From a virus: DNA of 57,019 nucleotides. The position numbers and the translations under genes are program-made. Each line of letters starts with the position of its first letter. Position 1 is the first letter of the stretch. The notes beneath the pieces are model-generated. The model was not told the origin of the DNA, searched no databases, and saw nothing but the letters and a program-made list of their open reading frames with translations. Positions 1 to 57,019 of this stretch are shown piece by piece. The stretch lies in IMG/VR virus record IMGVR_UViG_3300048839_000591, positions 1-57,019 of that record. The stretch is one strand, 5' to 3'.

Positions 1-141
1 GCCTCAGCCACCGAGTTGTTCCATGAGGCGTTGATGATGTGGACGGCATCGAGGCTGGAGGCCAGGCTATCGACTTCCTCTTTGAGCTGCTTGGTTGCAC
101 CGCCCGCCGCAGCCATGGCTGCGGGCATGCCCTGCTCCATA
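1..141. repeat. Terminal direct repeat, left copy (contig circularity)
   Basis: These 141 bases are repeated at 56879-57019 with a single mismatch (A at 127, C at 57005). The repeat lies inside the tape-measure gene and keeps its reading frame, so joining the ends gives one uninterrupted protein. This looks like the overlap left when a circular or circularly permuted genome is assembled, not a biological terminal repeat. Confidence 0.9.
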
Positions 142-2072
142 CGAGCGATGAATTGCTCAACCCCGACGCCGCCGAAGTCGCTCTTCTGGCCGACCTGGTC
201 GAGCGTCGCGTCAAGTTCTTTCGTTAGTTCACTGATATCACGACGGGTCGCTAAGACCGAATCACGCACGCTGTGAAAGACATCATCGACGCCACTGGCG
301 AGCGCTACTGTCGCGTCCATTGCCTCTTGCGCACCGCGATGCCATTGCTCAGAGGCGGCGAAACTCTTATCAAAGGCTTCCTGTGCGGCATCACCGGCTT
401 CGGTCCAGATGTTTTTCGCTTCGCTCAGGCCACCGAAACCTTTTTCTTTCAGTACCCCCAATGCATTGGTAAAGCCTTCGGCCACCAACCACGTCGATTC
501 GATCATGCCCTTGACGAGGAGAAGGCCGGAGACCGCCCCAGCACCAATTGTCTCGAACGCCTTACCAATAGCTAGAACAGCCGTCGCGGTTGCGGCAGAG
601 ACAGCCGCGATCGTCGCCAGTTTGTCAACTGCCCCATCAAGTCCGCCGGTATCAAGATCAAAGATGTCTCGCAGTACCGCTGCGGTTTGTGGTGCTCGGG
701 CGTTGATCTCATCAAGACTCATGCGCAGGGCAACAAATCCGCCAGCGAGTCCTGCCAGAGCCGTGGTTATGCCCGCGATGGCGATAAATCCCGGCCCACC
801 GACGAGACTCACCACGGTTCCGAGCGCCAGCGCAGCCGGGCCAGCCGCTGCGGAGACCGCCGCGATGCCAGCCGCGAACGCCAGCAAGTCCGGCGATGCT
901 GAAGAGACAAATCCAGCGACGTGTTCTACGGCGCCCCCAATGCGTTCGATTCCTTCGGCTATTCCTGGTTGAAAGGCTTGGAAGAGGGTGATCCCGATGT
1001 CACTGACTTCGTTGCGAAGCATTTGGAGTTGACTGGCCGTTGTCTTATACCGTTGCGCCGCCTCATCAACCAGTGCCGTGTTCTCTTCCCAGGCTTGGCT
1101 ACCAAGCTGGATACTTTCCCGTAACAGGTCACCGGCCCCAGACGCTCGGAGCAACGCATCACGGACGCGAATCTCTTGGAAGCCGAGTTCTTCGAGCACC
1201 GCAAAGACGTTGGTGCCCTCGTCGCTAATGCGTCCCAAGCCTTCGACAAACGTGATGACGGCTGATGCGGCATCCTGCTCGAAGAGCCGGGTGAACTCTG
1301 CCACTGAAAGCCCTGCAACTTCGGCCATCATGCCAAGTTCTTCGGTGCCCGATGCAACCGCGTTGGCCATCTCGATCATCACGCGGGATATCGCCGTGCC
1401 ACCGGCTTGCGCTTCGATGCCGACCGACGAGAGCGCCGTGCCGAAGCCCAGGATTTCCGCTTCGGTCAGGCCAATCTGCGCGCCCGCACCAGCGATGCGC
1501 AGCGCCATCTCAACGATTTCGGCCTCTGTGGTTGCGAAGTTATTGCCGAGCGCCACGACTGATGAGCCGAGCCGGTCAAAGTCCGCTTGGTTCATTTGGG
1601 TGATATTGGCGAGTCGTGCGAGGGCCGTGGCTGCCTGGTCGGATGCCAGGTTCGTGCTATTGCCGAGGTCGACCATCACGCGGGTAAACCCGAGAATGGC
1701 ATCGGTCTGGATACCGAGCTGTCCAGCCGCCTCAGCCACCCCAGCGATTTCGGTCGTCGTCGCTGGAATGGACTTGGCCATGTCACGGATGCCGGTCTCA
1801 AGCCGTGCGAAATCGGCTTCGGTTCCGTCAACCGTCTTGCGGACGCCAGCGAAAGCCGACTCGAAGTCGATTCCAATCTTGGCGACGCCGATGGCCATGC
1901 CTGCCAGCGGAACCGTGAGTCCCGCCGTCATAGCGGCACCGGTGCGAGTCATGCCCTGAGCGGCTTTTTGGGCGAAGGAATTGACCGTGCCGGTCATGCC
2001 TTTGAGCGCGGACTCTGCCTCGCTGGTATCGCCGCCCACCCGGACCATCAGTTGTGCGGCTGTGATGGCCAT
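1..2072 (-). CDS. Tail tape-measure protein, N-terminal part (continues across the contig join)
   Basis: Starts at ATG 2072 with the leader GGAGAGGCAACGG, reads MAITAAQLMVRVGGD and stays open to base 1. It continues in frame at 56878 and stops at 54511, giving about 1479 residues in total. The Ala/Gly-rich amphipathic helices and hydrophobic stretches (for example the LAGLAGGFVAL region) are typical of siphovirus tape measures, which fill the tail tube and fix its length. At about 0.15 nm per residue a tail near 220 nm would be expected (inference). It follows the frameshifted chaperone gene, the canonical order. Confidence 0.93.
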   Translation of the reverse strand, partial: MAITAAQLMVRVGGDTSEAESALKGMTGTVNSFAQKAAQGMTRTGAAMTAGLTVPLAGMAIGVAKIGIDFESAFAGVRKTVDGTEADFARLETGIRDMAKSIPATTTEIAGVAEAAGQLGIQTDAILGFTRVMVDLGNSTNLASDQAATALARLANITQMNQADFDRLGSSVVALGNNFATTEAEIVEMALRIAGAGAQIGLTEAEILGFGTALSSVGIEAQAGGTAISRVMIEMANAVASGTEELGMMAEVAGLSVAEFTRLFEQDAASAVITFVEGLGRISDEGTNVFAVLEELGFQEIRVRDALLRASGAGDLLRESIQLGSQAWEENTALVDEAAQRYKTTASQLQMLRNEVSDIGITLFQAFQPGIAEGIERIGGAVEHVAGFVSSASPDLLAFAAGIAAVSAAAGPAALALGTVVSLVGGPGFIAIAGITTALAGLAGGFVALRMSLDEINARAPQTAAVLRDIFDLDTGGLDGAVDKLATIAAVSAATATAVLAIGKAFETIGAGAVSGLLLVKGMIESTWLVAEGFTNALGVLKEKGFGGLSEAKNIWTEAGDAAQEAFDKSFAASEQWHRGAQEAMDATVALASGVDDVFHSVRDSVLATRRDISELTKELDATLDQVGQKSDFGGVGVEQFIARMEQGMPAAMAAAGGATKQLKEEVDSLASSLDAVHIINASWNNSVAE

Positions 2073-2084
2073 CCGTTGCCTCTC

Positions 2085-2635
2085 CTAGCGCCGCCGTCCT
2101 CTGGCTTTCGCTTTCGCCTCAGCCTTGCGTCGTTCGCTGCGTTCGTAGGCCGCCTCGGCGCTCATCGACTCACCAGCCCAGGCGCGCCAGACCAGCGGCT
2201 GTTCGGCCAGTTCCCACGGAGGCACCCCCAGGTATTTGGCCTGCTTGATCAGTGCGTACCATTCCGGGCACGTACCGATGCCGCCGTTCGACGCGAGCCA
2301 TTGGCGGAGCTCGCGTCCCTGGCGTTTGGGTTCTGGTTGTCTCCAATGGCGCGGGTGATAATCCCCATCACGCCCAGCCCCAGCGCACCGATCGTCTGCG
2401 CATTGACCGGCAGGGGCTTCTCCTTCTCATCCAGCACGTCCCACTGGACAATCAGTTCAGCCAGCAGTTCGGCACTGGCGGCAATCGAACCCTCATCGGT
2501 CTGTGCTTCTTTCAAGCGACGTTCGAGTTCCACCGTGAACTTGTTGGGGTCATAGGTCACGTTCAGCGTGTCCTCGCCAAACGGGATACTGATGCGCTCT
2601 TTGCCCACGACGAGTGCGGCAACCGAAATTGGCAT
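2085..2635 (-). CDS. Tail assembly chaperone, -1 frameshift product (gpGT-like)
   Basis: A -1 shift at the heptamer C CCA AAC (bases 2330-2324, minus strand) joins the first 104 codons of the short chaperone to a second frame ending at TAG 2085. The product is about 183 residues. The second frame carries the motif PPWELAEQPLVWRAW and a basic Ala/Lys/Arg tail, like the T-part of phage chaperones. It has no start codon or ribosome site of its own, which supports programmed frameshifting as in lambda G/GT. Slippage efficiency cannot be read from the sequence. Confidence 0.85.
2249..2635 (-). CDS. Tail assembly chaperone, short form (gpG-like)
   Basis: A 128-residue protein starting MPISVAALVVGKERIS at ATG 2635, with GGGGAG just upstream. 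It lies between the tail-tube and tape-measure genes, the invariant place of siphovirus tail chaperones, which coat the tape measure during tail assembly. The frame ends at 2249 with a low-complexity tail that is read only if no frameshift happens at the slippery site near codon 103. A longer in-frame extension upstream to 2917 is a shadow of the tail-tube gene. Confidence 0.85.
   Translation of the reverse strand: MPISVAALVVGKERISIPFGEDTLNVTYDPNKFTVELERRLKEAQTDEGSIAASAELLAELIVQWDVLDEKEKPLPVNAQTIGALGLGVMGIITRAIGDNQNPNARDASSANGSRRTAASVRARNGTH
2324..2330 (-). promoter_or_regulatory. Programmed -1 ribosomal slippery site CCCAAAC
   Basis: The minus-strand heptamer fits X XXY YYZ exactly in the chaperone zero frame (AAC CCA AAC). 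It lies where the second frame starts to show tail-chaperone character. Confidence 0.85.
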
Positions 2636-2657
2636 GCGGGACTCCCCTCTCTGCGGT

Positions 2658-3650
2658 CTAGTAGCCGCTCTGCTCGTTGACCACGCGAATCGAATAGGCT
2701 TTGCCCCAGTCGGCATCCTCGACAATCGCCAGCGACCAGGAGGCGACCGCCAGTTCCTGCACGTCTTCCATGGATGGCGCTTCCGAGACCTGCAACGCCG
2801 CGTCAATGCGCAGCGAGAAGGCACTGCCCCCGACCGTGGTCCCGCCGATGGCTTCAGCCCGCACGAACTTGGTCGCACCGGCGCGCATGGTGTCGAACAT
2901 GCCCATGCCCACGTCATCGGCCCCGAGCTGCAGCGTGGCGTTCACCGCCACCTCTTGTGATTCGATGGTGGTGGCGTAGGAGTCGAGCGCGCTGTTGATC
3001 GGCCAGATGGCCGCATGACGCCCGGAAATGCTGAAGGTGTAGTTGAAGTCACGGGTCAGCTTGGTGGTTCCCAGCGATGCGGAATCGTCATCGAGGTAGA
3101 CATCCCACTGGCTGGGCAGAATCGGCACGAGGTCAAGCAACTCCGGGTTGCTGGTGAGCGCCGTACCGGTGACCAACGCACGGCCCAGCATCGCGCCGGT
3201 GATGCTCGAATCCTCACGCGAGACCGTAATCTCGAAGTCGGTGAAGATACCGCCGGTAAAGAGGTCTGCCCGGTCAGAGTCACCGCGCTGGACGGTGAAC
3301 GTGTTGAAGGTATCAGCGGCGGTGTTGTTGGACTCGAACGTGTAGGCGTAGGCCGTCCCGGCTGCCGTGGTGCCGAACCCAACAGCGGTCCCGGCATTGA
3401 TGATGGACGATAGGGGGTAGATGATTTCGGTATAGGTGGGTTCGCCCTCGACACTCGCTTGCATCCACTCACGATTGAGTGCCGTCAGTGCCGCGTATTT
3501 CTGCCCTGCGGGGCGAAAGGTGTCAATCTCGGCCTGGGGCTCGAACATGATGGACATCGAGCGCAGACGGCGATTCGCCGCCGCTTCCGTGCCCGCAGTT
3601 CCTTCGATTCCGACCTGGGTAACCTGGTATACCGCTGCGTGATCAGCCAT
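2658..3650 (-). CDS. Major tail tube protein
   Basis: A 330-residue protein starting MADHAAVYQVTQVGIEG at ATG 3650, preceded by AGGAGG. Its place directly upstream of the chaperone/tape-measure pair, its length and its beta-rich composition (FNTFTVQRGDSD, DFEITVSREDSS) fit a siphovirus tail tube subunit that polymerises around the tape measure. An intrinsic-terminator-like hairpin lies only about 20 bases upstream of its ribosome site, so its expression may depend on read-through or a nearby promoter. Confidence 0.85.
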   Translation of the reverse strand: MADHAAVYQVTQVGIEGTAGTEAAANRRLRSMSIMFEPQAEIDTFRPAGQKYAALTALNREWMQASVEGEPTYTEIIYPLSSIINAGTAVGFGTTAAGTAYAYTFESNNTAADTFNTFTVQRGDSDRADLFTGGIFTDFEITVSREDSSITGAMLGRALVTGTALTSNPELLDLVPILPSQWDVYLDDDSASLGTTKLTRDFNYTFSISGRHAAIWPINSALDSYATTIESQEVAVNATLQLGADDVGMGMFDTMRAGATKFVRAEAIGGTTVGGSAFSLRIDAALQVSEAPSMEDVQELAVASWSLAIVEDADWGKAYSIRVVNEQSGY

Positions 3651-3671
3651 GTGATGAGCCTCCTAGAAACG

Positions 3672-3702
3672 AAAACGCCCGCCTCATTGCTGAAGCGGGC
3701 GC
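3672..3702 (-). terminator. Intrinsic-terminator-like hairpin before tail tube gene
   Basis: On the minus strand a CGCCCGC/GCGGGCG stem is followed by TTTTCGTTT. It sits between a small gene and the tail tube gene in the same direction, so it would limit rather than end late transcription. Confidence 0.75.
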
Positions 3703-3754
3703 TCGCGCGGCGGCTCACCTAGTCATCAGGCGCGGCACGAATCCGTGCGGAGCC

Positions 3755-3862
3755 TTACTTGCTATTGGCTATATTATAACGCTTTTCGATTGCGCGCAGA
3801 ACAAGAAGAAGCCCACGCCGAATCTCTAGCCAGAACTCCCGGTCGCGCGTCTCGGCATCCAT
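3755..3862 (-). CDS. Small conserved phage protein (35 aa)
   Basis: ATG 3862 to TAA 3755 encodes MDAETRDREFWLEIRRGLLL and onward to NIANSK. Short proteins with the pattern E-x-W-x-x-(V/I)-R-x-x-L-L-x-(I/L)-x-x-A-I-E are frequent among siphovirus structural genes (recollection, not searched). It lies in the gap between the tail terminator and tail tube genes. A TATAAT match at 3776-3771 falls inside its 3' end and could be a -10 element for the downstream tail genes. Confidence 0.6.
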   Translation of the reverse strand: MDAETRDREFWLEIRRGLLLVLRAIEKRYNIANSK

Positions 3863-3863
3863 G

Positions 3864-4286
3864 TTAGGAATCGGTCGCATAGACACGGTAGATACCGCCT
3901 AACTCGTAGTAGGTGATGCCGTCTTGCTGGTAGACGTTGCGGAATGGGTTGTCACGTGTCGAAGCCAGCACTTGGCCGCCGACGATGGTCCCGGATGTCT
4001 TGTGGAGCTGGGTGTGTATCCGGTCAGCGTAGCCTTCGAGCGGCTGAAATGAGGGGCGGCCACTCCGAAACTCCTGCACCGCCACCACGACGTAGAGCAG
4101 GTTGCTCATGATGATGTAGGCACCGACGCCGGCCTGGGAATCGGTGTTCGAGAGCGCCCGGAATTGCACGAGCGGGAAACTCTCGCCCTCCGGCACCACA
4201 TGACCGTAAATGCCGAGCGCAGCAAGGGTGCTATCGGCTTCGAGTTGAGAATAGAGCCAGGTGTCACCGACGAACAGTTCTGTCAT
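3864..4286 (-). CDS. Tail terminator / tail completion protein
   Basis: A 140-residue protein beginning MTELFVGDTWLYSQLEADS. Length, position between a gp10-like neck protein and the tail tube, and the sequence style (VVPEGESFPLVQFRAL, GYADRIHTQLHKTSGT) fit the DUF3168/gpU-like tail-terminator group that caps the tail tube. It overlaps the preceding gene by four bases (ATGA). Assignment is by position and resemblance, not search. Confidence 0.7.
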   Translation of the reverse strand: MTELFVGDTWLYSQLEADSTLAALGIYGHVVPEGESFPLVQFRALSNTDSQAGVGAYIIMSNLLYVVVAVQEFRSGRPSFQPLEGYADRIHTQLHKTSGTIVGGQVLASTRDNPFRNVYQQDGITYYELGGIYRVYATDS

Positions 4287-4627
4287 GCAATCAACGCTTC
4301 CAGTTGCTTGTAGGCGGCGATAAACGGCGCGCGGTTTTCCTCAGCCGCTGGAATCAGCATGCCGAGCGCGCTGATGTGGACGGTGCCGAACTCGTGAAAG
4401 ATGTGGTAGAAGACGCTGTTATAGATAATCCAGGTGGTGGCATCGAGTTGTTCGACGACGTAGCCGCCCTTCATCGCGCCGGTATCGACGCGGGTGGTGC
4501 GGTCGATCGCGCCCCGCTGGATATCGAAGGCTGTCTTGCGATTGATTTGGTCCGCTGCTTTGGGCAGCCGTGCGGCGATCGCAGGCAGCTTGTTATAGCT
4601 AATGCTGACGGTGGTTTTCAGCGCCAT
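4283..4627 (-). CDS. HK97 gp10-like neck / head-tail protein
   Basis: A 114-residue protein. The block VDTGAMKGGY followed by YHIFHEFGTVHISALGMLIP is the hallmark of HK97-gp10-family proteins (R/DTG...xEFGT...P). These take part in joining head to tail. The stop and start of its neighbours overlap (TAATG and ATGA), so it is coupled to both. Confidence 0.85.
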   Translation of the reverse strand: MALKTTVSISYNKLPAIAARLPKAADQINRKTAFDIQRGAIDRTTRVDTGAMKGGYVVEQLDATTWIIYNSVFYHIFHEFGTVHISALGMLIPAAEENRAPFIAAYKQLEALIA

Positions 4628-4992
4628 TACTCGCTCACCATCGCAATCACTCGCGTGCTCAGTTCCCAGGAGCGGGGAGCCAACGGCGCCACAATCTCAT
4701 AGGTCACGCCGTCGGAGACGATGCGGTCGGTCGATTCGATATCGGTCTCGGCTGGGAAGGTGATAATCCAGTTCGATTCCATGCCGCTTTGCCCGGCCAC
4801 GACCGGCTCATTCGGGCGGAGCATGCTGGGAGAGACGCGACAAGCCACGGTGCCCGCCGGTGAGACACTGCCACTGATCCAGCCACCCGCGCCGTCGGAC
4901 GTGCCCGCGCTCATGCGGTTGATGACGCAGGTCGAGGGCAACGAGTCGTCGAGCGTGCCACGCATGGCGGCGATTTCGGCGTCAGTTAGCAT
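4627..4992 (-). CDS. Head closure / head-tail joining protein
   Basis: About 121 residues from ATG 4992 (MLTDAEIAAMRGTL), which has GGGGGC close upstream and overlaps the end of the glycosyltransferase gene. An upstream GTG at 5007 is an alternative start. Its middle (CRVSPSMLRPNEPVVAGQ, WIITFPAETDIESTDRIV) and its place before the gp10-like gene fit small head-closure proteins of siphoviruses. It is the first structural gene after the cargo island. Confidence 0.65.
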   Translation of the reverse strand: MLTDAEIAAMRGTLDDSLPSTCVINRMSAGTSDGAGGWISGSVSPAGTVACRVSPSMLRPNEPVVAGQSGMESNWIITFPAETDIESTDRIVSDGVTYEIVAPLAPRSWELSTRVIAMVSE

Positions 4993-5668
4993 GGAGCCCC
5001 CATTCACGCATCACGGTTTCCGCAGGGATTCGGTCAGGTCGAAGGTGCGATTGATTCCCCCATGCGCTGACATCAGGGGCTGAATGTGTTGCCAGGTCCA
5101 TCTGCACAAGCTGATAGCCCAGCGCACGAAGCTGTTGACTGGCATGGAGGTCTTCACCCGGACTGCGCTGCGGTATCACGTCACGAATCACCGGCCAGTC
5201 ACGGGCACGAAACGTCCAACTGGCAGACGGGACGCTATCTCTGACCAACGCCTTCTCACCACCAACCTCGACCATCGCACGCACTTGGTTCCAACTACTC
5301 CATAAATCCTCGATGAACAGCCCAGCCAGAATGATTTCGTCCGACGCCGCGCCCCAGAACGCCTCCAGCCGTGGCAGCCAGCCGTCTTTGTAGGTGATGT
5401 CATCAGCGCTGAAGACGACGATATCCGGACCGGATTCCAGCGCCGCTTCGATGGCGCGAATCAGCCCGTACCACATGGCGCTGTTGCGGTTGTCGACGAT
5501 GCCGCGTGGGCAGTCGCGAACCAGTTTGTCGGTCATGTCAACCGAACCGTTTGTGAGCACGATAGGCTCAATCCCCGCCGCTCGGATAGACGAGAGCGTC
5601 GATGCCAGGTAGCCGGCGCGTCCGGTCTTGATGGCGTTGAATGTCAACACGGCAGCTTCGATGGTCAC
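4982..5668 (-). CDS. GT-A fold glycosyltransferase (GT2-like)
   Basis: About 228 residues. The start is most likely GTG 5668 (VTIEAAVLTFNA), which overlaps the previous stop as GTGA, the common pattern here. VVFSADDITYKDGW holds an acidic cluster where GT-A enzymes have the metal-binding DxD-like motif, and PGEDLHASQQLRALGY resembles the ED motif before the C-terminal helix. It presumably moves a nucleotide sugar onto an acceptor; donor and acceptor cannot be read from the sequence. Confidence 0.75.
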   Translation of the reverse strand: MTIEAAVLTFNAIKTGRAGYLASTLSSIRAAGIEPIVLTNGSVDMTDKLVRDCPRGIVDNRNSAMWYGLIRAIEAALESGPDIVVFSADDITYKDGWLPRLEAFWGAASDEIILAGLFIEDLWSSWNQVRAMVEVGGEKALVRDSVPSASWTFRARDWPVIRDVIPQRSPGEDLHASQQLRALGYQLVQMDLATHSAPDVSAWGNQSHLRPDRIPAETVMREWGLHAN

Positions 5669-6708
5669 AGCACCCGCTCCACATCCTGAACCCAAGCCAC
5701 CATAAAGTCACGCGCTTGCCTCGGTAGATACTCCCAGTAGGCCATATGCGCGACGAGGATGCGCAGCTTGCCGAGAATCGTGTCGGAGGCCAGTGGATAG
5801 ACCGTTTTCAAGTCAGACACGAACCGCTCGGTATGCCGCATGCCCCACATCTCGGCCTCGAGGTCGGCTAACAGGTCATGCTCGTGGCGTTCCTGCCGCA
5901 CGAATGGCTGGCCAAAGGCGACGTGATAATCCGTCTCTTGAAGTACTCTTTGTGCGATGTATGAGCCAAAAATATCGTCATACCTTCCGATGCCGGGCGG
6001 TAGGAGCATCAGTGGCGCGAGTTCACGACTATAGGCCGTATTCTGGCTGTTGATCGGGCTCCAGGCTGTCTTCGGATTGATGGCGGTGCCATTCCATGAC
6101 AGTTCACCGTAATGAGCAACGTGAGGAAGTGAGTCCATCCGCTCGGTAGCGTTGATATCGGGATCATCATGAATCAGTCCGGTGGCGATGCCAGCACGTA
6201 CAGTCCGACCAATCAAGTCTGGTTGCTGTTGTCCGAACTGCCAGCGTTGTCCATCTCGAAGACTGTAAGGGAAACCACGAGCATAATAGCTATCTGGCTC
6301 TGCCCAGCCGCCCACATTGAACCAACCATGGGGGTAGGTGTATTGATGGGCTGGCATCGGATTGGACAGCATCATCTCAATCTGCGTGAAGTAGTCTTGG
6401 CGTTCAGGAATGTTATCCGTATCCACCGTCACGATAATGTCAGCACCGCTCTTGATAGCCTCTAGGATCGCGATATTCCGCCGCTGGATGCTCTTCCAGC
6501 CAATCACGTCCGAACAGGCATAGCCGAGCGCTTCCTGCTCTTGTGGAGCGATGTAGCGCGCACCGATGCCGGTACAGAAGTCGGCTATCTCGGACTGTGG
6601 CCCGTTCACGTCGCCCGCCACGATGATGTCAACATCCGGGCCGATGCGCCGGTACTCGGCGAGAACGTGCGGCACATGGACGGTAGTACTGACTAAGCAG
6701 ATGTTCAT
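5665..6708 (-). CDS. STELLO/GT75-like glycosyltransferase
   Basis: A 347-residue protein starting MNICLVSTTVHVPHVLAEY. IIVTVDTDNIPE supplies a DxD motif. The blocks GWFNVGGWAEPDSYYARGFP, INSQNTAYSRELAPLM and GIGRYDDIFGSYIAQR resemble the STELLO/DUF288 family, related to reversibly glycosylated polypeptides (GT75). It is likely a cytoplasmic sugar transferase or mutase-like enzyme. It is coupled to both neighbours in the sugar island. Confidence 0.75.
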   Translation of the reverse strand: MNICLVSTTVHVPHVLAEYRRIGPDVDIIVAGDVNGPQSEIADFCTGIGARYIAPQEQEALGYACSDVIGWKSIQRRNIAILEAIKSGADIIVTVDTDNIPERQDYFTQIEMMLSNPMPAHQYTYPHGWFNVGGWAEPDSYYARGFPYSLRDGQRWQFGQQQPDLIGRTVRAGIATGLIHDDPDINATERMDSLPHVAHYGELSWNGTAINPKTAWSPINSQNTAYSRELAPLMLLPPGIGRYDDIFGSYIAQRVLQETDYHVAFGQPFVRQERHEHDLLADLEAEMWGMRHTERFVSDLKTVYPLASDTILGKLRILVAHMAYWEYLPRQARDFMVAWVQDVERVL

Positions 6709-7001
6709 TCAGTTTCGCCTCGATACGCAGCAATCGCTTCTTGAACACGATCTTCGCCACTATCGGCAGAATCCCACCACTCAACGGCATGCCAGATGTT
6801 TCGTAACCGTTCCTGACGTGTTTCAATACGGACCTTGGCTTGACGGATAATCAGGAGCACTTCTTCCGTTTCACGGGCAGCATCTTCGGCATAGCCAAGC
6901 CCAGCTAGGCGCTCAGCCATTTGCTCGATTTCGGCCTCCATAGTGAAGAGGCCCATATCGCAGTCTTTGGCGAACAAATAGTTGTAACTTCCCCCGCTCA
7001 C
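6705..7001 (-). CDS. Small conserved protein with SGGSYNYL N-terminus
   Basis: 98 residues, MSGGSYNYLFAKDCDMG, then a charged helical region and WHAVEWWDSADSGEDRVQEA. Small proteins starting SGGSYxYL are widespread in phages and bacteria with no known function. It overlaps both neighbours by four bases. Confidence 0.7.
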   Translation of the reverse strand: MSGGSYNYLFAKDCDMGLFTMEAEIEQMAERLAGLGYAEDAARETEEVLLIIRQAKVRIETRQERLRNIWHAVEWWDSADSGEDRVQEAIAAYRGETE

Positions 7002-8011
7002 GCTGCCACCTTTCGCGCGGCGACCTGCTTAGCGATCCAGCGGTAGGTCGGCTTGAGTCCATCACGCAGGCTGGTCGTTGGCTCCCAGCCAAGCACCTCA
7101 CGGCAGAGCGAATTGTCGGAGTTGCGCCCACGGACGCCCTGCGGCTTGCTCAGGTCATGGCGAATCTCAATCTCGACCTTGGCCCACGCTGCGACCAATC
7201 GTGTCAGATTGTTGATGGTCGTGAGTTCGTCACTGCCGATGTTCAGCGGTTCAGCATAGTCGGACTGCATCAGGCGATAGATGCCTTCAACGGTGTCATC
7301 AACGTAGGTGAAGGAACGGGTTTGCTCACCGTCGCCCCAGACTTCAATTGAGATGCTATCGGTCGTGAATCCGAACTCAGCCCCGGTCATTGCAATCAGT
7401 TTCGCCGTTGCCACCTTGCGGCAAATAGCCGCTGGGGCCTTCTCACGGCCACCGTCCCAGGTGCCCATCGGGCCGTAACTGTTATGTAAGCGGGCGATGC
7501 GCGTCTCTAGCCCGTACTGTTCGCGGTAGTAGTGGCACGCCCGCTCGTGAATTAGCTTCTGCCAACCATAGGCATCCTCAGCAGGGTCGGCAGGCATCAC
7601 CATATGCTCAGCAAGTGGCGTCACGTCGGGGCGGTCCTGTAGATACTGGGGATAGACCACGGCGCTACTCGTGAACAGGTAGCGCTTGACGGCACAGAGG
7701 CGGGCCGCTTCGAGCATGTTGGAGTTGACCAGCAGGTTGTTGCGCATGATGTCGGCATGATGGCCCTGGTGGATGAATCCAAGTCCGCCCATCTCAGCAG
7801 CCAGGTCGTACACCTCATCGACGCCCTGGCAGACGCGGATGCACGCGCTCATGTGGCGCAAGTCGAGCAAATAGAACGCATCGGCAGCGGTGGCGCCGAA
7901 CTCGGGATACTTCAGGTCGGCCCCGATGACGTGGTAGCCCCGCGCCTTGAGATAGCGCACGAGATGCGAACCGATGAAGCCGCCTGCGCCGGTCACGAGT
8001 GCTGTGGTCAT
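6998..8011 (-). CDS. GDP-mannose 3',5'-epimerase-like short-chain dehydrogenase
   Basis: 337 residues with a Rossmann TGAGGFIGSH (7-16), MGGLGFIHQ (74-82), the Y148-GWQ-K152 dyad, GTWDGGREKAPAAICRK (183-199) and GVRGRNSDN (292-300). These blocks match plant-type GDP-mannose 3',5'-epimerase, which makes GDP-L-galactose from GDP-D-mannose. The acid/base Lys appears kept (K191). The catalytic Cys of the family's SSACIYP block is Val here (SSAVVYP, V118), so the chemistry may differ. It probably supplies a nucleotide sugar to the neighbouring transferases. Confidence 0.85.
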   Translation of the reverse strand: MTTALVTGAGGFIGSHLVRYLKARGYHVIGADLKYPEFGATAADAFYLLDLRHMSACIRVCQGVDEVYDLAAEMGGLGFIHQGHHADIMRNNLLVNSNMLEAARLCAVKRYLFTSSAVVYPQYLQDRPDVTPLAEHMVMPADPAEDAYGWQKLIHERACHYYREQYGLETRIARLHNSYGPMGTWDGGREKAPAAICRKVATAKLIAMTGAEFGFTTDSISIEVWGDGEQTRSFTYVDDTVEGIYRLMQSDYAEPLNIGSDELTTINNLTRLVAAWAKVEIEIRHDLSKPQGVRGRNSDNSLCREVLGWEPTTSLRDGLKPTYRWIAKQVAARKVAA

Positions 8012-8211
8012 TTGCTTCCACCTTGGGTCATGCCGCGAACCGACTCTGCGAGGAACGTGCGAGCGAGTTCGAATGCTTGTGCGTTAGAGAATCCCTGACT
8101 AAGCGCTTGTTGCCGAACCAAGGCAAGCACGCCAATGAAGTTAGCGATGGCTTCTGTCTGCTGGTCACTATTCGCGATACCAAACAGATTCTTCAATTCG
8201 TCGTCTTTCAC
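8008..8211 (-). CDS. Small helical protein of unknown function
   Basis: 67 residues, MKDDELKNLFGIANSDQQTE, predominantly helical, with no catalytic or binding motif that I can see. It overlaps the preceding glycosyltransferase and the following epimerase gene by ATGA, so it is translated with the sugar genes. Confidence 0.65.
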   Translation of the reverse strand: MKDDELKNLFGIANSDQQTEAIANFIGVLALVRQQALSQGFSNAQAFELARTFLAESVRGMTQGGSK

Positions 8212-9011
8212 GTCGCCACCCTCTCGATAATCTCCCGGTCTGCCAGCCAGTGGTCGTATTTGTCGATGTTTGCGACCAAGTACGCCGGATGCTGCTCACC
8301 GAACGGCTCATAGACGTAGACGTTATCCGGGTTGCCGCTCGGGTCTTGCCCCGTCCTAATGCACTCGGCGAGATGCGCTTCGTTGGTAATGGCTGGGGTG
8401 TCACACTCGGCATGGCTGAACGATTTGAGCTTGTTGCGGAGACTAGCGACGCCGCCGAAACTTGAGTACGACCAGCCGCCGTCCTGGAAGCACCATTCCC
8501 CCTTCATAACCGATAGCGTGTTACGAAGTGACTGCGGCAAATCAAGGTCGGCATACCGAATCGCTCGCGTGCCAAACCAAGGCCGCGTGTGTCGCCAGTT
8601 GAGGGTCATGCTGTACAACGCCTGCTCATACGCCACACGTTCAAAGTCCGCAAGCAGGAACGGCAGGTGCTTTATCGTTTCAGGATTCGGAATCTCGTCA
8701 ACGTCGCTCACCAGAATCACGTCATCCGGCTCGCAGCCATGCAGCCCGCGCATAATCGCGTTGCGCTGGAAGTGCTCCCGATGCCAGGGGTTATCGGTTG
8801 CTGGCAGGTCACGCACAGCCACATAGTTAATCCGATGGATGAAGGCAGCGAAGCGTTCACAGTTCTCGGAAAAGTAGAGTGGCTTGGGATTGCCCCTGAA
8901 CGTCTCCGTTGCTTCGACGAGTACGAACTGGTCCACCACGTCACCGAGCACGTTCAGCCGCAGTTCGAGCATGTCGAGTTCGGAATCGAACAAAAACGCA
9001 TCGACAATCAC
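8208..9011 (-). CDS. GT17-like N-acetylglucosaminyltransferase
   Basis: 267 residues starting MIVDAFLFDSELDMLELRL, the start pattern of GT17 (beta-1,4-mannosyl-glycoprotein GlcNAc-transferase-like) proteins. Further family blocks: DQFVLVEATETFRGNPKPL, ILVSDVDEIPNP (metal-binding DxD) and FGGVASLRNKLKSFSHAE. Phage and bacterial GT17 members act on glycans of unknown identity. It ends four bases into the next gene. Confidence 0.85.
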   Translation of the reverse strand: MIVDAFLFDSELDMLELRLNVLGDVVDQFVLVEATETFRGNPKPLYFSENCERFAAFIHRINYVAVRDLPATDNPWHREHFQRNAIMRGLHGCEPDDVILVSDVDEIPNPETIKHLPFLLADFERVAYEQALYSMTLNWRHTRPWFGTRAIRYADLDLPQSLRNTLSVMKGEWCFQDGGWSYSSFGGVASLRNKLKSFSHAECDTPAITNEAHLAECIRTGQDPSGNPDNVYVYEPFGEQHPAYLVANIDKYDHWLADREIIERVAT

Positions 9012-9328
9012 GGCGTTGGCTCCATCAGGTAGGCCACGAGGTCAGGATTGCGCTGTAGGGTGTCCAAGAGCACCGGACCAAGAACCGTCACAAGTTGTTC
9101 TTCACGATTCGCCGGAAGTGGCCTCCCACAGATGTCGATCAATGTGTGCAACACCTCATGAATCAAGACTTCCGCTTGGCGGGATGGAGCACAGTCAGAG
9201 TGAATCGTGATGACATGCTTCTTGTAATTGACATCGCCATAAAACTCGTTCTCATCAAGCCGAACGTTGTCATTCGTCTGAATCTCATAACGAAATGGTC
9301 CAACGGTTACTTGCGTCGGTATTATCAC
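9008..9328 (-). CDS. Small HExxH metallopeptidase-like protein
   Basis: About 106 residues from GTG 9328, overlapping the previous stop as GTGA; ATG 9340 is an alternative start. The zinc-binding signature HEVLH (57-61) lies in EVLIHEVLHTLIDI, the arrangement of small phage zinc proteases and SprT/ImmA-like proteins. No substrate can be inferred. The protein is much shorter than secreted metalloproteases and has no signal peptide. Confidence 0.7.
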   Translation of the reverse strand: MIIPTQVTVGPFRYEIQTNDNVRLDENEFYGDVNYKKHVITIHSDCAPSRQAEVLIHEVLHTLIDICGRPLPANREEQLVTVLGPVLLDTLQRNPDLVAYLMEPTP

Positions 9329-9876
9329 GGCGCCCGCCATTCCCAAATCGAATCCGCCACCACCGTCGCGTTCGGCAGCACGTCAGACAGCGCTTCCTTG
9401 ACCTGACCAACGCCCCAATCATGGCCGCACATCAGACCACCGGACGCCACTAACGGCAGCCAGTTCGTCACGTCATCACAGACGCTCTGGTAATCGTGGC
9501 TACCATCAATAAAAACAAGGTCGAACGTGCACTCCCGCTCGCGATACCGCTTGGCTGCGTCCAGGCTGGTCATGTTGAGATGCACGCATTTCCCCTTGAC
9601 CAATTCCGGCATCAGGTGCTGCGTAAACAGCTTCTGTAGGTATTCGGGCCTGAGCGGCTGGTCTTGCTCACCACGCCAATCGTCGATGGCGTAGACAATG
9701 CCCGGCGTGGCCATGGCTAATGCTTTGGTACTGCGACCGGCGAAACTGCCCACTTCTACGATGCTGTGATGGTGCTGGGCTTGCTCTGCGAGGTAGCGCA
9801 GCTCGGTCAACGACATCCAGCCAACGATGCGTGCGGCCTGGTCGACAATGGTGTCGATGCTCAAGGTGGTGGTCAT
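9325..9876 (-). CDS. Class I SAM-dependent methyltransferase
   Basis: 183 residues. VEVGSFAGRST is the SAM-binding motif I, followed by VYAIDDW (motif II acidic residue), FDLVFIDGSHDYQSVCDDV and GGLMCGHDW. This is the Methyltransf_24-type layout often found in sugar and capsule clusters, so a sugar O-methyltransferase is likely, though the substrate is unproven. It lies between a DNA methyltransferase and a protease-like gene, coupled to both. Confidence 0.85.
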   Translation of the reverse strand: MTTTLSIDTIVDQAARIVGWMSLTELRYLAEQAQHHHSIVEVGSFAGRSTKALAMATPGIVYAIDDWRGEQDQPLRPEYLQKLFTQHLMPELVKGKCVHLNMTSLDAAKRYRERECTFDLVFIDGSHDYQSVCDDVTNWLPLVASGGLMCGHDWGVGQVKEALSDVLPNATVVADSIWEWRAP

Positions 9877-11966
9877 GCCGTCTCCTCTAGCGTCAACTGC
9901 TGCGTCTGCTTGGCCGCTTCACGCTCCCAGTGAGCAATCCGATGGCGGGCAATGGTGACGTACTCCGCTTCGGCATCTATCCCGATGAAGCGGAAGCCCT
10001 GTCGAGCCGCACTACAGCCGGTCGAGCCACTGCCAGCAAAGCAATCGAGCACCAGCCCACCTGGCGGGGTCACTAAGCGCACCAACCAATCACAGAGAGA
10101 GAGCGATTTAACTGTCGGGTGAGAATTGGTCATGCCGTCGGGTAAGCCAAGGTTCCGTTCGCGCCTGCTCGCCTTCGCCTGATAGATTAGGGGCGCGTCG
10201 ATGTCCGGGTGGAACTGGGGGAAGAAGCGGGCAGCCGACCCCGTATCTGGTTGCCGTTCTACGTGAATGCGCCGCTCCAGTTCATTGCCTCGTAAGCCAA
10301 CGTGACGGCCTTTGCCATCCTGCCCAGTGCCGCCACTCTTGCGCTCCCCCGACTGCTCCCCAAGCACCCGGACAGGGCATGACTCGTGGCATCGCCAGGC
10401 GGTCACATGCTCGCCGGCGGTGTAGGACTCAGCGAGGCCGTCTTGGCCCGCATGGCCGTTCGTGCTCAGTCCACCTTTGCCGCGCTTGGCCGGATAATGG
10501 CCGTTGCCCTTGACCCGCGTGGTGCCGAGCGGGACGCAGTGCTCGGTGTGTTGCAGCAAAAGATTACTTGGCCATCTCCCGGTACTTAGAGTGTGGCTTT
10601 GACGGGTCAATGAGGTGAAGTCGTGCGTGATCGCCCCGCCGCATGAGCTGCAAGTTTTCGAGCCGGTTGTCCTGTTTGTCGCCGTTGATATGGTGGAGGA
10701 CGTGTCCGTCAGGGACGGGTCCATGGGCGTCTTCCCATACTCGTCGGTGCTCAAGTTGGTTTTTCCGAATTGGCTTGCGCTTAGTACCGCCTGGCTCGGT
10801 CCACTGGAGCATCCAATAGCCGTTTTGGAGGTATCGGAAAGGCCGTTCTCGTCCGCGCCGTTCATCGTCAGCTCGGCATTGCTTGGAACAGTAGATGCCT
10901 TTGTTGCTGGTGTTGCGGGTCTCTGATTCTTTGCCACAGCCTCGGCACACGAAGCGCAAAGGGATAGCTCTAGTTCCCATGATTGTTCATTCCTTACTCG
11001 CGTGGCTCCGATATTCACTGCTCCAACTGACCAACGGGCGATGTTGTCCACCATGCGCCCCTGTGGCGGCTTCTGTGCCATACAAACGGGTTCAAGGCTT
11101 GGCTTAAGCGACTGACGCCCGTAGAACCAGCCGTCCCAGGCTTTCGCGGCGTCGGTGGCGGGTGCGGTGATGTCGTAGTGTCCTTCAGTATTCGCGCCGA
11201 ATCCCCATTGAGTTGCGAACTCTGGTTTGTTGCTCGGCGTTCGCCATTTGCTATCTAAGACCTCGCGCTCGGCTTCGTCGTAGAGCCGTTCAAAGTCAGG
11301 CGACAAATCCAGTAATGAGCGGACCTGATCCCAATGCTGGCGCGGTGGCATCCCGCCTCGATGATCGGTGCGTGCCCAGTAGCACGACGACGACTTGATA
11401 CCGAGCACGCGATCAATATCGCTATGGCTGTACATTGAAGACTTGACCGCCTGCGCATACGCACGGGAAAAGGACTGCCAGGCCACCGGGTTACCCCCGG
11501 CCTTGTCCAGTTGCTTAGACAAATTAGTAGCCTTCGGGAACCCACTTCCGTAACACCACCCAATGAGCGGATGCAGGATGAACCCCGCGTCCTCGATGGC
11601 AACCGCCATGCGGTGATACGTCCGGCTGCCTCCGAATGCCAGCAGATAGCCCCCTGGCTTCAAGACGCGATAGACGGCCTGCCAGGTTTCGACGTTGAAC
11701 GCGACGCCGGTTGCGTCCCATTGCTTGCCCATAAAACCTTTGCCGTGGCTGCGTTGGTTGTAGAGTTCGCCGCCGCACTTCGGGCAGGCATTCGGGTTGC
11801 CGTCACGTCCACCGAGCACCCGGCCACAATCGCGGCACTTCTTGACATCGGGTACACGGTTGGTCAGGTCATATGGCGGGTCACAGACCACGGCGTCGAT
11901 GCTGTTCGGCTCCATGCCGCGCATCACGTCCAGCGCGTCGCCGTGGATGACCTGCCAGTCGCTCAC
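9873..11966 (-). CDS. DNA methyltransferase (N4/N6 amino type) with nested HNH insertion
   Basis: Starts at GTG 11966 (VSDWQVIHGDALDVM), overlapping the previous stop as GTGA; about 697 residues. The catalytic motif DPPY is at 29-32, followed by a four-Cys zinc-ribbon-like segment (CRDCG...CPKCG), YRVLKPGGYLLAFGG, WSVGAVNIGATRV, GRWPSNLLLQH and a C-terminal SAM motif FAGSGSTG. Catalytic-before-SAM order is the beta-class arrangement. Between TRV and GRWPSN lies about 135 residues of Ser/Thr-rich sequence that is the out-of-frame reading of an HNH gene. Probable role: modifying phage DNA against restriction. Confidence 0.88.
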   Translation of the reverse strand: MSDWQVIHGDALDVMRGMEPNSIDAVVCDPPYDLTNRVPDVKKCRDCGRVLGGRDGNPNACPKCGGELYNQRSHGKGFMGKQWDATGVAFNVETWQAVYRVLKPGGYLLAFGGSRTYHRMAVAIEDAGFILHPLIGWCYGSGFPKATNLSKQLDKAGGNPVAWQSFSRAYAQAVKSSMYSHSDIDRVLGIKSSSCYWARTDHRGGMPPRQHWDQVRSLLDLSPDFERLYDEAEREVLDSKWRTPSNKPEFATQWGFGANTEGHYDITAPATDAAKAWDGWFYGRQSLKPSLEPVCMAQKPPQGRMVDNIARWSVGAVNIGATRVRNEQSWELELSLCASCAEAVAKNQRPATPATKASTVPSNAELTMNGADENGLSDTSKTAIGCSSGPSQAVLSASQFGKTNLSTDEYGKTPMDPSLTDTSSTISTATNRTTGSKTCSSCGGAITHDFTSLTRQSHTLSTGRWPSNLLLQHTEHCVPLGTTRVKGNGHYPAKRGKGGLSTNGHAGQDGLAESYTAGEHVTAWRCHESCPVRVLGEQSGERKSGGTGQDGKGRHVGLRGNELERRIHVERQPDTGSAARFFPQFHPDIDAPLIYQAKASRRERNLGLPDGMTNSHPTVKSLSLCDWLVRLVTPPGGLVLDCFAGSGSTGCSAARQGFRFIGIDAEAEYVTIARHRIAHWEREAAKQTQQLTLEETA
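10564..10980 (-). CDS. HNH endonuclease nested in the methyltransferase gene
   Basis: 138 residues starting at ATG 10980 with AAGGA nine bases upstream. A zinc-ribbon N-terminus (CRGCGKESE...YCSKQCR) is followed by an HNH_3-type core: LEHRRVWEDAHGPVP, HVLHHINGDKQDNRLENL and RRGDHARLH. It lies wholly within the methyltransferase ORF in another frame on the same strand and borrows that gene's conserved GRWPSN coding sequence for its own C-terminus and stop. This indicates a mobile homing-type endonuclease that inserted without breaking the host frame, or an intron-borne copy. Confidence 0.85.
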   Translation of the reverse strand: MGTRAIPLRFVCRGCGKESETRNTSNKGIYCSKQCRADDERRGRERPFRYLQNGYWMLQWTEPGGTKRKPIRKNQLEHRRVWEDAHGPVPDGHVLHHINGDKQDNRLENLQLMRRGDHARLHLIDPSKPHSKYREMAK

Positions 11967-13105
11967 GCCGCACGCTCCGTGGCATCCCCGAATATGCGCT
12001 CTTGAATGCTCGCCAGTACAGGCCGCCAATAGACATCAGTCACCAGGTCGGCATCGTATTCGAGCGCCCCTTGTCGGGCAGCCTGACGCATCAGCGCGGG
12101 ATTCGTGACCGCGTAGGCCGCTTCCAGTTGCTCGTAGATGGCCTCTGGCCTCGGGATGAACTGAAACGTATTCAGCCCGTTCCACCACGGTATCGTGTCG
12201 GTCTTGTCCACCTTCCAACCGCTGAAGCACAACTCGCTCATGGCCGTCCAGTCACCAACCAGCACCGGGCAGCCAGCGGCTTGCGCCTCCAGGATGCCGA
12301 TACCAAACCCTTCACCTTTGGCCACGTTCATGTAGAGGTCCGCCGCGTTATAGACCGCATTCATGTAGACATCACTGAAGCCAATCAGCATCGTGTACTG
12401 GTCGGCAAAGACGACATCGGGACCGATGCGTAAGCCCAGATGCTCGCAGAGGGCCAGCAGGTTCTCGCCGCCGAGTTCACCGCGTGCGCCGGTCGTGGTG
12501 TGCAAATAGAGCAGCGCGTCCGGGTGTTTGGTCTTCAGCATCTTGAAGGCAATGAGCTGTTCCACGAAGGCTTTACGGCTCGGGTTGCCCTTGTTGGCGG
12601 CGACCATGGCGACGATGTAGGCATCTTTCGGCAGGTTCAGTGCTTCACGGGCTGAGGCGCGGTCAGCCGGGTGAAAGACGGTCGTGTCGGTGCCATGGGG
12701 AACGTACATCGTTTCGATGCCCGCCTCGTGACACACCCGTTCACCGAAGCGACTGAACACAATCGGCTGGAATGACTGGTTGACCACCTGAGCAATGCCT
12801 TGAGGTAACGGCTCAGAATCGACCGGGAACCAAGGCACGTGGCGCACGCCATGGCCGTAGAACTGCGGCTGGCAGACCCAGGCGTCCATCAGCGTCAACG
12901 CGATGTGCGCCCCTTGGTGAGCAGCGTGGGCCGTGACCACATCTTGACTGTATGCCTGATGCCCGGACGGATAGACCTTGATGCCGTGCCACTCGATGAC
13001 GGCGCTATTCAGCCCCCAGAACGCGCTAATGGCAATCGGGTAACCGAGCAAATCCTTGATGCGTGGCACGAAGAGCTTGGTCTGATTCGCATAGCCGGTG
13101 TTCAA
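11963..13105 (-). CDS. GT4-family glycosyltransferase, 5' end frameshifted
   Basis: A GT-B enzyme of about 380 residues: NTGYANQTKLFVPRI near the start and AKGEGFGIGILEAQAAGCPV, the GT4 E-x7-E sugar-nucleotide loop. As drawn it starts at TTG 13105, but the natural start is ATG 13143 (MTISWFSNAPWTN), just downstream of a perfect AAAGGAGGTGAT. That frame stops at TGA after WTN. Removing five bases around 13103-13110 would restore the family's SNAPW-xx-TGYxNQT. The gene is therefore frameshifted near codon 13, expressed by reinitiation, or misassembled. Confidence 0.85.
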   Translation of the reverse strand: MNTGYANQTKLFVPRIKDLLGYPIAISAFWGLNSAVIEWHGIKVYPSGHQAYSQDVVTAHAAHQGAHIALTLMDAWVCQPQFYGHGVRHVPWFPVDSEPLPQGIAQVVNQSFQPIVFSRFGERVCHEAGIETMYVPHGTDTTVFHPADRASAREALNLPKDAYIVAMVAANKGNPSRKAFVEQLIAFKMLKTKHPDALLYLHTTTGARGELGGENLLALCEHLGLRIGPDVVFADQYTMLIGFSDVYMNAVYNAADLYMNVAKGEGFGIGILEAQAAGCPVLVGDWTAMSELCFSGWKVDKTDTIPWWNGLNTFQFIPRPEAIYEQLEAAYAVTNPALMRQAARQGALEYDADLVTDVYWRPVLASIQERIFGDATERAA

Positions 13106-13185
13106 TTAGTCCATGGCGCGTTGGAAAACCAACTAATCGTCATAGACTGCATGGCATCACCTCCTTTCACCATAACGCCAACTCC

Positions 13186-13214
13186 TTGTTTACTTGTGCA
13201 CGGTGCGTTAGAAT
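13186..13214 (+). promoter_or_regulatory. Sigma70-like promoter for the HNH gene
   Basis: TTGTTT (13186-13191), a 17-base spacer, then TAGAAT (13209-13214), with AAGGAGG and GTG 13248 downstream. It points against the surrounding operon, so the HNH gene has its own expression signals. Confidence 0.6.
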
Positions 13215-13247
13215 ACAAGCGAACATTCGTGCATAAGGAGGCGGCGA

Positions 13248-14057
13248 GTGCCCAGAGGCGAACATGCCCGCAAGTTGACGGACGAACAGCGTCGTGAATT
13301 GGTATGCCTGTACACGACGCCAGCCGAGGATGGAACCTGGACGGGCGTCTATGCGATTGCCCGCCATTTCGGGATTAGTTCGACGGCTGTCCAATACTGG
13401 TTGAACCGCATGGGTGTACCGCAACGAACGTCGCAAGAGGCGTTTGCTCATGCCAAGCGAACGAAGCCCATCAAGAACGTTCCGCCTGATGGTGAACCGG
13501 CTCCGCTCTGTCGCTGCGGCTGTGGTGAATCGGTTGCTTGGAACCGGCGTAAGAATCACTGGAATGTCTACGCAGTAGGGCACTATCGACAAGACGCGCC
13601 GTACAAACATCGTGAATGGCTGATTGACCAGTACGTTACGCAGAATCGCACCATCGTTGACATGGCCGCTGACTGTGGCGTCGATGTTACCCAGATTACA
13701 CGGTTCATGGATCGCTTCGGTATCGACCGGCGCAACAAATCTGAGGCGCGTATTGGTCGTCAAGCTGGTGCAAAGAATCCGGCCTGGAAAGGTGGCACGA
13801 CGCCTGAGCGTCAACGGCTCTATAAAACGCAAGCGTGGAAAGACGTTATCAAAGCGGTCTACGAACGAGACGGGTATCAATGTCAACGGTGTGGAGAAAC
13901 CAAGGCTAGACCGAAGGGTCGCCATGCGCACCACATTCGACCGTGGGCCGATGATGTGAGCCTGCGGTTCGAGTTGAGCAACTTGGTCACGCTCTGCGAG
14001 CGTTGCCATATTTGGGTGCATAGTCGGGAGAATGTGAATCGAGACTTCTTGGTTTAG
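13248..14057 (+). CDS. HNH endonuclease, free-standing, opposite strand
   Basis: 269 residues from GTG 13248 (AAGGAGG seven bases upstream). The N-terminus resembles an HTH DNA-binding region (YAIARHFGISSTAVQYWLNR). A CRCGCGESVAW zinc-like segment and a second HTH-like stretch (VDMAADCGVDVTQITRFMDR) follow. The C-terminal HNH domain has CQRCGETK, HAHHIRPWA, LSNLVTLCERCH and the final H. It is the only plus-strand gene in the late region, a sign of a mobile endonuclease. It lies directly upstream of the frameshifted glycosyltransferase. Confidence 0.9.
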   Translation: MPRGEHARKLTDEQRRELVCLYTTPAEDGTWTGVYAIARHFGISSTAVQYWLNRMGVPQRTSQEAFAHAKRTKPIKNVPPDGEPAPLCRCGCGESVAWNRRKNHWNVYAVGHYRQDAPYKHREWLIDQYVTQNRTIVDMAADCGVDVTQITRFMDRFGIDRRNKSEARIGRQAGAKNPAWKGGTTPERQRLYKTQAWKDVIKAVYERDGYQCQRCGETKARPKGRHAHHIRPWADDVSLRFELSNLVTLCERCHIWVHSRENVNRDFLV

Positions 14058-14089
14058 TGTACTCACGCGGCGGTAGCTCCCTTCTGAGC

Positions 14090-14536
14090 CTACGGGCGCG
14101 CTCGCTCCTCGTCGGAGTAATACGAATAGGGGTCCATCGGATAGATAATCGACTCACGTCCCACGCTGTAGCCGCTATCAGCCACACCCAGCGCCAGGCA
14201 ATCGGCCTCGGCTTGCTGAAACGCCTTCTCGGCTTGCGTGTAGAGCTGTGAGCGTTTGAAGCTCTGGCCATCGGTGGTGAAGTCATAATGTGCGGCGGCG
14301 GCTTGCATCACCGCACGCCAAACCTCACGTCGTGCCAATGCTCGGAGCTTGCGCAGGTTGTCGCGTCCGCTGATGTCGCCGATCGCATCGGCACCATAGG
14401 CAGCCACGGCCTCGGCAATCGGCTCGTCATAGTGGCCGCTGGCTTCGTCCCAGCCCAGCACCGTCGCCACGTTGCCCAGCATCCGATGGAGGTAGGGCTT
14501 CAAGGTGGCCTCAGAGTACGTCGCTGGGAGCGCCAT
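14090..14536 (-). CDS. Head-tail connector-like protein
   Basis: 148 residues, MALPATYSEATLKPYLHRML, helical throughout, ending YYSDEERARP. It lies after the major capsid gene and is the last structural gene before the sugar island. Siphoviruses usually have a small helical head-completion (gp6/gp15-like) protein here. Assigned by position and composition only. Confidence 0.55.
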   Translation of the reverse strand: MALPATYSEATLKPYLHRMLGNVATVLGWDEASGHYDEPIAEAVAAYGADAIGDISGRDNLRKLRALARREVWRAVMQAAAAHYDFTTDGQSFKRSQLYTQAEKAFQQAEADCLALGVADSGYSVGRESIIYPMDPYSYYSDEERARP

Positions 14537-14769
14537 TACGCCGCCTTCCGGGGCTTGGCTGCCGGTTGTGGCTTCGTGGCTTCTGCGACCGCTTCAAGCG
14601 CCATGACCATGGCCTCACGCTCGTAGAGATGCCGCATGGCGCGGTCTTTGGCACCAGGCCGGTCGAAGCCCTCAGCCTCAACCCCGAACCGCTCGGCAAG
14701 CGTGCGGAGCGTGGCCTTCATCGCCTCGTGGGCGTTGCGTTCGCGGGCAATCAACAGGTCGCGTCGCAT
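14536..14769 (-). CDS. Small helical protein downstream of capsid gene
   Basis: 77 residues, MRRDLLIARERNAHEAMKAT, charged and helical with an Ala/Lys-rich tail. It is coupled (TAATG) to the connector-like gene. No motif recognised. Confidence 0.6.
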   Translation of the reverse strand: MRRDLLIARERNAHEAMKATLRTLAERFGVEAEGFDRPGAKDRAMRHLYEREAMVMALEAVAEATKPQPAAKPRKAA

Positions 14770-14790
14770 CGAACTCCCCTCAACGAGTGG

Positions 14791-14814
14791 AGGCGGTAGG
14801 TTGCCCCACCGCCT
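14791..14814 (-). other. Hairpin between capsid gene and next gene
   Basis: A perfect 7-bp stem AGGCGGT/ACCGCCT with a 10-base loop lies just after the capsid stop. No T-tract follows, so it may stabilise the abundant capsid mRNA or attenuate weakly; it is not a clear terminator. Confidence 0.45.
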
Positions 14815-14823
14815 GTATCGTCA

Positions 14824-15882
14824 CTAGACAGCCAACGGTGCGTTGAACGCCGCCGGCACCGCGTAGGTCGAATCGTGGCCCTTGTACCAGACCACCGCTG
14901 CCGTGCGGTCCTGCACGCCAAATCCGGCATAGCGGATATAGCGCTCTTCATTCAGGTTGCCGTTCGGGCTGTGCGACTCGCGGAACAAGCCCTGGAGCGC
15001 CGCGCTCGGGTACTCCCGCATCGCCAGCGGCGTGCGGCCCACCTGATGCGCCACCAGGTAGTCATCCGGGAGCGCCGACCACTCGACCAGCCAGACACGG
15101 CTCACCTTGCCGATGACCTCATCACCGAAGCCGCGTTCCAGCCGTCCGGTCAGGACATCGGAGCCGGAGCCCTCGGTAATATCGGCATCACCCACCTCGA
15201 CAAACTCATCAAGGGATGTCAGCTCGTCGACGAAGTTTCCATTGGCATAGGCCACAATCGGCCCGCCGCCCGCATTCGACAGGTGCTCAGTCAGTTCACG
15301 GCGAATGGTCGCCATCTTGTCGGCGGTGACCGCCGTACCGGCCAGGTAGTGGTCATCGGTGGCAAACGAGCCACCGACCACGTTGAAAGTGACCGTGTCG
15401 CCATTGGCCAGCGGTTGGACGGTGACGTCACCGGCTGGGTCCGCAAAGGTCCACGACTGGTTGTCCAACAGGCCAGCCAGCGCGTGGCGTCGCAACCAGC
15501 GGGCATCGCGCTCCTGAATGTCGATGACGTGCCGGTTGAGTTCTTCCACGGTCATGAGCGCGCGCGTCACACGGTTGTCGCCGTGCGCGTCGCCACCGCC
15601 CTGAATCGGGAAGCCGACCGTGTAGTAACCCGCCGGTCGGGTTGGCAAGGGATTGCCCCACTCATCGAGCGGCTGCAATTCGCCGGTGCCCGGCAACGTG
15701 AAGCGCCGGGTGCGCTCGGTGGTCCGGTCCACCATCGCGGCCAGCAGCCCGTTGGTAATCCGGTTGTGCTCATCGAGCGACTGAGCCAATGCGGTATTGA
15801 TAACCCGCAGGTCAACCTCAGTCACCCGCTCAGCGAAGAGGTGTTCGAGTCCAACGAATCCGAAGAGGACGTTCTCTGCCAT
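14824..15882 (-). CDS. Major capsid protein
   Basis: 352 residues starting MAENVLFGFVGLEHLFAERV. Length, position after scaffold and decoration genes, and the mix of N-terminal helix, E-loop-like acidic and glycine-rich stretches and beta-rich C-terminus fit an HK97-fold capsid protein. No separate protease gene is seen, and the scaffold gene suggests assembly without proteolysis (inference). Confidence 0.82.
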   Translation of the reverse strand: MAENVLFGFVGLEHLFAERVTEVDLRVINTALAQSLDEHNRITNGLLAAMVDRTTERTRRFTLPGTGELQPLDEWGNPLPTRPAGYYTVGFPIQGGGDAHGDNRVTRALMTVEELNRHVIDIQERDARWLRRHALAGLLDNQSWTFADPAGDVTVQPLANGDTVTFNVVGGSFATDDHYLAGTAVTADKMATIRRELTEHLSNAGGGPIVAYANGNFVDELTSLDEFVEVGDADITEGSGSDVLTGRLERGFGDEVIGKVSRVWLVEWSALPDDYLVAHQVGRTPLAMREYPSAALQGLFRESHSPNGNLNEERYIRYAGFGVQDRTAAVVWYKGHDSTYAVPAAFNAPLAV

Positions 15883-15894
15883 GATTCAGCCCCC

Positions 15895-16308
15895 TTACAG
15901 ATTCACGTAGAGCAGTCGATCGGGCGCGGTGCCAGCAGCGAAGTTGCTGACCACGTGACCGACTGGTACGCTGACCGACCCGGCAGCCGTTCCCAGCACG
16001 CCGGACGTATTCGAGAGGAACATCGCCTGCCCATAGTTGATGAGCGAGAGCGCGGTTCCCATGTCGATGATGCCTTTGGAAACGGCGGTTATAGCGATAT
16101 TCGCCTGGTTTGCGCCGGTTATCGCAATGCCGCGATTGCCTGCATGGCTGTCTGCCGCGTCGCCCATCGCCTTGACGAGCTTGCCCGTGGTGGCATCGAC
16201 GTGAACCGCCTGGCCTGCGGTGATTGCCTCACCAGCCGGGGCGGTAAACTGTTCGATGACCTGGACGGGAGCGACCTCCGCAGCAGCAACGGTTCCGATG
16301 TCTGCCAT
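15895..16308 (-). CDS. Capsid decoration / cement protein
   Basis: 137 residues, rich in Ala, Gly and Val (MADIGTVAAAEVAPVQVIEQ, then ITAGQAVHVDATTGKLVKA and VPVGHVVSNFAAGTAP). This is the DUF2190/gpD-like style of small beta proteins that bind the capsid exterior. It lies between scaffold and capsid genes, as usual. Confidence 0.75.
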   Translation of the reverse strand: MADIGTVAAAEVAPVQVIEQFTAPAGEAITAGQAVHVDATTGKLVKAMGDAADSHAGNRGIAITGANQANIAITAVSKGIIDMGTALSLINYGQAMFLSNTSGVLGTAAGSVSVPVGHVVSNFAAGTAPDRLLYVNL

Positions 16309-16320
16309 AGATGCCTCCGG

Positions 16321-16908
16321 TTAGAATCTCGGCTTGAAGTAGGGTTTTTCACGCCGCTGTTCAAGCGAGAGTTGTGAATCGTGGTCTGCCTTTGGCGTGG
16401 CCGGGACACCGTTCGTCTTCTGGCTGAATGAGGCGCGATTGGCCGCGATGTAGCGCAGTTGCTTGACCGGCGAGAGTTCGTCCAGAAGCGCCGTCACATG
16501 CGCCGGGATGCCTTCACGTTCCTTCTGCAAGAACTCGTTGAGCACGCCGGTCAGTTCGTCGCGTTCGGCTTCCAATTGGTCAAGCGTACCGACTTTGGAC
16601 TCTAATTCCAGAATCGTTTGCGCTCGTGTCTCAGCCAGTTCCTTGAACTGTTCGTTCTTGGCTAGTGCCTCTTCCGCACCTTTGCGCGCGGCTTTCTCTT
16701 CCGCGTCTTTGCGCTTCTTCTCTTCGCGTGCCAGCCGCTCCTTGAGGGATTCGGTGATATAGGCATCAAGCTCGTCACGGCTCGCGAAGCTAATCGGCTG
16801 CTCAGCCGGATTCCCGCCGTTTGGTTCCCCGGTGGCGTCTACCGGTGGCTGCTCAGTCGCTGGCGCGTCGGTGGTCTCGGGTGTCTCGGTCACGGGGTCT
16901 GCTCCCAT
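16321..16908 (-). CDS. Scaffolding protein
   Basis: 195 residues with an acidic, Pro/Thr-rich N-terminus, a long coiled coil (about residues 45-135, EEKKRKDAEEKAARKGAEEA region) and a basic C-terminus (EQRREKPYFKPRF). This is the standard build of siphovirus scaffolds (DUF4355-like) that template procapsid assembly. It is the first gene after a terminator-like hairpin. Confidence 0.82.
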   Translation of the reverse strand: MGADPVTETPETTDAPATEQPPVDATGEPNGGNPAEQPISFASRDELDAYITESLKERLAREEKKRKDAEEKAARKGAEEALAKNEQFKELAETRAQTILELESKVGTLDQLEAERDELTGVLNEFLQKEREGIPAHVTALLDELSPVKQLRYIAANRASFSQKTNGVPATPKADHDSQLSLEQRREKPYFKPRF

Positions 16909-16973
16909 CGTTTACCGCCTTGGGATGAATCCCTTTACCGCCTGGCGTCCGGGCGTCAGGAGCGCGCGGGGTT

Positions 16974-17022
16974 AAACACAAAGAACCCGCTCGGTTCAGG
17001 CTGTTCACCTGATTCCGGCGGG
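16974..17022 (-). terminator. Intrinsic-terminator-like hairpin before scaffold/capsid block
   Basis: On the minus strand a long stem (CCCGCCGG..TCAGG pairing with CCTGAACCGAGCGGG, 7-base loop) is followed by TTCTTTGTGTTT. A promoter-like pair TTGACG (17075-17070) and TACACT (17051-17046, 18-base spacer) lies just upstream. Confidence 0.7.
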
Positions 17023-17071
17023 CGTGCCGCGCTGTTATTGCGTCTAGTGTACGCTGTGTGCTATGGCAACG

Positions 17072-17284
17072 TCAATCTGGGGGTGTTTTCGACTCGAATT
17101 GCACACATCCGAACGTCTTGTGAGTAATCATTATCGAACCATGCTGTGCGAAGTCGCTCGCATACGCCAATGAGTTCTCATGTTCTGGTGTTTCGCCCTG
17201 TGCTCCAGTAAGCTGACACCAACCCCAATCGCTGTCTGGTGGTGAAGCATCCCACCACGTGCAGTCTTTGCAGTTGCCCATCAT
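17072..17284 (-). CDS. Small Cys-rich protein, possible zinc binding
   Basis: 70 residues: MMGNCKDCTWWDASPPDSDW, then WCQLTG and THKTFGCVQFE. The C-x2-C...C...FGCVQFE pattern is common in small phage proteins of unknown role. It lies between the minor head gene and the scaffold block. Confidence 0.7.
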   Translation of the reverse strand: MMGNCKDCTWWDASPPDSDWGWCQLTGAQGETPEHENSLAYASDFAQHGSIMITHKTFGCVQFESKTPPD

Positions 17285-17289
17285 CGCTC

Positions 17290-18369
17290 CTAATCCGCTG
17301 CCATCCGCATGAATTGTAGCGCACGTCGTTCGCCCACAATCGCACGTAGGCTGCGCTCGGCATACTGCTCACCCCAGACCTTGTCTCGACGCAGGCCAAC
17401 CAGGTCGTCAAGCCCAATCGTGCCGTCATGGTAGGCCGCCAGCTTACCCGGTCCCAGGATGCGCAGCTTGACCGCGTCATCCTGCCGCTCGAACCAATCG
17501 ACGCCGGATTCGATGCGTGGCCGTCTATCCGGGATTCCGCTAAAGCCGAGGTCGGACCACGAAGCCGTCAGAGGCGAAGCGACACATCGACATTGCCAGT
17601 GACTCCGCATCGGCTCGTCCAGTGGGAAAACTTGACCGTGGAGCGACAGACATACCGGACATGTCCTCGGCGACATGGTCGCTATCCAGGTCCACCCCTT
17701 GACCACGTCCCGGTTCGCCCGGTACGTCGCCAGGTTCGCCTCCCGGTAGGCATTGAGCGGCGCGGTACGTGAGAGCCGGAGCGCCGAATCGAGGGCCATG
17801 CCCGTCGCCTTCCGCATCATACGGGCTATCTCACGTGGCCCTTGCCCGGTGCCGAGGCCCACAATCAGCGTATCCTTGACCGCTTCGCTCGCAGCCGGTC
17901 CAAGCTGCGCCAGATGCACCGAGAGCGGCGTTCCGTCACCGAGGAAGCCCACGAGGCGCATCAGTGGTTCCGTGGCCGCACGAGTAAACGTCGCCAGCAC
18001 AGCGGCACGTGCAACAAGCGGCGCCGGTCCCAAGCCTTCGAGCATCAGTTGCGTGGCGTTGTCCAGCCCTGAACGCACCGCCTGCCCTTGCAGCGCCGTG
18101 GTCTCATTGGCAGCGATGGTGGCATAGCGGCCTATCTCGCGTTCGATCTGGTCAATCAGGATTTGGTAGCGCTCTTCTTGAAACAGCCAGGCAGGCGAGA
18201 CGTCGGTCCCAGCGGCACGGGCGCTAGCGATGCGTCCAGCCAGCGCGGTCATGTCCACGTTCAGGCGCTCAAGCACCAGCTCATAGGCACGAATCAGCCG
18301 AATGGCGGCGTCGCGTTGGCCGTCGAGCAGTTCACGCCGGAAGCGCCGGGCAGCAGCCTGGACGGTCAT
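17290..18369 (-). CDS. Minor head / head morphogenesis protein (SPP1 gp7 / Mu F-like)
   Basis: 359 residues, MTVQAAARRFRRELLDGQ. A helical N-terminus is followed by the family signature RTCPVCLSLHGQVFPLDEP and SHWQCRC. These proteins attach to the portal and are thought to assist DNA delivery or head assembly. ATG 18369 overlaps the stop of the preceding cargo gene (GCATGA). A diverged copy of its first codons lies at 18612-18625. Confidence 0.88.
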   Translation of the reverse strand: MTVQAAARRFRRELLDGQRDAAIRLIRAYELVLERLNVDMTALAGRIASARAAGTDVSPAWLFQEERYQILIDQIEREIGRYATIAANETTALQGQAVRSGLDNATQLMLEGLGPAPLVARAAVLATFTRAATEPLMRLVGFLGDGTPLSVHLAQLGPAASEAVKDTLIVGLGTGQGPREIARMMRKATGMALDSALRLSRTAPLNAYREANLATYRANRDVVKGWTWIATMSPRTCPVCLSLHGQVFPLDEPMRSHWQCRCVASPLTASWSDLGFSGIPDRRPRIESGVDWFERQDDAVKLRILGPGKLAAYHDGTIGLDDLVGLRRDKVWGEQYAERSLRAIVGERRALQFMRMAAD

Positions 18370-18581
18370 GCTAACCGCCGATAAGGCAACAGGTGGGGGC
18401 CAATAATCGTACGCGCCTCAAAAAGATGGTTTGCCCCTAAGACAGTGCTATTATTCCGATCCGAAATCGCAACAGCCTGCCTGTACCACTGCTCAAATGT
18501 TTCAGGTGAAACATAGGGACGCCAATAAACGATGACAGCATCCGCAACGCAAGTATGCGGTTTCGGTTGTTTATGCCTCAC
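18366..18581 (-). CDS. Cargo-slot protein Y, unknown function
   Basis: 71 residues from GTG 18581 (MRHKQPKPHTCVADAVIVYW), overlapping the scar ORF stop as GTGA and the minor head start as ATGA. No motif recognised. It is one of two unrelated small genes in the slot between portal and minor head genes. Confidence 0.6.
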   Translation of the reverse strand: MRHKQPKPHTCVADAVIVYWRPYVSPETFEQWYRQAVAISDRNNSTVLGANHLFEARTIIGPHLLPYRRLA

Positions 18582-18625
18582 TCGTCAGCCTCCTCGCTAT
18601 GCTGGGCTACGGCCTGGACGGTCAT
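18578..18625 (-). CDS. 15-codon chimeric scar ORF (minor-head start fused to portal end)
   Basis: ATG 18625 to TGA 18578 reads MTVQAVAQHSEEADE. The first residues match the minor head protein start (MTVQAAAR) and the last match the portal end (GEEADE, stop). It overlaps gene X by ATGA and gene Y by GTGA. It looks like the leftover of joining two alternative versions of the portal/minor-head junction. Probably no function beyond translational coupling. Confidence 0.6.
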   Translation of the reverse strand: MTVQAVAQHSEEADE

Positions 18626-18900
18626 GCGTATGGCCCGTCGTAAGCGGCACAGCCTTGATGCTCAAACGTCAGGAGGCCACAACGATGTGATGCCGGATTC
18701 GTACAGACGCCCCAGTCAACTCCCAATTTGCCTTTGAGTTCAATAAACCAGCGACACCCCATAGAGCAATCCGCCCCCCATGACCCATCCGGGCGCGAGC
18801 GTGGCATGGTGCCGTAGCCTTCCCAATCGTCATTCAGACGTTTGACGATCGTCAGGAGATGGGTATGGTCCGGTTTCGCTGGCCTCTTCGTAGCCATCAC
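18622..18900 (-). CDS. Cargo-slot protein X, Cys-rich small phage protein
   Basis: About 92 residues. GTG 18900 overlaps the portal stop as GTGA; the ATG right after is an alternative. The conserved-looking block CSMGCRWFIEL...DWGVCTNPASHR, then LLTFEHQGC, occurs in many small phage and bacterial proteins of unknown function and probably binds zinc. Confidence 0.7.
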   Translation of the reverse strand: MMATKRPAKPDHTHLLTIVKRLNDDWEGYGTMPRSRPDGSWGADCSMGCRWFIELKGKLGVDWGVCTNPASHRCGLLTFEHQGCAAYDGPYA

Positions 18901-20519
18901 TCGTCAGCCTCCTCGCCACGGTTGAAGCGGTCTATCATCGCATCGGCCACCGTCGGCGGGTTCTCGCGTTGCTCCCGTTCGGCCTCGCTACGCATCTGGT
19001 CAATCTCCATCTCGTTCAAGCCCGCCTCGCGCCACAGTTGCTCATTCGAGTAGCCATATTGTTTCTTGAGCACCGCGCCCTGTGCTCGCGTGTACTCGGT
19101 TTGGGCGCGTTCGCTGGCACTGGTGGCAATCACGTCCCGCCGCTCGAAATGATGCTCGAAGTCACCCGCTTCAAACGTGCCGATGCGTTCGGACTCAAAG
19201 CCGGGGATACCGTTGACCTGGGCTAAGGTCAAGGCCATCTGCGTGACTTGCACCACAGCGGAGTCAGCGTTGCCACGGGCCTCAATCACGCGGTCAATGG
19301 CCGCCGTCAACAGGTAACGCAGCGCCACGCCGGAATCAGCCGATGCGCGGTGAATCTGGTAGTAGCGGAGTTCTGGAAGGTCGTAGTCTTCCAGATGCTC
19401 CATGCCATCCTTCAAGATAGCGAGGTGTTCGGCGTAATGCAGGTCGGGAACCATCGGCTCCATCGAACTCATACCGGGCATGAAGTACATCTCGTCATCG
19501 CCAACGGTAATCGTGCTATTGGCCTCCCCCATACGCGGGGCCGGCATCGGGCGATTGGCCGCGTCCAGCATGTTCGCGGCAACAACCCAGGTAACCTTAT
19601 TGTTGCGAAAGATTTGTTGATGCAATCTGGTAGCTGAGCGGTTGATCTCATCAATCTTGTCGATACAGGGCATAATCAACGCCTCGCCCCGCTCATCACC
19701 GATACTGCGAAAGATGCCGTGCGAGAACGGGACAAAGTCGATGCCCATCTGTTCAAGATATTGCTCATCGACTGGCGTACCCAAGCGATCGAGATTGTCT
19801 TCCTCATAGCGGAACCGCTCTGTTGGTGTCTCCCACAACCGAAAGAGCCCGCTGTCTTTGTCCCACACTTCTGTATGGACATAGGCGACTTTCTTGCCGT
19901 CCGACTGCCGTCGCGTTTTCGGAATATCGAGCCGGATATAGGTCATGAAACCACGCTCGTCTTTGTCGAAATCCGAGACGTGCATCGGGTCGATCATGTT
20001 GATGTAGGAGCGAATCACCTCGTCAGAATTGCGTCGTTTGCGAGTGGCCGCTTGCAGGAACTGGTCACCATAGCGCGGCATGTTGCGCGCCATCTCTTGC
20101 TTGTTCTGCTGCCAGTTCGACCACTGGTATATCTTGTCAATGGCCGGAATCAGCTTGTCATTATCGCTATCAAGCGGGGCATCAGCACCGGGTCGCGGGT
20201 CATGGACAATCTCGAAGACCTCTTCGAGCGAACCAGCCCATAGGGTCGCCGGATAGAACTCAACCGCCGCATGCGTCGGGTTCCTGAGCGGCTTCATTGG
20301 CTCTTTCCAGATACCACTCTCTTTGAGCAGCAAGGCCAGGTTCTCGTACAAATCAACCGAGCGGTAGTAGCGATCGAGCATGGCATAGCGCTGCCGGTGT
20401 GAGAGACCACTGGTCAACGCTTCCATGCCCGGTCGCTGAGCATACAGGCTATTCGGAGCGGCAAAGGTGTTCATCGCGCCGTACATGGCACTTTCGACAC
20501 GGTTAAGCGGCCACACCAT
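18897..20519 (-). CDS. Portal protein
   Basis: 540 residues, MVWPLNRVESAMYGAMNTFA. The length, place between terminase large subunit and minor head gene, and the Asn/Arg/Gln-rich helical C-terminus fit a siphovirus portal, the dodecameric vertex that threads DNA. Its start overlaps the end of the terminase gene by 17 bases. Its last six codons (EEADE, stop) are duplicated at 18578-18595. Confidence 0.85.
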   Translation of the reverse strand: MVWPLNRVESAMYGAMNTFAAPNSLYAQRPGMEALTSGLSHRQRYAMLDRYYRSVDLYENLALLLKESGIWKEPMKPLRNPTHAAVEFYPATLWAGSLEEVFEIVHDPRPGADAPLDSDNDKLIPAIDKIYQWSNWQQNKQEMARNMPRYGDQFLQAATRKRRNSDEVIRSYINMIDPMHVSDFDKDERGFMTYIRLDIPKTRRQSDGKKVAYVHTEVWDKDSGLFRLWETPTERFRYEEDNLDRLGTPVDEQYLEQMGIDFVPFSHGIFRSIGDERGEALIMPCIDKIDEINRSATRLHQQIFRNNKVTWVVAANMLDAANRPMPAPRMGEANSTITVGDDEMYFMPGMSSMEPMVPDLHYAEHLAILKDGMEHLEDYDLPELRYYQIHRASADSGVALRYLLTAAIDRVIEARGNADSAVVQVTQMALTLAQVNGIPGFESERIGTFEAGDFEHHFERRDVIATSASERAQTEYTRAQGAVLKKQYGYSNEQLWREAGLNEMEIDQMRSEAEREQRENPPTVADAMIDRFNRGEEADE

Positions 20520-21882
20520 GGTTCGTTCCTCTCGCGTGCCAACCGGCGCTCAGATAATGCTCCAGGTAGATGATGAGCTGGGCGAAGGCGTCGCCTTGGT
20601 CGTCATGCTCGGTATCCGGCAACGCAAACAGCTCACGTTCAAAGTCGTGCAACCAGGGCGCGAGCGGCGACGGCTGGGGCAGCCAGACCATGCCGAGCTT
20701 GCACCAGACGGCGGCTTGCTGGAAGCGTTGGCGTTTCTGCCCTTTGGGCTGGAAGGGAATCAAGAGCGGGCGCATCCAGTCAGGACCGGCATTGAGCAAG
20801 GTCTGATAGGCCGATGTGCCCGCTACCGTGTCTTCGATGATGATGCCGGAAAGCTTGCCGTCGCGGTTGTAACGCAAGGCCGTGTCTTTGATGCGGTCAA
20901 CGAGGTCAGGAAAGATGAGCTTTTCACGCCAGACCTCACGCAGCCCTAAGGCATAGTCGTCAAACAAATCCCCCACGGCACAGGCTGAGTAGTCGGACGA
21001 GTCCTTGTCCTTCATGGCCGTATCGAACGACAGGTAGCGTCCCACGGTCAGTTTCTGCAAACGTTCATCGTCCAGGTGGAAGCGATTTCGTTCACGCCAC
21101 CAGATGCGGTGGAACGCCCGCGTCGTCGGGTCGGTGACCCACAAGCCTTTGAGCAATTGGTCACGGGTAATCGGGTCCAGCTCGGACAGTGACAGCACGT
21201 ACTCGTCATGGTCGAGGTGTGGGTTGTCGTTCAGGTTGGCGGGCACGAACTGCCGATCAAGCGAACGCAGGGCTAAGAACCGCTCATACACCCACTCATG
21301 GCCTTCACCGCCAGGATTGGACGCAGCTCGCATGCGCAATGGCACAGTCGAGCCTTCAAGCCGGCGTAGACGAGAAAAGAGGTAGGTGTACATGGGCTCT
21401 GCGAACTGCGTTAATTCGTCATACCCTACGAACTGGAATTCTGAACCCTGATACCGATATTTCGTCTTCTCATATTCGAGATAGCCAAAGGTGAGCGTCG
21501 CGCCACTCGGGAAGGTCCAAGTCTTGGTCTTCTCATCCCACCGGGCATCAGTCCCAGCCAACCACTCATAGGCACGGTCCATCAGCGCACCAGGTAGTGC
21601 CAGGTCAGCGTAGGTGCGCCGTAAGAGCAACGCCGCATACCCAGGGACATCGACGTACTGAAGAGCTGCCATCAAAAGGGCTTCACTCTTGCCCCCACCA
21701 GCGCTCCCCCCAAATAACGCCTCACGCATAGGCAGGCTCAAGAACACGGCCTGCTTGGCCGTCGGCATGTGGGGAATGTAGTTATTCGTGAAGACCGTCC
21801 GTGTCAGCAGTTCCAGGCTCTGTTCCACCAGATCCGAAGATTGCCTGGAAGTTGGCACGGTAGGTGTCAACGTCGAAATCAT
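20503..21882 (-). CDS. terL: Terminase large subunit
   Basis: 459 residues as drawn. The ATPase Walker A is GGSAGGGKS (58-66) and the Walker B region FQFVGYDEL. The RNase-H-like nuclease has SFDTAMKDKDSSDYSA, IIIEDTVAGTS and DDQGDAFAQ. It cuts and pumps phage DNA into the head through the portal. The start is uncertain: ATG 21882 (GAAGG upstream) overlaps TerS by 101 bases; GTG 21828 or ATG 21768 would reduce or remove the overlap. Confidence 0.93.
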   Translation of the reverse strand: MISTLTPTVPTSRQSSDLVEQSLELLTRTVFTNNYIPHMPTAKQAVFLSLPMREALFGGSAGGGKSEALLMAALQYVDVPGYAALLLRRTYADLALPGALMDRAYEWLAGTDARWDEKTKTWTFPSGATLTFGYLEYEKTKYRYQGSEFQFVGYDELTQFAEPMYTYLFSRLRRLEGSTVPLRMRAASNPGGEGHEWVYERFLALRSLDRQFVPANLNDNPHLDHDEYVLSLSELDPITRDQLLKGLWVTDPTTRAFHRIWWRERNRFHLDDERLQKLTVGRYLSFDTAMKDKDSSDYSACAVGDLFDDYALGLREVWREKLIFPDLVDRIKDTALRYNRDGKLSGIIIEDTVAGTSAYQTLLNAGPDWMRPLLIPFQPKGQKRQRFQQAAVWCKLGMVWLPQPSPLAPWLHDFERELFALPDTEHDDQGDAFAQLIIYLEHYLSAGWHARGTNHGVAA

Positions 21883-22399
21883 GTTCGACCTTCATCGGTG
21901 CGCCCGGTATGCCGCCGTGTTCGAGCTTGTCGCTCCATTGGCCCAACTCCTGGGCCGCTTGCTTCTCGTGGTCAAGGAGTGCTTTGAGTAAGCCGGTATC
22001 GACTTCGTATTCGTCGATGATGGTCTGGTTGCGTCCGGTGCCAATGGCCCGCTCACGATGGACCAAGAGGCCGGTCTGACCACCAGGGATGCCAACCATC
22101 TTGGGATCAGTGCCGCGTTCGTCTCGCACCTGTTGCAACTTCAACCAGTCCGTATTGAGCCGTGCAACGCGTTTGCGTCGCTGGGCAATGGCCAAGCGCA
22201 GGGCTGCCCGTTCCAACTGGCCAACCACCTGTTGCACCTGTGCGACGAACTCAGGATGGTCCTTCCAACGCGCCAGAGTACGCCGGCTAATGCCTGCCTG
22301 CTCAGCAATCTGTTCGTCTGTGAGGTTGTCGTCAGCAAGCAACGCCGCTGCGGTGTGCGAGGATTGTGACCAACGGAATGCTGTGCCATTTTGTGCCAT
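21782..22399 (-). CDS. terS: Terminase small subunit
   Basis: About 205 residues from ATG 22399 (MAQNGTAFRWSQSSHTAAAL), right after the stop of the zinc-ribbon gene. An N-terminal HTH (NLTDEQIAEQAGISRRTLAR) for DNA recognition is followed by long oligomerisation helices and an acidic C-terminus that overlaps the terL start. It lies directly upstream of terL. Confidence 0.82.
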   Translation of the reverse strand: MAQNGTAFRWSQSSHTAAALLADDNLTDEQIAEQAGISRRTLARWKDHPEFVAQVQQVVGQLERAALRLAIAQRRKRVARLNTDWLKLQQVRDERGTDPKMVGIPGGQTGLLVHRERAIGTGRNQTIIDEYEVDTGLLKALLDHEKQAAQELGQWSDKLEHGGIPGAPMKVEHDFDVDTYRANFQAIFGSGGTEPGTADTDGLHE

Positions 22400-22400
22400 A

Positions 22401-22595
22401 TCACGCCGCGCTCGCAGTGGCCGAGCCGCCCTGCCAGACGGTGGTCGTGCCGCACTTCTCGCAGGTGATGCGCGCCTCAGTCGTCTCAATCTCGCGCTTC
22501 ATGCCGCCGCGTATGTGGGCACGGATGGTCAGCATGTCGCCGTGGCGTTCGGCTAACGGCTGTTCGCACTTGGGGCAGCGAATGAGCATCGCCAA
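22401..22595 (-). CDS. Zinc-ribbon protein, Com-like
   Basis: About 62-64 residues with two CxxC pairs: RCPKCEQPLAERHGD and ITCEKCGTTTVW. This two-knuckle layout resembles the phage Mu Com family, which in Mu binds mRNA. The start is TTG 22595 (AAGGA upstream) or ATG 22589. It is the first gene of the packaging block, after a terminator-like hairpin. Confidence 0.75.
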   Translation of the reverse strand: MAMLIRCPKCEQPLAERHGDMLTIRAHIRGGMKREIETTEARITCEKCGTTTVWQGGSATASAA

Positions 22596-22609
22596 TCAGC
22601 ACCGTCCTT

Positions 22610-22656
22610 AAACGCGAAAACCGCCGGTTGCCCGTGGTTGGGGCATTTCCGGCGGT
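22610..22656 (-). terminator. Intrinsic-terminator-like hairpin before terminase block
   Basis: On the minus strand ACCGCCGG..TGCCCC pairs with CGGGCAACCGGCGGT and is followed by TTTTCGCGTTT. A TATACT hexamer (22686-22681) lies about 25 bases upstream. The element resembles the one at 16974-17022 in layout. Confidence 0.75.
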
Positions 22657-22688
22657 CAATCCGCGCTACTATGCACGATAAGTATAGC

Positions 22689-22850
22689 CTAGAGTCCGCT
22701 GTGCTTGTGAGCGGCCTCCGTGACACCAGCAAAGAGCCGATTCGTCACCAAACGAGTCAACCAACGCATGCGTAATCGCAACATCACACGCCGGATGTAG
22801 AACGTCCCTCGCCGTAGCGCTCGGTGCGCCGTTCGTGCGTGCTGTGTCAT
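22689..22850 (-). CDS. Small Arg-rich basic protein
   Basis: 53 residues from ATG 22850 with GAGGAGAAGAGG upstream: MTQHARTAHRALRRGTFYIR, then a second basic stretch and EAAHKHSGL. It carries about 12 Arg. It is the last early gene before the terminase-block hairpin. Nucleic-acid binding is possible but unproven. Confidence 0.6.
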   Translation of the reverse strand: MTQHARTAHRALRRGTFYIRRVMLRLRMRWLTRLVTNRLFAGVTEAAHKHSGL

Positions 22851-22863
22851 GCCTCTTCTCCTC

Positions 22864-22986
22864 TCACCACACCACCACCGTCACCAGCGCCACGAGGACC
22901 GTCCACAGCCCGAGCCCCGGCCAGCGGTACGGGGTGCGTCCGAGCCAGAGCAGCACGGCGATGGCGGCGATCGTGGGGATGGTCAT
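22864..22986 (-). CDS. Small membrane protein (40 aa)
   Basis: ATG 22986 to TGA 22864: MTIPTIAAIAVLLWLGRTPY, then a second hydrophobic stretch ending VTVVVW. Two short transmembrane segments are likely. It overlaps the preceding gene by ATGA. Confidence 0.65.
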   Translation of the reverse strand: MTIPTIAAIAVLLWLGRTPYRWPGLGLWTVLVALVTVVVW

Positions 22987-23303
22987 GCTAGACCATGTTC
23001 CTTCTCGTATACCCAGGCACACGCCTCGTTATATGAGCGTTGAAGCTGTGAATCGACCCACAACGAGGGAGTGCCGAGACGTTCAATTGCTTGACGTGAG
23101 TAGAGTTGAACGCCATTCACATGCGCCGTCCGCATAGCCAAGAACTCGCGCTCCCACGCCTGGATCTTTGCTTGCTTCTCGCGTTCTTGTTCAGCGCGCA
23201 CGTCCCTGCGACCATCAAGACGTCCAATCCGATAAACGATGACGAGCGACATGGCCATGCAGAAACCAACGGCAATCAACCTGACTATCTGTCCATCGTC
23301 CAC
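22983..23303 (-). CDS. Membrane-anchored coiled-coil protein
   Basis: 106 residues from GTG 23303. One N-terminal transmembrane helix (about 8-26, VRLIAVGFCMAMSLVIVY) is followed by a charged helical domain (RAEQEREKQAKIQAWEREF). Function unknown. Confidence 0.65.
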   Translation of the reverse strand: MDDGQIVRLIAVGFCMAMSLVIVYRIGRLDGRRDVRAEQEREKQAKIQAWEREFLAMRTAHVNGVQLYSRQAIERLGTPSLWVDSQLQRSYNEACAWVYEKEHGLA

Positions 23304-23304
23304 C

Positions 23305-23364
23305 CTACGCCGCCTCTCTCACTGCGCGCTGAATCACCGTCAACGCCTCGCCGCTGTCCACCAT
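23305..23364 (-). CDS. Possible 19-residue peptide downstream of rusA
   Basis: ATG 23364 to TAG 23305 reads MVDSGEALTVIQRAVREAA. It fills the gap between rusA and the membrane protein gene. No clear ribosome site is visible; coupling to rusA is possible. Low confidence. Confidence 0.3.
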   Translation of the reverse strand: MVDSGEALTVIQRAVREAA

Positions 23365-23368
23365 GTCG

Positions 23369-23746
23369 TCACACAACCGGTATCACGCACACCGACACAC
23401 CCTCTTCACGCCCAAAGTAGCCAGCGGTATAGATGCGCGCGGTGACGCTGGTGATTTGCCGGTCATTGGCGTAACAGATCCCTTCCAGCGCATCGGCATA
23501 GCATTTGATAATGTTGTCCACGTCCCAGCGCCGTTTGAGCCGGTCAGGAACAATGATCTTGAGGTCAAGACACACCGGCCCATCGATCACCTCAGCACCG
23601 GCCTGTTTCGCAGCCCAGCCCACATCCTTGCGGTACTGCCGATAGCGTTCGGCCCGTGGCTGGCGGCTCCCTTTGAGCACTCTGGTAAAGGGCACTGGCT
23701 TACCTGGCACGGTGAACTCAATCGGCAGCGCCCGTGGGTCAGTCAT
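23369..23746 (-). CDS. rusA: RusA-family Holliday junction resolvase
   Basis: 125 residues. The RusA signature is clear: acidic residues in RRWDVDNIIKCYADALEGI (D75, D77, D85) and CYAND (D95), with conserved Lys. RusA dimers cut four-way junctions symmetrically, resolving replication/recombination intermediates before packaging. Together with the Bet/RecT protein it forms the phage recombination set. Confidence 0.92.
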   Translation of the reverse strand: MTDPRALPIEFTVPGKPVPFTRVLKGSRQPRAERYRQYRKDVGWAAKQAGAEVIDGPVCLDLKIIVPDRLKRRWDVDNIIKCYADALEGICYANDRQITSVTARIYTAGYFGREEGVSVCVIPVV

Positions 23747-23967
23747 CGGCGGCCTCGTCTCCGTTGCACACCGAACGTCTCTAGAGCCAACTTGACCGCA
23801 GACACGACTTTGATCTCTGCCTGACGCTCACTATCGGCGTACAGATAGATACGGGCCATCTCCGGCGGGTAGCGTCGTCCATCCTCGTCAATCAGGACAC
23901 CCGCAAAGCTCAGCACCTTGCCTCGTCGTCCTTGCCACTGGATATCGTCACCAGTTCGCAGTTTCAC
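23743..23967 (-). CDS. Small protein, unknown function
   Basis: 74 residues from GTG 23967, overlapping the previous stop as GTGA: MKLRTGDDIQWQGRRGKVLS, then a beta-rich middle and a very basic C-terminus (QRRRGRR). The first half looks like a small SH3-like barrel. Function unknown. Confidence 0.6.
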   Translation of the reverse strand: MKLRTGDDIQWQGRRGKVLSFAGVLIDEDGRRYPPEMARIYLYADSERQAEIKVVSAVKLALETFGVQRRRGRR

Positions 23968-24329
23968 GTCCCACCCCCGTCCTGGCCCTGGCCCGTCGCC
24001 GCGTCCGGTGCGAACATCATCTTCCAAAACGTCATCTCCCAGACTGGACCGGTGGGCTCGTCTTCCTCGACACGCCACGTCCGACGAAGATCAGCGACGG
24101 GGAGTCCCGCACGGAGAGCAACAGCTAAGGCACGGAATCCTTCAGACCGGTCCCCATGAAACCGAATGGTTGGCTCCGGAAAGGCGTGCCCCTCACCGCC
24201 CTGACAGGACTCGAACGTTTCAATACCGCCCAATCGAAGTGTTACGACCGCTTTCGCGATACCGGCGTCTAACGGCGGTTCAAAGTCTTGACTCTCAAAT
24301 GGTGGCAATGTGAATAACTCATACGTCAC
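23964..24329 (-). CDS. Conserved phage protein (ESCQGGEGHAFPEP family)
   Basis: 121 residues. The block ETFESCQGGEGHAFPEPTIR is a conserved feature of a small protein family common in phages and of unknown function. It overlaps the previous gene by 11 bases. Confidence 0.7.
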   Translation of the reverse strand: MTYELFTLPPFESQDFEPPLDAGIAKAVVTLRLGGIETFESCQGGEGHAFPEPTIRFHGDRSEGFRALAVALRAGLPVADLRRTWRVEEDEPTGPVWEMTFWKMMFAPDAATGQGQDGGGT

Positions 24330-24810
24330 GTTTCAACTCCATTCCGTCCGTCGCCGCGTCGTAGGAACTAATGACATCCTGTGCCTTGCGCCATTCACAA
24401 TCTGCGGTGTGGTCCATCGCGTTTCGGTCTTCGTCGTTTGAACTCCAATCGCCGCAGAAAAAGCAACAATACTCACTGTCTAACCATGTCATGTCAGGCG
24501 CAAAGAACGGGCGAACCGTCTCCACCACCCGTCGCCCCGCCGCCAGTTCCGCCACCACCGCGCTCCCGTCGTTGGCCAGGGCGGCCTTGATGACGCGATG
24601 TTGCTCCGTGTAGTCCAATCCTTGCTCTGGTTTGCCAATTGGGAAGTAGCGCCATGCCAATTCAAGAGCGCTCCGCAGCTCCACGTTCTGACCGTTGGCC
24701 GCGTCGAGCTGGCTGCGCAGGGCGGCGTTCTCGGTGAGCAACTTGGCCCCTGCGTCCACTGATGCCGCTGCGAAGATTTCGAGCCGTTCGTGCTCAGTCT
24801 CGTCACGCAT
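24319..24810 (-). CDS. Phage protein with coiled coil and Cys/His zinc-like motif
   Basis: 163 residues. The N-terminus is a coiled coil (LLTENAALRSQLDAANGQNV); the C-terminal half has CCFFCGDW and MDHTADCEWRKA, a C-x2-C...H...C arrangement typical of small phage zinc proteins. Function unknown. Confidence 0.65.
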   Translation of the reverse strand: MRDETEHERLEIFAAASVDAGAKLLTENAALRSQLDAANGQNVELRSALELAWRYFPIGKPEQGLDYTEQHRVIKAALANDGSAVVAELAAGRRVVETVRPFFAPDMTWLDSEYCCFFCGDWSSNDEDRNAMDHTADCEWRKAQDVISSYDAATDGMELKRDV

Positions 24811-25099
24811 CGCCGTACCTCCCGTTCAGCGCACGCATCTCTGCCTTGAGTGCATCCGATCGCGCTCTGACCGCATCCGGGTTCTCATAGGCGAACTCTG
24901 CTACTCGGATAACGGCGGCAAGCGTCTCTTCAGGCATGTTCGGGTCGCCGTTGACGTGGACCGGGCCGTATTTGGTCTCGACATAGAATCCGCCGTCAGA
25001 GTCGGGTGACTCGGCCAGACAGTCATCACACATCCACGGCTCATCCTCTGGCATGTCCGGCATGGGACGGCTACAGGTCCAACATTTACCGCTCATCAT
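24803..25099 (-). CDS. Small zinc-binding phage protein
   Basis: About 98 residues from ATG 25099 (MMSGKCWTCSRPMPDMP), overlapping the micro-ORF stop as ATGA. Two CxxC pairs (CWTC, CDDC) suggest a zinc knuckle; a helical C-terminus follows. Function unknown. Confidence 0.65.
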   Translation of the reverse strand: MMSGKCWTCSRPMPDMPEDEPWMCDDCLAESPDSDGGFYVETKYGPVHVNGDPNMPEETLAAVIRVAEFAYENPDAVRARSDALKAEMRALNGRYGDA

Positions 25100-25155
25100 C
25101 GTCTCCGATTCAGCATCCGCCAAAACGCCCGCAGCGCGTCCGTCGTCTCAGTCAT
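25096..25155 (-). CDS. 19-residue micro-ORF
   Basis: ATG 25155 to TGA 25096 reads MTETTDALRAFWRMLNRRR. It overlaps both neighbours by exactly four bases (ATGA), the coupling pattern of the whole operon, which supports real translation. Confidence 0.5.
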   Translation of the reverse strand: MTETTDALRAFWRMLNRRR

Positions 25156-25376
25156 GCGTCGCCTCGCTCTCGCTCGGAATCCAGTGGCCACTCTAGCCAC
25201 TCAAAATGACAGCGACGGCAGTTCCGATGAATGTGCGGCTCATCAATCCGAATTCCATGGCTCCATGTGTCGAATTTCTCTTCACAATAGCGCGTCGTAA
25301 TGTCGTCATTTCCGCACTTACAGCAGACCGCATTCGGATCAAACCAGTCAGTCGGCATCTTTAGCCGCTTGCTCAT
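25152..25376 (-). CDS. Small zinc-finger-like protein
   Basis: 74 residues: MSKRLKMPTDWFDPNAVCCK. CKCGND and HRNCRRCHFEW give two Cys pairs, likely one zinc site. Coupled to the XRE gene upstream. Function unknown. Confidence 0.65.
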   Translation of the reverse strand: MSKRLKMPTDWFDPNAVCCKCGNDDITTRYCEEKFDTWSHGIRIDEPHIHRNCRRCHFEWLEWPLDSERERGDA

Positions 25377-25753
25377 GCCGCTCTTCCTTCCACCAGCCGC
25401 ATCACAGCCCGTATCGCATCCTTGACCGCATCCGGCGTCCGCTCATCACGCCACACCATCACCACACGCAGCAGCTCAGTATCGTCGCCAATCGAGAGCC
25501 CCAGCGGGTCAAGTGGCGGGTAGCCAGCGGCCAGCAGCAGCCGGTCCCGTTCCTGGCTGGTGAGTCCCAGCGCATGGGCCAGTTGCAGCACCCGTTCGAC
25601 TCTCGGCCTCTTGCGGCCGTGCTCGTACTTGCTGATTTCGCCGTGGTCCTCGCGGTAGCCGGTGGTCCGTTCGGCAACGTCGAGCTGCGACAGGCCGCGT
25701 TCGGTACGCAGCAGCCGTAGGTGCGCGCCGAAGGTGTGGGGTTGGGCGCTCAT
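25373..25753 (-). CDS. XRE-family helix-turn-helix regulator
   Basis: 126 residues. The N-terminal HTH covers LRLLRTERGLSQLDVAERTT through GEISKYEHGRKRPRVERV. The C-terminal part (VWRDERTPDAVKDAIRAVMR) is helical. It is embedded in the early operon, so it is more likely a mid-infection regulator than the lysogenic repressor. Confidence 0.85.
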   Translation of the reverse strand: MSAQPHTFGAHLRLLRTERGLSQLDVAERTTGYREDHGEISKYEHGRKRPRVERVLQLAHALGLTSQERDRLLLAAGYPPLDPLGLSIGDDTELLRVVMVWRDERTPDAVKDAIRAVMRLVEGRAA

Positions 25754-26241
25754 GCCACGGCCTCCCAGAGTGTCTTTTGTCCGGTCGGATGCTGGTCAAT
25801 CCGTGGTCGTGAGGGACAATCCCAAGTCCCGCCAGCCGTCTGATAGAGCGCTTTCCAGCCCGCAGCTACCAGGCTGATTCCCGGCTCTTCGGCCAAGGTG
25901 TAGGTCACGAGCCGCCGATAGCCAAGCGCTTTGGTTGCACGCCAGGCGGAGCCATAGAGCATCGACGCGGCGTTCTTCGTCCCGTCAGTACAGCAGCGGG
26001 TTACTTCGAGCGTCCAGCCGTTATCGAGTCCACGCGCCACCGGACGCCCAACCGTCACGACACCGACGATGCGGTCACCATCGTTGACCGCAATCCCGAA
26101 TTTCCAACCGACGGGTGGCAGGTGATGGCGGTGATGCTGCCGGATGAACGCACACGCTTCGGCGTAGGTGATGGGCTGCAAGTGCAAGCTCACAGTTCCC
26201 GCTCCCCGCGTCGTGGCCGTGCCCGCGTTCGTGCCGGTCAT
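25750..26241 (-). CDS. XF1762-like GNAT-type acetyltransferase
   Basis: 163 residues. The order ITYAEACAFIRQHHRHH, VGVVTVGRPVAR, EVTRCCTDGTKNAASMLYG and TYTLAEEPGISLVAAGWK is the pattern of the phage XF1762-like group related to GNAT acyltransferases. It lies between the replication organizer and the XRE regulator. Substrate unknown. Confidence 0.75.
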   Translation of the reverse strand: MTGTNAGTATTRGAGTVSLHLQPITYAEACAFIRQHHRHHLPPVGWKFGIAVNDGDRIVGVVTVGRPVARGLDNGWTLEVTRCCTDGTKNAASMLYGSAWRATKALGYRRLVTYTLAEEPGISLVAAGWKALYQTAGGTWDCPSRPRIDQHPTGQKTLWEAVA

Positions 26242-26256
26242 GCTGTGCCTCCCTGC

Positions 26257-27123
26257 TCAATCGTCGTAGTCCGGTAACGGTCGATATGCAGCCTCGTCTT
26301 GCCCTCGGTGGACGCCATTCGGTGATGCTCGGCTCGGAGCGCACATCGCCACCATGAGCTGGTCGAATTTCTCGCGAAACTTGCCCATGCTCAGGATGTT
26401 CTTCAGCCAAAACGGGTCATGCTGCGACCACGAAATCACGGCCCGAATGTCGTCAAGCTCGCGCTCATCACGTTCTCGCATCAAGCGAACGTCGTTGGCC
26501 CAAGCCTGTAATTGCCGCTCAGTCGCCTTTTTCGCCTTGGGATTGTTCTCACGAATCAGCCGTTGCAGGAACAACGCCGTCTGGTATTCGTCCGAATCGA
26601 CCGAAAAGACCTCAGAAACCGTCCGCGTCGCGCTAGCGGCGTCGGACTTCGGACTTTCTTTCTCGTTTTCGGGAGTTAAACGGGGTACGGGTAGGGGTAC
26701 GGGGGGGTCGTTAGTAACGTTCGGAGTAACACCGTTACTAGCTGTGTTACGTGACTCGTTACTCGCTTCATTGATAACAGTGTTTGTCTTGTTCCGTTCT
26801 CGCCATTCCGCCTGCCGCCGTGCGTTCTCGGCTCGCTGTTGCTTCACGTCCTCAGAACTGGGGTTGTATTCCAGGTAGTCGTTGATCTGGTAGCCGCTTG
26901 ACATTTGGATCCACAGGCCACACCGAACCAATTCAGCGGCAACACTCATCTCCACGTCCACCATTGCCGCTGACAATCGCAACGCAGCCGGTGATACGTA
27001 GCCATCAGTCAGATTCGCCGCCGCGTAGGTAAGACACGCCATGTAAAGAAGCTTGGCGTCCTTGGTTCGATCAAGCACTTTGGGATGGGTGAAGAACTGA
27101 TCGTCAAGCTTGACCCACGCCAT
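26257..27123 (-). CDS. Replisome organizer / replication initiation protein
   Basis: 288 residues. The N-terminal winged-helix region (MAWVKLDDQFFTHPKVL...LTDGYVSPAALRLSA) is typical of phage replication organizers. A charged linker (about 100-165) and a C-terminal helical domain (DIRAVISWSQHDPFWLKNIL) follow. It lies directly downstream of the DnaB-like helicase and probably loads it at the phage origin. The region 26620-26780 codes for an unusually hydrophilic linker. Confidence 0.8.
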   Translation of the reverse strand: MAWVKLDDQFFTHPKVLDRTKDAKLLYMACLTYAAANLTDGYVSPAALRLSAAMVDVEMSVAAELVRCGLWIQMSSGYQINDYLEYNPSSEDVKQQRAENARRQAEWRERNKTNTVINEASNESRNTASNGVTPNVTNDPPVPLPVPRLTPENEKESPKSDAASATRTVSEVFSVDSDEYQTALFLQRLIRENNPKAKKATERQLQAWANDVRLMRERDERELDDIRAVISWSQHDPFWLKNILSMGKFREKFDQLMVAMCAPSRASPNGVHRGQDEAAYRPLPDYDD

Positions 27124-27124
27124 T

Positions 27125-28486
27125 TCAGGAGCGCTCCATTCTGCCTGCGCCGAATCGTTCGGAGAAGTGGGCCGTCTCGGGATTCCAGGTTAATTCCACG
27201 TCGCCAATCGGCCCGTTTCGATGTTTCGCGACGATCAGTTCGGCGTTGAATTCCGGCTGGCTGCTGTCATAGAGAAACGGACGATGCAAGAACATCACGA
27301 CATCGGCGTCTTGTTCGATGGTCCCTGAATCCCGTAGGTCTGAGAGGCGCGGTCTGGCATCGCTGCCACGGGTCTCGATCGCGCGATTCAGTTGCGCCAA
27401 TGCCAGCACCGGCACGTTCAGATGCCGCGCCAATCCCTTGAGCGCTCGGCTCACTTTGCCGATGTCCTGGGTTCGGTTCTCGCGGCTGTTGGGTACGTCG
27501 ATCAAGTGCATGTGGTCGATCACAAGCAGGTCAAAGGGCTTGCGCCCGTACATCTCGATACAGCGCGCCAGGATGTCTTTCAGCGAACTGGATGACCGAT
27601 CATCAACGTAGAGGCTCATGCGACCCAGTTCGCCAAAGGCGTCGGCTACTCGGCTCGCAGCTTTCCCGTCGTCATCATCCTGCTTACCGGCATGCCGTCG
27701 TTGTAGGTGCCGGTGCATGTTGACGTTCGCCAGTTGCGCCACCCAACGGGTGCGTAATTCGTCGCGGCTCATCTCAAGTGAGACGATGGCAACCGCTTTA
27801 CCCGTCTTGGCAATGCCGAGTGAGATCTGCGATTGCAGCGCCGTTTTGCCGACCGATGGACGGGCAGCTAGGACAATCAACTGGCCAGGCAGAAACCCGC
27901 CGAACTTCCGATCAAGTGGCCCAAACTGCGTCCGAATTGGCTGCACAACCGGCGCGTCAAGCGCGTCATAGGCAGCGGACAGATCGTCGCGCATATCAAC
28001 GAAGCCGGTCGATGTGGACGCGCTTCGGATGCGCGACATCCGTTCTTCAATGCGCGCTTCGAGTTCAGCCGGGTCGGTAATCGTGGCGGCATCAATGAGG
28101 TTCTGCTTGGTCGCCTCAGTCAACTGGCGATGAATCGACGCCTTCTTGACTTCCTCGGCATAGTCGATGGCATAGATCGCGGTCGGGACGACATGCTGCA
28201 ACTCTTGGAGCAACTTCAACAGCGGTCCCAGTTCATCCGGCGCGCAGCCTAACTGACTCTGCACCGTCACGTAGTCGGGGTTTATTCGCTTCTCGTAGCA
28301 GGCGACGATCGCACGGTAGATCTGCTGATAATCCGGGTCGGAGAAATCGTCTGGTTGCAGAATCGGCACAACCGAGAGGATCACGTCGCGGTCGATCATC
28401 ATCGACCCGAGAACGGCGGTTTCAGCAGCCAGATTGATGAGGGGGGAATTAATCTCAGAGGCTGGGGGAATGGTAGAATCGTACAT
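27125..28486 (-). CDS. dnaB: DnaB-like replicative helicase
   Basis: 453 residues. N-terminal DnaB domain (AAETAVLGSMMIDRDVI), Walker A ARPSVGKT (208-215), Walker B LLVIDHMHLID (320-330) and C-terminal motifs LSDLRDSGTIEQDADVVMF. This hexameric helicase unwinds DNA at the phage fork. No phage polymerase or primase is seen, so the host enzymes are presumably recruited. An extended -10 element lies about 90 bases upstream. Confidence 0.93.
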   Translation of the reverse strand: MYDSTIPPASEINSPLINLAAETAVLGSMMIDRDVILSVVPILQPDDFSDPDYQQIYRAIVACYEKRINPDYVTVQSQLGCAPDELGPLLKLLQELQHVVPTAIYAIDYAEEVKKASIHRQLTEATKQNLIDAATITDPAELEARIEERMSRIRSASTSTGFVDMRDDLSAAYDALDAPVVQPIRTQFGPLDRKFGGFLPGQLIVLAARPSVGKTALQSQISLGIAKTGKAVAIVSLEMSRDELRTRWVAQLANVNMHRHLQRRHAGKQDDDDGKAASRVADAFGELGRMSLYVDDRSSSSLKDILARCIEMYGRKPFDLLVIDHMHLIDVPNSRENRTQDIGKVSRALKGLARHLNVPVLALAQLNRAIETRGSDARPRLSDLRDSGTIEQDADVVMFLHRPFLYDSSQPEFNAELIVAKHRNGPIGDVELTWNPETAHFSERFGAGRMERS

Positions 28487-28573
28487 CAGTCGTTGCTCCT
28501 ACTCACACTAGGGCGACGGTCAGCGGCCGGGTTGGTGTTGCAAGCACCGCTCGGTCGCGTTCTATTTCCCCCG

Positions 28574-28582
28574 ATTGTATCA
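28574..28582 (-). promoter_or_regulatory. Extended -10 promoter candidate upstream of dnaB
   Basis: On the minus strand TGATACAAT (TG-n-TACAAT) lies in an AT-rich stretch after the HNH cassette. No good -35 box. It could restore transcription of the replication genes behind the inserted HNH element. Confidence 0.45.
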
Positions 28583-28614
28583 CAAAACAGCATAAAACGC
28601 CTCATTCGTACGCA

Positions 28615-28671
28615 TCATCGAACCACCGCGAACACCTTGGCACGCGGCGGCTTGAGCGGCTTGTCCTCTGG
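28615..28671 (-). pseudogene. Detached second copy of the 3' end of the upstream gene
   Basis: Read in one frame to TGA 28615, these codons give PEDKPLKPPRAKVFAVVR. This duplicates the C-terminus of the protein at 29190-30134 (DPSKPLKPPRARVFAVVR). The protein matches at 14 of the last 15 residues, but 12 of the 15 codons differ. It has no start of its own and follows the HNH stop immediately. It appears to be the original end of the gene, displaced by the HNH cassette. Confidence 0.75.
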
Positions 28672-28675
28672 GAAT

Positions 28676-29152
28676 TCAGGAATCTTGGTGAGGGCAGCGA
28701 CCATAGGCACCGATCGCTGCGTTGCAGTTCCAACACAGCACGCGATACCCATCAGGCCAACCCAGCTTGCGAAGTCGGCGGTATTGTTGAGAGCCGCCCT
28801 TGTGTCCCTCTGCGAGACGTGCGGCGTTACCGCCTCCATTGATGTGGTCAAGAGTGAGGAATTCGACGGTCGATTCTCCACAACAAGCACATGTCGGAGG
28901 ATCACCGCCATACGCGATAAGCGCCGCCAACCGCAAGCGCTCCCGCTCACTTCTTCGGTGATCGTAATACTGCTTGTTGTAATCGGGGTGTTTCGCTCGC
29001 CATTCACGAGCGTACGCGGCTCGATAGGCACGAGCTTCAGGAGAGTCGCTATCCCATTTCGCTTTACCGCTAGGACGCGGCCCTGGTTTGCGACAGACAT
29101 GACTTCCGTCTGTCCGCATGAATTGCTTGCAAATGGGACACCGTTCAGGCAT
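28676..29152 (-). CDS. HNH endonuclease inserted at the 3' end of a conserved gene
   Basis: 158 residues from ATG 29152 (GGAG nine bases upstream). N-terminal zinc finger (CPICKQFMRTDGSHVC), basic middle (YAREWRAKHPDYNKQYYDHR) and a C-terminal HNH core: CACCGESTVEFLTLDHINGG, RRLRKLGWPDGYRVLCWNCN. This family is common as free-standing homing endonucleases in phages. It is flanked by two copies of the 3' end of the neighbouring gene. Confidence 0.88.
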   Translation of the reverse strand: MPERCPICKQFMRTDGSHVCRKPGPRPSGKAKWDSDSPEARAYRAAYAREWRAKHPDYNKQYYDHRRSERERLRLAALIAYGGDPPTCACCGESTVEFLTLDHINGGGNAARLAEGHKGGSQQYRRLRKLGWPDGYRVLCWNCNAAIGAYGRCPHQDS

Positions 29153-29189
29153 GAGGCTTGGCTCCGCATAATGGAACTACCCTTACACA

Positions 29190-30134
29190 TTATCTTACCA
29201 CAGCAAACACTCTAGCTCTAGGCGGTTTCAGGGGTTTTGATGGATCACCCTTGACGTAGGGCGCGATCCACTTAGGTTGGTGAACTTGTCGTGAGCGATA
29301 CCACTGCTGACGCCAATGACCAGATACGACCCATTGGCAGGAGTACTCGCGATTCTCTACCGGCTGTGATCCATGTTTCGGGTGTGCTGTTCTTCGAAGC
29401 CGGATAACGCGCACTAACGGCACGTCGTCGATCATTCGTGCCGCTCGACGACGGGTCGGACGATCCGCCACCTTACGATCGGTCGCTAAGACCGTCTGCG
29501 AAATCAGCGCCCATGACGCAGCGAAATAGCGGAGCTTCATGGTCAGACGATTCAACTTATCAGGCGGGTCTGCGTTTGCTGCGCGGGCAGCAATGAACTC
29601 AAGGTCTTCGCCGCAATGCCAAGGAATATGCGTGACGGGTATGCCAGATGGATTAAGTCGCTCATCCGCTACATAGAACGTCACATAGAACGTCGAAGGG
29701 TACAGGCTCTCAGGTTCAGTGTTATCCATCAGCACGAAGTGCGATTCTTTCGGCGCAGGATCAACCACGATATTTCTGATACGAATCCAGCTCAACGCGG
29801 TTAGTGGTGCTATCCAGTCATCTCGCCACGGCTCAAGATTGAGTGGCCGTTCAAACCAAAGGAAGCCGTTGTCAGTCGGCATCTGATCAAACGTCAGCGT
29901 CCAGTTGGGCATGTTCTCTGCTGCTATCTCCAAGAACGAGCACATCTCAGATGACCAATAGAAGGGATCACCCAATAGAAGCGCCCGACGAGGAGCACCA
30001 AACATCATTTCTTTATTTGACTCAGATGCCGTAACGCGGCTAAGTTGTGCATTCCAGAGTGCCTGCCCACGTTCTGACTCCATGAAGTCAAGGATTTCCA
30101 CCTGTTTCGCAAGAGCGCGGGAGTACTCGTGCAT
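29190..30134 (-). CDS. Conserved phage protein of unknown function, 3' end replaced by recoded copy
   Basis: 314 residues, MHEYSRALAKQVEILDFMES. The C-terminal region CQWVVSGHWRQQWYRSRQVH then WIAPYVKG belongs to a family I recall from many phages and plasmids near replication/recombination genes. A faint resemblance of its GHWR region to AcrVA2-type anti-CRISPRs is speculative. The last 15 codons use AAA, AGA, GCT and TTT, unlike the GC-rich copy at 28615, and are followed by an HNH gene. Confidence 0.75.
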   Translation of the reverse strand: MHEYSRALAKQVEILDFMESERGQALWNAQLSRVTASESNKEMMFGAPRRALLLGDPFYWSSEMCSFLEIAAENMPNWTLTFDQMPTDNGFLWFERPLNLEPWRDDWIAPLTALSWIRIRNIVVDPAPKESHFVLMDNTEPESLYPSTFYVTFYVADERLNPSGIPVTHIPWHCGEDLEFIAARAANADPPDKLNRLTMKLRYFAASWALISQTVLATDRKVADRPTRRRAARMIDDVPLVRVIRLRRTAHPKHGSQPVENREYSCQWVVSGHWRQQWYRSRQVHQPKWIAPYVKGDPSKPLKPPRARVFAVVR

Positions 30135-30202
30135 CTACATCATCCGTTCGTCATTCGTATGCCGGTACGTACAGGGGCGAGCGACCCCGCCCCCGCGTGT
30201 GC

Positions 30203-30406
30203 CTATGCCTGCCCCCAGCGCCGCTCCCAGCGCTCCCAGAGAATCGCCACCTGCGACGATGCCGCGGCCTGGACGTTTGACGGCGCGCCCTCTTGTCGAT
30301 AGCCAATCAACCGTCCATAGGCCCGGCAGACGGCCTCGGCATCACGCAAGCGGTTCGGCAGTACGGCCTCGTCAAGCAGCACGTCGACGGTGATGCGTTC
30401 GTTCAT
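30203..30406 (-). CDS. Small protein, unknown function
   Basis: 67 residues from ATG 30406 (MNERITVDVLLDEAVLPNRL), overlapping the Bet/RecT stop as ATGA. Helical with an ARG/TRP-rich C-terminus (ILWERWERRWGQA). The 70-base gap after it holds no gene that I can see. Confidence 0.6.
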   Translation of the reverse strand: MNERITVDVLLDEAVLPNRLRDAEAVCRAYGRLIGYRQEGAPSNVQAAASSQVAILWERWERRWGQA

Positions 30407-31335
30407 TCGACGGCCTCCCCAGCCTTGGCCAGTTCTTGGTCCGCAACCCAACGGTAGAGCTTCCGTCCTTGGGTTTTTGTGATGAAGGCGACCGGCGCCT
30501 TGAACAGCTCGCGTGCCTGGTTGTCCAGCGCTTCACGGTCGATGCCGAGCGACGCGGCATAGTTCACCAGCGTCGTGACCTGGTCGTCAGTCAAGACATC
30601 GAGCTTGGCAGCCGGCGTAGCGGGTTCCTCTTCAGGTTGGTCCTCGTCGACCGCCTTCCCCTCGACCTCAATCACCCGGCCTTCGATGTAGACGCTCGCC
30701 TGTTCCTTGGTGAGTTCCTTGGATGACTCCACGCCGAACTGCGCGCCTAACACCTCATGCCGCGCCTCATCCCCCACGCCAGCCGCTTTATCGAGTGTGT
30801 GAATCGCCTTGATTTGCTCGTAGGACAGCGACTCTTCCAGGCCCGGAATCGGAATCGGGAAGGCCGCACGCAGCGCACGATGGAGCGCACGCTTCTGGGC
30901 CATCGTCACCGCGTCGTTCTTCGAGAGCGGGTTGCGGTCCTGTGGGCCATTGGCCCGGCCATAGGCGACGATCGGGAAGCGCCGGTCCTTGCGATAGACC
31001 GCGCATTTCCAGATGACTTCCTCCTTAGCAGGCTTGAGCGATTCGAGTTCCCACGGCTCAATACCGAGCCACTGGAAACCGTCATAGGCCGGGTGGCGGT
31101 CGGCAATGCGAATACGCCCGTCGATGGTCACATATGGGTTGCCCTGGTACGGAATCAGCTCCCCTAAGAACGGGTCGAGTTCGTAGGCCAAGGCGATGCG
31201 GGCAATCTCCATCGCACCCGCTTTGTTCACGTCCTTCGGCCACTTGGCCAAGAGCTTCTGGCTCAGGTGCTCGGTCTCCTTCTGAAGGTCAACGGGCTTC
31301 TGTTCGATGCGTGCAATCGCACGTTCTTCGCTCAT
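30403..31335 (-). CDS. RecT/Bet-family single-strand annealing protein
   Basis: 310 residues from ATG 31335 (MSEERAIARIEQKPVD), overlapping the previous stop as ATGA. The core IARIALAYELDPFLGELIPY, PYVTIDGRIRIADRHPAYDG and KNDAVTMAQKRALHRALRAA is the RecT/Bet DNA-annealing domain. An acidic linker and a helical C-terminal domain follow. It promotes strand annealing in phage recombination; no partner exonuclease is recognised. Confidence 0.88.
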   Translation of the reverse strand: MSEERAIARIEQKPVDLQKETEHLSQKLLAKWPKDVNKAGAMEIARIALAYELDPFLGELIPYQGNPYVTIDGRIRIADRHPAYDGFQWLGIEPWELESLKPAKEEVIWKCAVYRKDRRFPIVAYGRANGPQDRNPLSKNDAVTMAQKRALHRALRAAFPIPIPGLEESLSYEQIKAIHTLDKAAGVGDEARHEVLGAQFGVESSKELTKEQASVYIEGRVIEVEGKAVDEDQPEEEPATPAAKLDVLTDDQVTTLVNYAASLGIDREALDNQARELFKAPVAFITKTQGRKLYRWVADQELAKAGEAVE

Positions 31336-31781
31336 GTGTGTGCTCCCCAATTCGTCTGTTCTTGCTTCGGATTGACTTTGATGTACGGCGCGCTGGCCTT
31401 CGATTCCCAGGCTGCCTGCGCTTCGTCCTCAGTCAGTACGCCGCGTTTGACGAGCTTCTTGACCTCGCTCGTGGCAATCGAGAGCGTGCAGTGGTCAAGC
31501 ACCTCAGCACGTTTCGGCAGCCGGTCAGCGTTGTAGGCACCGCGGTTCTGACGAATCAGTAGCACCTCAACGTCGGCGTTCTCGGCATAGCTGATGTCCG
31601 GCTCCGCCATCGCCTCAGTGAGTTCGCGTTTGGCCAGTGAGAGTTGTTCAGCCAGCGCCTCACGTTTTTCGATCACTGGGAACCATTCCTCGACAAAGGC
31701 GGCGAGTTCCCGTTCACAGGCCAGGTAGGTCTCCATAGCGGCGTTGATGCGTTCGGTCGGTGTGATTGTTTCAGTGCTCAT
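31332..31781 (-). CDS. Helical protein preceding the annealing protein
   Basis: 149 residues from ATG 31781 (GGAGGCATCA upstream): MSTETITPTERINAAMETYL, a coiled-coil centre (EKREALAEQLSLAKRELTEA) and a Lys-rich end. Position next to the RecT-like gene suggests a recombination accessory role, but there is no recognisable motif. Confidence 0.65.
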   Translation of the reverse strand: MSTETITPTERINAAMETYLACERELAAFVEEWFPVIEKREALAEQLSLAKRELTEAMAEPDISYAENADVEVLLIRQNRGAYNADRLPKRAEVLDHCTLSIATSEVKKLVKRGVLTEDEAQAAWESKASAPYIKVNPKQEQTNWGAHT

Positions 31782-31825
31782 TGATGCCTCCAAATGCGGA
31801 CGGGTGCTGGCGTCGTAGCTGGTAG

Positions 31826-32005
31826 TCACTCCTTGACCTCCCGTTTCGCGCGTTGCTCCCGTTCGACGCAGACCATCACCAGCGCGCCAGTCAGCAGGCA
31901 GCCGATGAGCGCGATACCGGCGCTGGTGATGGCCCAGAGGCAGAGACAAAAGCCGAAGCCGATGGCGTTGGTGACCAGGGCCAATAGGCGTGTGTCAGCG
32001 GTCAT
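31826..32005 (-). CDS. Small two-helix membrane protein
   Basis: 59 residues from ATG 32005, MTADTRLLALVTNAIGFGFC. Two transmembrane segments (about 7-25 and 27-47) and a basic tail (EREQRAKREVKE). Four-base overlap with the gene before it. Confidence 0.65.
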   Translation of the reverse strand: MTADTRLLALVTNAIGFGFCLCLWAITSAGIALIGCLLTGALVMVCVEREQRAKREVKE

Positions 32006-32142
32006 CGCAGCCAGCCCAACAGCCAGAAGCCGCCGCCCATGACGACGGCAATCAGCACGAGGATTGCCGCTTGCCGCCAGTACGACGGCTCGGCTGCGGC
32101 GTGGCCAACGTCGGTGCGTGGGCCGTAGTCCACCCACTTCAC
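32002..32142 (-). CDS. Small single-pass membrane protein (46 aa)
   Basis: GTG 32142 (overlapping the previous stop as GTGA) to TGA 32002: MKWVDYGPRTDVGHAAAEPS, then one C-terminal transmembrane helix (AAILVLIAVVMGGGFWLLGW). It belongs to a run of three overlapping membrane-protein genes. Confidence 0.65.
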   Translation of the reverse strand: MKWVDYGPRTDVGHAAAEPSYWRQAAILVLIAVVMGGGFWLLGWLR

Positions 32143-32471
32143 GCTAACCACCGCCAGATCTGGTACAGCCCGTAGGCCCACAGCACCAGCCCCAGCGCCG
32201 TCGGCAGGCCAATCATCCAGCGCTCCCGGCGCGTCAACGGCTCGCAGCAGGGCTGCGGCTCCCGTGCCGTGCGCCCAATCTCGACCACACGCGGTGTCGG
32301 ATCAGACGGCGAGAATCGGTAGTAGGGACGCTGAGGTGGCGGGCTGCCGTCCTGCAAGAAGCGCAGCGTGTCCCAACTTGTGTTCGGCCCAGCGTAGGCG
32401 GCCTTGACCTCTTGCCAGCGCAGGGTGCCGGATTCGATGCGTTCAGCGTCGTGGGGTGTGATGAGCGTCAC
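32139..32471 (-). CDS. C-terminally anchored membrane protein
   Basis: 110 residues. A soluble part (MTLITPHDAERIESGTLRWQ) and a C-terminal transmembrane helix (LPTALGLVLWAYGLYQIW). Function unknown; co-translated with two smaller membrane proteins. Confidence 0.65.
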   Translation of the reverse strand: MTLITPHDAERIESGTLRWQEVKAAYAGPNTSWDTLRFLQDGSPPPQRPYYRFSPSDPTPRVVEIGRTAREPQPCCEPLTRRERWMIGLPTALGLVLWAYGLYQIWRWLA

Positions 32472-32779
32472 GCCGCCGCCTCGCTCTCTGGCACGTGACG
32501 GTAGATACGTCCCTGAATGATGTGACCGATCGTGCTGCGAACAACCCCGTAGTCGTTAGCGATGGCCTGTTGTGTCTCACCTGTGCGGTGCCGGACACGG
32601 ATGTCGAGAATGTCATCATCCGTAAAACGCCGACTCATTGCAGTCCGTTGGTTCAGGGTTCGGAGCATTCCCTCTTTCAGAAGCTCCTCGCTCGTCTTGC
32701 CCCCTTGCAGGTAGTGCATCACCAGCGCACGATGGGCTTTGGCGTGGGTCTCTGGGTCGCGTAGTGTCTCGAAGCTCAT
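32468..32779 (-). CDS. HTH domain protein
   Basis: 103 residues from ATG 32779 (GAGGAT upstream). The C-terminal half, FTDDDILDIRVRHRTGETQQ followed by AIANDYGVVRSTIGHIIQG, is a resolvase/intron-associated-type HTH. It probably binds DNA as an early regulator. Confidence 0.75.
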   Translation of the reverse strand: MSFETLRDPETHAKAHRALVMHYLQGGKTSEELLKEGMLRTLNQRTAMSRRFTDDDILDIRVRHRTGETQQAIANDYGVVRSTIGHIIQGRIYRHVPESEAAA

Positions 32780-32801
32780 GTCTGGTATCCTCAATCCGTT
32801 C

Positions 32802-33098
32802 TCAAAACCCCATGACGATCTCGGGCCGCTCATTCCGGCCCGCATGGTCGTCCTCGACTGGTAGCCCGGCGTACTGCTCGATACCGGACATCAGCACGTC
32901 CCAACGGGGGATGTCCTCACCAAGCGCTCGATTCCGAGCGATCGGGATGCCACAGAGGTAGCTGGTGCGGGTGATCGAGTCGTAGCCCTGGCGGAGCATC
33001 ACACGGAACGTTTCCAGGCCAATCCCCGAGCCGCGTCGCTGTAATTCCGCATGAGCTTCTTCCGCCGTGAGAATGGCCCGTGTCTCGGTTGCCGTCAT
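32802..33098 (-). CDS. Small DNA-binding-like protein
   Basis: 98 residues from ATG 33098, overlapping the previous stop as ATGA: MTATETRAILTAEEAHAELQ, then RGSGIGLETFRVMLRQGYDS and PIARNRALGEDIPRWDVLMS. It could be an excisionase-like winged helix, but no signature is convincing. Confidence 0.55.
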   Translation of the reverse strand: MTATETRAILTAEEAHAELQRRGSGIGLETFRVMLRQGYDSITRTSYLCGIPIARNRALGEDIPRWDVLMSGIEQYAGLPVEDDHAGRNERPEIVMGF

Positions 33099-33289
33099 TC
33101 GTTGTCCACTCCCCCTGCCTGGTCGAGCAAGCGGCTCAACTCGCTGACCCGTCGACCAAGCTCCCCACGCCGTCCCTTGGCGTGCCACAGCCGCTCTTCC
33201 AACTGGCGACATTCCCGCATGGCGGCGGTGTAGTCATCGCAGGCGCGGGCATGCTCGATTTCGAGCGGTACTTGTGTTTCGGTGCTCAT
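33095..33289 (-). CDS. Small coiled-coil protein
   Basis: 64 residues, MSTETQVPLEIEHARACDDY, then a coiled coil (LEERLWHAKGRRGELGRRVS). Upstream lie two direct copies of CTGTTCACAG (33299-33308, 33339-33348), possible binding sites. Confidence 0.6.
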   Translation of the reverse strand: MSTETQVPLEIEHARACDDYTAAMRECRQLEERLWHAKGRRGELGRRVSELSRLLDQAGGVDNE

Positions 33290-33355
33290 TTCGGTATCCT
33301 GTTCACAGTTCGCTGTCCCAATTCATCGTGCGAGACCGCTGTTCACAGCAGTGGT

Positions 33356-33628
33356 CTACGCCGCGTCCAAATCATCGTCGTGTGACTCTCCACCGCCATA
33401 ATGCCGAACCAACCCTGGCGTCAAACGATTGAGCCGGAGATAGCTGATGGCCTTGCGGATACCGGAATCGACCTCGTTTGCCTGATGCTGCAAAAGCCGC
33501 AACTGGCTCTTGATTGCCCGGCGCTCATTGAGATCGATCACCCCATCCTTTGCGGCATCCTCAAAGATCACCTGCAACTCCATTAGGTCATCGACCAACT
33601 CACTGCTAATCGGTGGGTGCATGCCCAT
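33356..33628 (-). CDS. Small helical protein
   Basis: 90 residues from ATG 33628 (GAGGGAGG upstream): MGMHPPISSELVDDLMELQV, helical, with an acidic C-terminus. The same frame stays open upstream to 34228, but that part reads as random sequence. It is the first gene after the 500-base gap. Function unknown; similar small helical proteins accompany phage regulators. Confidence 0.65.
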   Translation of the reverse strand: MGMHPPISSELVDDLMELQVIFEDAAKDGVIDLNERRAIKSQLRLLQHQANEVDSGIRKAISYLRLNRLTPGLVRHYGGGESHDDDLDAA

Positions 33629-34130
33629 CGCGTTAACCTCCCTCTCTGAAATTGATGACGGATCAATCGCATCACCCGTAACCCGTGTTACGCTGCGATT
33701 GGGAGCGCTCATGCGCCCCGAGGAATGCCGGGCGTGAACCGGCACACGTCGGGAGGCAGGAACTGAGGTGAGAGACGAGGTATCCCCAGGGGTGCTGATA
33801 ATGGTTGGGAGAACAGCGGACGGCTGGGGGGATGCCAGCACGCCCGCTGCGTGTGTGAGTTCGGGCTTGGCCAAGGCCAGGCACCGGCGGCTGGAAGGCC
33901 TGTCACAGCCAACCAGCCAGCGTAACGTCGTCGAAGAACACATGAATTGTGATGTGGCCGCTGAATCGTCCTCGATTGCACCTCCAACCACGCGCAACCT
34001 TCCAAATCGCGCCATTGCCCGTAGGCCGGTCGTACCGTCAAACACGCGCAATAGTCGGCCTTCGCGTCCCTCTAAGGGCACCAGGGGACCACGTGGAGAG
34101 CTGCTATTGCGCGTGTCTGGCAGCGCGACC
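33629..34130. other. 500-base gap without a convincing gene; inverted repeats
   Basis: Several frames are open but all look like random translation. The gap holds a 13-bp perfect inverted repeat (34042-34054 with 34104-34116, arms ACACGCGCAATAG) around a GC-rich centre, and two operator-like palindromes, CGTAAC-CCGT-GTTACG (33677-33692) and TTGAT-n5-ATCAA just left of it. It could be a replication origin, a structured RNA or a regulatory region. Confidence 0.5.
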
Positions 34131-34463
34131 CTAGTGAGCACGACGCAGCTCCGTTCGCATCCAGCGACCAAGCAGGCCAAGGACCGTGGTTGCCGTCGCG
34201 CCGTGCGAGCAGACATCGTGCGCTTCACAAGGGCAATGCACCGTTACGCTGTCGTTGGGCTTATCGGTGATGACCTCGACGCCGTAAATCACGCTGGGGT
34301 CCGACGCGCTGGGCACGTCAACCACGTCGATGATGACCTGCCCGTTATCGAACCAGCGGGCATCCGAGAACCGCTGCCAGCCAGGAAAGTTGTGATGCAG
34401 CGCCGTGTCATAGGCGCGTTCGAACGATTCGAGCAGGGCAGTGCGGGTGAGTGTGGCGGTCAT
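34131..34463 (-). CDS. SWIM zinc-finger-like protein
   Basis: 110 residues. VHCPCEAHDVCSHGAT gives CxC-x5-CxH, the SWIM zinc-finger spacing used in DNA or protein binding. The N-terminus (FERAYDTALHHNFPGWQRFS) is helical. It overlaps the RHH gene by ATGA and is the second early minus-strand gene. Confidence 0.7.
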   Translation of the reverse strand: MTATLTRTALLESFERAYDTALHHNFPGWQRFSDARWFDNGQVIIDVVDVPSASDPSVIYGVEVITDKPNDSVTVHCPCEAHDVCSHGATATTVLGLLGRWMRTELRRAH

Positions 34464-34648
34464 GCGGCTACCGCCGTTTCAATCATGTCCTCGGCAAGCT
34501 CTTCAACATGCACCTTGAGGTACAGGTCGATACTGAGCCGGATCACTTCCGCCATGCTCTTGCCGCGCTTCTTGGCGAGCCGTTGCAATTGCTCATGCTG
34601 GATCGTCGTGATGCGTGTGCTCGTGAAATGTAGGTGATCGTCGTTCAT
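34460..34648 (-). CDS. Ribbon-helix-helix regulator (CopG/Arc-like)
   Basis: 62 residues: MNDDHLHFTSTRITTIQHEQ, then LAKKRGKSMAEVIRLSIDLY. A short beta strand followed by two helices is the RHH fold. It is the first gene of the leftward (lytic) operon, opposite the repressor, the position of a Cro/antirepressor. It has a strong promoter with an operator between -35 and -10. Confidence 0.82.
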   Translation of the reverse strand: MNDDHLHFTSTRITTIQHEQLQRLAKKRGKSMAEVIRLSIDLYLKVHVEELAEDMIETAVAA

Positions 34649-34672
34649 GGTTCCTCCTATATCGGTACACCC

Positions 34673-34702
34673 ATATTATCACTCCGATATCGGTACTGTC
34701 AA
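34673..34702 (-). promoter_or_regulatory. Leftward early promoter
   Basis: TTGACA (34702-34697) and GATAAT (34680-34675) with 16 bases between, or TAATAT with 18. A perfect -35. The operator CCGATATCGG lies in the spacer, so bound repressor would block polymerase. Confidence 0.78.
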
Positions 34703-34730
34703 TAGACATGTTCGGCGATATCGCTACACT
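34703..34730 (+). promoter_or_regulatory. Rightward promoter for the repressor
   Basis: TAGACA (34703-34708), 16-base spacer, TACACT (34725-34730). Weaker than the opposing promoter, with the operator GCGATATCGC in the spacer, consistent with autoregulation. Confidence 0.5.
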
Positions 34731-34778
34731 GATATCGGTGTAGGTGATATGGAGTGCTGTGTGCGAGGAACAACGACA

Positions 34779-35405
34779 ATGGAAACAGTCGGTCAGATCG
34801 TGCGAGCATGGCGTAAAGAAAAGAAGATGACGCAAGAGCGCCTTGGCGAACTGATTGGCAAAGATCAGTCGTATATCTCTGAGGTCGAAACAGGGCAAAT
34901 CAAAGTGCCCGGCGACACCGTCCTCTTAGCCATCGCAAACGCGATGGAGATGTCGCCAGATCCATTGTTTGATGCTGGTGGGTATGAGATTCATCGAAGG
35001 GTGGTGGTGACTGATGAGTACCTAAGCGTGCCAGTGCAGGGCACCGTGCTGGCTGGTGGAAGTGACAAAGGGGCTCCAATGAACGAGATCCGCGTTACCC
35101 CGGAAAAGATTCAGGGTGCGCGCGATCCCTATGGACTTTATGTCTCTGGTGATGACCTGCGGGGATTTACCATTCTGTCTGGTGATGTGGTGATTGTCGA
35201 ACCGCTGTTTGACCGCAGGCCGAATGATCGCCAGCTCGTGGTGGTCAAAGACGGCAATGGACTCACCTTGCGACGATGGTGTCAGCGAGGGGACGCGGTT
35301 GAACTCGAAGACGCGGAGGGAAGGATCGTTCATCGTGTACAGGCAGGGGAAGACATTGAGGTGCAGGCACTATTCATAACATTTGAACCACTCGCACCAC
35401 GTTAG
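34779..35405 (+). CDS. CI-like repressor with S24-type fold, dyad lost
   Basis: 208 residues from ATG 34779 (GAGGAA upstream); ATG 34749 is an alternative. The N-terminal XRE HTH is VRAWRKEKKMTQERLGELIG and SYISEVETGQIKVP. The C-terminal half matches the LexA/CI fold: VPVQGTVLAGG (Ala-Gly cleavage-like site), GLYVSGDDLRGFTILSGDVV and VVVKDGNGLTLRRW. In active members the Ser is in GDSM and the Lys in TxKR; here they are Asp and Arg. It probably maintains lysogeny and binds the operator array, but should not self-cleave. Confidence 0.85.
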   Translation: METVGQIVRAWRKEKKMTQERLGELIGKDQSYISEVETGQIKVPGDTVLLAIANAMEMSPDPLFDAGGYEIHRRVVVTDEYLSVPVQGTVLAGGSDKGAPMNEIRVTPEKIQGARDPYGLYVSGDDLRGFTILSGDVVIVEPLFDRRPNDRQLVVVKDGNGLTLRRWCQRGDAVELEDAEGRIVHRVQAGEDIEVQALFITFEPLAPR

Positions 35406-35584
35406 GGCGCGCAACATTTGACCCCGCTGACTTGGGGGAGTCTCGACGGGGCCAAACCAGTGAATATTTGGTTGTGGTGTCTACTTAATAAACGTACACA
35501 TTGAGGCCTGGGATTCTAGCCCTTTTGGGCTGGGCCGAAATTACTAGATGATCAATACAAGATGTTTACGAAAGGATCGCATGT

Positions 35585-35683
35585 GTGAACCCGCAACGCC
35601 GCAGCCGTGTGATTATTCTCGGGTTCACGTTCTTGCTTATCATTGTGACCATACTCGGTATCCTGCTACCCTGGCTGACGTGA
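35585..35683 (+). CDS. Small membrane protein in lysogeny block (32 aa)
   Basis: GTG 35585 (AAAGGA upstream) to TGA 35683: MNPQRRSRVIILGFTFLLII, then TILGILLPWLT. A positively charged N-terminus and one transmembrane helix. It precedes the MmpS-like gene in the same direction. The 180 bases before it hold only weak hairpins (for example AGCCC-TTTT-GGGCT at 35518). Confidence 0.6.
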   Translation: MNPQRRSRVIILGFTFLLIIVTILGILLPWLT

Positions 35684-35692
35684 AGGAGTGAG

Positions 35693-36142
35693 ATGAGTAC
35701 CAAGGCCGCCATTGTTATTGCGATCGCTGGCGTGCTGATGCTGGCCTGGGTCGTCTCGTTCGTTGGCGAGCCACCTGGTGACGACGCAGCGACCGCCACC
35801 GAGCCAACGGCCACGCAGCGCCCCGCTCAGCCAGTCAGCATCCAACCAACACCCACGCGCTACAACCAGCAGAAGACCGTCGTCTACCGCGTAACGGCGC
35901 CGGAAGGTTCGCTCACCTTCAGTAACGGGCAAGGCGGGACCGAACAGCTTGACATGGAAGAGCGTTGGACCAAGACCTACTTCCTGTCACCCGGTGCGCA
36001 TGCCTATGTCGCCGTACAGAACAAACGCGCCAGCGGGACCGTCACGTGTGAGATTCTGGTTGACGGCATCCCCTGGAAAACCTCGGAGTCCGAGGGTGCC
36101 TACAAGATTGCCACCTGTAGCGGATTGGTTGGTGTGGACTAG
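35693..36142 (+). CDS. Membrane-anchored MmpS-like protein
   Basis: 149 residues (AAGGAG upstream). An N-terminal transmembrane anchor (about 4-25, KAAIVIAIAGVLMLAWVV), a Pro/Thr linker and a beta domain (VVYRVTAPEGSLTFSNGQGG, RASGTVTCEILVDGIPW, YKIATC) in the style of MmpS/bacterial surface Ig-like domains with a likely disulfide. It is expressed with the repressor and integrase, so a lysogenic conversion or superinfection-exclusion role is plausible. Confidence 0.65.
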   Translation: MSTKAAIVIAIAGVLMLAWVVSFVGEPPGDDAATATEPTATQRPAQPVSIQPTPTRYNQQKTVVYRVTAPEGSLTFSNGQGGTEQLDMEERWTKTYFLSPGAHAYVAVQNKRASGTVTCEILVDGIPWKTSESEGAYKIATCSGLVGVD

Positions 36143-36151
36143 GAGCGCCCC

Positions 36152-37288
36152 ATGGCAGAGCCGGGTATCTATAAGAAACAGGGGAAAACCGGCGTTAGCT
36201 ATCAGGCGATAGTGGACCTGGGCCGGGACCCAGCCACCGGCAAGCGACGTCAGAAGCGCAAGACCTTCAAGACGCGACGTGATGCCCTCGACTGGCGACG
36301 CAAGACGCTCACCGAGGTGCGGCAGCGCGTGTTCACCGAGCCGAGCCGGGAGCTGTTCAGTGTGGCGGCGGACCACTGGCTGGCAACGCGGGATGTGGAC
36401 GGCAGTACCGAACGGCTCTACCGCCGCGCGCTGACTGGGCACATCCTGCCCGTCTTTGGCGATACCGCGCTCTCCGACATTTCCCCGCGCATGGTCCAGG
36501 ATTTCTACAATGAGAAGCGCCACTACAAAGGCCGGCACGTCTACCGTGTGGTCCTCAATGGTGTGCTCCAATTGACCGTCGATGAGGGGCTGTTACTCCG
36601 AAACCCCGCCGCGCGTGCCAGCGGCATGACCCAGCCCAAGACCGAACGCGAGATCCAAGCCTGGGATGTTGAGACGTTGGCGCGCTTCCTGTCCTACACC
36701 GATGGTGACTATCTCTATCCCGTCTGGTGGGTACTGGCCCATACCGGCCTGCGCATCGGTGAGCTGGTCGCGCTCCGCTGGGAGGACATCGACCTCGATG
36801 CGCGGGTCATCCATGTGCGGCGCACCGAGACCGTCGATGCCGAGAGCCGGCGCATCATTGCCGACGCGGCCAAATCGGACCACTCACGACGGGATGTGAC
36901 CATCGACCCAGAGACGGCGCGTATCCTCGCACGCCAACGGATTCAGCAAGCCGAGCGACGACTGGCCCATGGCCGGGACTGGCAGGACACGCAGGCGGTG
37001 TTCGATCGCGGCAATGGCGACTACCTGACGACCGGCCAGGTTCGCGGCACCTTTGGCCGTCGTGTGGCCTCCGGCGGCTTCCCCGTATTGACACCCCATG
37101 GTTTGAGGCACAGCCACGCAACTGCGCTGATTATCGCGGGCCGTCCTATCCATTATGTCAGCAAGCGGCTAGGTCATGCCAACGTGAGCATCACGCTCAA
37201 TTTATATTCCCACGTGCTTCCAAATACCGAACACGAAGATGCCGAGGTGTTTGCTGAGATCATGCGCCGAGCCAGGCAGGCGGGCTAA
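36152..37288 (+). CDS. int: Tyrosine-family integrase
   Basis: 378 residues (AGGAGCG upstream). N-terminal arm-binding domain (GIYKKQGKTGVSYQAIVDLG), SAM-like core-binding domain (about 65-160) and a catalytic domain with R201 (HTGLRIGELVALRW), K241, H316-x-x-R319 (TPHGLRHSHAT), H342 (GHANVSIT) and nucleophile Y352 (LNLYSH). It recombines attP with the host attB for lysogeny. Confidence 0.95.
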   Translation: MAEPGIYKKQGKTGVSYQAIVDLGRDPATGKRRQKRKTFKTRRDALDWRRKTLTEVRQRVFTEPSRELFSVAADHWLATRDVDGSTERLYRRALTGHILPVFGDTALSDISPRMVQDFYNEKRHYKGRHVYRVVLNGVLQLTVDEGLLLRNPAARASGMTQPKTEREIQAWDVETLARFLSYTDGDYLYPVWWVLAHTGLRIGELVALRWEDIDLDARVIHVRRTETVDAESRRIIADAAKSDHSRRDVTIDPETARILARQRIQQAERRLAHGRDWQDTQAVFDRGNGDYLTTGQVRGTFGRRVASGGFPVLTPHGLRHSHATALIIAGRPIHYVSKRLGHANVSITLNLYSHVLPNTEHEDAEVFAEIMRRARQAG

Positions 37289-37670
37289 GATGGGCCGTTT
37301 TCGAGGCCGATGTGATAGAAATGTGACAAACTGATGCGAAGCTGGCAAAAAACCGCGTCTACATGCGGAGTCTTGAAGAACGTGAGGATACCTATACTAA
37401 CATGCTTACCTCTTGACTCCGCTCCGTTTCACTCGTGTTCGCTCGCACTTCCCCATCAGTATCACCAAACTCGGCAGGCTCATCGTAGGCACCTGAGCGC
37501 CCGTTCTGGCCTTGACTCCGCGTCCCTCTACATGGCTCGTGACCAAAATGTGATCGCACGCAGCCGCGCCCCGCCGGTGTTGAGATTGCCCTGCTGGAAT
37601 TAATTGCAGACAGGGTATCGCCTCGTACCATGGATGCATGAGCGCTGTTCGTATCGAGGAAGGAACACAC
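37289..37670. other. Intergenic region after integrase; attP candidate
   Basis: No convincing gene. It contains two direct copies of CTTGACTCCGC (37412-37422, 37511-37521), which could be integrase arm sites, and a short CCGC/GCGG hairpin with a T-run on the minus strand (37338-37357). Position next to int makes it a candidate attP; the core cannot be defined without host sequence. Confidence 0.35.
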
Positions 37671-37907
37671 ATGATTCGTCTACGTCGCACGCTGGTTGCT
37701 GGTTTGGTTGCAGGGTCGCTGTTCGTGGGGGTGCTCGGTAGCGCCTCCGCTGGGGGTATCGGTGGTGGGAATTACGACCCGCTGAACCCGCCGGTGATTC
37801 CGCCCGAGTGGATGAACCCGATCCCACCGCCGGAGATGTGGAATCCGATCCCGACGTTGCCAACGGTCGGTGACGACGCGGGGTATTTCACGCCAGGCCA
37901 CAAATAA
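37671..37907 (+). CDS. Small secreted Pro-rich protein
   Basis: 78 residues from ATG 37671 (AGGAAGGAA upstream). Signal peptide MIRLRRTLVAGLVAGSLFVG then SASA-GG cleavage; the mature part is Gly-, then Pro/Asn/Trp-rich (NPIPPPEMWNPIPTLP). Followed by a strong terminator. A cell-surface or secreted product of the lysogen is likely; function unknown. Confidence 0.65.
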   Translation: MIRLRRTLVAGLVAGSLFVGVLGSASAGGIGGGNYDPLNPPVIPPEWMNPIPPPEMWNPIPTLPTVGDDAGYFTPGHK

Positions 37908-37934
37908 GCGACTACTAGCCGAAGCTCTCCTTAG

Positions 37935-37961
37935 CGGCTCTGGGCAACCGGGGCCGTTTTT
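37935..37961 (+). terminator. Intrinsic terminator of the plus-strand block
   Basis: Stem CGGCTCTGG/CCGGGGCCG (9 bp with two G-U pairs), GCAA tetraloop, then TTTTT. It closes the lysogeny block just before the convergent minus-strand genes. Confidence 0.88.
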
Positions 37962-38199
37962 ATGCCCTCCGCTGATGAAGCTTCCGTGCATGGCGACGGC
38001 GAATCCGCTCGCGCTTTCCGATAGGGAAGCAGAGGAGATACTGTTCTGTTCCGACAAACATCGTTACCTGATCGAAGTCTCTGGGTCGCATCTGCTCGAA
38101 AGACGCCATAAGTTGGGTCCGACGGAGTGCATTCTCCGCTGCTTGTTTCCTTACAATATGAGCGTTAATCAGGTTGATGTCGTCAATACTCGTTTGCAT
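37960..38199 (-). CDS. Small basic protein downstream of tRNA-like gene
   Basis: 79 residues from ATG 38199 (GGAGG five bases upstream): MQTSIDDINLINAHIVRKQA, helical with a very basic C-terminus (GKRERIRRRHARKLHQRRA). It is the last minus-strand gene and converges with the secreted-protein gene. No family recognised. Confidence 0.5.
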   Translation of the reverse strand: MQTSIDDINLINAHIVRKQAAENALRRTQLMASFEQMRPRDFDQVTMFVGTEQYLLCFPIGKRERIRRRHARKLHQRRA

Positions 38200-38221
38200 G
38201 CCTGCCTCCAATCGCCGCTTG

Positions 38222-38314
38222 TGAGAAGGGCAGGACTCGAACCTGCACGCTGGGCTTTCGCCTGATCAGCACCAGAGCCATCTCTGGCGCGTCTCCCACT
38301 TCCGCCACCTTCTC
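38222..38314 (-). tRNA. Type II tRNA-like gene with non-canonical anticodon loop
   Basis: 93 bases. Acceptor GAGAAGG/CCTTCTC is perfect, the T arm is GCAGG-TTCGAGT-CCTGC and the D arm GCG...CGC contains GGG; the variable arm is long (GCTG...CAGC around GGC-GAAA-GCC). The body resembles tRNA-Leu/Ser. The anticodon arm is CCAGAG-ATGG-CTCTGG, so a 5-bp stem leaves six loop bases and no U33, and no anticodon can be assigned. CCA is not encoded. It could be a decayed tRNA, an att-derived copy or a tRNA mimic. Confidence 0.7.
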
Positions 38315-38434
38315 TTCGCCAACGGATCGTTCGCGTCCGAACGGGTTGACGATGACCGAAGTATACCCATCCCCGACAGCGCCCCGGTTGCCCGAGACGC
38401 TGCCAGTACAGGGAGGGGAGGGTGGTCTGGTGTG

Positions 38435-38818
38435 CTATGTAGGTGACGTGGCGAACACGCCCGCTGGCTGGGGAATCATCGTGCCTAGCTCAATCGCTTG
38501 CTGCTCACCGCTGGACAGCCAGGCTTTGATAGCCACCGAGTACCAGGCCAGTGGCGTCAAGGTGCCGGTCTCGGGGTCGGTCAGGCGAAAGGTCAAGACC
38601 GCGCTGTTGTCGCCATTCACAATCTGCCCGATGCCTGCCTGGTCGCTGGTCGTAATCGCCTTGGTAATGAGCGCGTCATCGTCGGCATCACCGATGGACT
38701 CCTTGACCACCAGCCAAGCGTTATCGACCGTGACATCGTCTTCGAGGTCGTTGATGGTATAGACGATGGCTTTGTCGCTGTAGACGCTGAAATCGTCGAT
38801 GACCGAACGGGCTATCAT
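38435..38818 (-). CDS. Baseplate/fibre-associated beta protein (BppU-like)
   Basis: 127 residues. DKAIVYTINDLEDDVTVDNA and AVLTFRLTDPETGTLTPLAW are typical of small phage tail Ig-like/BppU-type proteins. It is the last gene of the fibre block. The gap after it (38319-38434) has a TATACT hexamer that might drive the tRNA-like gene. Confidence 0.65.
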   Translation of the reverse strand: MIARSVIDDFSVYSDKAIVYTINDLEDDVTVDNAWLVVKESIGDADDDALITKAITTSDQAGIGQIVNGDNSAVLTFRLTDPETGTLTPLAWYSVAIKAWLSSGEQQAIELGTMIPQPAGVFATSPT

Positions 38819-40236
38819 GATTCCCCTCCAATGCTGACGGTCTGCCGGAATGGCGCGAGTGAGACGGTGGTGGTGGGATTGGCCAGGCTGGTGGTTGCGG
38901 TGAACGGTCGCCAGGGGGCCGGTTCTTCGTCGCCGTTATCGACGCTGGCTGCGTTCGCCACCAGTGACAGATGAGCGGTGCCGGTGGGGAGCGTGACCGC
39001 GCCCAGATTCAGGCTGACGGCAGCAGCCACAATCGCGAGCGACGCTGGGCCGGTCTGAACGATGACCGCTCCCAACGTGACACTCGGGGGTTGCGCCGCG
39101 AGGCTGAGCGCGGCGGCTCCCGTCGTACCACTGATGCTGCCCATGGTGAGACTGGCGGGTTGTGCCGTGATGGTGAGCACCGCCGCGCCCGGTGCAATCG
39201 CCCCAGCGACGACGACGCTGGGAGCACGGGCAGCCAACGTCAGGGCCGCCGCTCCGGTCACGACCGTCACGGTTCCGAGCGTCACGCTTGGCGCGCCAGG
39301 ATTGACGGAGAGCGCTGCTGCCCCGGTGGCAACGGCTATCGGACCGACCGCGACACTTGGCGCTTGTGTGGCGATTGTCAGCGCGGGCGACCCGGTTGTG
39401 ACGCTGACTGCTCCAACACTGATGCTGGCAGCGTGTGCGGTCAGCGCCAGACTCGACGCGCCCGTCACGATGCTGACGCTGCCGAGCGCAACGGTTGTTT
39501 CCTGTGCCGTGATGGCCAGCGAACCAGCGCCCGCCTCAACCGTGACCGGCTCCGGCGCAGCCTCCGGCGGCTGAATGACCAGCACCACCACCGTACCCCA
39601 GGTGACGGTCGAGCCTGCGACATCCGCCGTGCCCACGTTCTCGGTGATTGCCCCCGCCGTCGCTTGCGTGGCGCTGGCAACCGTCATCGTTTGCCGGTTA
39701 TTGGCCCGGACATCGGTGATTTCGGAGGCTGTCGAGTGGGACCAGGTAAAGCCTGAGTTGTTGCTGTTCGAGCTGGCCGCGTAGCCGTGCAGAATCAGGC
39801 AATCATCACGTGGTGTCTCGATACTGGTCGGTGAGACATAGGTCAGCCCGCCGTCTTCATCGGTGATCGCGTAGACCACCCCAACCGGCGTGGTGGGGTC
39901 GTGGCCGCTTATCGCAAACGCGTGGCTTGAGCCGTCCGCGATATCCGCGCCGAGGCCAACCGCGACCGTGGTACTGTCCTCATCCCCCACCGCGCCGCCG
40001 GTTTTGCGGAGCCAGAGCTGGCGGTTGGAGACCGTTGATGAGACGACGTTGGCACTGGTCACGCCGTCGCTGACGATCTCCCAGCCGTCGGGCACGGTAA
40101 TGGTGCCCTCTTGCCGGATGTGGAGGCCAATGAGCAGGTCGTCACCGGCCTCCACCGTGGCCGGCAGTGGCACATCCCACGAGGTGAGATTATTGAACGT
40201 CTGGGTAACGACATCGCGAATCGACGGCGCGGCCAT
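38815..40236 (-). CDS. Tail fibre protein with 23-residue tandem repeats
   Basis: 473 residues. The N-terminal domain (about 1-225) resembles phage adhesin heads (WDVPLPATVEAGDDLLIGLH, HAFAISGHDPTTPVG). Residues about 228-435 are nine tandem 23-residue units of the form VTVVTGAAALTLAARAPSV plus a short end. The repetitive beta shaft probably trimerises. The short C-terminal tail (WRPFTATTSLANPTTTVSLA) may fold back. Similar units occur in the large fibre protein at 43990-47421. Confidence 0.8.
   Translation of the reverse strand: MAAPSIRDVVTQTFNNLTSWDVPLPATVEAGDDLLIGLHIRQEGTITVPDGWEIVSDGVTSANVVSSTVSNRQLWLRKTGGAVGDEDSTTVAVGLGADIADGSSHAFAISGHDPTTPVGVVYAITDEDGGLTYVSPTSIETPRDDCLILHGYAASSNSNNSGFTWSHSTASEITDVRANNRQTMTVASATQATAGAITENVGTADVAGSTVTWGTVVVLVIQPPEAAPEPVTVEAGAGSLAITAQETTVALGSVSIVTGASSLALTAHAASISVGAVSVTTGSPALTIATQAPSVAVGPIAVATGAAALSVNPGAPSVTLGTVTVVTGAAALTLAARAPSVVVAGAIAPGAAVLTITAQPASLTMGSISGTTGAAALSLAAQPPSVTLGAVIVQTGPASLAIVAAAVSLNLGAVTLPTGTAHLSLVANAASVDNGDEEPAPWRPFTATTSLANPTTTVSLAPFRQTVSIGGES
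38929..39553 (-). repeat. Nine 69-bp tandem repeats coding the fibre shaft
   Basis: Units of 23 codons (one of 22) with consensus V-x-V-x-T-G-A-A-A-L-x-L-x-A-x-A-P-S-V-x-x-G-x. DNA copies have diverged, so selection acts on the protein. In-frame gain or loss of units could change shaft length. Confidence 0.8.
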
Positions 40237-40242
40237 GCCGGT

Positions 40243-40671
40243 CTACGACCCGCCGAGCGTGACGAGCCCCGCTGCGTTCCAGGTAATCGTAAAATCCCCG
40301 CCATTACTGACCTGCGGGAAATCGGTATCGAAGTAGGCCAGCGGCACGCTATCGGTGTCGTCGTTGACGTGCAGGTAGACCACTGCCGCCGTCATAGTCC
40401 CAGCATCGAGCGCCGTCCAGGTCACATCTGAGGCATCGAGTGTGACCCGGTTGTTGGCATCGTCACGAGTGGCCGCCAGCCCCGAGAGCGCCTTGCGGCT
40501 GTAGTTCGTGCCGGATGCCTCACTGCCAGATATGTTGTCGGTGAAATCGTGGTCGGCATCAAAGGTGTAGCCCGCACCTTCGAGCATCATGACCCGGATA
40601 TCGGCGTTCTCCCAGTCAAGATCGCCCGTAGACAGCTTATCCGCGAGGTTGGTGTAGACTGCGTCTGCCAT
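40243..40671 (-). CDS. Tail-associated structural protein
   Basis: 142 residues, MADAVYTNLADKLSTGDLDW, then NADIRVMMLEGAGYTFDADH and WTALDAGTMTAAVVYLHVND. Such proteins recur among phage fibre genes and are assigned to virions by context. Coupled neither by overlap nor by a long gap to its neighbours. Confidence 0.65.
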   Translation of the reverse strand: MADAVYTNLADKLSTGDLDWENADIRVMMLEGAGYTFDADHDFTDNISGSEASGTNYSRKALSGLAATRDDANNRVTLDASDVTWTALDAGTMTAAVVYLHVNDDTDSVPLAYFDTDFPQVSNGGDFTITWNAAGLVTLGGS

Positions 40672-40686
40672 TGGTGGTTCCTCCTC

Positions 40687-42123
40687 CTAATTTGGCCAGG
40701 AAACCCCTGGCTCGTCGTATAAGGTCACGCGGGTTGGTTGATCGAGCGCTTTGGAGGGATCGTCTTCATGGATGAAGTCCCGCACGCCGCTGGTGAAGCC
40801 GATATGCTGTTTCACCGCGTATTCGCTGGTGTTTGGTCGCTCTGGGCCGGTGCCAAGGAGCTTCTGCCCGTAGATATCGGTCCAGTAGACCCCCGGCTCA
40901 CAGAGCGCACCCATCGCCATCCGTGATGTCCAACGGAGCGTTGAGTTGTGCCAGGGTGTGCCAGCTAACTTCTCTTCCATCGACCCAGACTCAATCGCAG
41001 TTGAGTCCATATTCCGGTAGGTGAAGACGTAGCTAAAGAACGGCTTGCCACCAATCGAGACAAACGGGTGTTGCCGCTTCTTATCCGAATCGAATGTGCT
41101 CACCATGTAGAAGGCGATGCCGCGATTGCCGCTTCTGAGTTCTTCCGCTGCTTGTTTCGGGTTCCGTTTATGCCGATCCACGAACGCGTGTTTATCAAAG
41201 GGCGTGACCGCGCTACTTCTGGCGTGGACGCCAGCAATCCCCATGACGAACCGCACGTCGATGTAGGTGCCGTTTGGCCCCAAGAGCACGCAGCGAATCG
41301 GGATGTAGGACGCCCACTCCCAGTCAGGATTCCGGTCCTTGACCAACGGTGGCTGTGCCCAGGCAATCAAGCGATTGTCGTTCACATTAATGAACTGGTG
41401 GAAGGATTCGTAGGGCGTGCCCTTGCCAACCACCTGCACCTTGTACTGTTGAGTGTGGAACGGCATGTCCGCGGGTGTCTTCCCGCGCAGTCGCAGGTGT
41501 TCATATTCGAGTTCGAGCAAGTCATCAAGGTCAACCGGAGGAATGCCCCGTGCGGCAAACTCCCCGCTTTCGTCCGGGTTGTCGCCGTGCTCATGCTCAA
41601 AAAGGCAGCCGGTCACAGGATCAATGGCCGGATGCCAGCGACCATGTAACCGTGTATGCCAGGGAACGCCGCACGCCGTGCCCGCTTCGGGCAGTGGTGG
41701 ATCAGGCTCAACCGGCGGCTCTGGCTCCACTATCTCGCTGACCGTTACCGGGATGATGACGCGGTCAATCTGCGCACGACCAGCCCGCGCTGTTGCTTGC
41801 AACTCAATCGTGCCAGGAAAGCCGGACAGGTCCACGGTGCCAGTCCACGGTGCGCTAGAGAGCGTCTCGATGGGGGTCCATGGATCACTCGGACGCAACC
41901 GGGCGTTGATGTTCACCTTCTCCGTCGCTGCTGGCACACGTAGCCGCACGGTTGATTTCGGGAGCACCGTCGCGCTGGGCTGTGGCTCCAGAAACTCGAG
42001 GTCGTCATCCTCTGGTTCCGGGTCAACCGGCGGGTCAGGATCTGGCAATGGGTCGGCTGGCAGGCCAACCACCTGAATCGTGACCGTCTCGCCGGGTTTG
42101 ACCTGGAGTTCAATCGGGTCCAT
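40687..42123 (-). CDS. Large fibre-block protein with Ig-like domain, unknown catalytic part
   Basis: 478 residues. An N-terminal beta domain and Pro/Glu/Asp linkers (DPDPPVDPEPEDDD), an Ig-like region (about 50-140), a second Pro-rich linker, then a 330-residue C-terminal domain beginning CGVPWHTRLHGRWHPAIDPV with FEHEHGDNPDESGEF. Clustered His/Glu could form a metal site. Possibly an enzymatic tail part acting on the cell envelope; no family recognised. Confidence 0.6.
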   Translation of the reverse strand: MDPIELQVKPGETVTIQVVGLPADPLPDPDPPVDPEPEDDDLEFLEPQPSATVLPKSTVRLRVPAATEKVNINARLRPSDPWTPIETLSSAPWTGTVDLSGFPGTIELQATARAGRAQIDRVIIPVTVSEIVEPEPPVEPDPPLPEAGTACGVPWHTRLHGRWHPAIDPVTGCLFEHEHGDNPDESGEFAARGIPPVDLDDLLELEYEHLRLRGKTPADMPFHTQQYKVQVVGKGTPYESFHQFINVNDNRLIAWAQPPLVKDRNPDWEWASYIPIRCVLLGPNGTYIDVRFVMGIAGVHARSSAVTPFDKHAFVDRHKRNPKQAAEELRSGNRGIAFYMVSTFDSDKKRQHPFVSIGGKPFFSYVFTYRNMDSTAIESGSMEEKLAGTPWHNSTLRWTSRMAMGALCEPGVYWTDIYGQKLLGTGPERPNTSEYAVKQHIGFTSGVRDFIHEDDPSKALDQPTRVTLYDEPGVSWPN

Positions 42124-42146
42124 GGTTCCGTTCCTGTTCTGGTGCC

Positions 42147-43667
42147 CTAATCCGTGATGCTGTACGCCGTCTTGGTCGTGCTGTTCAGGACCGCCACACC
42201 GGAGAGCGTATTGGCCGTGCCAGCGTTGGTGATTTCGTTCGATGGGTCACCGTCGACGGTGGTCCTGAGTGAGATACGCCGAAACTCGTTGCGGTTGGAG
42301 TCGGCATCCAACACAATCGCGTCAACCATCCGGTTACTGAAGACTGGCGAGTTGGCTGGTGTGTAGCGGTTGACGAACTCGTTATCGCTGGAATTGACCA
42401 GGATGATGCCGTGCCCGAGTGCCGAGCCTGATTCGACCCAGGAGATGCCACCATCGACCACCGTACCGCCGGTATTGGTCGCGGGCCAGGTCGGCTCAGA
42501 TGCGCCACTAGTGCCACCGTTGGCCGCCGTGAAGTAGCTCAAGGTTGTCGCAGAGCCTGACCCCTTGAGGCTGGGACTGACGACGCGCGCGCCACTGGCA
42601 TAGACGGTCGTGCCCGCCCAGCTCGCATCGGTGGCATCCGGGGTTCCCAGACCAAAGCCGTCGATGGTGTTGTGGTGACAATTCTCGAAATAGAACTGCC
42701 CTAACTCACCTTGCCCCTCGTTGCTGACGTTGACCATGGTGACGCGGGTCGAGTTGGTGAATCGGAATCCATAGCCCTCGTTGCCTGACCGCCCGCCGTT
42801 ACAGAACACGTTGTCGATGGATGTCTCATAGAATCGCCCGGAGAGCGTGTTGGTGTAGCCACCGCGCCGGACCATCGGATGCAGATTGATGAGCTTGCAA
42901 TAGCCCATGCCGATGGTATCCGCGCCAAGGTCGCTACTGGTGCCATCGGGTAGCCGCAGTAAGAGTGTGTCGTACTGCGGATTGGCGCCCTGGCTGGGGT
43001 CGCCAAAGACGTTCTCCCACTTCGACAGGCGGCACCCGACTTCGAGATCAATGAACACCTCGTGGTAGGTATTCGAGCCCTCAATCAGGATGTTCTCTAA
43101 ATCCAGTTGCAGCCACTCGGCTGTTCCCGGCGTGCCGTTGGCCTTGTGCCAGATAGCTTTCGTGCCAACGACAAACGGTAGGCTAATCGTCAGGTTGCTA
43201 ATCTTCTGATGCCAGGCGCGTGACGTGGCGGCCTCCCACTCGAAGATGCCCCGGTTGGTGGGGAACGCTCCACTGCCTTTGACCCGACAGGTGCGAATCC
43301 CCGAGCCGACCACTTCCACCACCGTGGACGGCGTTGTGCCGGTGCGTGGCAGGACAATCGGCGCGCTGGTCACGTAGGTGCCTGGCTGCTGGAAATAGAG
43401 TTTCCAGCCGGTGAATGACGTGGTTCCCAGCGCCTTGATATCGGTGATCGCACTGGCCAGGGCCGTGGCGTTATCGGTCGTATCATCTGGCACGATGCCC
43501 CAGTCAGCGACGTCGACCCAGTTGGTAAAACGTGCCTGAATCGTGCGGGCAATCGTTGAGGCGTAGCCAGCATCGACCGAATCCAGGTTTTCGATACCCT
43601 CCTGCAAATCGTTGATGTAGTCGGCCTCGATGGTGCCGCCGTCGCTCACACGGTCAAACGTCGTCAT
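42147..43667 (-). CDS. Tailspike-like protein with right-handed beta-helix
   Basis: 506 residues. A short N-terminal helix (EADYINDLQEGIENLDS) for attachment, then VADWGIVPDDTTDNATALAS, the classic entry to a pectate-lyase-like beta-helix, and regularly spaced Asn/Gly-rich turns (FENCHHNTIDGFGLG, VNSSDNEFVNRYTP). Such tailspikes bind and often cut surface polysaccharides, which makes it the best depolymerase candidate here. Confidence 0.82.
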   Translation of the reverse strand: MTTFDRVSDGGTIEADYINDLQEGIENLDSVDAGYASTIARTIQARFTNWVDVADWGIVPDDTTDNATALASAITDIKALGTTSFTGWKLYFQQPGTYVTSAPIVLPRTGTTPSTVVEVVGSGIRTCRVKGSGAFPTNRGIFEWEAATSRAWHQKISNLTISLPFVVGTKAIWHKANGTPGTAEWLQLDLENILIEGSNTYHEVFIDLEVGCRLSKWENVFGDPSQGANPQYDTLLLRLPDGTSSDLGADTIGMGYCKLINLHPMVRRGGYTNTLSGRFYETSIDNVFCNGGRSGNEGYGFRFTNSTRVTMVNVSNEGQGELGQFYFENCHHNTIDGFGLGTPDATDASWAGTTVYASGARVVSPSLKGSGSATTLSYFTAANGGTSGASEPTWPATNTGGTVVDGGISWVESGSALGHGIILVNSSDNEFVNRYTPANSPVFSNRMVDAIVLDADSNRNEFRRISLRTTVDGDPSNEITNAGTANTLSGVAVLNSTTKTAYSITD

Positions 43668-43675
43668 CGCTGCCC

Positions 43676-43990
43676 CTAACTAATCGTGAACGGGTCACGC
43701 CGGACATGCACCCGCCCCCGGCTGGATTGGTCGACCGTGCCCTCGCCGACACAGAGAATGTCCCAGGTGCCAGAAACATCGACCTGCCACTCCAGGTTGA
43801 AGATGCCCTCAGATATCCGCGTCGCCTCGGCATCGCTGTCATAGACATAGCTGTCCTGGACACCCAGCGGATTCTCCACATAGAAGGTGACGGTATCCGG
43901 GTCAGCCACATCGCCCGCGGCGTCGCGAAACGTCACCCGAAATTGCACGGTGTCGAAGCGGTCAACGTCATTCAGTAGCGCAATCGTCAT
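43676..43990 (-). CDS. Small Ig-like tail protein
   Basis: 104 residues: MTIALLNDVDRFDTVQFRVT, DPDTVTFYVENPLGVQDSYV and FNLEWQVDVSGTWDILCVGE. A single beta-sandwich of the type found in phage fibre blocks. It overlaps the large fibre gene stop (TAATG). Confidence 0.7.
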   Translation of the reverse strand: MTIALLNDVDRFDTVQFRVTFRDAAGDVADPDTVTFYVENPLGVQDSYVYDSDAEATRISEGIFNLEWQVDVSGTWDILCVGEGTVDQSSRGRVHVRRDPFTIS

Positions 43991-46900
43991 TACAGGTTCT
44001 CCAATCCACCTCGGGCACTCCCAACCAACGCCAGCTCACCGTCTGCCTCGCTGTCGATCTCAAGCGCACCGACACCGCCGCCCGTCAGGACGATCGCGCC
44101 GGTTGCCTGTTCCACCACCGACAGCACGCCCGTTGCGCTCCCCACCAGTGAGAGCACGCCGCCCACGACGTTGGTCAGATAGACGGTGACACTCGCCGTA
44201 TCGAGCAGATCCCCGTCGCTATCCAGCCCCTGGACCGTGATGGTATAGCTGCCATCGGCGAAGGGTTCGGTATCCCAGCTATAGGTCAGGGTTGGAGCGC
44301 CAGCAAAACGCGCCTGGCCAAAGAGCGATTGACCGAAGATGCCGACGGGCAGGCTGGTCGCATGGAGCACGTCATTAATGAAGAGCTTGAGCGTTGCCAC
44401 CGCGCCGGTTGAGGTGACGCTGATGGTCACCGTGTCACTGACTGTGGTGGCTGTCAGTGGGGCGGTAATCGTGACCGTGCCGGGAGCGCTCACGACACTG
44501 GGGGCCTGTGCGCTCAGACTGAGACTCGCCGCCCCGGTAGCAACCGTGACACTGCCGAGCGTGATGCTGGTGGCTTGGGCCGCGAGCGTGAGCGAAGCTG
44601 CGCCGGTCTCGACCGTGACCGCCCCCAGCGTGATGACCGCCGAATTGGCCGCGATCGTGTCGCCCGATCCGCCGTTGGCAGACGTCGCCACGAGATCCGA
44701 GGAATGGGCATTCAGCTCGACGTAGCCGTTCGCAAAGTCGCGCCGGTAGACGCCGGAGGCGTTCACTTTGACGTAATCACCGTCTGGCGCGCCGAGGTCG
44801 ATATCCATCTCGGGAATCAGCCGCAGTCTGCGGTAGCGGTCGGAGTCGGCAATGCGGATGTCACACTGGCCCGACTCAGCAATCAACAGATGCGCGCCGT
44901 AGGCAAAGAGCATCTGTTGCTGAATCGTGCTACTCAGGTCGTCGGTATCGGGAATCGGGCTGGTCGTGTCGATGATCTGGGCGTTGACACAAATCCGCGT
45001 ATCGTGGTCATCAATAATCTGCTTGAGCATGACGAGCTGGTCTTCGAAGTCCTCCGCGCTACGGAATCCCGAGCCGTTGCCCGCCGTGTAGCCCGCTTCA
45101 AAGAGCGCCCAGTCGAGGTTCTTGGCAATCTGCTCTTGCTCGTATTCCGGCCCGCCGTCGTATTTCTGGGTGTGGATACCACGGGTGACGTTGCCACCAA
45201 TCCAGACACCGACCTCCTGCATGTACTGGACATCCGCCACGGCGGTATCCAGGTAGGTCTTGTTATGGCCGGACGTGCCATATTCAACCGTGCTGGTGCC
45301 GTTGACCCGCGTGCGACAGTCCATGTTGTCGAACTGCCAGGCCGTGAAGCGCTTGGTTGCCGTCGCCTCCGACGTGGACCAGGCCGCGCGCATCCATCGA
45401 AGCTGCTGCCGTCGTTTGAAGGCTTGCCAGTCCTCGTTGCCCGGGTCCATGCAGTAGGTGACATTCGCGCCGAGCACGTAGAAGAGTGGGACGGTGCCAC
45501 CGGCTTGATGCAAGAACCAGGCAGTCCCCGCATTGGCCGTGAAATCGTTGTAGGCCGTCGCATCCCACAACCAGCTATTGCGCCCGGTATCGACCTGCCA
45601 GATATTCGCCGCCGTGCCACCACTCGGGATGGCCGTCGAGCCGGTGTACTTGACCTCATTCGAAAGCACGTACTGGGCAATGTGGCTGTTCTGTGCCCGC
45701 CCGCCGTGGGTGCGGAGCACGGTCGTCCAGGCGGTGCCGCTATAGGAATCGTCATAGGTGCCGACGATGTAGTTCTGGTCGGCCCAATCCTCAACCGTCA
45801 CGTCACCGTTGGTGTCGGTGTCCGAATAGGCATTGTTCCAGATGGCCGTCTCGGCATAGCGGGTCGCGCTCTCGGGAAATGAGTAGGGGCCAAGCATCGT
45901 CCAGGGGCCATCAATCGTGATCGGATTGGTACCACTGACCCCATCATCATCCGCCCAGGTGAGCCGCACATCGCTGTACTCGGTGCCACCGGAGAGGCCG
46001 ACAATCGCGAACTCAACTTCCGTCGAGGTCCGCTTGATCTCATAGAGCGTCTTAGCCGTGAAGTCGGTCCCGTTGGTGGACACCTCAGCAGAGAGCGTCG
46101 CGTTCTGGTTCTCATCGCCGGTATAGGCCGCCGTGCCGTAGATGATCGTTTCCTGGTAACTGGTGACACTGGCAGCACCGGCAACCAGCACATTCGGCTG
46201 GCTATAGCTCACCGTGGCTGTGGTGCGTTCGGATGCGCTGGAATGCTCGTAGGCACTGATGTCGATAAAGGAGTCCGTGCCCGGCGTCCGGTTCTGGCTC
46301 GTCACCATCACGTTGACGTGGGTGATATCACCCTCAACCGCGTCGCGAACCTCTTGCAGCAGGTCAGCCAGGTCGACTGTGTAGGTGCCACCGTTCAGCC
46401 AATCGTCTGGCGTGTAGGTGATTTTGGCCGTCGTCAAGGTCCGGCCACTGTAGCTACTGGCCAGGCTGCCGCCGGAGAGACCCGCCCAGGACGTGGGGCT
46501 CTGCACCTTCTCGAGGTAGATATCGAGTGTCGGTATCGTCCCGGTGCCGTTCTGAAATGCAGTGAACACGACCTCAAACGAGTTGATGTTGACGCCATCA
46601 GGCACCGGGGTATCAAGTTCAACAATCAGCGAGCCGTCGTAGACCCGGCCATCACCACCGCCAGCGGCATCTGTGCCCACAATGACCCGCGTGCCGGTCA
46701 CACTGCCGGAGTTGTCCGAGTGCACATAGGCATCATGGTCACCGTCTGGCACCGCCCCCTCGGTCGTGGTTTTGTAGACCGTGGGAGCCTGCGCCGCGAC
46801 AACAATGGCCGCCGTGCCGGTGGTGACCGTAACCGGGGCTGGTTCGCTCCAATCGATCGTCAGTTTCGGATCGCTGGTTGTGCCGCCGGTATTGGCGCTA

Positions 46901-47421
46901 TCGAACGTGACGTACTCATCCGCCGTCGGCTCGCTCTGGCTGACGTTCTCGGCTGAACAGATCAGCAGCCGGGTCGCACCTGTTTTGTTGATGGCAGACC
47001 GGAAATTCGTGCCGTCCTCGGTGAATGCGTTGTAGCCACTGCTGTAACCGCTACTATTCCAGGTTGCCAGCCGGGTCAGGCCAGAGAGTTGCGCCGGCGT
47101 GCGCCAATCGCCGGTATCGAGCGACGTTGACCAATCGTAGGTACGCGCTTCAGCCACGAAATCAGTGGTCGAGTTATCGGTTAGGCCGTCCAGTGCCAGT
47201 TCAACTGAATTGATGACCGCGTCATCATCGAGCCCGCTGGTATCAAATGAGACGAACGACTGGTAGACGATAAAATTGACCGGCGTCGTTTGACCGACTA
47301 GCAGATTGCCAGCCGCCTGCGCACTCAGGCTTGACCCAGCCGCCGCGCCAGCGTAGTTATTGAAGGCGCTCGACTGAATGTAGCCGTCGCTGGTATCGGC
47401 GTAGACGGTCAACGTTGCCAT
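43990..47421 (-). CDS. Giant tail fibre with carbohydrate-binding and glycoside-hydrolase-like domains
   Basis: 1143 residues. Two lectin-like beta-sandwiches (about 1-195 and 225-400; YIQSSAFNNYAGAAAG, FVSFDTSGLDDDAVINSVEL), one shaft repeat (about 196-216) and an FN3-like stretch follow. Residues about 505-925 resemble putative TIM-barrel glycoside hydrolases (WLWDATAYNDF, FTAWQFDNMDCR, VYRRDFANGYVELN). After this come two or more shaft repeats, an Ig-like domain and a Gly/Leu/Ser tail. It is probably the host-binding and glycan-degrading fibre. Confidence 0.78.
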   Translation of the reverse strand: MATLTVYADTSDGYIQSSAFNNYAGAAAGSSLSAQAAGNLLVGQTTPVNFIVYQSFVSFDTSGLDDDAVINSVELALDGLTDNSTTDFVAEARTYDWSTSLDTGDWRTPAQLSGLTRLATWNSSGYSSGYNAFTEDGTNFRSAINKTGATRLLICSAENVSQSEPTADEYVTFDSANTGGTTSDPKLTIDWSEPAPVTVTTGTAAIVVAAQAPTVYKTTTEGAVPDGDHDAYVHSDNSGSVTGTRVIVGTDAAGGGDGRVYDGSLIVELDTPVPDGVNINSFEVVFTAFQNGTGTIPTLDIYLEKVQSPTSWAGLSGGSLASSYSGRTLTTAKITYTPDDWLNGGTYTVDLADLLQEVRDAVEGDITHVNVMVTSQNRTPGTDSFIDISAYEHSSASERTTATVSYSQPNVLVAGAASVTSYQETIIYGTAAYTGDENQNATLSAEVSTNGTDFTAKTLYEIKRTSTEVEFAIVGLSGGTEYSDVRLTWADDDGVSGTNPITIDGPWTMLGPYSFPESATRYAETAIWNNAYSDTDTNGDVTVEDWADQNYIVGTYDDSYSGTAWTTVLRTHGGRAQNSHIAQYVLSNEVKYTGSTAIPSGGTAANIWQVDTGRNSWLWDATAYNDFTANAGTAWFLHQAGGTVPLFYVLGANVTYCMDPGNEDWQAFKRRQQLRWMRAAWSTSEATATKRFTAWQFDNMDCRTRVNGTSTVEYGTSGHNKTYLDTAVADVQYMQEVGVWIGGNVTRGIHTQKYDGGPEYEQEQIAKNLDWALFEAGYTAGNGSGFRSAEDFEDQLVMLKQIIDDHDTRICVNAQIIDTTSPIPDTDDLSSTIQQQMLFAYGAHLLIAESGQCDIRIADSDRYRRLRLIPEMDIDLGAPDGDYVKVNASGVYRRDFANGYVELNAHSSDLVATSANGGSGDTIAANSAVITLGAVTVETGAASLTLAAQATSITLGSVTVATGAASLSLSAQAPSVVSAPGTVTITAPLTATTVSDTVTISVTSTGAVATLKLFINDVLHATSLPVGIFGQSLFGQARFAGAPTLTYSWDTEPFADGSYTITVQGLDSDGDLLDTASVTVYLTNVVGGVLSLVGSATGVLSVVEQATGAIVLTGGGVGALEIDSEADGELALVGSARGGLENL

Positions 47422-47422
47422 G

Positions 47423-47809
47423 CTAGCGCCCTCGACTCCGCTTCACTGACCCAGCCACCGCCTGACCGATCATCGCCTGCCAGGCAGCATCAAGATCCTC
47501 ACGGAGCACCGTCTCGCCCGTCTCAGGGTCGGACTCGCGAACCATGACCGGTGGGTTGACGAACAAATAGGGATTGTTCAGCGCGATAGGCTTGCCGTCC
47601 TGTGTCGCTGCCAGCGTGACACGCAGCATCGTCCCATCGCGCACCGGCCCCTCGACCACGCTGATGCTGAGGCCGTCATGCTCGAATGTAGTCGGTAGGC
47701 TGGCCTTGGTGTAGGCATCGGCACGCAAGACGGCGCGTTCAGTTACGCTCTTGCCTTCGAGCGACCGGCTCACGTCGCCCCGTTCGATGTCACGAATCCC
47801 GGTACTCAT
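47423..47809 (-). CDS. Fibre-block protein, unknown function
   Basis: 128 residues, MSTGIRDIERGDVSRSLEGK, beta-rich centre (ISVVEGPVRDGTMLRVTLAA) and a basic end. It resembles small virion-associated proteins by position and composition only. Confidence 0.6.
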   Translation of the reverse strand: MSTGIRDIERGDVSRSLEGKSVTERAVLRADAYTKASLPTTFEHDGLSISVVEGPVRDGTMLRVTLAATQDGKPIALNNPYLFVNPPVMVRESDPETGETVLREDLDAAWQAMIGQAVAGSVKRSRGR

Positions 47810-48012
47810 GCGGATTCTCCAAAGAACTCGGACAATTCACCATGCTCGTAGAGATGCTTGGTCAGGCGGAGCCAGTTGAACTCCTGATGGGTCCACTCGA
47901 CAAAGGTGTTTTTACCCCGGTCGCCAGCTACGCGCATGGTCACGCAGCGACTCGCCTGATAGACCTGTAACGGGCTGTAGGCTGACGTATCCGGTGGTCT
48001 CGGTGCGCTCAT
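47806..48012 (-). CDS. Small protein, unknown function
   Basis: 68 residues, MSAPRPPDTSAYSPLQVYQA, then TFVEWTHQEFNWLRLTKHLY. It overlaps both neighbours by four bases. No motif recognised. Confidence 0.6.
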   Translation of the reverse strand: MSAPRPPDTSAYSPLQVYQASRCVTMRVAGDRGKNTFVEWTHQEFNWLRLTKHLYEHGELSEFFGESA

Positions 48013-48272
48013 GGTGTCGCCTCCCGTTCCTCGATACGGTCGATGTCGCCAATCACCATGCCGGGTTGAGATTCGCCAGTCGGGTGCGCGTGAATCCGCT
48101 CCCGGTCGGTCATGACCGTGATGGTGTCGCCGGTCACCGTGACGTTCTCGACCGATTCGCTGATGTCGTCGTTGTTGTGCCAGACGTGAGGGCGTTGGCT
48201 CGGTGGCATGGCTGGATGCCAGATATGCACCCGACGGCTTGGCTCGTGTTCGATGAAGACCCGCCCGCTCAT
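48009..48272 (-). CDS. Small protein after endolysin
   Basis: 87 residues, MSGRVFIEHEPSRRVHIWHP, with many His and a beta-rich second half (ENVTVTGDTITVMTDRE). Coupled to the endolysin gene by ATGA. Function unknown. Confidence 0.6.
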   Translation of the reverse strand: MSGRVFIEHEPSRRVHIWHPAMPPSQRPHVWHNNDDISESVENVTVTGDTITVMTDRERIHAHPTGESQPGMVIGDIDRIEEREATP

Positions 48273-49732
48273 GCTGCCTCCTTTGCCTTCAGTAGCTCAT
48301 CACCGATTCTGCCGAGCTGCACGTCATAGTTATCCGGGTCACTCCCCTGTGGCATCAGCTCAAAGCGCGCTCGCTCGAAGTACTGAACGGTCATCCCGTT
48401 CTCTTCAAACTCATCGGTCAAGGGATAGCCGAAGATGCGTAGCCCGCCCCACTTCTCCCAGTAAGCCCGGAATCCATGGCAGAGCTTCTTGCCCGTCTCT
48501 TCAAACACGATGCAATCTGGCTCGTTTGACGCAGGTGGCACGGGTTCACTACCCACGGTGAAGCCAAGCCGTTTTGCCTCTTCAGCGAACGCTTCCGCCG
48601 TGGCTGCACCAACCGCCGGGAGATTGCCCATAATCGCTTGGAGGTCATCCTGGTTATCGTGGGAGCCATATTCGATGATCATCCGGGTGGTTGTGGCCTT
48701 GATAGCCGCCGTCACCAAGAACACGCCCAGTCGATGGCCTTGTGCTCCGACCCCCGTGTTTCGTTCTGACATGGTCCCGTCGCCACGCAAGCCAATACCT
48801 ACCGCCTGCGCAATCCGTTTGGCGGCATCCTGTCCGACCCGCTTGGCATCCAGGTCGACGTCATCGCCGGTATCGGGATAGATGGCAAAGACCCCGCGTG
48901 CGTTTGGCCCTGCGCCTTCGGTATGCACTTCAAGATAGAGATCCACTGGCCAGCCACTGTTGTGCTTCTCGACAACCTTGCGAGCGATGCCTTGCAAGCC
49001 AAGATTGGGATTCAGCCCGACCTCATCATGGACGTTGTAGACCTCCATCCCACGCGCTCGGCAGGCCGTTACGACCGCTGCCCCGATCTTGGGCGTCTGC
49101 TCGCGTTCGATGGCGTTGCCCCCGTCGGTGTTCCTGTGACCATATGAAATAGCGACGTGGAACGAGCGGTCAGGCATGGTCGGTTCCTCGTTTCGTGGCT
49201 GGGAGAGAATCAGATTCGCGGCATCACGAACACGCTCGGGATAGGTCGTGCCCGGATAGGCCCACTTGCCCCGATGGTCTCCGAGCACCGTCACACTGCC
49301 AGCGGTGCCAGCCGAGATGACTGCCTGATAACGTGGATCTCTATCGGCATACTGGCGTAGGTGCTCAGGCCAGTGCTCTTTCGAGCCAAGGCAGTACACA
49401 AGATGGTGAGCGCAGACGGCGATGATCCCCGCGTCGATGGTTGGGAATCCGGCCCCGGCTATACCGCCAGTCGCACCTAACCCCGCGAAGTTGAACTGTT
49501 CCGGTCGCACATCACCGCCATAGCGGAAATAGCCCGTCTCATGCATGATCTGGCCTGCGAGAATGGCCGTCCTGATGCCAAACAGCCCCGACCAATAGAC
49601 CAAGCCATGCGCGATGTTTTCGACCTGCCTGCGGTCATATTTCGGCTCACCAGCGCGGCTGTAGATCGCACTGATGATCTGGTCCGCGCCACAGTCCACC
49701 GGGCCAAGGATCGGCGTGGAAACGTCAATCAC
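48269..49732 (-). CDS. Modular endolysin: glucosaminidase plus amidase
   Basis: 487 residues from GTG 49732. Residues 1-165 look like a glucosaminidase (LAGQIMHETGYFRYGGDVRP, NFAGLGATGG). Residues 187-395 are Amidase_3-like with zinc ligands H199 (SYGHRN), E209 and H270 (LEVHTEG) and catalytic E354 (IIEYGSHDN). Residues 405-482 (YWEKWGGLRIFGYPLTDEFE, QYFERARFE) form a module I know from Chloroflexota surface proteins, probably wall binding. It degrades host peptidoglycan at lysis. Confidence 0.88.
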   Translation of the reverse strand: MIDVSTPILGPVDCGADQIISAIYSRAGEPKYDRRQVENIAHGLVYWSGLFGIRTAILAGQIMHETGYFRYGGDVRPEQFNFAGLGATGGIAGAGFPTIDAGIIAVCAHHLVYCLGSKEHWPEHLRQYADRDPRYQAVISAGTAGSVTVLGDHRGKWAYPGTTYPERVRDAANLILSQPRNEEPTMPDRSFHVAISYGHRNTDGGNAIEREQTPKIGAAVVTACRARGMEVYNVHDEVGLNPNLGLQGIARKVVEKHNSGWPVDLYLEVHTEGAGPNARGVFAIYPDTGDDVDLDAKRVGQDAAKRIAQAVGIGLRGDGTMSERNTGVGAQGHRLGVFLVTAAIKATTTRMIIEYGSHDNQDDLQAIMGNLPAVGAATAEAFAEEAKRLGFTVGSEPVPPASNEPDCIVFEETGKKLCHGFRAYWEKWGGLRIFGYPLTDEFEENGMTVQYFERARFELMPQGSDPDNYDVQLGRIGDELLKAKEAA

Positions 49733-49821
49733 GACCCACCGCCGAACGCATAGCCGATGGCCAGAAGAATGAGCATGCCCATGAGCGCACCGAGGGCAAA
49801 GGCCGGTATCAGGCGCTTCAT
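49729..49821 (-). CDS. Small membrane protein (30 aa) of lysis cassette
   Basis: ATG 49821 to TGA 49729: MKRLIPAFALGALMGMLILL, then AIGYAFGGGS. One transmembrane helix with GxxxG spacing. It overlaps the endolysin start as GTGA and the previous gene as ATGA. Confidence 0.65.
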   Translation of the reverse strand: MKRLIPAFALGALMGMLILLAIGYAFGGGS

Positions 49822-49904
49822 CCGATGTATCCCATCACGGCGAGGAGAATCAGAAACAGGAACACCATGATGAGAATCGTCCAGAGTTCCATGCGTGAAA
49901 TCAT
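49818..49904 (-). CDS. Small membrane protein (28 aa) of lysis cassette
   Basis: ATG 49904 (GAAAGGAGC upstream) to TGA 49818: MISRMELWTILIMVFLFLIL, then LAVMGYIG. One transmembrane helix. Possible pinholin or holin accessory. Confidence 0.6.
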   Translation of the reverse strand: MISRMELWTILIMVFLFLILLAVMGYIG

Positions 49905-49917
49905 GTCGTTGCTCCTT

Positions 49918-50055
49918 TCAGAGCCAACCAGTGGGAGCACCACGAATGTACTTGGCTGCTTTCTGCACGACCGTCCAGACAAATGCGCCGATGACCATGC
50001 CGAACACAATCAGCGGCATGTTCTCGCGTTGGTTGAAGCGGCTGCGACGGGTCAT
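49918..50055 (-). CDS. Small membrane protein (45 aa) of lysis cassette
   Basis: ATG 50055 (overlapping the previous stop as ATGA) to TGA 49918: MTRRSRFNQRENMPLIVFGM, then VIGAFVWTVVQKAAKYIRG. Basic N-terminus and one transmembrane helix. Confidence 0.6.
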   Translation of the reverse strand: MTRRSRFNQRENMPLIVFGMVIGAFVWTVVQKAAKYIRGAPTGWL

Positions 50056-50444
50056 GACGCCTCCGCTTCCAGCGCGTCAAGTCGCTGCGCTTCCACGAGC
50101 ATGGCATCGACAATCACGGCCAAATCGGCCTCATTGAGCGTGTAGCCCATCTGTTGCGCCCGTTCAACGCCAGCGGCGAGGGTCAGGACACGGCTATGCA
50201 GGTTGTCTCGTGCGCCGCTGAATGGGTCGGTATCGTCTTCTGGCCTCTCGGTTTTCGGCAGCATGGCGATGATGGCCCCGATGGTTGGACGGACCCCAGC
50301 CAGGACCAGGCCGAAGAGCCAGCCGCGCCAGTCAGTGATGGCCTCGAAATCGGTCGTATAGAGAATGTTCAGAATCGGCCCGGAAAACGTCACGGCCAGG
50401 AAAAACAGGGTCTCCGGCTTCGGTTTCCACGTGTAATGCCCCAT
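50052..50444 (-). CDS. Membrane protein of lysis cassette, holin-like
   Basis: 130 residues. Two hydrophobic segments (ETLFFLAVTFSGPILNIL and LFGLVLAGVRPTIGAIIAML) followed by a charged helical C-terminus. Holin-like layout; which of the cassette's proteins forms the lethal lesion cannot be told from sequence. Confidence 0.6.
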   Translation of the reverse strand: MGHYTWKPKPETLFFLAVTFSGPILNILYTTDFEAITDWRGWLFGLVLAGVRPTIGAIIAMLPKTERPEDDTDPFSGARDNLHSRVLTLAAGVERAQQMGYTLNEADLAVIVDAMLVEAQRLDALEAEAS

Positions 50445-50750
50445 CTACTCCACCTCTTTCAGCCAGCAGCGGATTTTCCACCAGAGCCAACAGCAGACCA
50501 CCAATAAGCTGACGGCCAGGCCAATGACCATCGCATCCGGCAAGGGCAGGTGCAGAAACGACCAGTTGCCGAGAATCAACACCACCAGCGTCATGATCCA
50601 GCCGAAGCCGAGCGCCGCCGAGCGAATCAATCGGCTGGCAATGCTGCGGTCCCCATGGATGGCCCGCAGGAAGCGGACGAAATCCCGCGCCAGAAACAGC
50701 ATGACCACGATGGTTGCGGCCAGAACCCAACTGACAAATTCTCTAGCCAT
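50445..50750 (-). CDS. Membrane protein with three predicted helices
   Basis: 101 residues from ATG 50750, MAREFVSWVLAATIVVMLFL, then IRSAALGFGWIMTLVVLILG and DAMVIGLAVSLLVVCCWLWW. Three transmembrane segments, class I holin-like topology. Strongest holin candidate of the cassette. Confidence 0.65.
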   Translation of the reverse strand: MAREFVSWVLAATIVVMLFLARDFVRFLRAIHGDRSIASRLIRSAALGFGWIMTLVVLILGNWSFLHLPLPDAMVIGLAVSLLVVCCWLWWKIRCWLKEVE

Positions 50751-50955
50751 GCTCGTGATCCCGTTCCATCTGTTGCTGGCGGATTTTCTGCTCGAACAAG
50801 ACGTTGACCAGCTCGACCTTCTCGACAATCTCGCGGGTCGTGTGATCGGCGTAGGACAGCAGATTGTTCTGTCGCCGCTCGTCTTCGGGACTCAACCCCG
50901 CTGGTTCTGATTTGTCTGGTCGTGCCCGCAACCAGTCCATCAACCGCCCAATCAT
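50743..50955 (-). CDS. Small helical protein of lysis cassette
   Basis: 70 residues, MIGRLMDWLRARPDKSEPAG, then a charged helix (HTTREIVEKVELVNVLFEQK). No transmembrane segment. Overlaps both neighbours. Possibly an antiholin-like or tail-associated protein; uncertain. Confidence 0.55.
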   Translation of the reverse strand: MIGRLMDWLRARPDKSEPAGLSPEDERRQNNLLSYADHTTREIVEKVELVNVLFEQKIRQQQMERDHEHG

Positions 50956-51221
50956 CAGTCGCCTCGGTCTCGATAGAGGTCACGCTTCAACGTATCGGCG
51001 ATGTTCTCCAGCAGCCGCGCATTCGCCTCTTCGCGGGCCGTCTTCTGAAACAGCGCCGCTTCCAACTTCTCGTTCTGTTTCAGCGCCCGGTCCAATTGCT
51101 CGCGCATCAGTTGCACGTAGGCCGGGGTAAAGAGCCACTTCCAAATCAATGCGAAGAACAGCAGGGCAAAGAAGCCCTGACCTAACACCCAGGCGAGAAT
51201 CGCCCCGTTGTCGGCTGGCAT
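50955..51221 (-). CDS. Membrane-anchored coiled-coil protein
   Basis: 88 residues. An N-terminal transmembrane helix (ILAWVLGQGFFALLFFALIW) and a C-terminal coiled coil (QLDRALKQNEKLEAALFQKT). This resembles small holin-like proteins of the BhlA type. First gene of the lysis cassette after the tail hub. Confidence 0.62.
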   Translation of the reverse strand: MPADNGAILAWVLGQGFFALLFFALIWKWLFTPAYVQLMREQLDRALKQNEKLEAALFQKTAREEANARLLENIADTLKRDLYRDRGD

Positions 51222-51236
51222 CGCTGTCAGCCCCTT

Positions 51237-52862
51237 CTAGTCGTCCCATCGACGCAGACCCTCACCAAAGCGCGGCATCTGATAGGACACCCCGTCGCGA
51301 ACATCAGCCAGAATCAGTGCCCGCCCGGACGCATCCGAGCTATCGAGTCTGACGGCGTGATAGGGCTTCTGTGTCCAGCGTATGAACCGCTCGTCTAACC
51401 GGCTGGTAAACCGTTCCCAGCGCTCGGCATGGGGCAAGAACCACTCGGGATCGTCCACCGGGATGAGCATCCCAAAGCGCGTGCGTTCCATCTCGAAGCA
51501 GGTGAACAGGGTCACGCTGCCGTCGTCTTCTGGCAGTTGCGCGACCTTGAGCGTGCCCTGGGAGTAGAACTGCTTGATATCGGCGTACTCGAACATGTAG
51601 CGGCCACTCATGGTGACGGTCTCATCAATGGCTTGGACGGCTTGCAATCGGGTCACGCCGGAGAGAATCACGTCCGACAGCTCCCGGTGACTGTGGCCGG
51701 TGGTGCCCGTCTCCCGGTTCTGCTCGAAGCGGACATTCCCTTGCTCAGCCTGTTCCGTCACCAGGTCACGAATCGGGTTGCTGCCCGCGCGCCCACCACC
51801 GCCACCACCGGCACTCGTGGTTGGTGTGCCCGCGCCTAACGCCGCTGGATTGACGGTTGGGATGACCTCCAAGCGCAGGTCCAGCCACTCGGCACCCTCG
51901 CTGTAGCGCCGGGTAAAGACGCGACAGTGCAGCGTGCGATGCCGGAAGCCCGCCGTGCGAATCAAGATGTCAATCCGGTCGCCTTGCCGAACTGCCCAGT
52001 GGTCCCGATGCAGCTTGCAGCCGATGGTGATTTTCGGCTGGCGTGCGGTGGTCAGCGCCCGTTCGAGTTCGCGTCGTGCGGTGGCGCGATCGGCACTAGA
52101 CAGCGTGACCAAGCGTTCAGCGGGCCAGAAGGAGAGGTCCGTGCCCTCGTTGGCATCGACCATGACCGGCTCGTTCGATTGGTAGGACGCGCTGGACGGC
52201 AGCTCACCGCGCATCCGGCGGACTTGCCCCATAATCGAACTGCTGAACGTCACGTCGACGACATCGGCGCCTTCAACCAGGAGCGTGGGATAGTGCGAGC
52301 CGACCGAGGGCAGCCAGTTGAAGCGCCCGTCGTCGGTAATCTCCCATTCCTGCCCGGTCGCGGTCATCAGGTCGTTGAGCACGTTAGACAGCGCTTGATT
52401 GGCAAAGGCGTAGGACGTAATCAACGGCGCTGAGGCGACGAATGAGCCCGGCACGATACCAGAGCGCCCGACACCGGCCAGCGCGTCTCTGAGGGCAGCC
52501 TGGACAATCACGCCCGCCGTGGTGGAGGTGTAGGTGCGTCGTCTGACCGGGCGAATCGCAGTCAGAATCGCGTGCTCATGGGCGAAGAGCGTGACGCCCT
52601 TTTGCGAGAACTGCGTCTCGGTCACGATGCCGCGCCAGACACCCAGCGCCTCATGCCGGATGGTCAGGCGAGAACCGCCGTCACGTTTGATGTATTTGCC
52701 GTCATAGACGCCGTTGATTTGGGCACTTGCAAAGGCGGGGTCCTCGGCTGGCACGAACACCCGCGCCACCCCGACCTCACGGGCCACCGCCACCGCCCAG
52801 GTGACATCCTGCACCGGGAGGTCACGAATGATTTGGTCCTGGTACTCAAGCTCGCAGAGCAT
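51237..52862 (-). CDS. Tail hub / baseplate protein (Gp37-like)
   Basis: 541 residues. The N-terminal part (CELEYQDQIIRDLPVQDVTW, GVWRGIVTETQFSQKGVTLF) and AGVIVQAALRDALAG resemble the siphovirus ReqiPepy6 Gp37-like/tail-hub family. A Gly-rich linker (GTPTTSAGGGGGGRAGSN) leads to a C-terminal beta domain. It follows Dit, the usual Tal/hub place, and forms the tail tip opened at infection. Confidence 0.78.
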   Translation of the reverse strand: MLCELEYQDQIIRDLPVQDVTWAVAVAREVGVARVFVPAEDPAFASAQINGVYDGKYIKRDGGSRLTIRHEALGVWRGIVTETQFSQKGVTLFAHEHAILTAIRPVRRRTYTSTTAGVIVQAALRDALAGVGRSGIVPGSFVASAPLITSYAFANQALSNVLNDLMTATGQEWEITDDGRFNWLPSVGSHYPTLLVEGADVVDVTFSSSIMGQVRRMRGELPSSASYQSNEPVMVDANEGTDLSFWPAERLVTLSSADRATARRELERALTTARQPKITIGCKLHRDHWAVRQGDRIDILIRTAGFRHRTLHCRVFTRRYSEGAEWLDLRLEVIPTVNPAALGAGTPTTSAGGGGGGRAGSNPIRDLVTEQAEQGNVRFEQNRETGTTGHSHRELSDVILSGVTRLQAVQAIDETVTMSGRYMFEYADIKQFYSQGTLKVAQLPEDDGSVTLFTCFEMERTRFGMLIPVDDPEWFLPHAERWERFTSRLDERFIRWTQKPYHAVRLDSSDASGRALILADVRDGVSYQMPRFGEGLRRWDD

Positions 52863-54511
52863 TACAGCACCCAGGCTTTCCGGTAGGCCAGGCTCACCGA
52901 GCCGCCGCCCGGGTTGGTCCAGGTATGCTCGCCCGGCTCCAAGACCACAATCTGGTCGATGTCGCTTGAGACGATGCCTTCCCCGGCTGTGCGGATATCG
53001 CCGCTGGGATGGCTGAAGCCGCGTTCAGCCGTGTCGATTTCCAGCGGGCCACGGAGATACACCGTGTCGAAATCGACGGTCGTGGTGCCGCTGGGATGGA
53101 CAATCGACAGGTCATCGTCGATGACAAAGGCCGTGCCTGCCGCACCGATACTGACGCTGGGTGCTTTGGTCGGATTGAGCGACAGCGAGAACGCCGTGCC
53201 ACCACTGTTGCCGCTGAGCTTGAGACGGCTATTGGTCGTGTTGATTGCTACATCGACCGTCGCGGTATGGCCAACGGTGTCTATGTCCTCTGAGCCGACG
53301 ACAATGGCCACCGCCCCGGCCACGTTCAGCGCGCTGGTGACGGTGGTTGCCGACTTATCCGCTGCCGTCAGGTTGCCCCAGGCTTCGCGCCAGTCAGCCG
53401 AGCCAGCCCCCTGATAGCGCACGAAGGCTGTACCACCGACGTTGGCAACATCAACCAATGCACTGGTGTAATGGACCCGCTTCAGGTTGGTGATGGTCCC
53501 AGCTTCAACGCCGGTCACCAAGGCCAGGACGTTGCCGACTTGCCGGTCAGGGTCGCGTGGGTTGCCAGGGTCTTGTGAAACTTTCGACGTCGCGACCGCC
53601 AGCGTCACGCCGGTTCCCGCGTATTCCAGAATGTCGCAGAGATCGGTTGCCGCGCCCTGAAAGCCGAGGTGCCAGATGCCGTTGGCGACCGGGAAATCCG
53701 AGACCCGAAAATCGTTCCAGTGCCAGACCTGATTGGTCGTCTGGTTCAAGTCCATGCCGCCGTCGTCGTACTGGTTGGCCGTGCGGCTATTGCTGACCGA
53801 CGCGCCATAGTAGAGGTCAAATGACGACGTGCCCGAGGGGGGCAAATCGGCACGCCAGAAGACTTTGGCCGTCGCTGAACCGGGGTTGATGACCTGAAAC
53901 GGGATCGGCTGTCCCTGCCAGAACAATTCCACGTTGGACGCAGCGGTCGCTCCAACCCCGCTCATGTCCACCGTGCCCATCAGCGGGTGATTCTGTAACC
54001 CCCGTCCGGTCAGGTCGACCGCGCTAATCTGGCGGTAGAACGCCGTGCCACCATAGGGCGTGACGGTCAGCGTCGGATAGGCCGGGCTGTTGCCGAGCAC
54101 GTAGACGGTGCCACCGGACACCGCGTCCTCGGCAGTGGTCTCTTGCCAGGTGGAGAGGATGCTGAACTCGCCCTGATAGTGGGCCGGTCCCACCAGTGAG
54201 AAGGATGTGATGCGAACGGTGCATTGAATCTCGCCGCTGTTATCGTCGTGGCTGGCAACCAGCGTTCGATTGGCATTGCGGTAGGGGTCGAAGATGCGCA
54301 TGATGCTCTCATGCGTGGTCAGTTCCGATTTGCGCACCACGCTGAACGGAAACCGGCGCTCTTCAAACTGGCTGCCCTCGCGCAGCGGAAAGCGGCTCCG
54401 TTGCTGGCGTACCGTCGTTGAGACGACGTAGGACGATGGGCGGTCGAACACGACCACAAAGCCCTCAGCGCCGTTCAGGTAGATTCCGTCCAGCATCAGC
54501 GGTGTCGGCAT
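52862..54511 (-). CDS. Distal tail protein (Dit) with inserted beta domains
   Basis: 549 residues, MPTPLMLDGIYLNGAEGFVV. The N-terminal Dit core (REGSQFEERRFPFSVVRKSE, DDNSGEIQCTVRITSFSLVG) is extended by a DUF2341-like beta sandwich (NVELFWQGQPIPFQVINPGS, FDLYYGASVSNSRTANQYDD). It ends with the usual GEHTWTNPGGGSVSLAYRKA. It follows the tape-measure gene (TAATG) and connects tube to hub; the extra domains may bind sugars. Confidence 0.82.
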   Translation of the reverse strand: MPTPLMLDGIYLNGAEGFVVVFDRPSSYVVSTTVRQQRSRFPLREGSQFEERRFPFSVVRKSELTTHESIMRIFDPYRNANRTLVASHDDNSGEIQCTVRITSFSLVGPAHYQGEFSILSTWQETTAEDAVSGGTVYVLGNSPAYPTLTVTPYGGTAFYRQISAVDLTGRGLQNHPLMGTVDMSGVGATAASNVELFWQGQPIPFQVINPGSATAKVFWRADLPPSGTSSFDLYYGASVSNSRTANQYDDGGMDLNQTTNQVWHWNDFRVSDFPVANGIWHLGFQGAATDLCDILEYAGTGVTLAVATSKVSQDPGNPRDPDRQVGNVLALVTGVEAGTITNLKRVHYTSALVDVANVGGTAFVRYQGAGSADWREAWGNLTAADKSATTVTSALNVAGAVAIVVGSEDIDTVGHTATVDVAINTTNSRLKLSGNSGGTAFSLSLNPTKAPSVSIGAAGTAFVIDDDLSIVHPSGTTTVDFDTVYLRGPLEIDTAERGFSHPSGDIRTAGEGIVSSDIDQIVVLEPGEHTWTNPGGGSVSLAYRKAWVL

Positions 54512-57018
54512 TAGCCAAGAACCCTTCGCTTCTGGTCGTCCAGAAGGTCAACCAGTTCGGAGTAGAGCAGTTCACCGCTGGGTAGGTAGATGTTATTGAC
54601 GATGGACGATGGGCCACTCGACGGGGCGCCCGCACCGGAAACGCTCGCCTGCTCATCAGCCGTCGCCGTATTTGTTGATGACGCGCTCGGTGCTACGTAG
54701 CCCGCCGCGACCGGCCCGTAGCGTGGTCGCTGGCCTTGCCCTTGGCTGCCGACTTCGCCAGCACCAGGGCCGGTAATCAGGAAGCCATCGTTGAAGGCCA
54801 CCGCACCCGCTTCTTGCTTGATGAGGCCGAGGAGTTGCGCCAAGAGTTGGAGTTTCGCGTTCAGTTCATCAACGCCGTCGGCGCCGGTCAGCATGGCTTC
54901 CACGAGGTCGACGGTCAGCGAATCTTCCAGCCGTTCCAATTCGGGGAGCACCGCATCACGCAGCACATCGACCGGGAACATGGCCATGAATTGCTCAGGG
55001 GTGATCCCGCCTTCGAGGAACGAGTCAGCCAGAGGCCGGGCCAAGGCCGCGCCACTTTCGCCCATCACTGGCATCAAGGCGCGAATCTGCGCTAGGGCGT
55101 CATCGGTCATGACCACCACGGCGTCTTTCAGTGCCGGGTCTTCGATTAGTCCCTCAGCGATGGCTTGGGTCATGATGCCGCCGATACGGGCCAGGTCGCC
55201 TTCTTTGGTGGCCAGTTCATCGGATAACGCGTCAATCATGGCTTGCGGAGCACCAGCCATTGAGAGCACCGCGATATCCCGTTGCAGCGCGGCGATATCC
55301 TCAGCCATGCGTTCGACCAGGTCACCGGAGGTGAAATCGTCCATCGATCCGGTCAGGAGTTCCCAGAAGCTCTGTTCGCGTTGGGCGCGTTCGAATGCTT
55401 CGACCATGCCGCGCCGAACGGCCTCGCCGTAGAGTTGCCCGGCCAGTTCCAGTTCACGAATCGTTTCGCCGATGTCGTCACGCACACCAGCGAGCACGAT
55501 TTCCGGCGCGTTGATGCCTTCGAGCAACAGCAGTTCGGTACGCAGATCCTTCAGTTGCCCTTCGAGGTCGCTGATGTAGCCACCGGAGATAATGTCCTGT
55601 GTCTGCCCGGAGATGGTCGAGAACAGGTCTTCGAGCGCGGCTTGTGCGTCCATCCAGTTCTGTTCGTCCGTCGCGACGCCGACCAGGTCTTGAATCGTGC
55701 GTCCGGTGTTCTCCGACCAGCGGGCGAGCAATGCCCCAGCGGCGTCTAACTCACTTTGCAGTTTGGCGCGGGTCTCTTCATCGGCACCGCTAAGAATGGC
55801 GTCTTGCAGGTCGTCACCGAGTTCCTGGTAGCGCCGTGAGAGTTGCAGGGCCACCCGGTCATCAATGTGGCCCGCCAGTTCACCGATACGAGAGGTATCG
55901 GCTGCCATGCCGCTGATAATCGCGCTGGCGATTTCGGTGGCGCGTGATGAGGCCGTTTCTGCCGCGTCCGGCATCCCCTCGAACACCCAGTCCCAAGACG
56001 GTTGGGTTTTGAACGGTCCCTTTTCTGCCGGTGATTGCGGGATATAGGCGTTGAGATCCCAAATCGCGGCGATCGCCGCGTCGGTGTTGACATACGGATT
56101 GATGGTGAAGGTCCGCGGGACGCTATCGATCGCGCCCTGGAGATTGCCGATATTGGTCAGCGCATTGGTGACATCAGCCGTTGCCGTGATGCTCGGGTCC
56201 GGCATCGCCTCGCCCTCGATGTTGACGGTCTCGATGTTCTGTAAGGCGTTGTCGATGGCAACTTGTGCGACCAGCTCAGGGTCAGACATATTGGCAATGT
56301 CGCCACCGAGGACCGAGATGTTCTCCTGGGCGCTGTCGATGTGAACGTTGGCAACCAGTTCCGGGTCACTCAGATTGGCCAGGTCGCCAGCAAATACGGA
56401 AAGATTCTGGTCAGCCTCGCCGGTATCGAGCGTGACACTGGCATCGGTTGTTTCGGGAATCAATCCGAGACTCGCAATCAGGTCTGAGACGACGCTAACC
56501 AGTTCTTCAATCGAGCCATAGAGTTGTTCGGTAGCGGCCATCAGGTTCTCGGAGGAGACAATGGCTGGGTCGATGCCCTTGGCTAGTTCTGCCGCTGCTT
56601 GGTTGAACTGCTCCTGGTTGAGTTCGCCGCTAGCCAGTTGGGCGTTCAGGTCATCGAGACCCTTGTTATACCGGGCACGCGCAGCCTCAGCGCTCACCAG
56701 TGAAGCTTCTTCGTCAGCGACGCCGCCAGCGTACCGACCAACCGCCCAGGTCAAATCGTCATATTGCTGTTTCTGTTCTTCTGAGAGTGGAATACCGGCT
56801 TCGATCTGCTTATTCAGAATATCGAGCGCGCCTTCCGCGCTACTGAGCATGCCTTCCCAGTGGGAGACATGCGCGCTCGCCTCAGCCACCGAGTTGTTCC
56901 ATGAGGCGTTGATGATGTGGACGGCATCGAGGCTGGAGGCCAGGCTATCGACTTCCTCTTTGAGCTGCTTGGTTGCACCGCCCGCCGCAGCCATGGCTGC
57001 GGGCCTGCCCTGCTCCAT
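54511..57018 (-). CDS. Tail tape-measure protein, C-terminal part
   Basis: This frame is the in-frame continuation of the tape-measure gene that starts at 2072; the ATG at 57018 is internal. It contains long helices (KEEVDSLASSLDAVHIINAS), a repeated acidic block (LSDPELVANVHIDSAQENIS and MSDPELVAQVAIDNALQNIE), helical regions rich in Glu/Arg/Gln and a Gly/Ser-rich C-terminus followed by NNIYLPSGELLYSELVDLLD. Stop TAA 54511 overlaps the Dit start. Confidence 0.92.
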   Translation of the reverse strand: MEQGRPAAMAAAGGATKQLKEEVDSLASSLDAVHIINASWNNSVAEASAHVSHWEGMLSSAEGALDILNKQIEAGIPLSEEQKQQYDDLTWAVGRYAGGVADEEASLVSAEAARARYNKGLDDLNAQLASGELNQEQFNQAAAELAKGIDPAIVSSENLMAATEQLYGSIEELVSVVSDLIASLGLIPETTDASVTLDTGEADQNLSVFAGDLANLSDPELVANVHIDSAQENISVLGGDIANMSDPELVAQVAIDNALQNIETVNIEGEAMPDPSITATADVTNALTNIGNLQGAIDSVPRTFTINPYVNTDAAIAAIWDLNAYIPQSPAEKGPFKTQPSWDWVFEGMPDAAETASSRATEIASAIISGMAADTSRIGELAGHIDDRVALQLSRRYQELGDDLQDAILSGADEETRAKLQSELDAAGALLARWSENTGRTIQDLVGVATDEQNWMDAQAALEDLFSTISGQTQDIISGGYISDLEGQLKDLRTELLLLEGINAPEIVLAGVRDDIGETIRELELAGQLYGEAVRRGMVEAFERAQREQSFWELLTGSMDDFTSGDLVERMAEDIAALQRDIAVLSMAGAPQAMIDALSDELATKEGDLARIGGIMTQAIAEGLIEDPALKDAVVVMTDDALAQIRALMPVMGESGAALARPLADSFLEGGITPEQFMAMFPVDVLRDAVLPELERLEDSLTVDLVEAMLTGADGVDELNAKLQLLAQLLGLIKQEAGAVAFNDGFLITGPGAGEVGSQGQGQRPRYGPVAAGYVAPSASSTNTATADEQASVSGAGAPSSGPSSIVNNIYLPSGELLYSELVDLLDDQKRRVLG

Positions 57019-57019
57019 A
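56879..57019. repeat. Terminal direct repeat, right copy
   Basis: Same sequence as 1-141 except for C at 57005 (A at 127), which changes one tape-measure codon between Met and Arg. A population variant or an end-of-contig error. Confidence 0.9.

Follow-up and report, generated by a model that had tools for sequence, protein, structure and literature searches.

A phage HNH endonuclease gene set between two versions of one gene's 3' end: a probable end-replacing homing cassette

The window analyzed here is the whole 57,019-nucleotide stretch of IMG/VR virus record IMGVR_UViG_3300048839_000591. On its minus strand, a recT gene, a target gene, an HNH endonuclease gene, a second copy of the target's 3' end and dnaB follow one another in that order (Table 1). 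The 314-residue target protein terminates in KPLKPPRARVFAVVR* and matches the phrog_15934 profile with an E value of 1.1e-23 (best stretch residues 197-305). This family is diverse, its members being 25-33% identical to the window's protein in the family alignment. The HNH protein retains its catalytic and zinc residues, as judged from the phrog_2255 match and an alignment with 9 relatives, in which C88, C91, D102, H103, C140, N142, C143, N144 and CPH155 were invariant. No sigma-70-like promoter was found in the 37-nt leader. The detached copy had been described, in an earlier sequence-only reading of this DNA, as lacking a start of its own; none lies near by, but no stop interrupts the frame back to an ATG at 29190. 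The resulting 191-codon open reading frame overlaps the target stop and covers the HNH region in another frame, and was not taken as a gene.

Table 1. Features of the cassette locus and its flanks in the window.
Feature	Position	Strand	Context	Basis
RecT-family recombinase gene	30403-31350	-	upstream of target, same strand	PF03837, E 8e-7
Target gene, 314 aa, phrog_15934 family	29190-30134	-	between recT and dnaB	ORF, profile, family alignment
Putative attached replacement 3' end, DPSKPLKPPRARVFAVVR-stop	29190-29246	-		GC3 5/18; KGD where family has KGP
37-nt leader, target stop to HNH start	29153-29189	-
HNH endonuclease ORF, 158 aa, ends CPHQDS-stop	28676-29152	-		phrog_2255 HNH, E 7e-8
Putative displaced native 3' end of target, PEDKPLKPPRAKVFAVVR-stop	28615-28671	-		GC3 14/18; PEDKP; HNH-free subfamily ends nearest
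DnaB replicative helicase	27125-28486	-	downstream, same strand	PF03796, E 4e-77

Other genes give the window the appearance of a temperate phage: it encodes a repressor with HTH and S24-peptidase domains (34647-35405, plus strand, GC3-poor at 0.51) and a tyrosine integrase (36152-37288, plus strand). A tRNA-like gene (38221-38314, minus strand; ARAGORN, anticodon undetermined) lies about 0.9 kb away from the integrase gene and could be near an attachment site. A second HNH endonuclease gene (13248-14057, plus strand; PF01844, E 8e-10) includes an HTH-like stretch and runs opposite to its neighbours; the general tail scan detected no displaced gene ends beside it. Two genes from dnaB, the product of 25750-26241 (minus strand) has a weak match, short of the curated cut-off, to the Mom DNA-modification family (PF25680, E 1e-4), and DNA modification by this Mom-like gene is possible. 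Searches against Rfam returned nothing credible in the window between 28200 and 30300.

The two ends of the target gene are alike in protein and divergent in codons. The attached end reads AAA CCC CTG AAA CCG CCT AGA GCT AGA GTG TTT GCT GTG GTA AGA (29193-29237) before a TAA stop (29190-29192), and the detached end reads AAG CCG CTC AAG CCG CCG CGT GCC AAG GTG TTC GCG GTG GTT CGA (28618-28662) before a TGA stop (28615-28617). Direct reading gives identity at 14/15 residues, 3/15 codons and 31/45 bases, exactly the figures that the sequence-only reading had put forward (14/15 residues, 12/15 codons differing, about 31/45 bases). We measured this similarity with an end-anchored comparison of upstream gene tails against the sequence behind the HNH gene, taking permuted pairs as null; a filtered gapped version drops the window's Pro/Val-rich tail. 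The window scored 73, with at most 34 among 3,161 mismatched pairs of HNH loci, and no second tail pair at 14/15 was present on either strand of 3.2 Mb of scanned loci. The likeness of the two ends is not a product of chance. Over 18 codons, third-position GC was 5/18 in the attached and 14/18 in the detached end (Fisher p 0.007). The attached copy is indeed the AT-richer one, as claimed earlier, but this is not peculiar to it: GC3 is also low in the whole target gene (0.54) and the HNH gene (0.52-0.53), both differing from dnaB (0.70) and recT (0.76) with p about 1e-6 each.

Several comparisons bear on which end is native. The detached end resembles dnaB and recT in GC3 (p 0.79), in agreement with the earlier remark that its codons are typical of this phage, and the attached end is unlike these genes (p 0.00015) and falls below the remainder of its own gene (p 0.027). 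Among 78 phrog_15934 family ends, the conserved KG is followed by P in 75, E or D comes next in 66, and the fifth residue is P in 75. Scored on this family ending, the detached PEDKP reaches 17.4, equal to the family median, and the attached DPSKP 4.4. The detached copy had also been said to keep GPEDKPL-like residues. It reads FPEDKPL, so the match to the family ending begins at P and holds from there on.

A strict DNA pattern, KPLKPPR[AV][KR]V, gave no match; a looser one, GP[DE]DKPLKPP, retrieved a target subfamily free of HNH genes. L307, L308, L309 and L310 end in KGP[DE]DKPLKPP...FAV[VT]R (for example KGPDDKPLKPPRATIFAVVR in L307 and KGPDDKPLKPPRTTVFAVVR in L310), with no HNH gene in the sequence examined. 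Over 18 codons they share 41, 36, 37 and 40 of 54 nt, respectively, with the detached copy and 29, 31, 29 and 31 of 54 with the attached copy, although such ends are mostly GC-rich, which alone favours the GC-rich copy. This DNA-level alignment with HNH-free relatives, proposed beforehand as a check, thus placed the subfamily closer to the detached copy. HNH-free relatives with the PLKPP ending have KGP[DE]DKPL, with which the detached copy agrees from P on, against KGDPSKPL in the attached copy. The native end is therefore most likely the detached copy, and the attached copy most likely arrived with the cassette. No near relatives of the window were found in phages, in genome contigs or, with the target, HNH or dnaB as query, in viral contigs, and the 25 plasmid matches were all below 60% identity, with no close relative among them. 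The nearest HNH-free relative of the target gene is about 44% identical over the C-terminal 128 aa. As no close HNH-free relative was found, we infer the event in the window by analogy and from the family consensus.

The sequence-only reading went further and proposed that the attached end had been synonymously recoded. Family pairs with 13-15 of the last 15 residues the same share between 3 and 12 codons, and those sharing the fewest are mostly only about 40% identical overall. The window's two ends share 3 codons, with 5.0 expected under independent choice (P 0.19). Since family tails diverge as much and this value is unremarkable, the most fitting reading is that the attached end comes from an ordinary diverged homologue. 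Natural homologues with as few as 3-6 codons in common make a purpose for the recoding superfluous, and we set aside synonymous recoding as an adaptation. The whole target gene being GC-poor, the import could even extend to all of it.

A tblastn search with the window's HNH protein led to Arthrobacter Korraviruses, in which an HNH gene lies behind DNA polymerase I; these proteins are about 46-51% identical to the window's in the core and 38-40% over the alignment. The native polymerase ending of HNH-free Korraviruses is ...TGGAACAAGTAG, and the HNH-free Korra and Kalizoi end in GATGCGAAACCCTGGAACAAGTAGACTTAACTAG. In Jumboset, the polymerase end GATGCGAAGGAATGGAATCGTTAA is followed by the HNH gene ...TGCCCTCA and then by CTGGAACAAGTAGACTTAACTAG, and the polymerase body is identical to Glenn's over the 396 nt compared. 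Glenn and Kalizoi match at 100% in both flanks. Polymerases next to an HNH gene have one of two end types, GATGCGAAGGAATGGAATCGTTAA (DAKEWNR) or ...ATCTGGAATGGAGGCAAGTAG (IWNGGK), and in most HNH-bearing Korraviruses the CPH codons of the HNH gene run directly into TGGAACAAGTAGACTTA. The WNK polymerase end was found in 8/8 HNH-free phages inspected, and TGGAACAAGTAG lay at or just behind the HNH end in all 11 HNH-bearing ones. Similarly, HNH-free Lasagna and HNH-bearing Bodacious present the same pattern with different downstream sequence. Suppi and Wayne have polymerase bodies 99% identical, HNH genes 69% identical and different end types; in PinkFriday and Kittykat the body is 82% identical, the HNH gene 99%, and the end type is the same. 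The end type tracks the HNH type and not the polymerase body, so that end and HNH gene move together and bear the mark of a mobile unit with a history separate from that of the gene body. By eye, Glenn (L198) seems to carry two stacked polymerase-end remnants at 2701-2780, CTGGAACAAGTGACTAAGG... and GTCTGGAACAAGTAG, and HNH-free Bennie (L203) has a short stretch behind the polymerase (803-880) resembling the start of an HNH gene. These putative relics suggest that cassettes have entered and left the same site more than once.

A profile of related HNH proteins returned 80 viral loci. A confident displaced protein end was detected in only about 4 of them; in the remaining loci the ends may be too short for detection or located elsewhere. 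In L228, the HNH gene lies behind a terminase-like gene (named by eye, not by profile). L290 is 95% identical to it in protein and has no HNH gene in the sequence examined. The two terminase genes are 87% identical over 1,700 nt, matching up to L228:2186, and the last 40 nt of L290 match the displaced copy at L228:2971-3010 (90%, E 3e-9), about 785 nt beyond the junction, and not the attached end. The comparison with empty relatives that had been suggested for the window thus came out as predicted at the Korravirus polymerase and at this terminase, where the gene end is replaced relative to near-identical empty sites. In L262, the HNH frame passes from CPH into LAKKKRITFKEE-stop, and the preceding gene ends in LARKKRISTPKE-stop (p 0.0003). 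L270 and L272 have a 36-residue displaced match, in another frame, to an RNase H-like gene (named by eye). An apparent mirror image of the cassette, at the 5' end, is suggested by our reading of two loci, without statistics: HNH frames of another type are fused to a displaced native terminase 5' end in L292 (about 727-1479) and L295 (about 468-1238). The native terminase start in L295, MSDYPKTALQYCIDVTSGKIPA, is fused to the HNH frame, and the terminase now begins with the diverged MQKDYEKIANEYCKDIISGKIPV. Two further possible displaced ends, in L211 and L219, were too weak to count.

Taken together, these observations make it probable that the window harbors a mobile homing cassette composed of the HNH gene and a substitute 3' end for the target gene. 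The sequence-only reading had already proposed that a cassette with an endonuclease invaded the 3' end, brought a new end and pushed the old one away, and this proposal is supported by the HNH-free subfamily, the Korraviruses and the L228/L290 pair. The HNH protein would cut or nick native-type target ends, in the conserved KG/PEDKPL region, in phage copies, and repair would copy the cassette from an HNH-bearing phage, with homology provided on the left by the target body and on the right by the displaced end together with the DNA beyond it. The product would be the target body joined to the donor end, encoding a complete protein, then the HNH gene, then the recipient's old end as a leftover fragment. 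The restored gene would presumably escape recutting because the donor end has diverged in sequence, and the displaced end would be retained for its role as right homology arm, an idea already put forward for WHO elements. Cleavage, its site and the resistance of the attached end are predictions, as is the notion that the event in the window followed the same route as in the Korraviruses and L228.

Ordinary recombination could in principle yield the same order of features: a diverged homologue would be swapped in passively, for example by the phage's own RecT, with the HNH gene as passenger and the right crossover just before the old end. The low GC3 common to the whole target gene and the HNH gene fits this course of events, and the recT gene adjoins the target. 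We nevertheless consider it unlikely, given that the layout recurs with related HNH genes at unrelated genes (polymerase, terminase, RNase H-like) and that the Korraviruses change only the last few codons and the HNH gene next to an identical body, where a swap of long segments predicts otherwise. We give considerably less weight to a scenario in which the target was duplicated in tandem, the HNH gene then inserted and the second copy was mostly lost, which would make the ends old paralogues. Two diverged copies of one end do stand in tandem, and family members about 40% identical do retain near-identical tails. However, the tail scan of family loci found no tandem gene copies, and the empty Korravirus and L228/L290 sites are single-copy, with the native end contiguous with the body.

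Because HNH genes often live in introns, the second copy might also be the 3' exon of a gene split by a group I intron, an intein or translational bypass. This is scarcely credible here: the target frame is complete, with a stop before the HNH gene, the HNH frame fills the space between the two ends but for 37 nt and about 4 nt, and no Rfam intron match was obtained in 28200-30300 even at E 1. We accordingly rejected a group I intron or intein carrying the endonuclease. In L199, an HNH relative stands before a major capsid gene, and the sequence that follows after 2785, AGATATAGTC, resembles the end of a group I intron; this unconfirmed case would lend the split-gene reading some plausibility, and Rfam gave no intron match at L199.

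Free-standing homing endonucleases are usually thought to be intergenic, or to depend on introns or inteins inside genes. A cassette that brings a substitute gene end would be a third route into essential genes. It would account for odd ends of phage genes beside HNH genes, and genes carrying such cassettes would be chimeric. On balance we favour the view that the window represents a widespread, unnamed phage class in which an HNH gene travels with a substitute end of its host gene, at 3' ends (polymerase, terminase, phrog_15934, RNase H-like) and, mirrored, at 5' ends (terminase, L292/L295), the HNH frame often running into the displaced end, which then supplies its C-terminus and stop (Jumboset, L228, L262). 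Korraviruses are suited to direct tests of cutting, resistance and transfer, since numerous isolates, some carrying the cassette and some lacking it, grow on a single laboratory host; HNH-free Korra and HNH-bearing Jumboset have Arthrobacter sp. ATCC 21022 in common.

Among phage systems, T4-type free-standing homing endonucleases (seg, mob) are comparable in that, in the sections consulted of a review (PMC2988022), their HNH genes adjoin conserved phage genes, occur sporadically among related phages and have carrier resistance attributed to target sequence differences. Those sections describe mobE and mobA insertions that split genes (nrdA, gene 60) and, unlike the window, no duplicated, replaced gene end. 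The ShiLan insertion in phage methylases is an HNH element whose first 11 residues resemble host sequence beyond the insertion site, but it is an in-frame internal insertion and is not described as an end-replacing cassette (PMC11855218). No phage example of such a cassette appears in the sections consulted of the T4 mobile-element review (PMC2988022), a phage nuclease survey (PMC10448857), a Skunavirus HNH paper (PMC12724721) or a paper on 46 Arthrobacter phages (PMC5513430). We found no phage description of this architecture in the open-licence PMC literature, which by itself does not prove novelty.

The parallel with yeast WHO elements at FBA1, drawn by the sequence-only reading, is apt in architecture. 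There, the cassette consists of a resistance-conferring 3' end and an endonuclease gene, the old 3' end is pushed downstream and serves as homology, and repeated rounds stack remnants (PMC7282813). In the window, too, the endonuclease gene is preceded by a replaced 3' end and followed by a displaced 3' fragment, and Glenn's two seemingly stacked remnants recall WHO stacking. In contrast to the window, the WHO endonuclease is HO-related with a zinc finger, nuclear and meiotic, targets FBA1, and has demonstrated allele-specific cleavage; the window's protein is an HNH endonuclease with a phrog_15934 target, outside the HO/WHO family and its FBA1 target. Closer still are mobile endonuclease ORFs with C-terminal duplication in fungal mitochondria, known from Allomyces atp6 and from Glomus atp6, atp9, cox2 and nad3 (PMC3630166). 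As in the window, the endonuclease ORF lies just behind a gene with a foreign, diverged C-terminus and the native end is found downstream of the ORF. In Glomus atp6, identity between the two ends is 63.5% for DNA and 91% for protein (PMC3630166), compared with 69% and 93% in the window. Those ORFs encode LAGLIDADG or GIY-YIG enzymes in mitochondria, whereas the window encodes an HNH enzyme in a phage. Fungal mitochondria and yeast WHO elements thus already provide examples of the architecture, the mitochondrial ORFs being closest in layout, even in their divergence figures, and WHO elements offering the best-tested mechanism.
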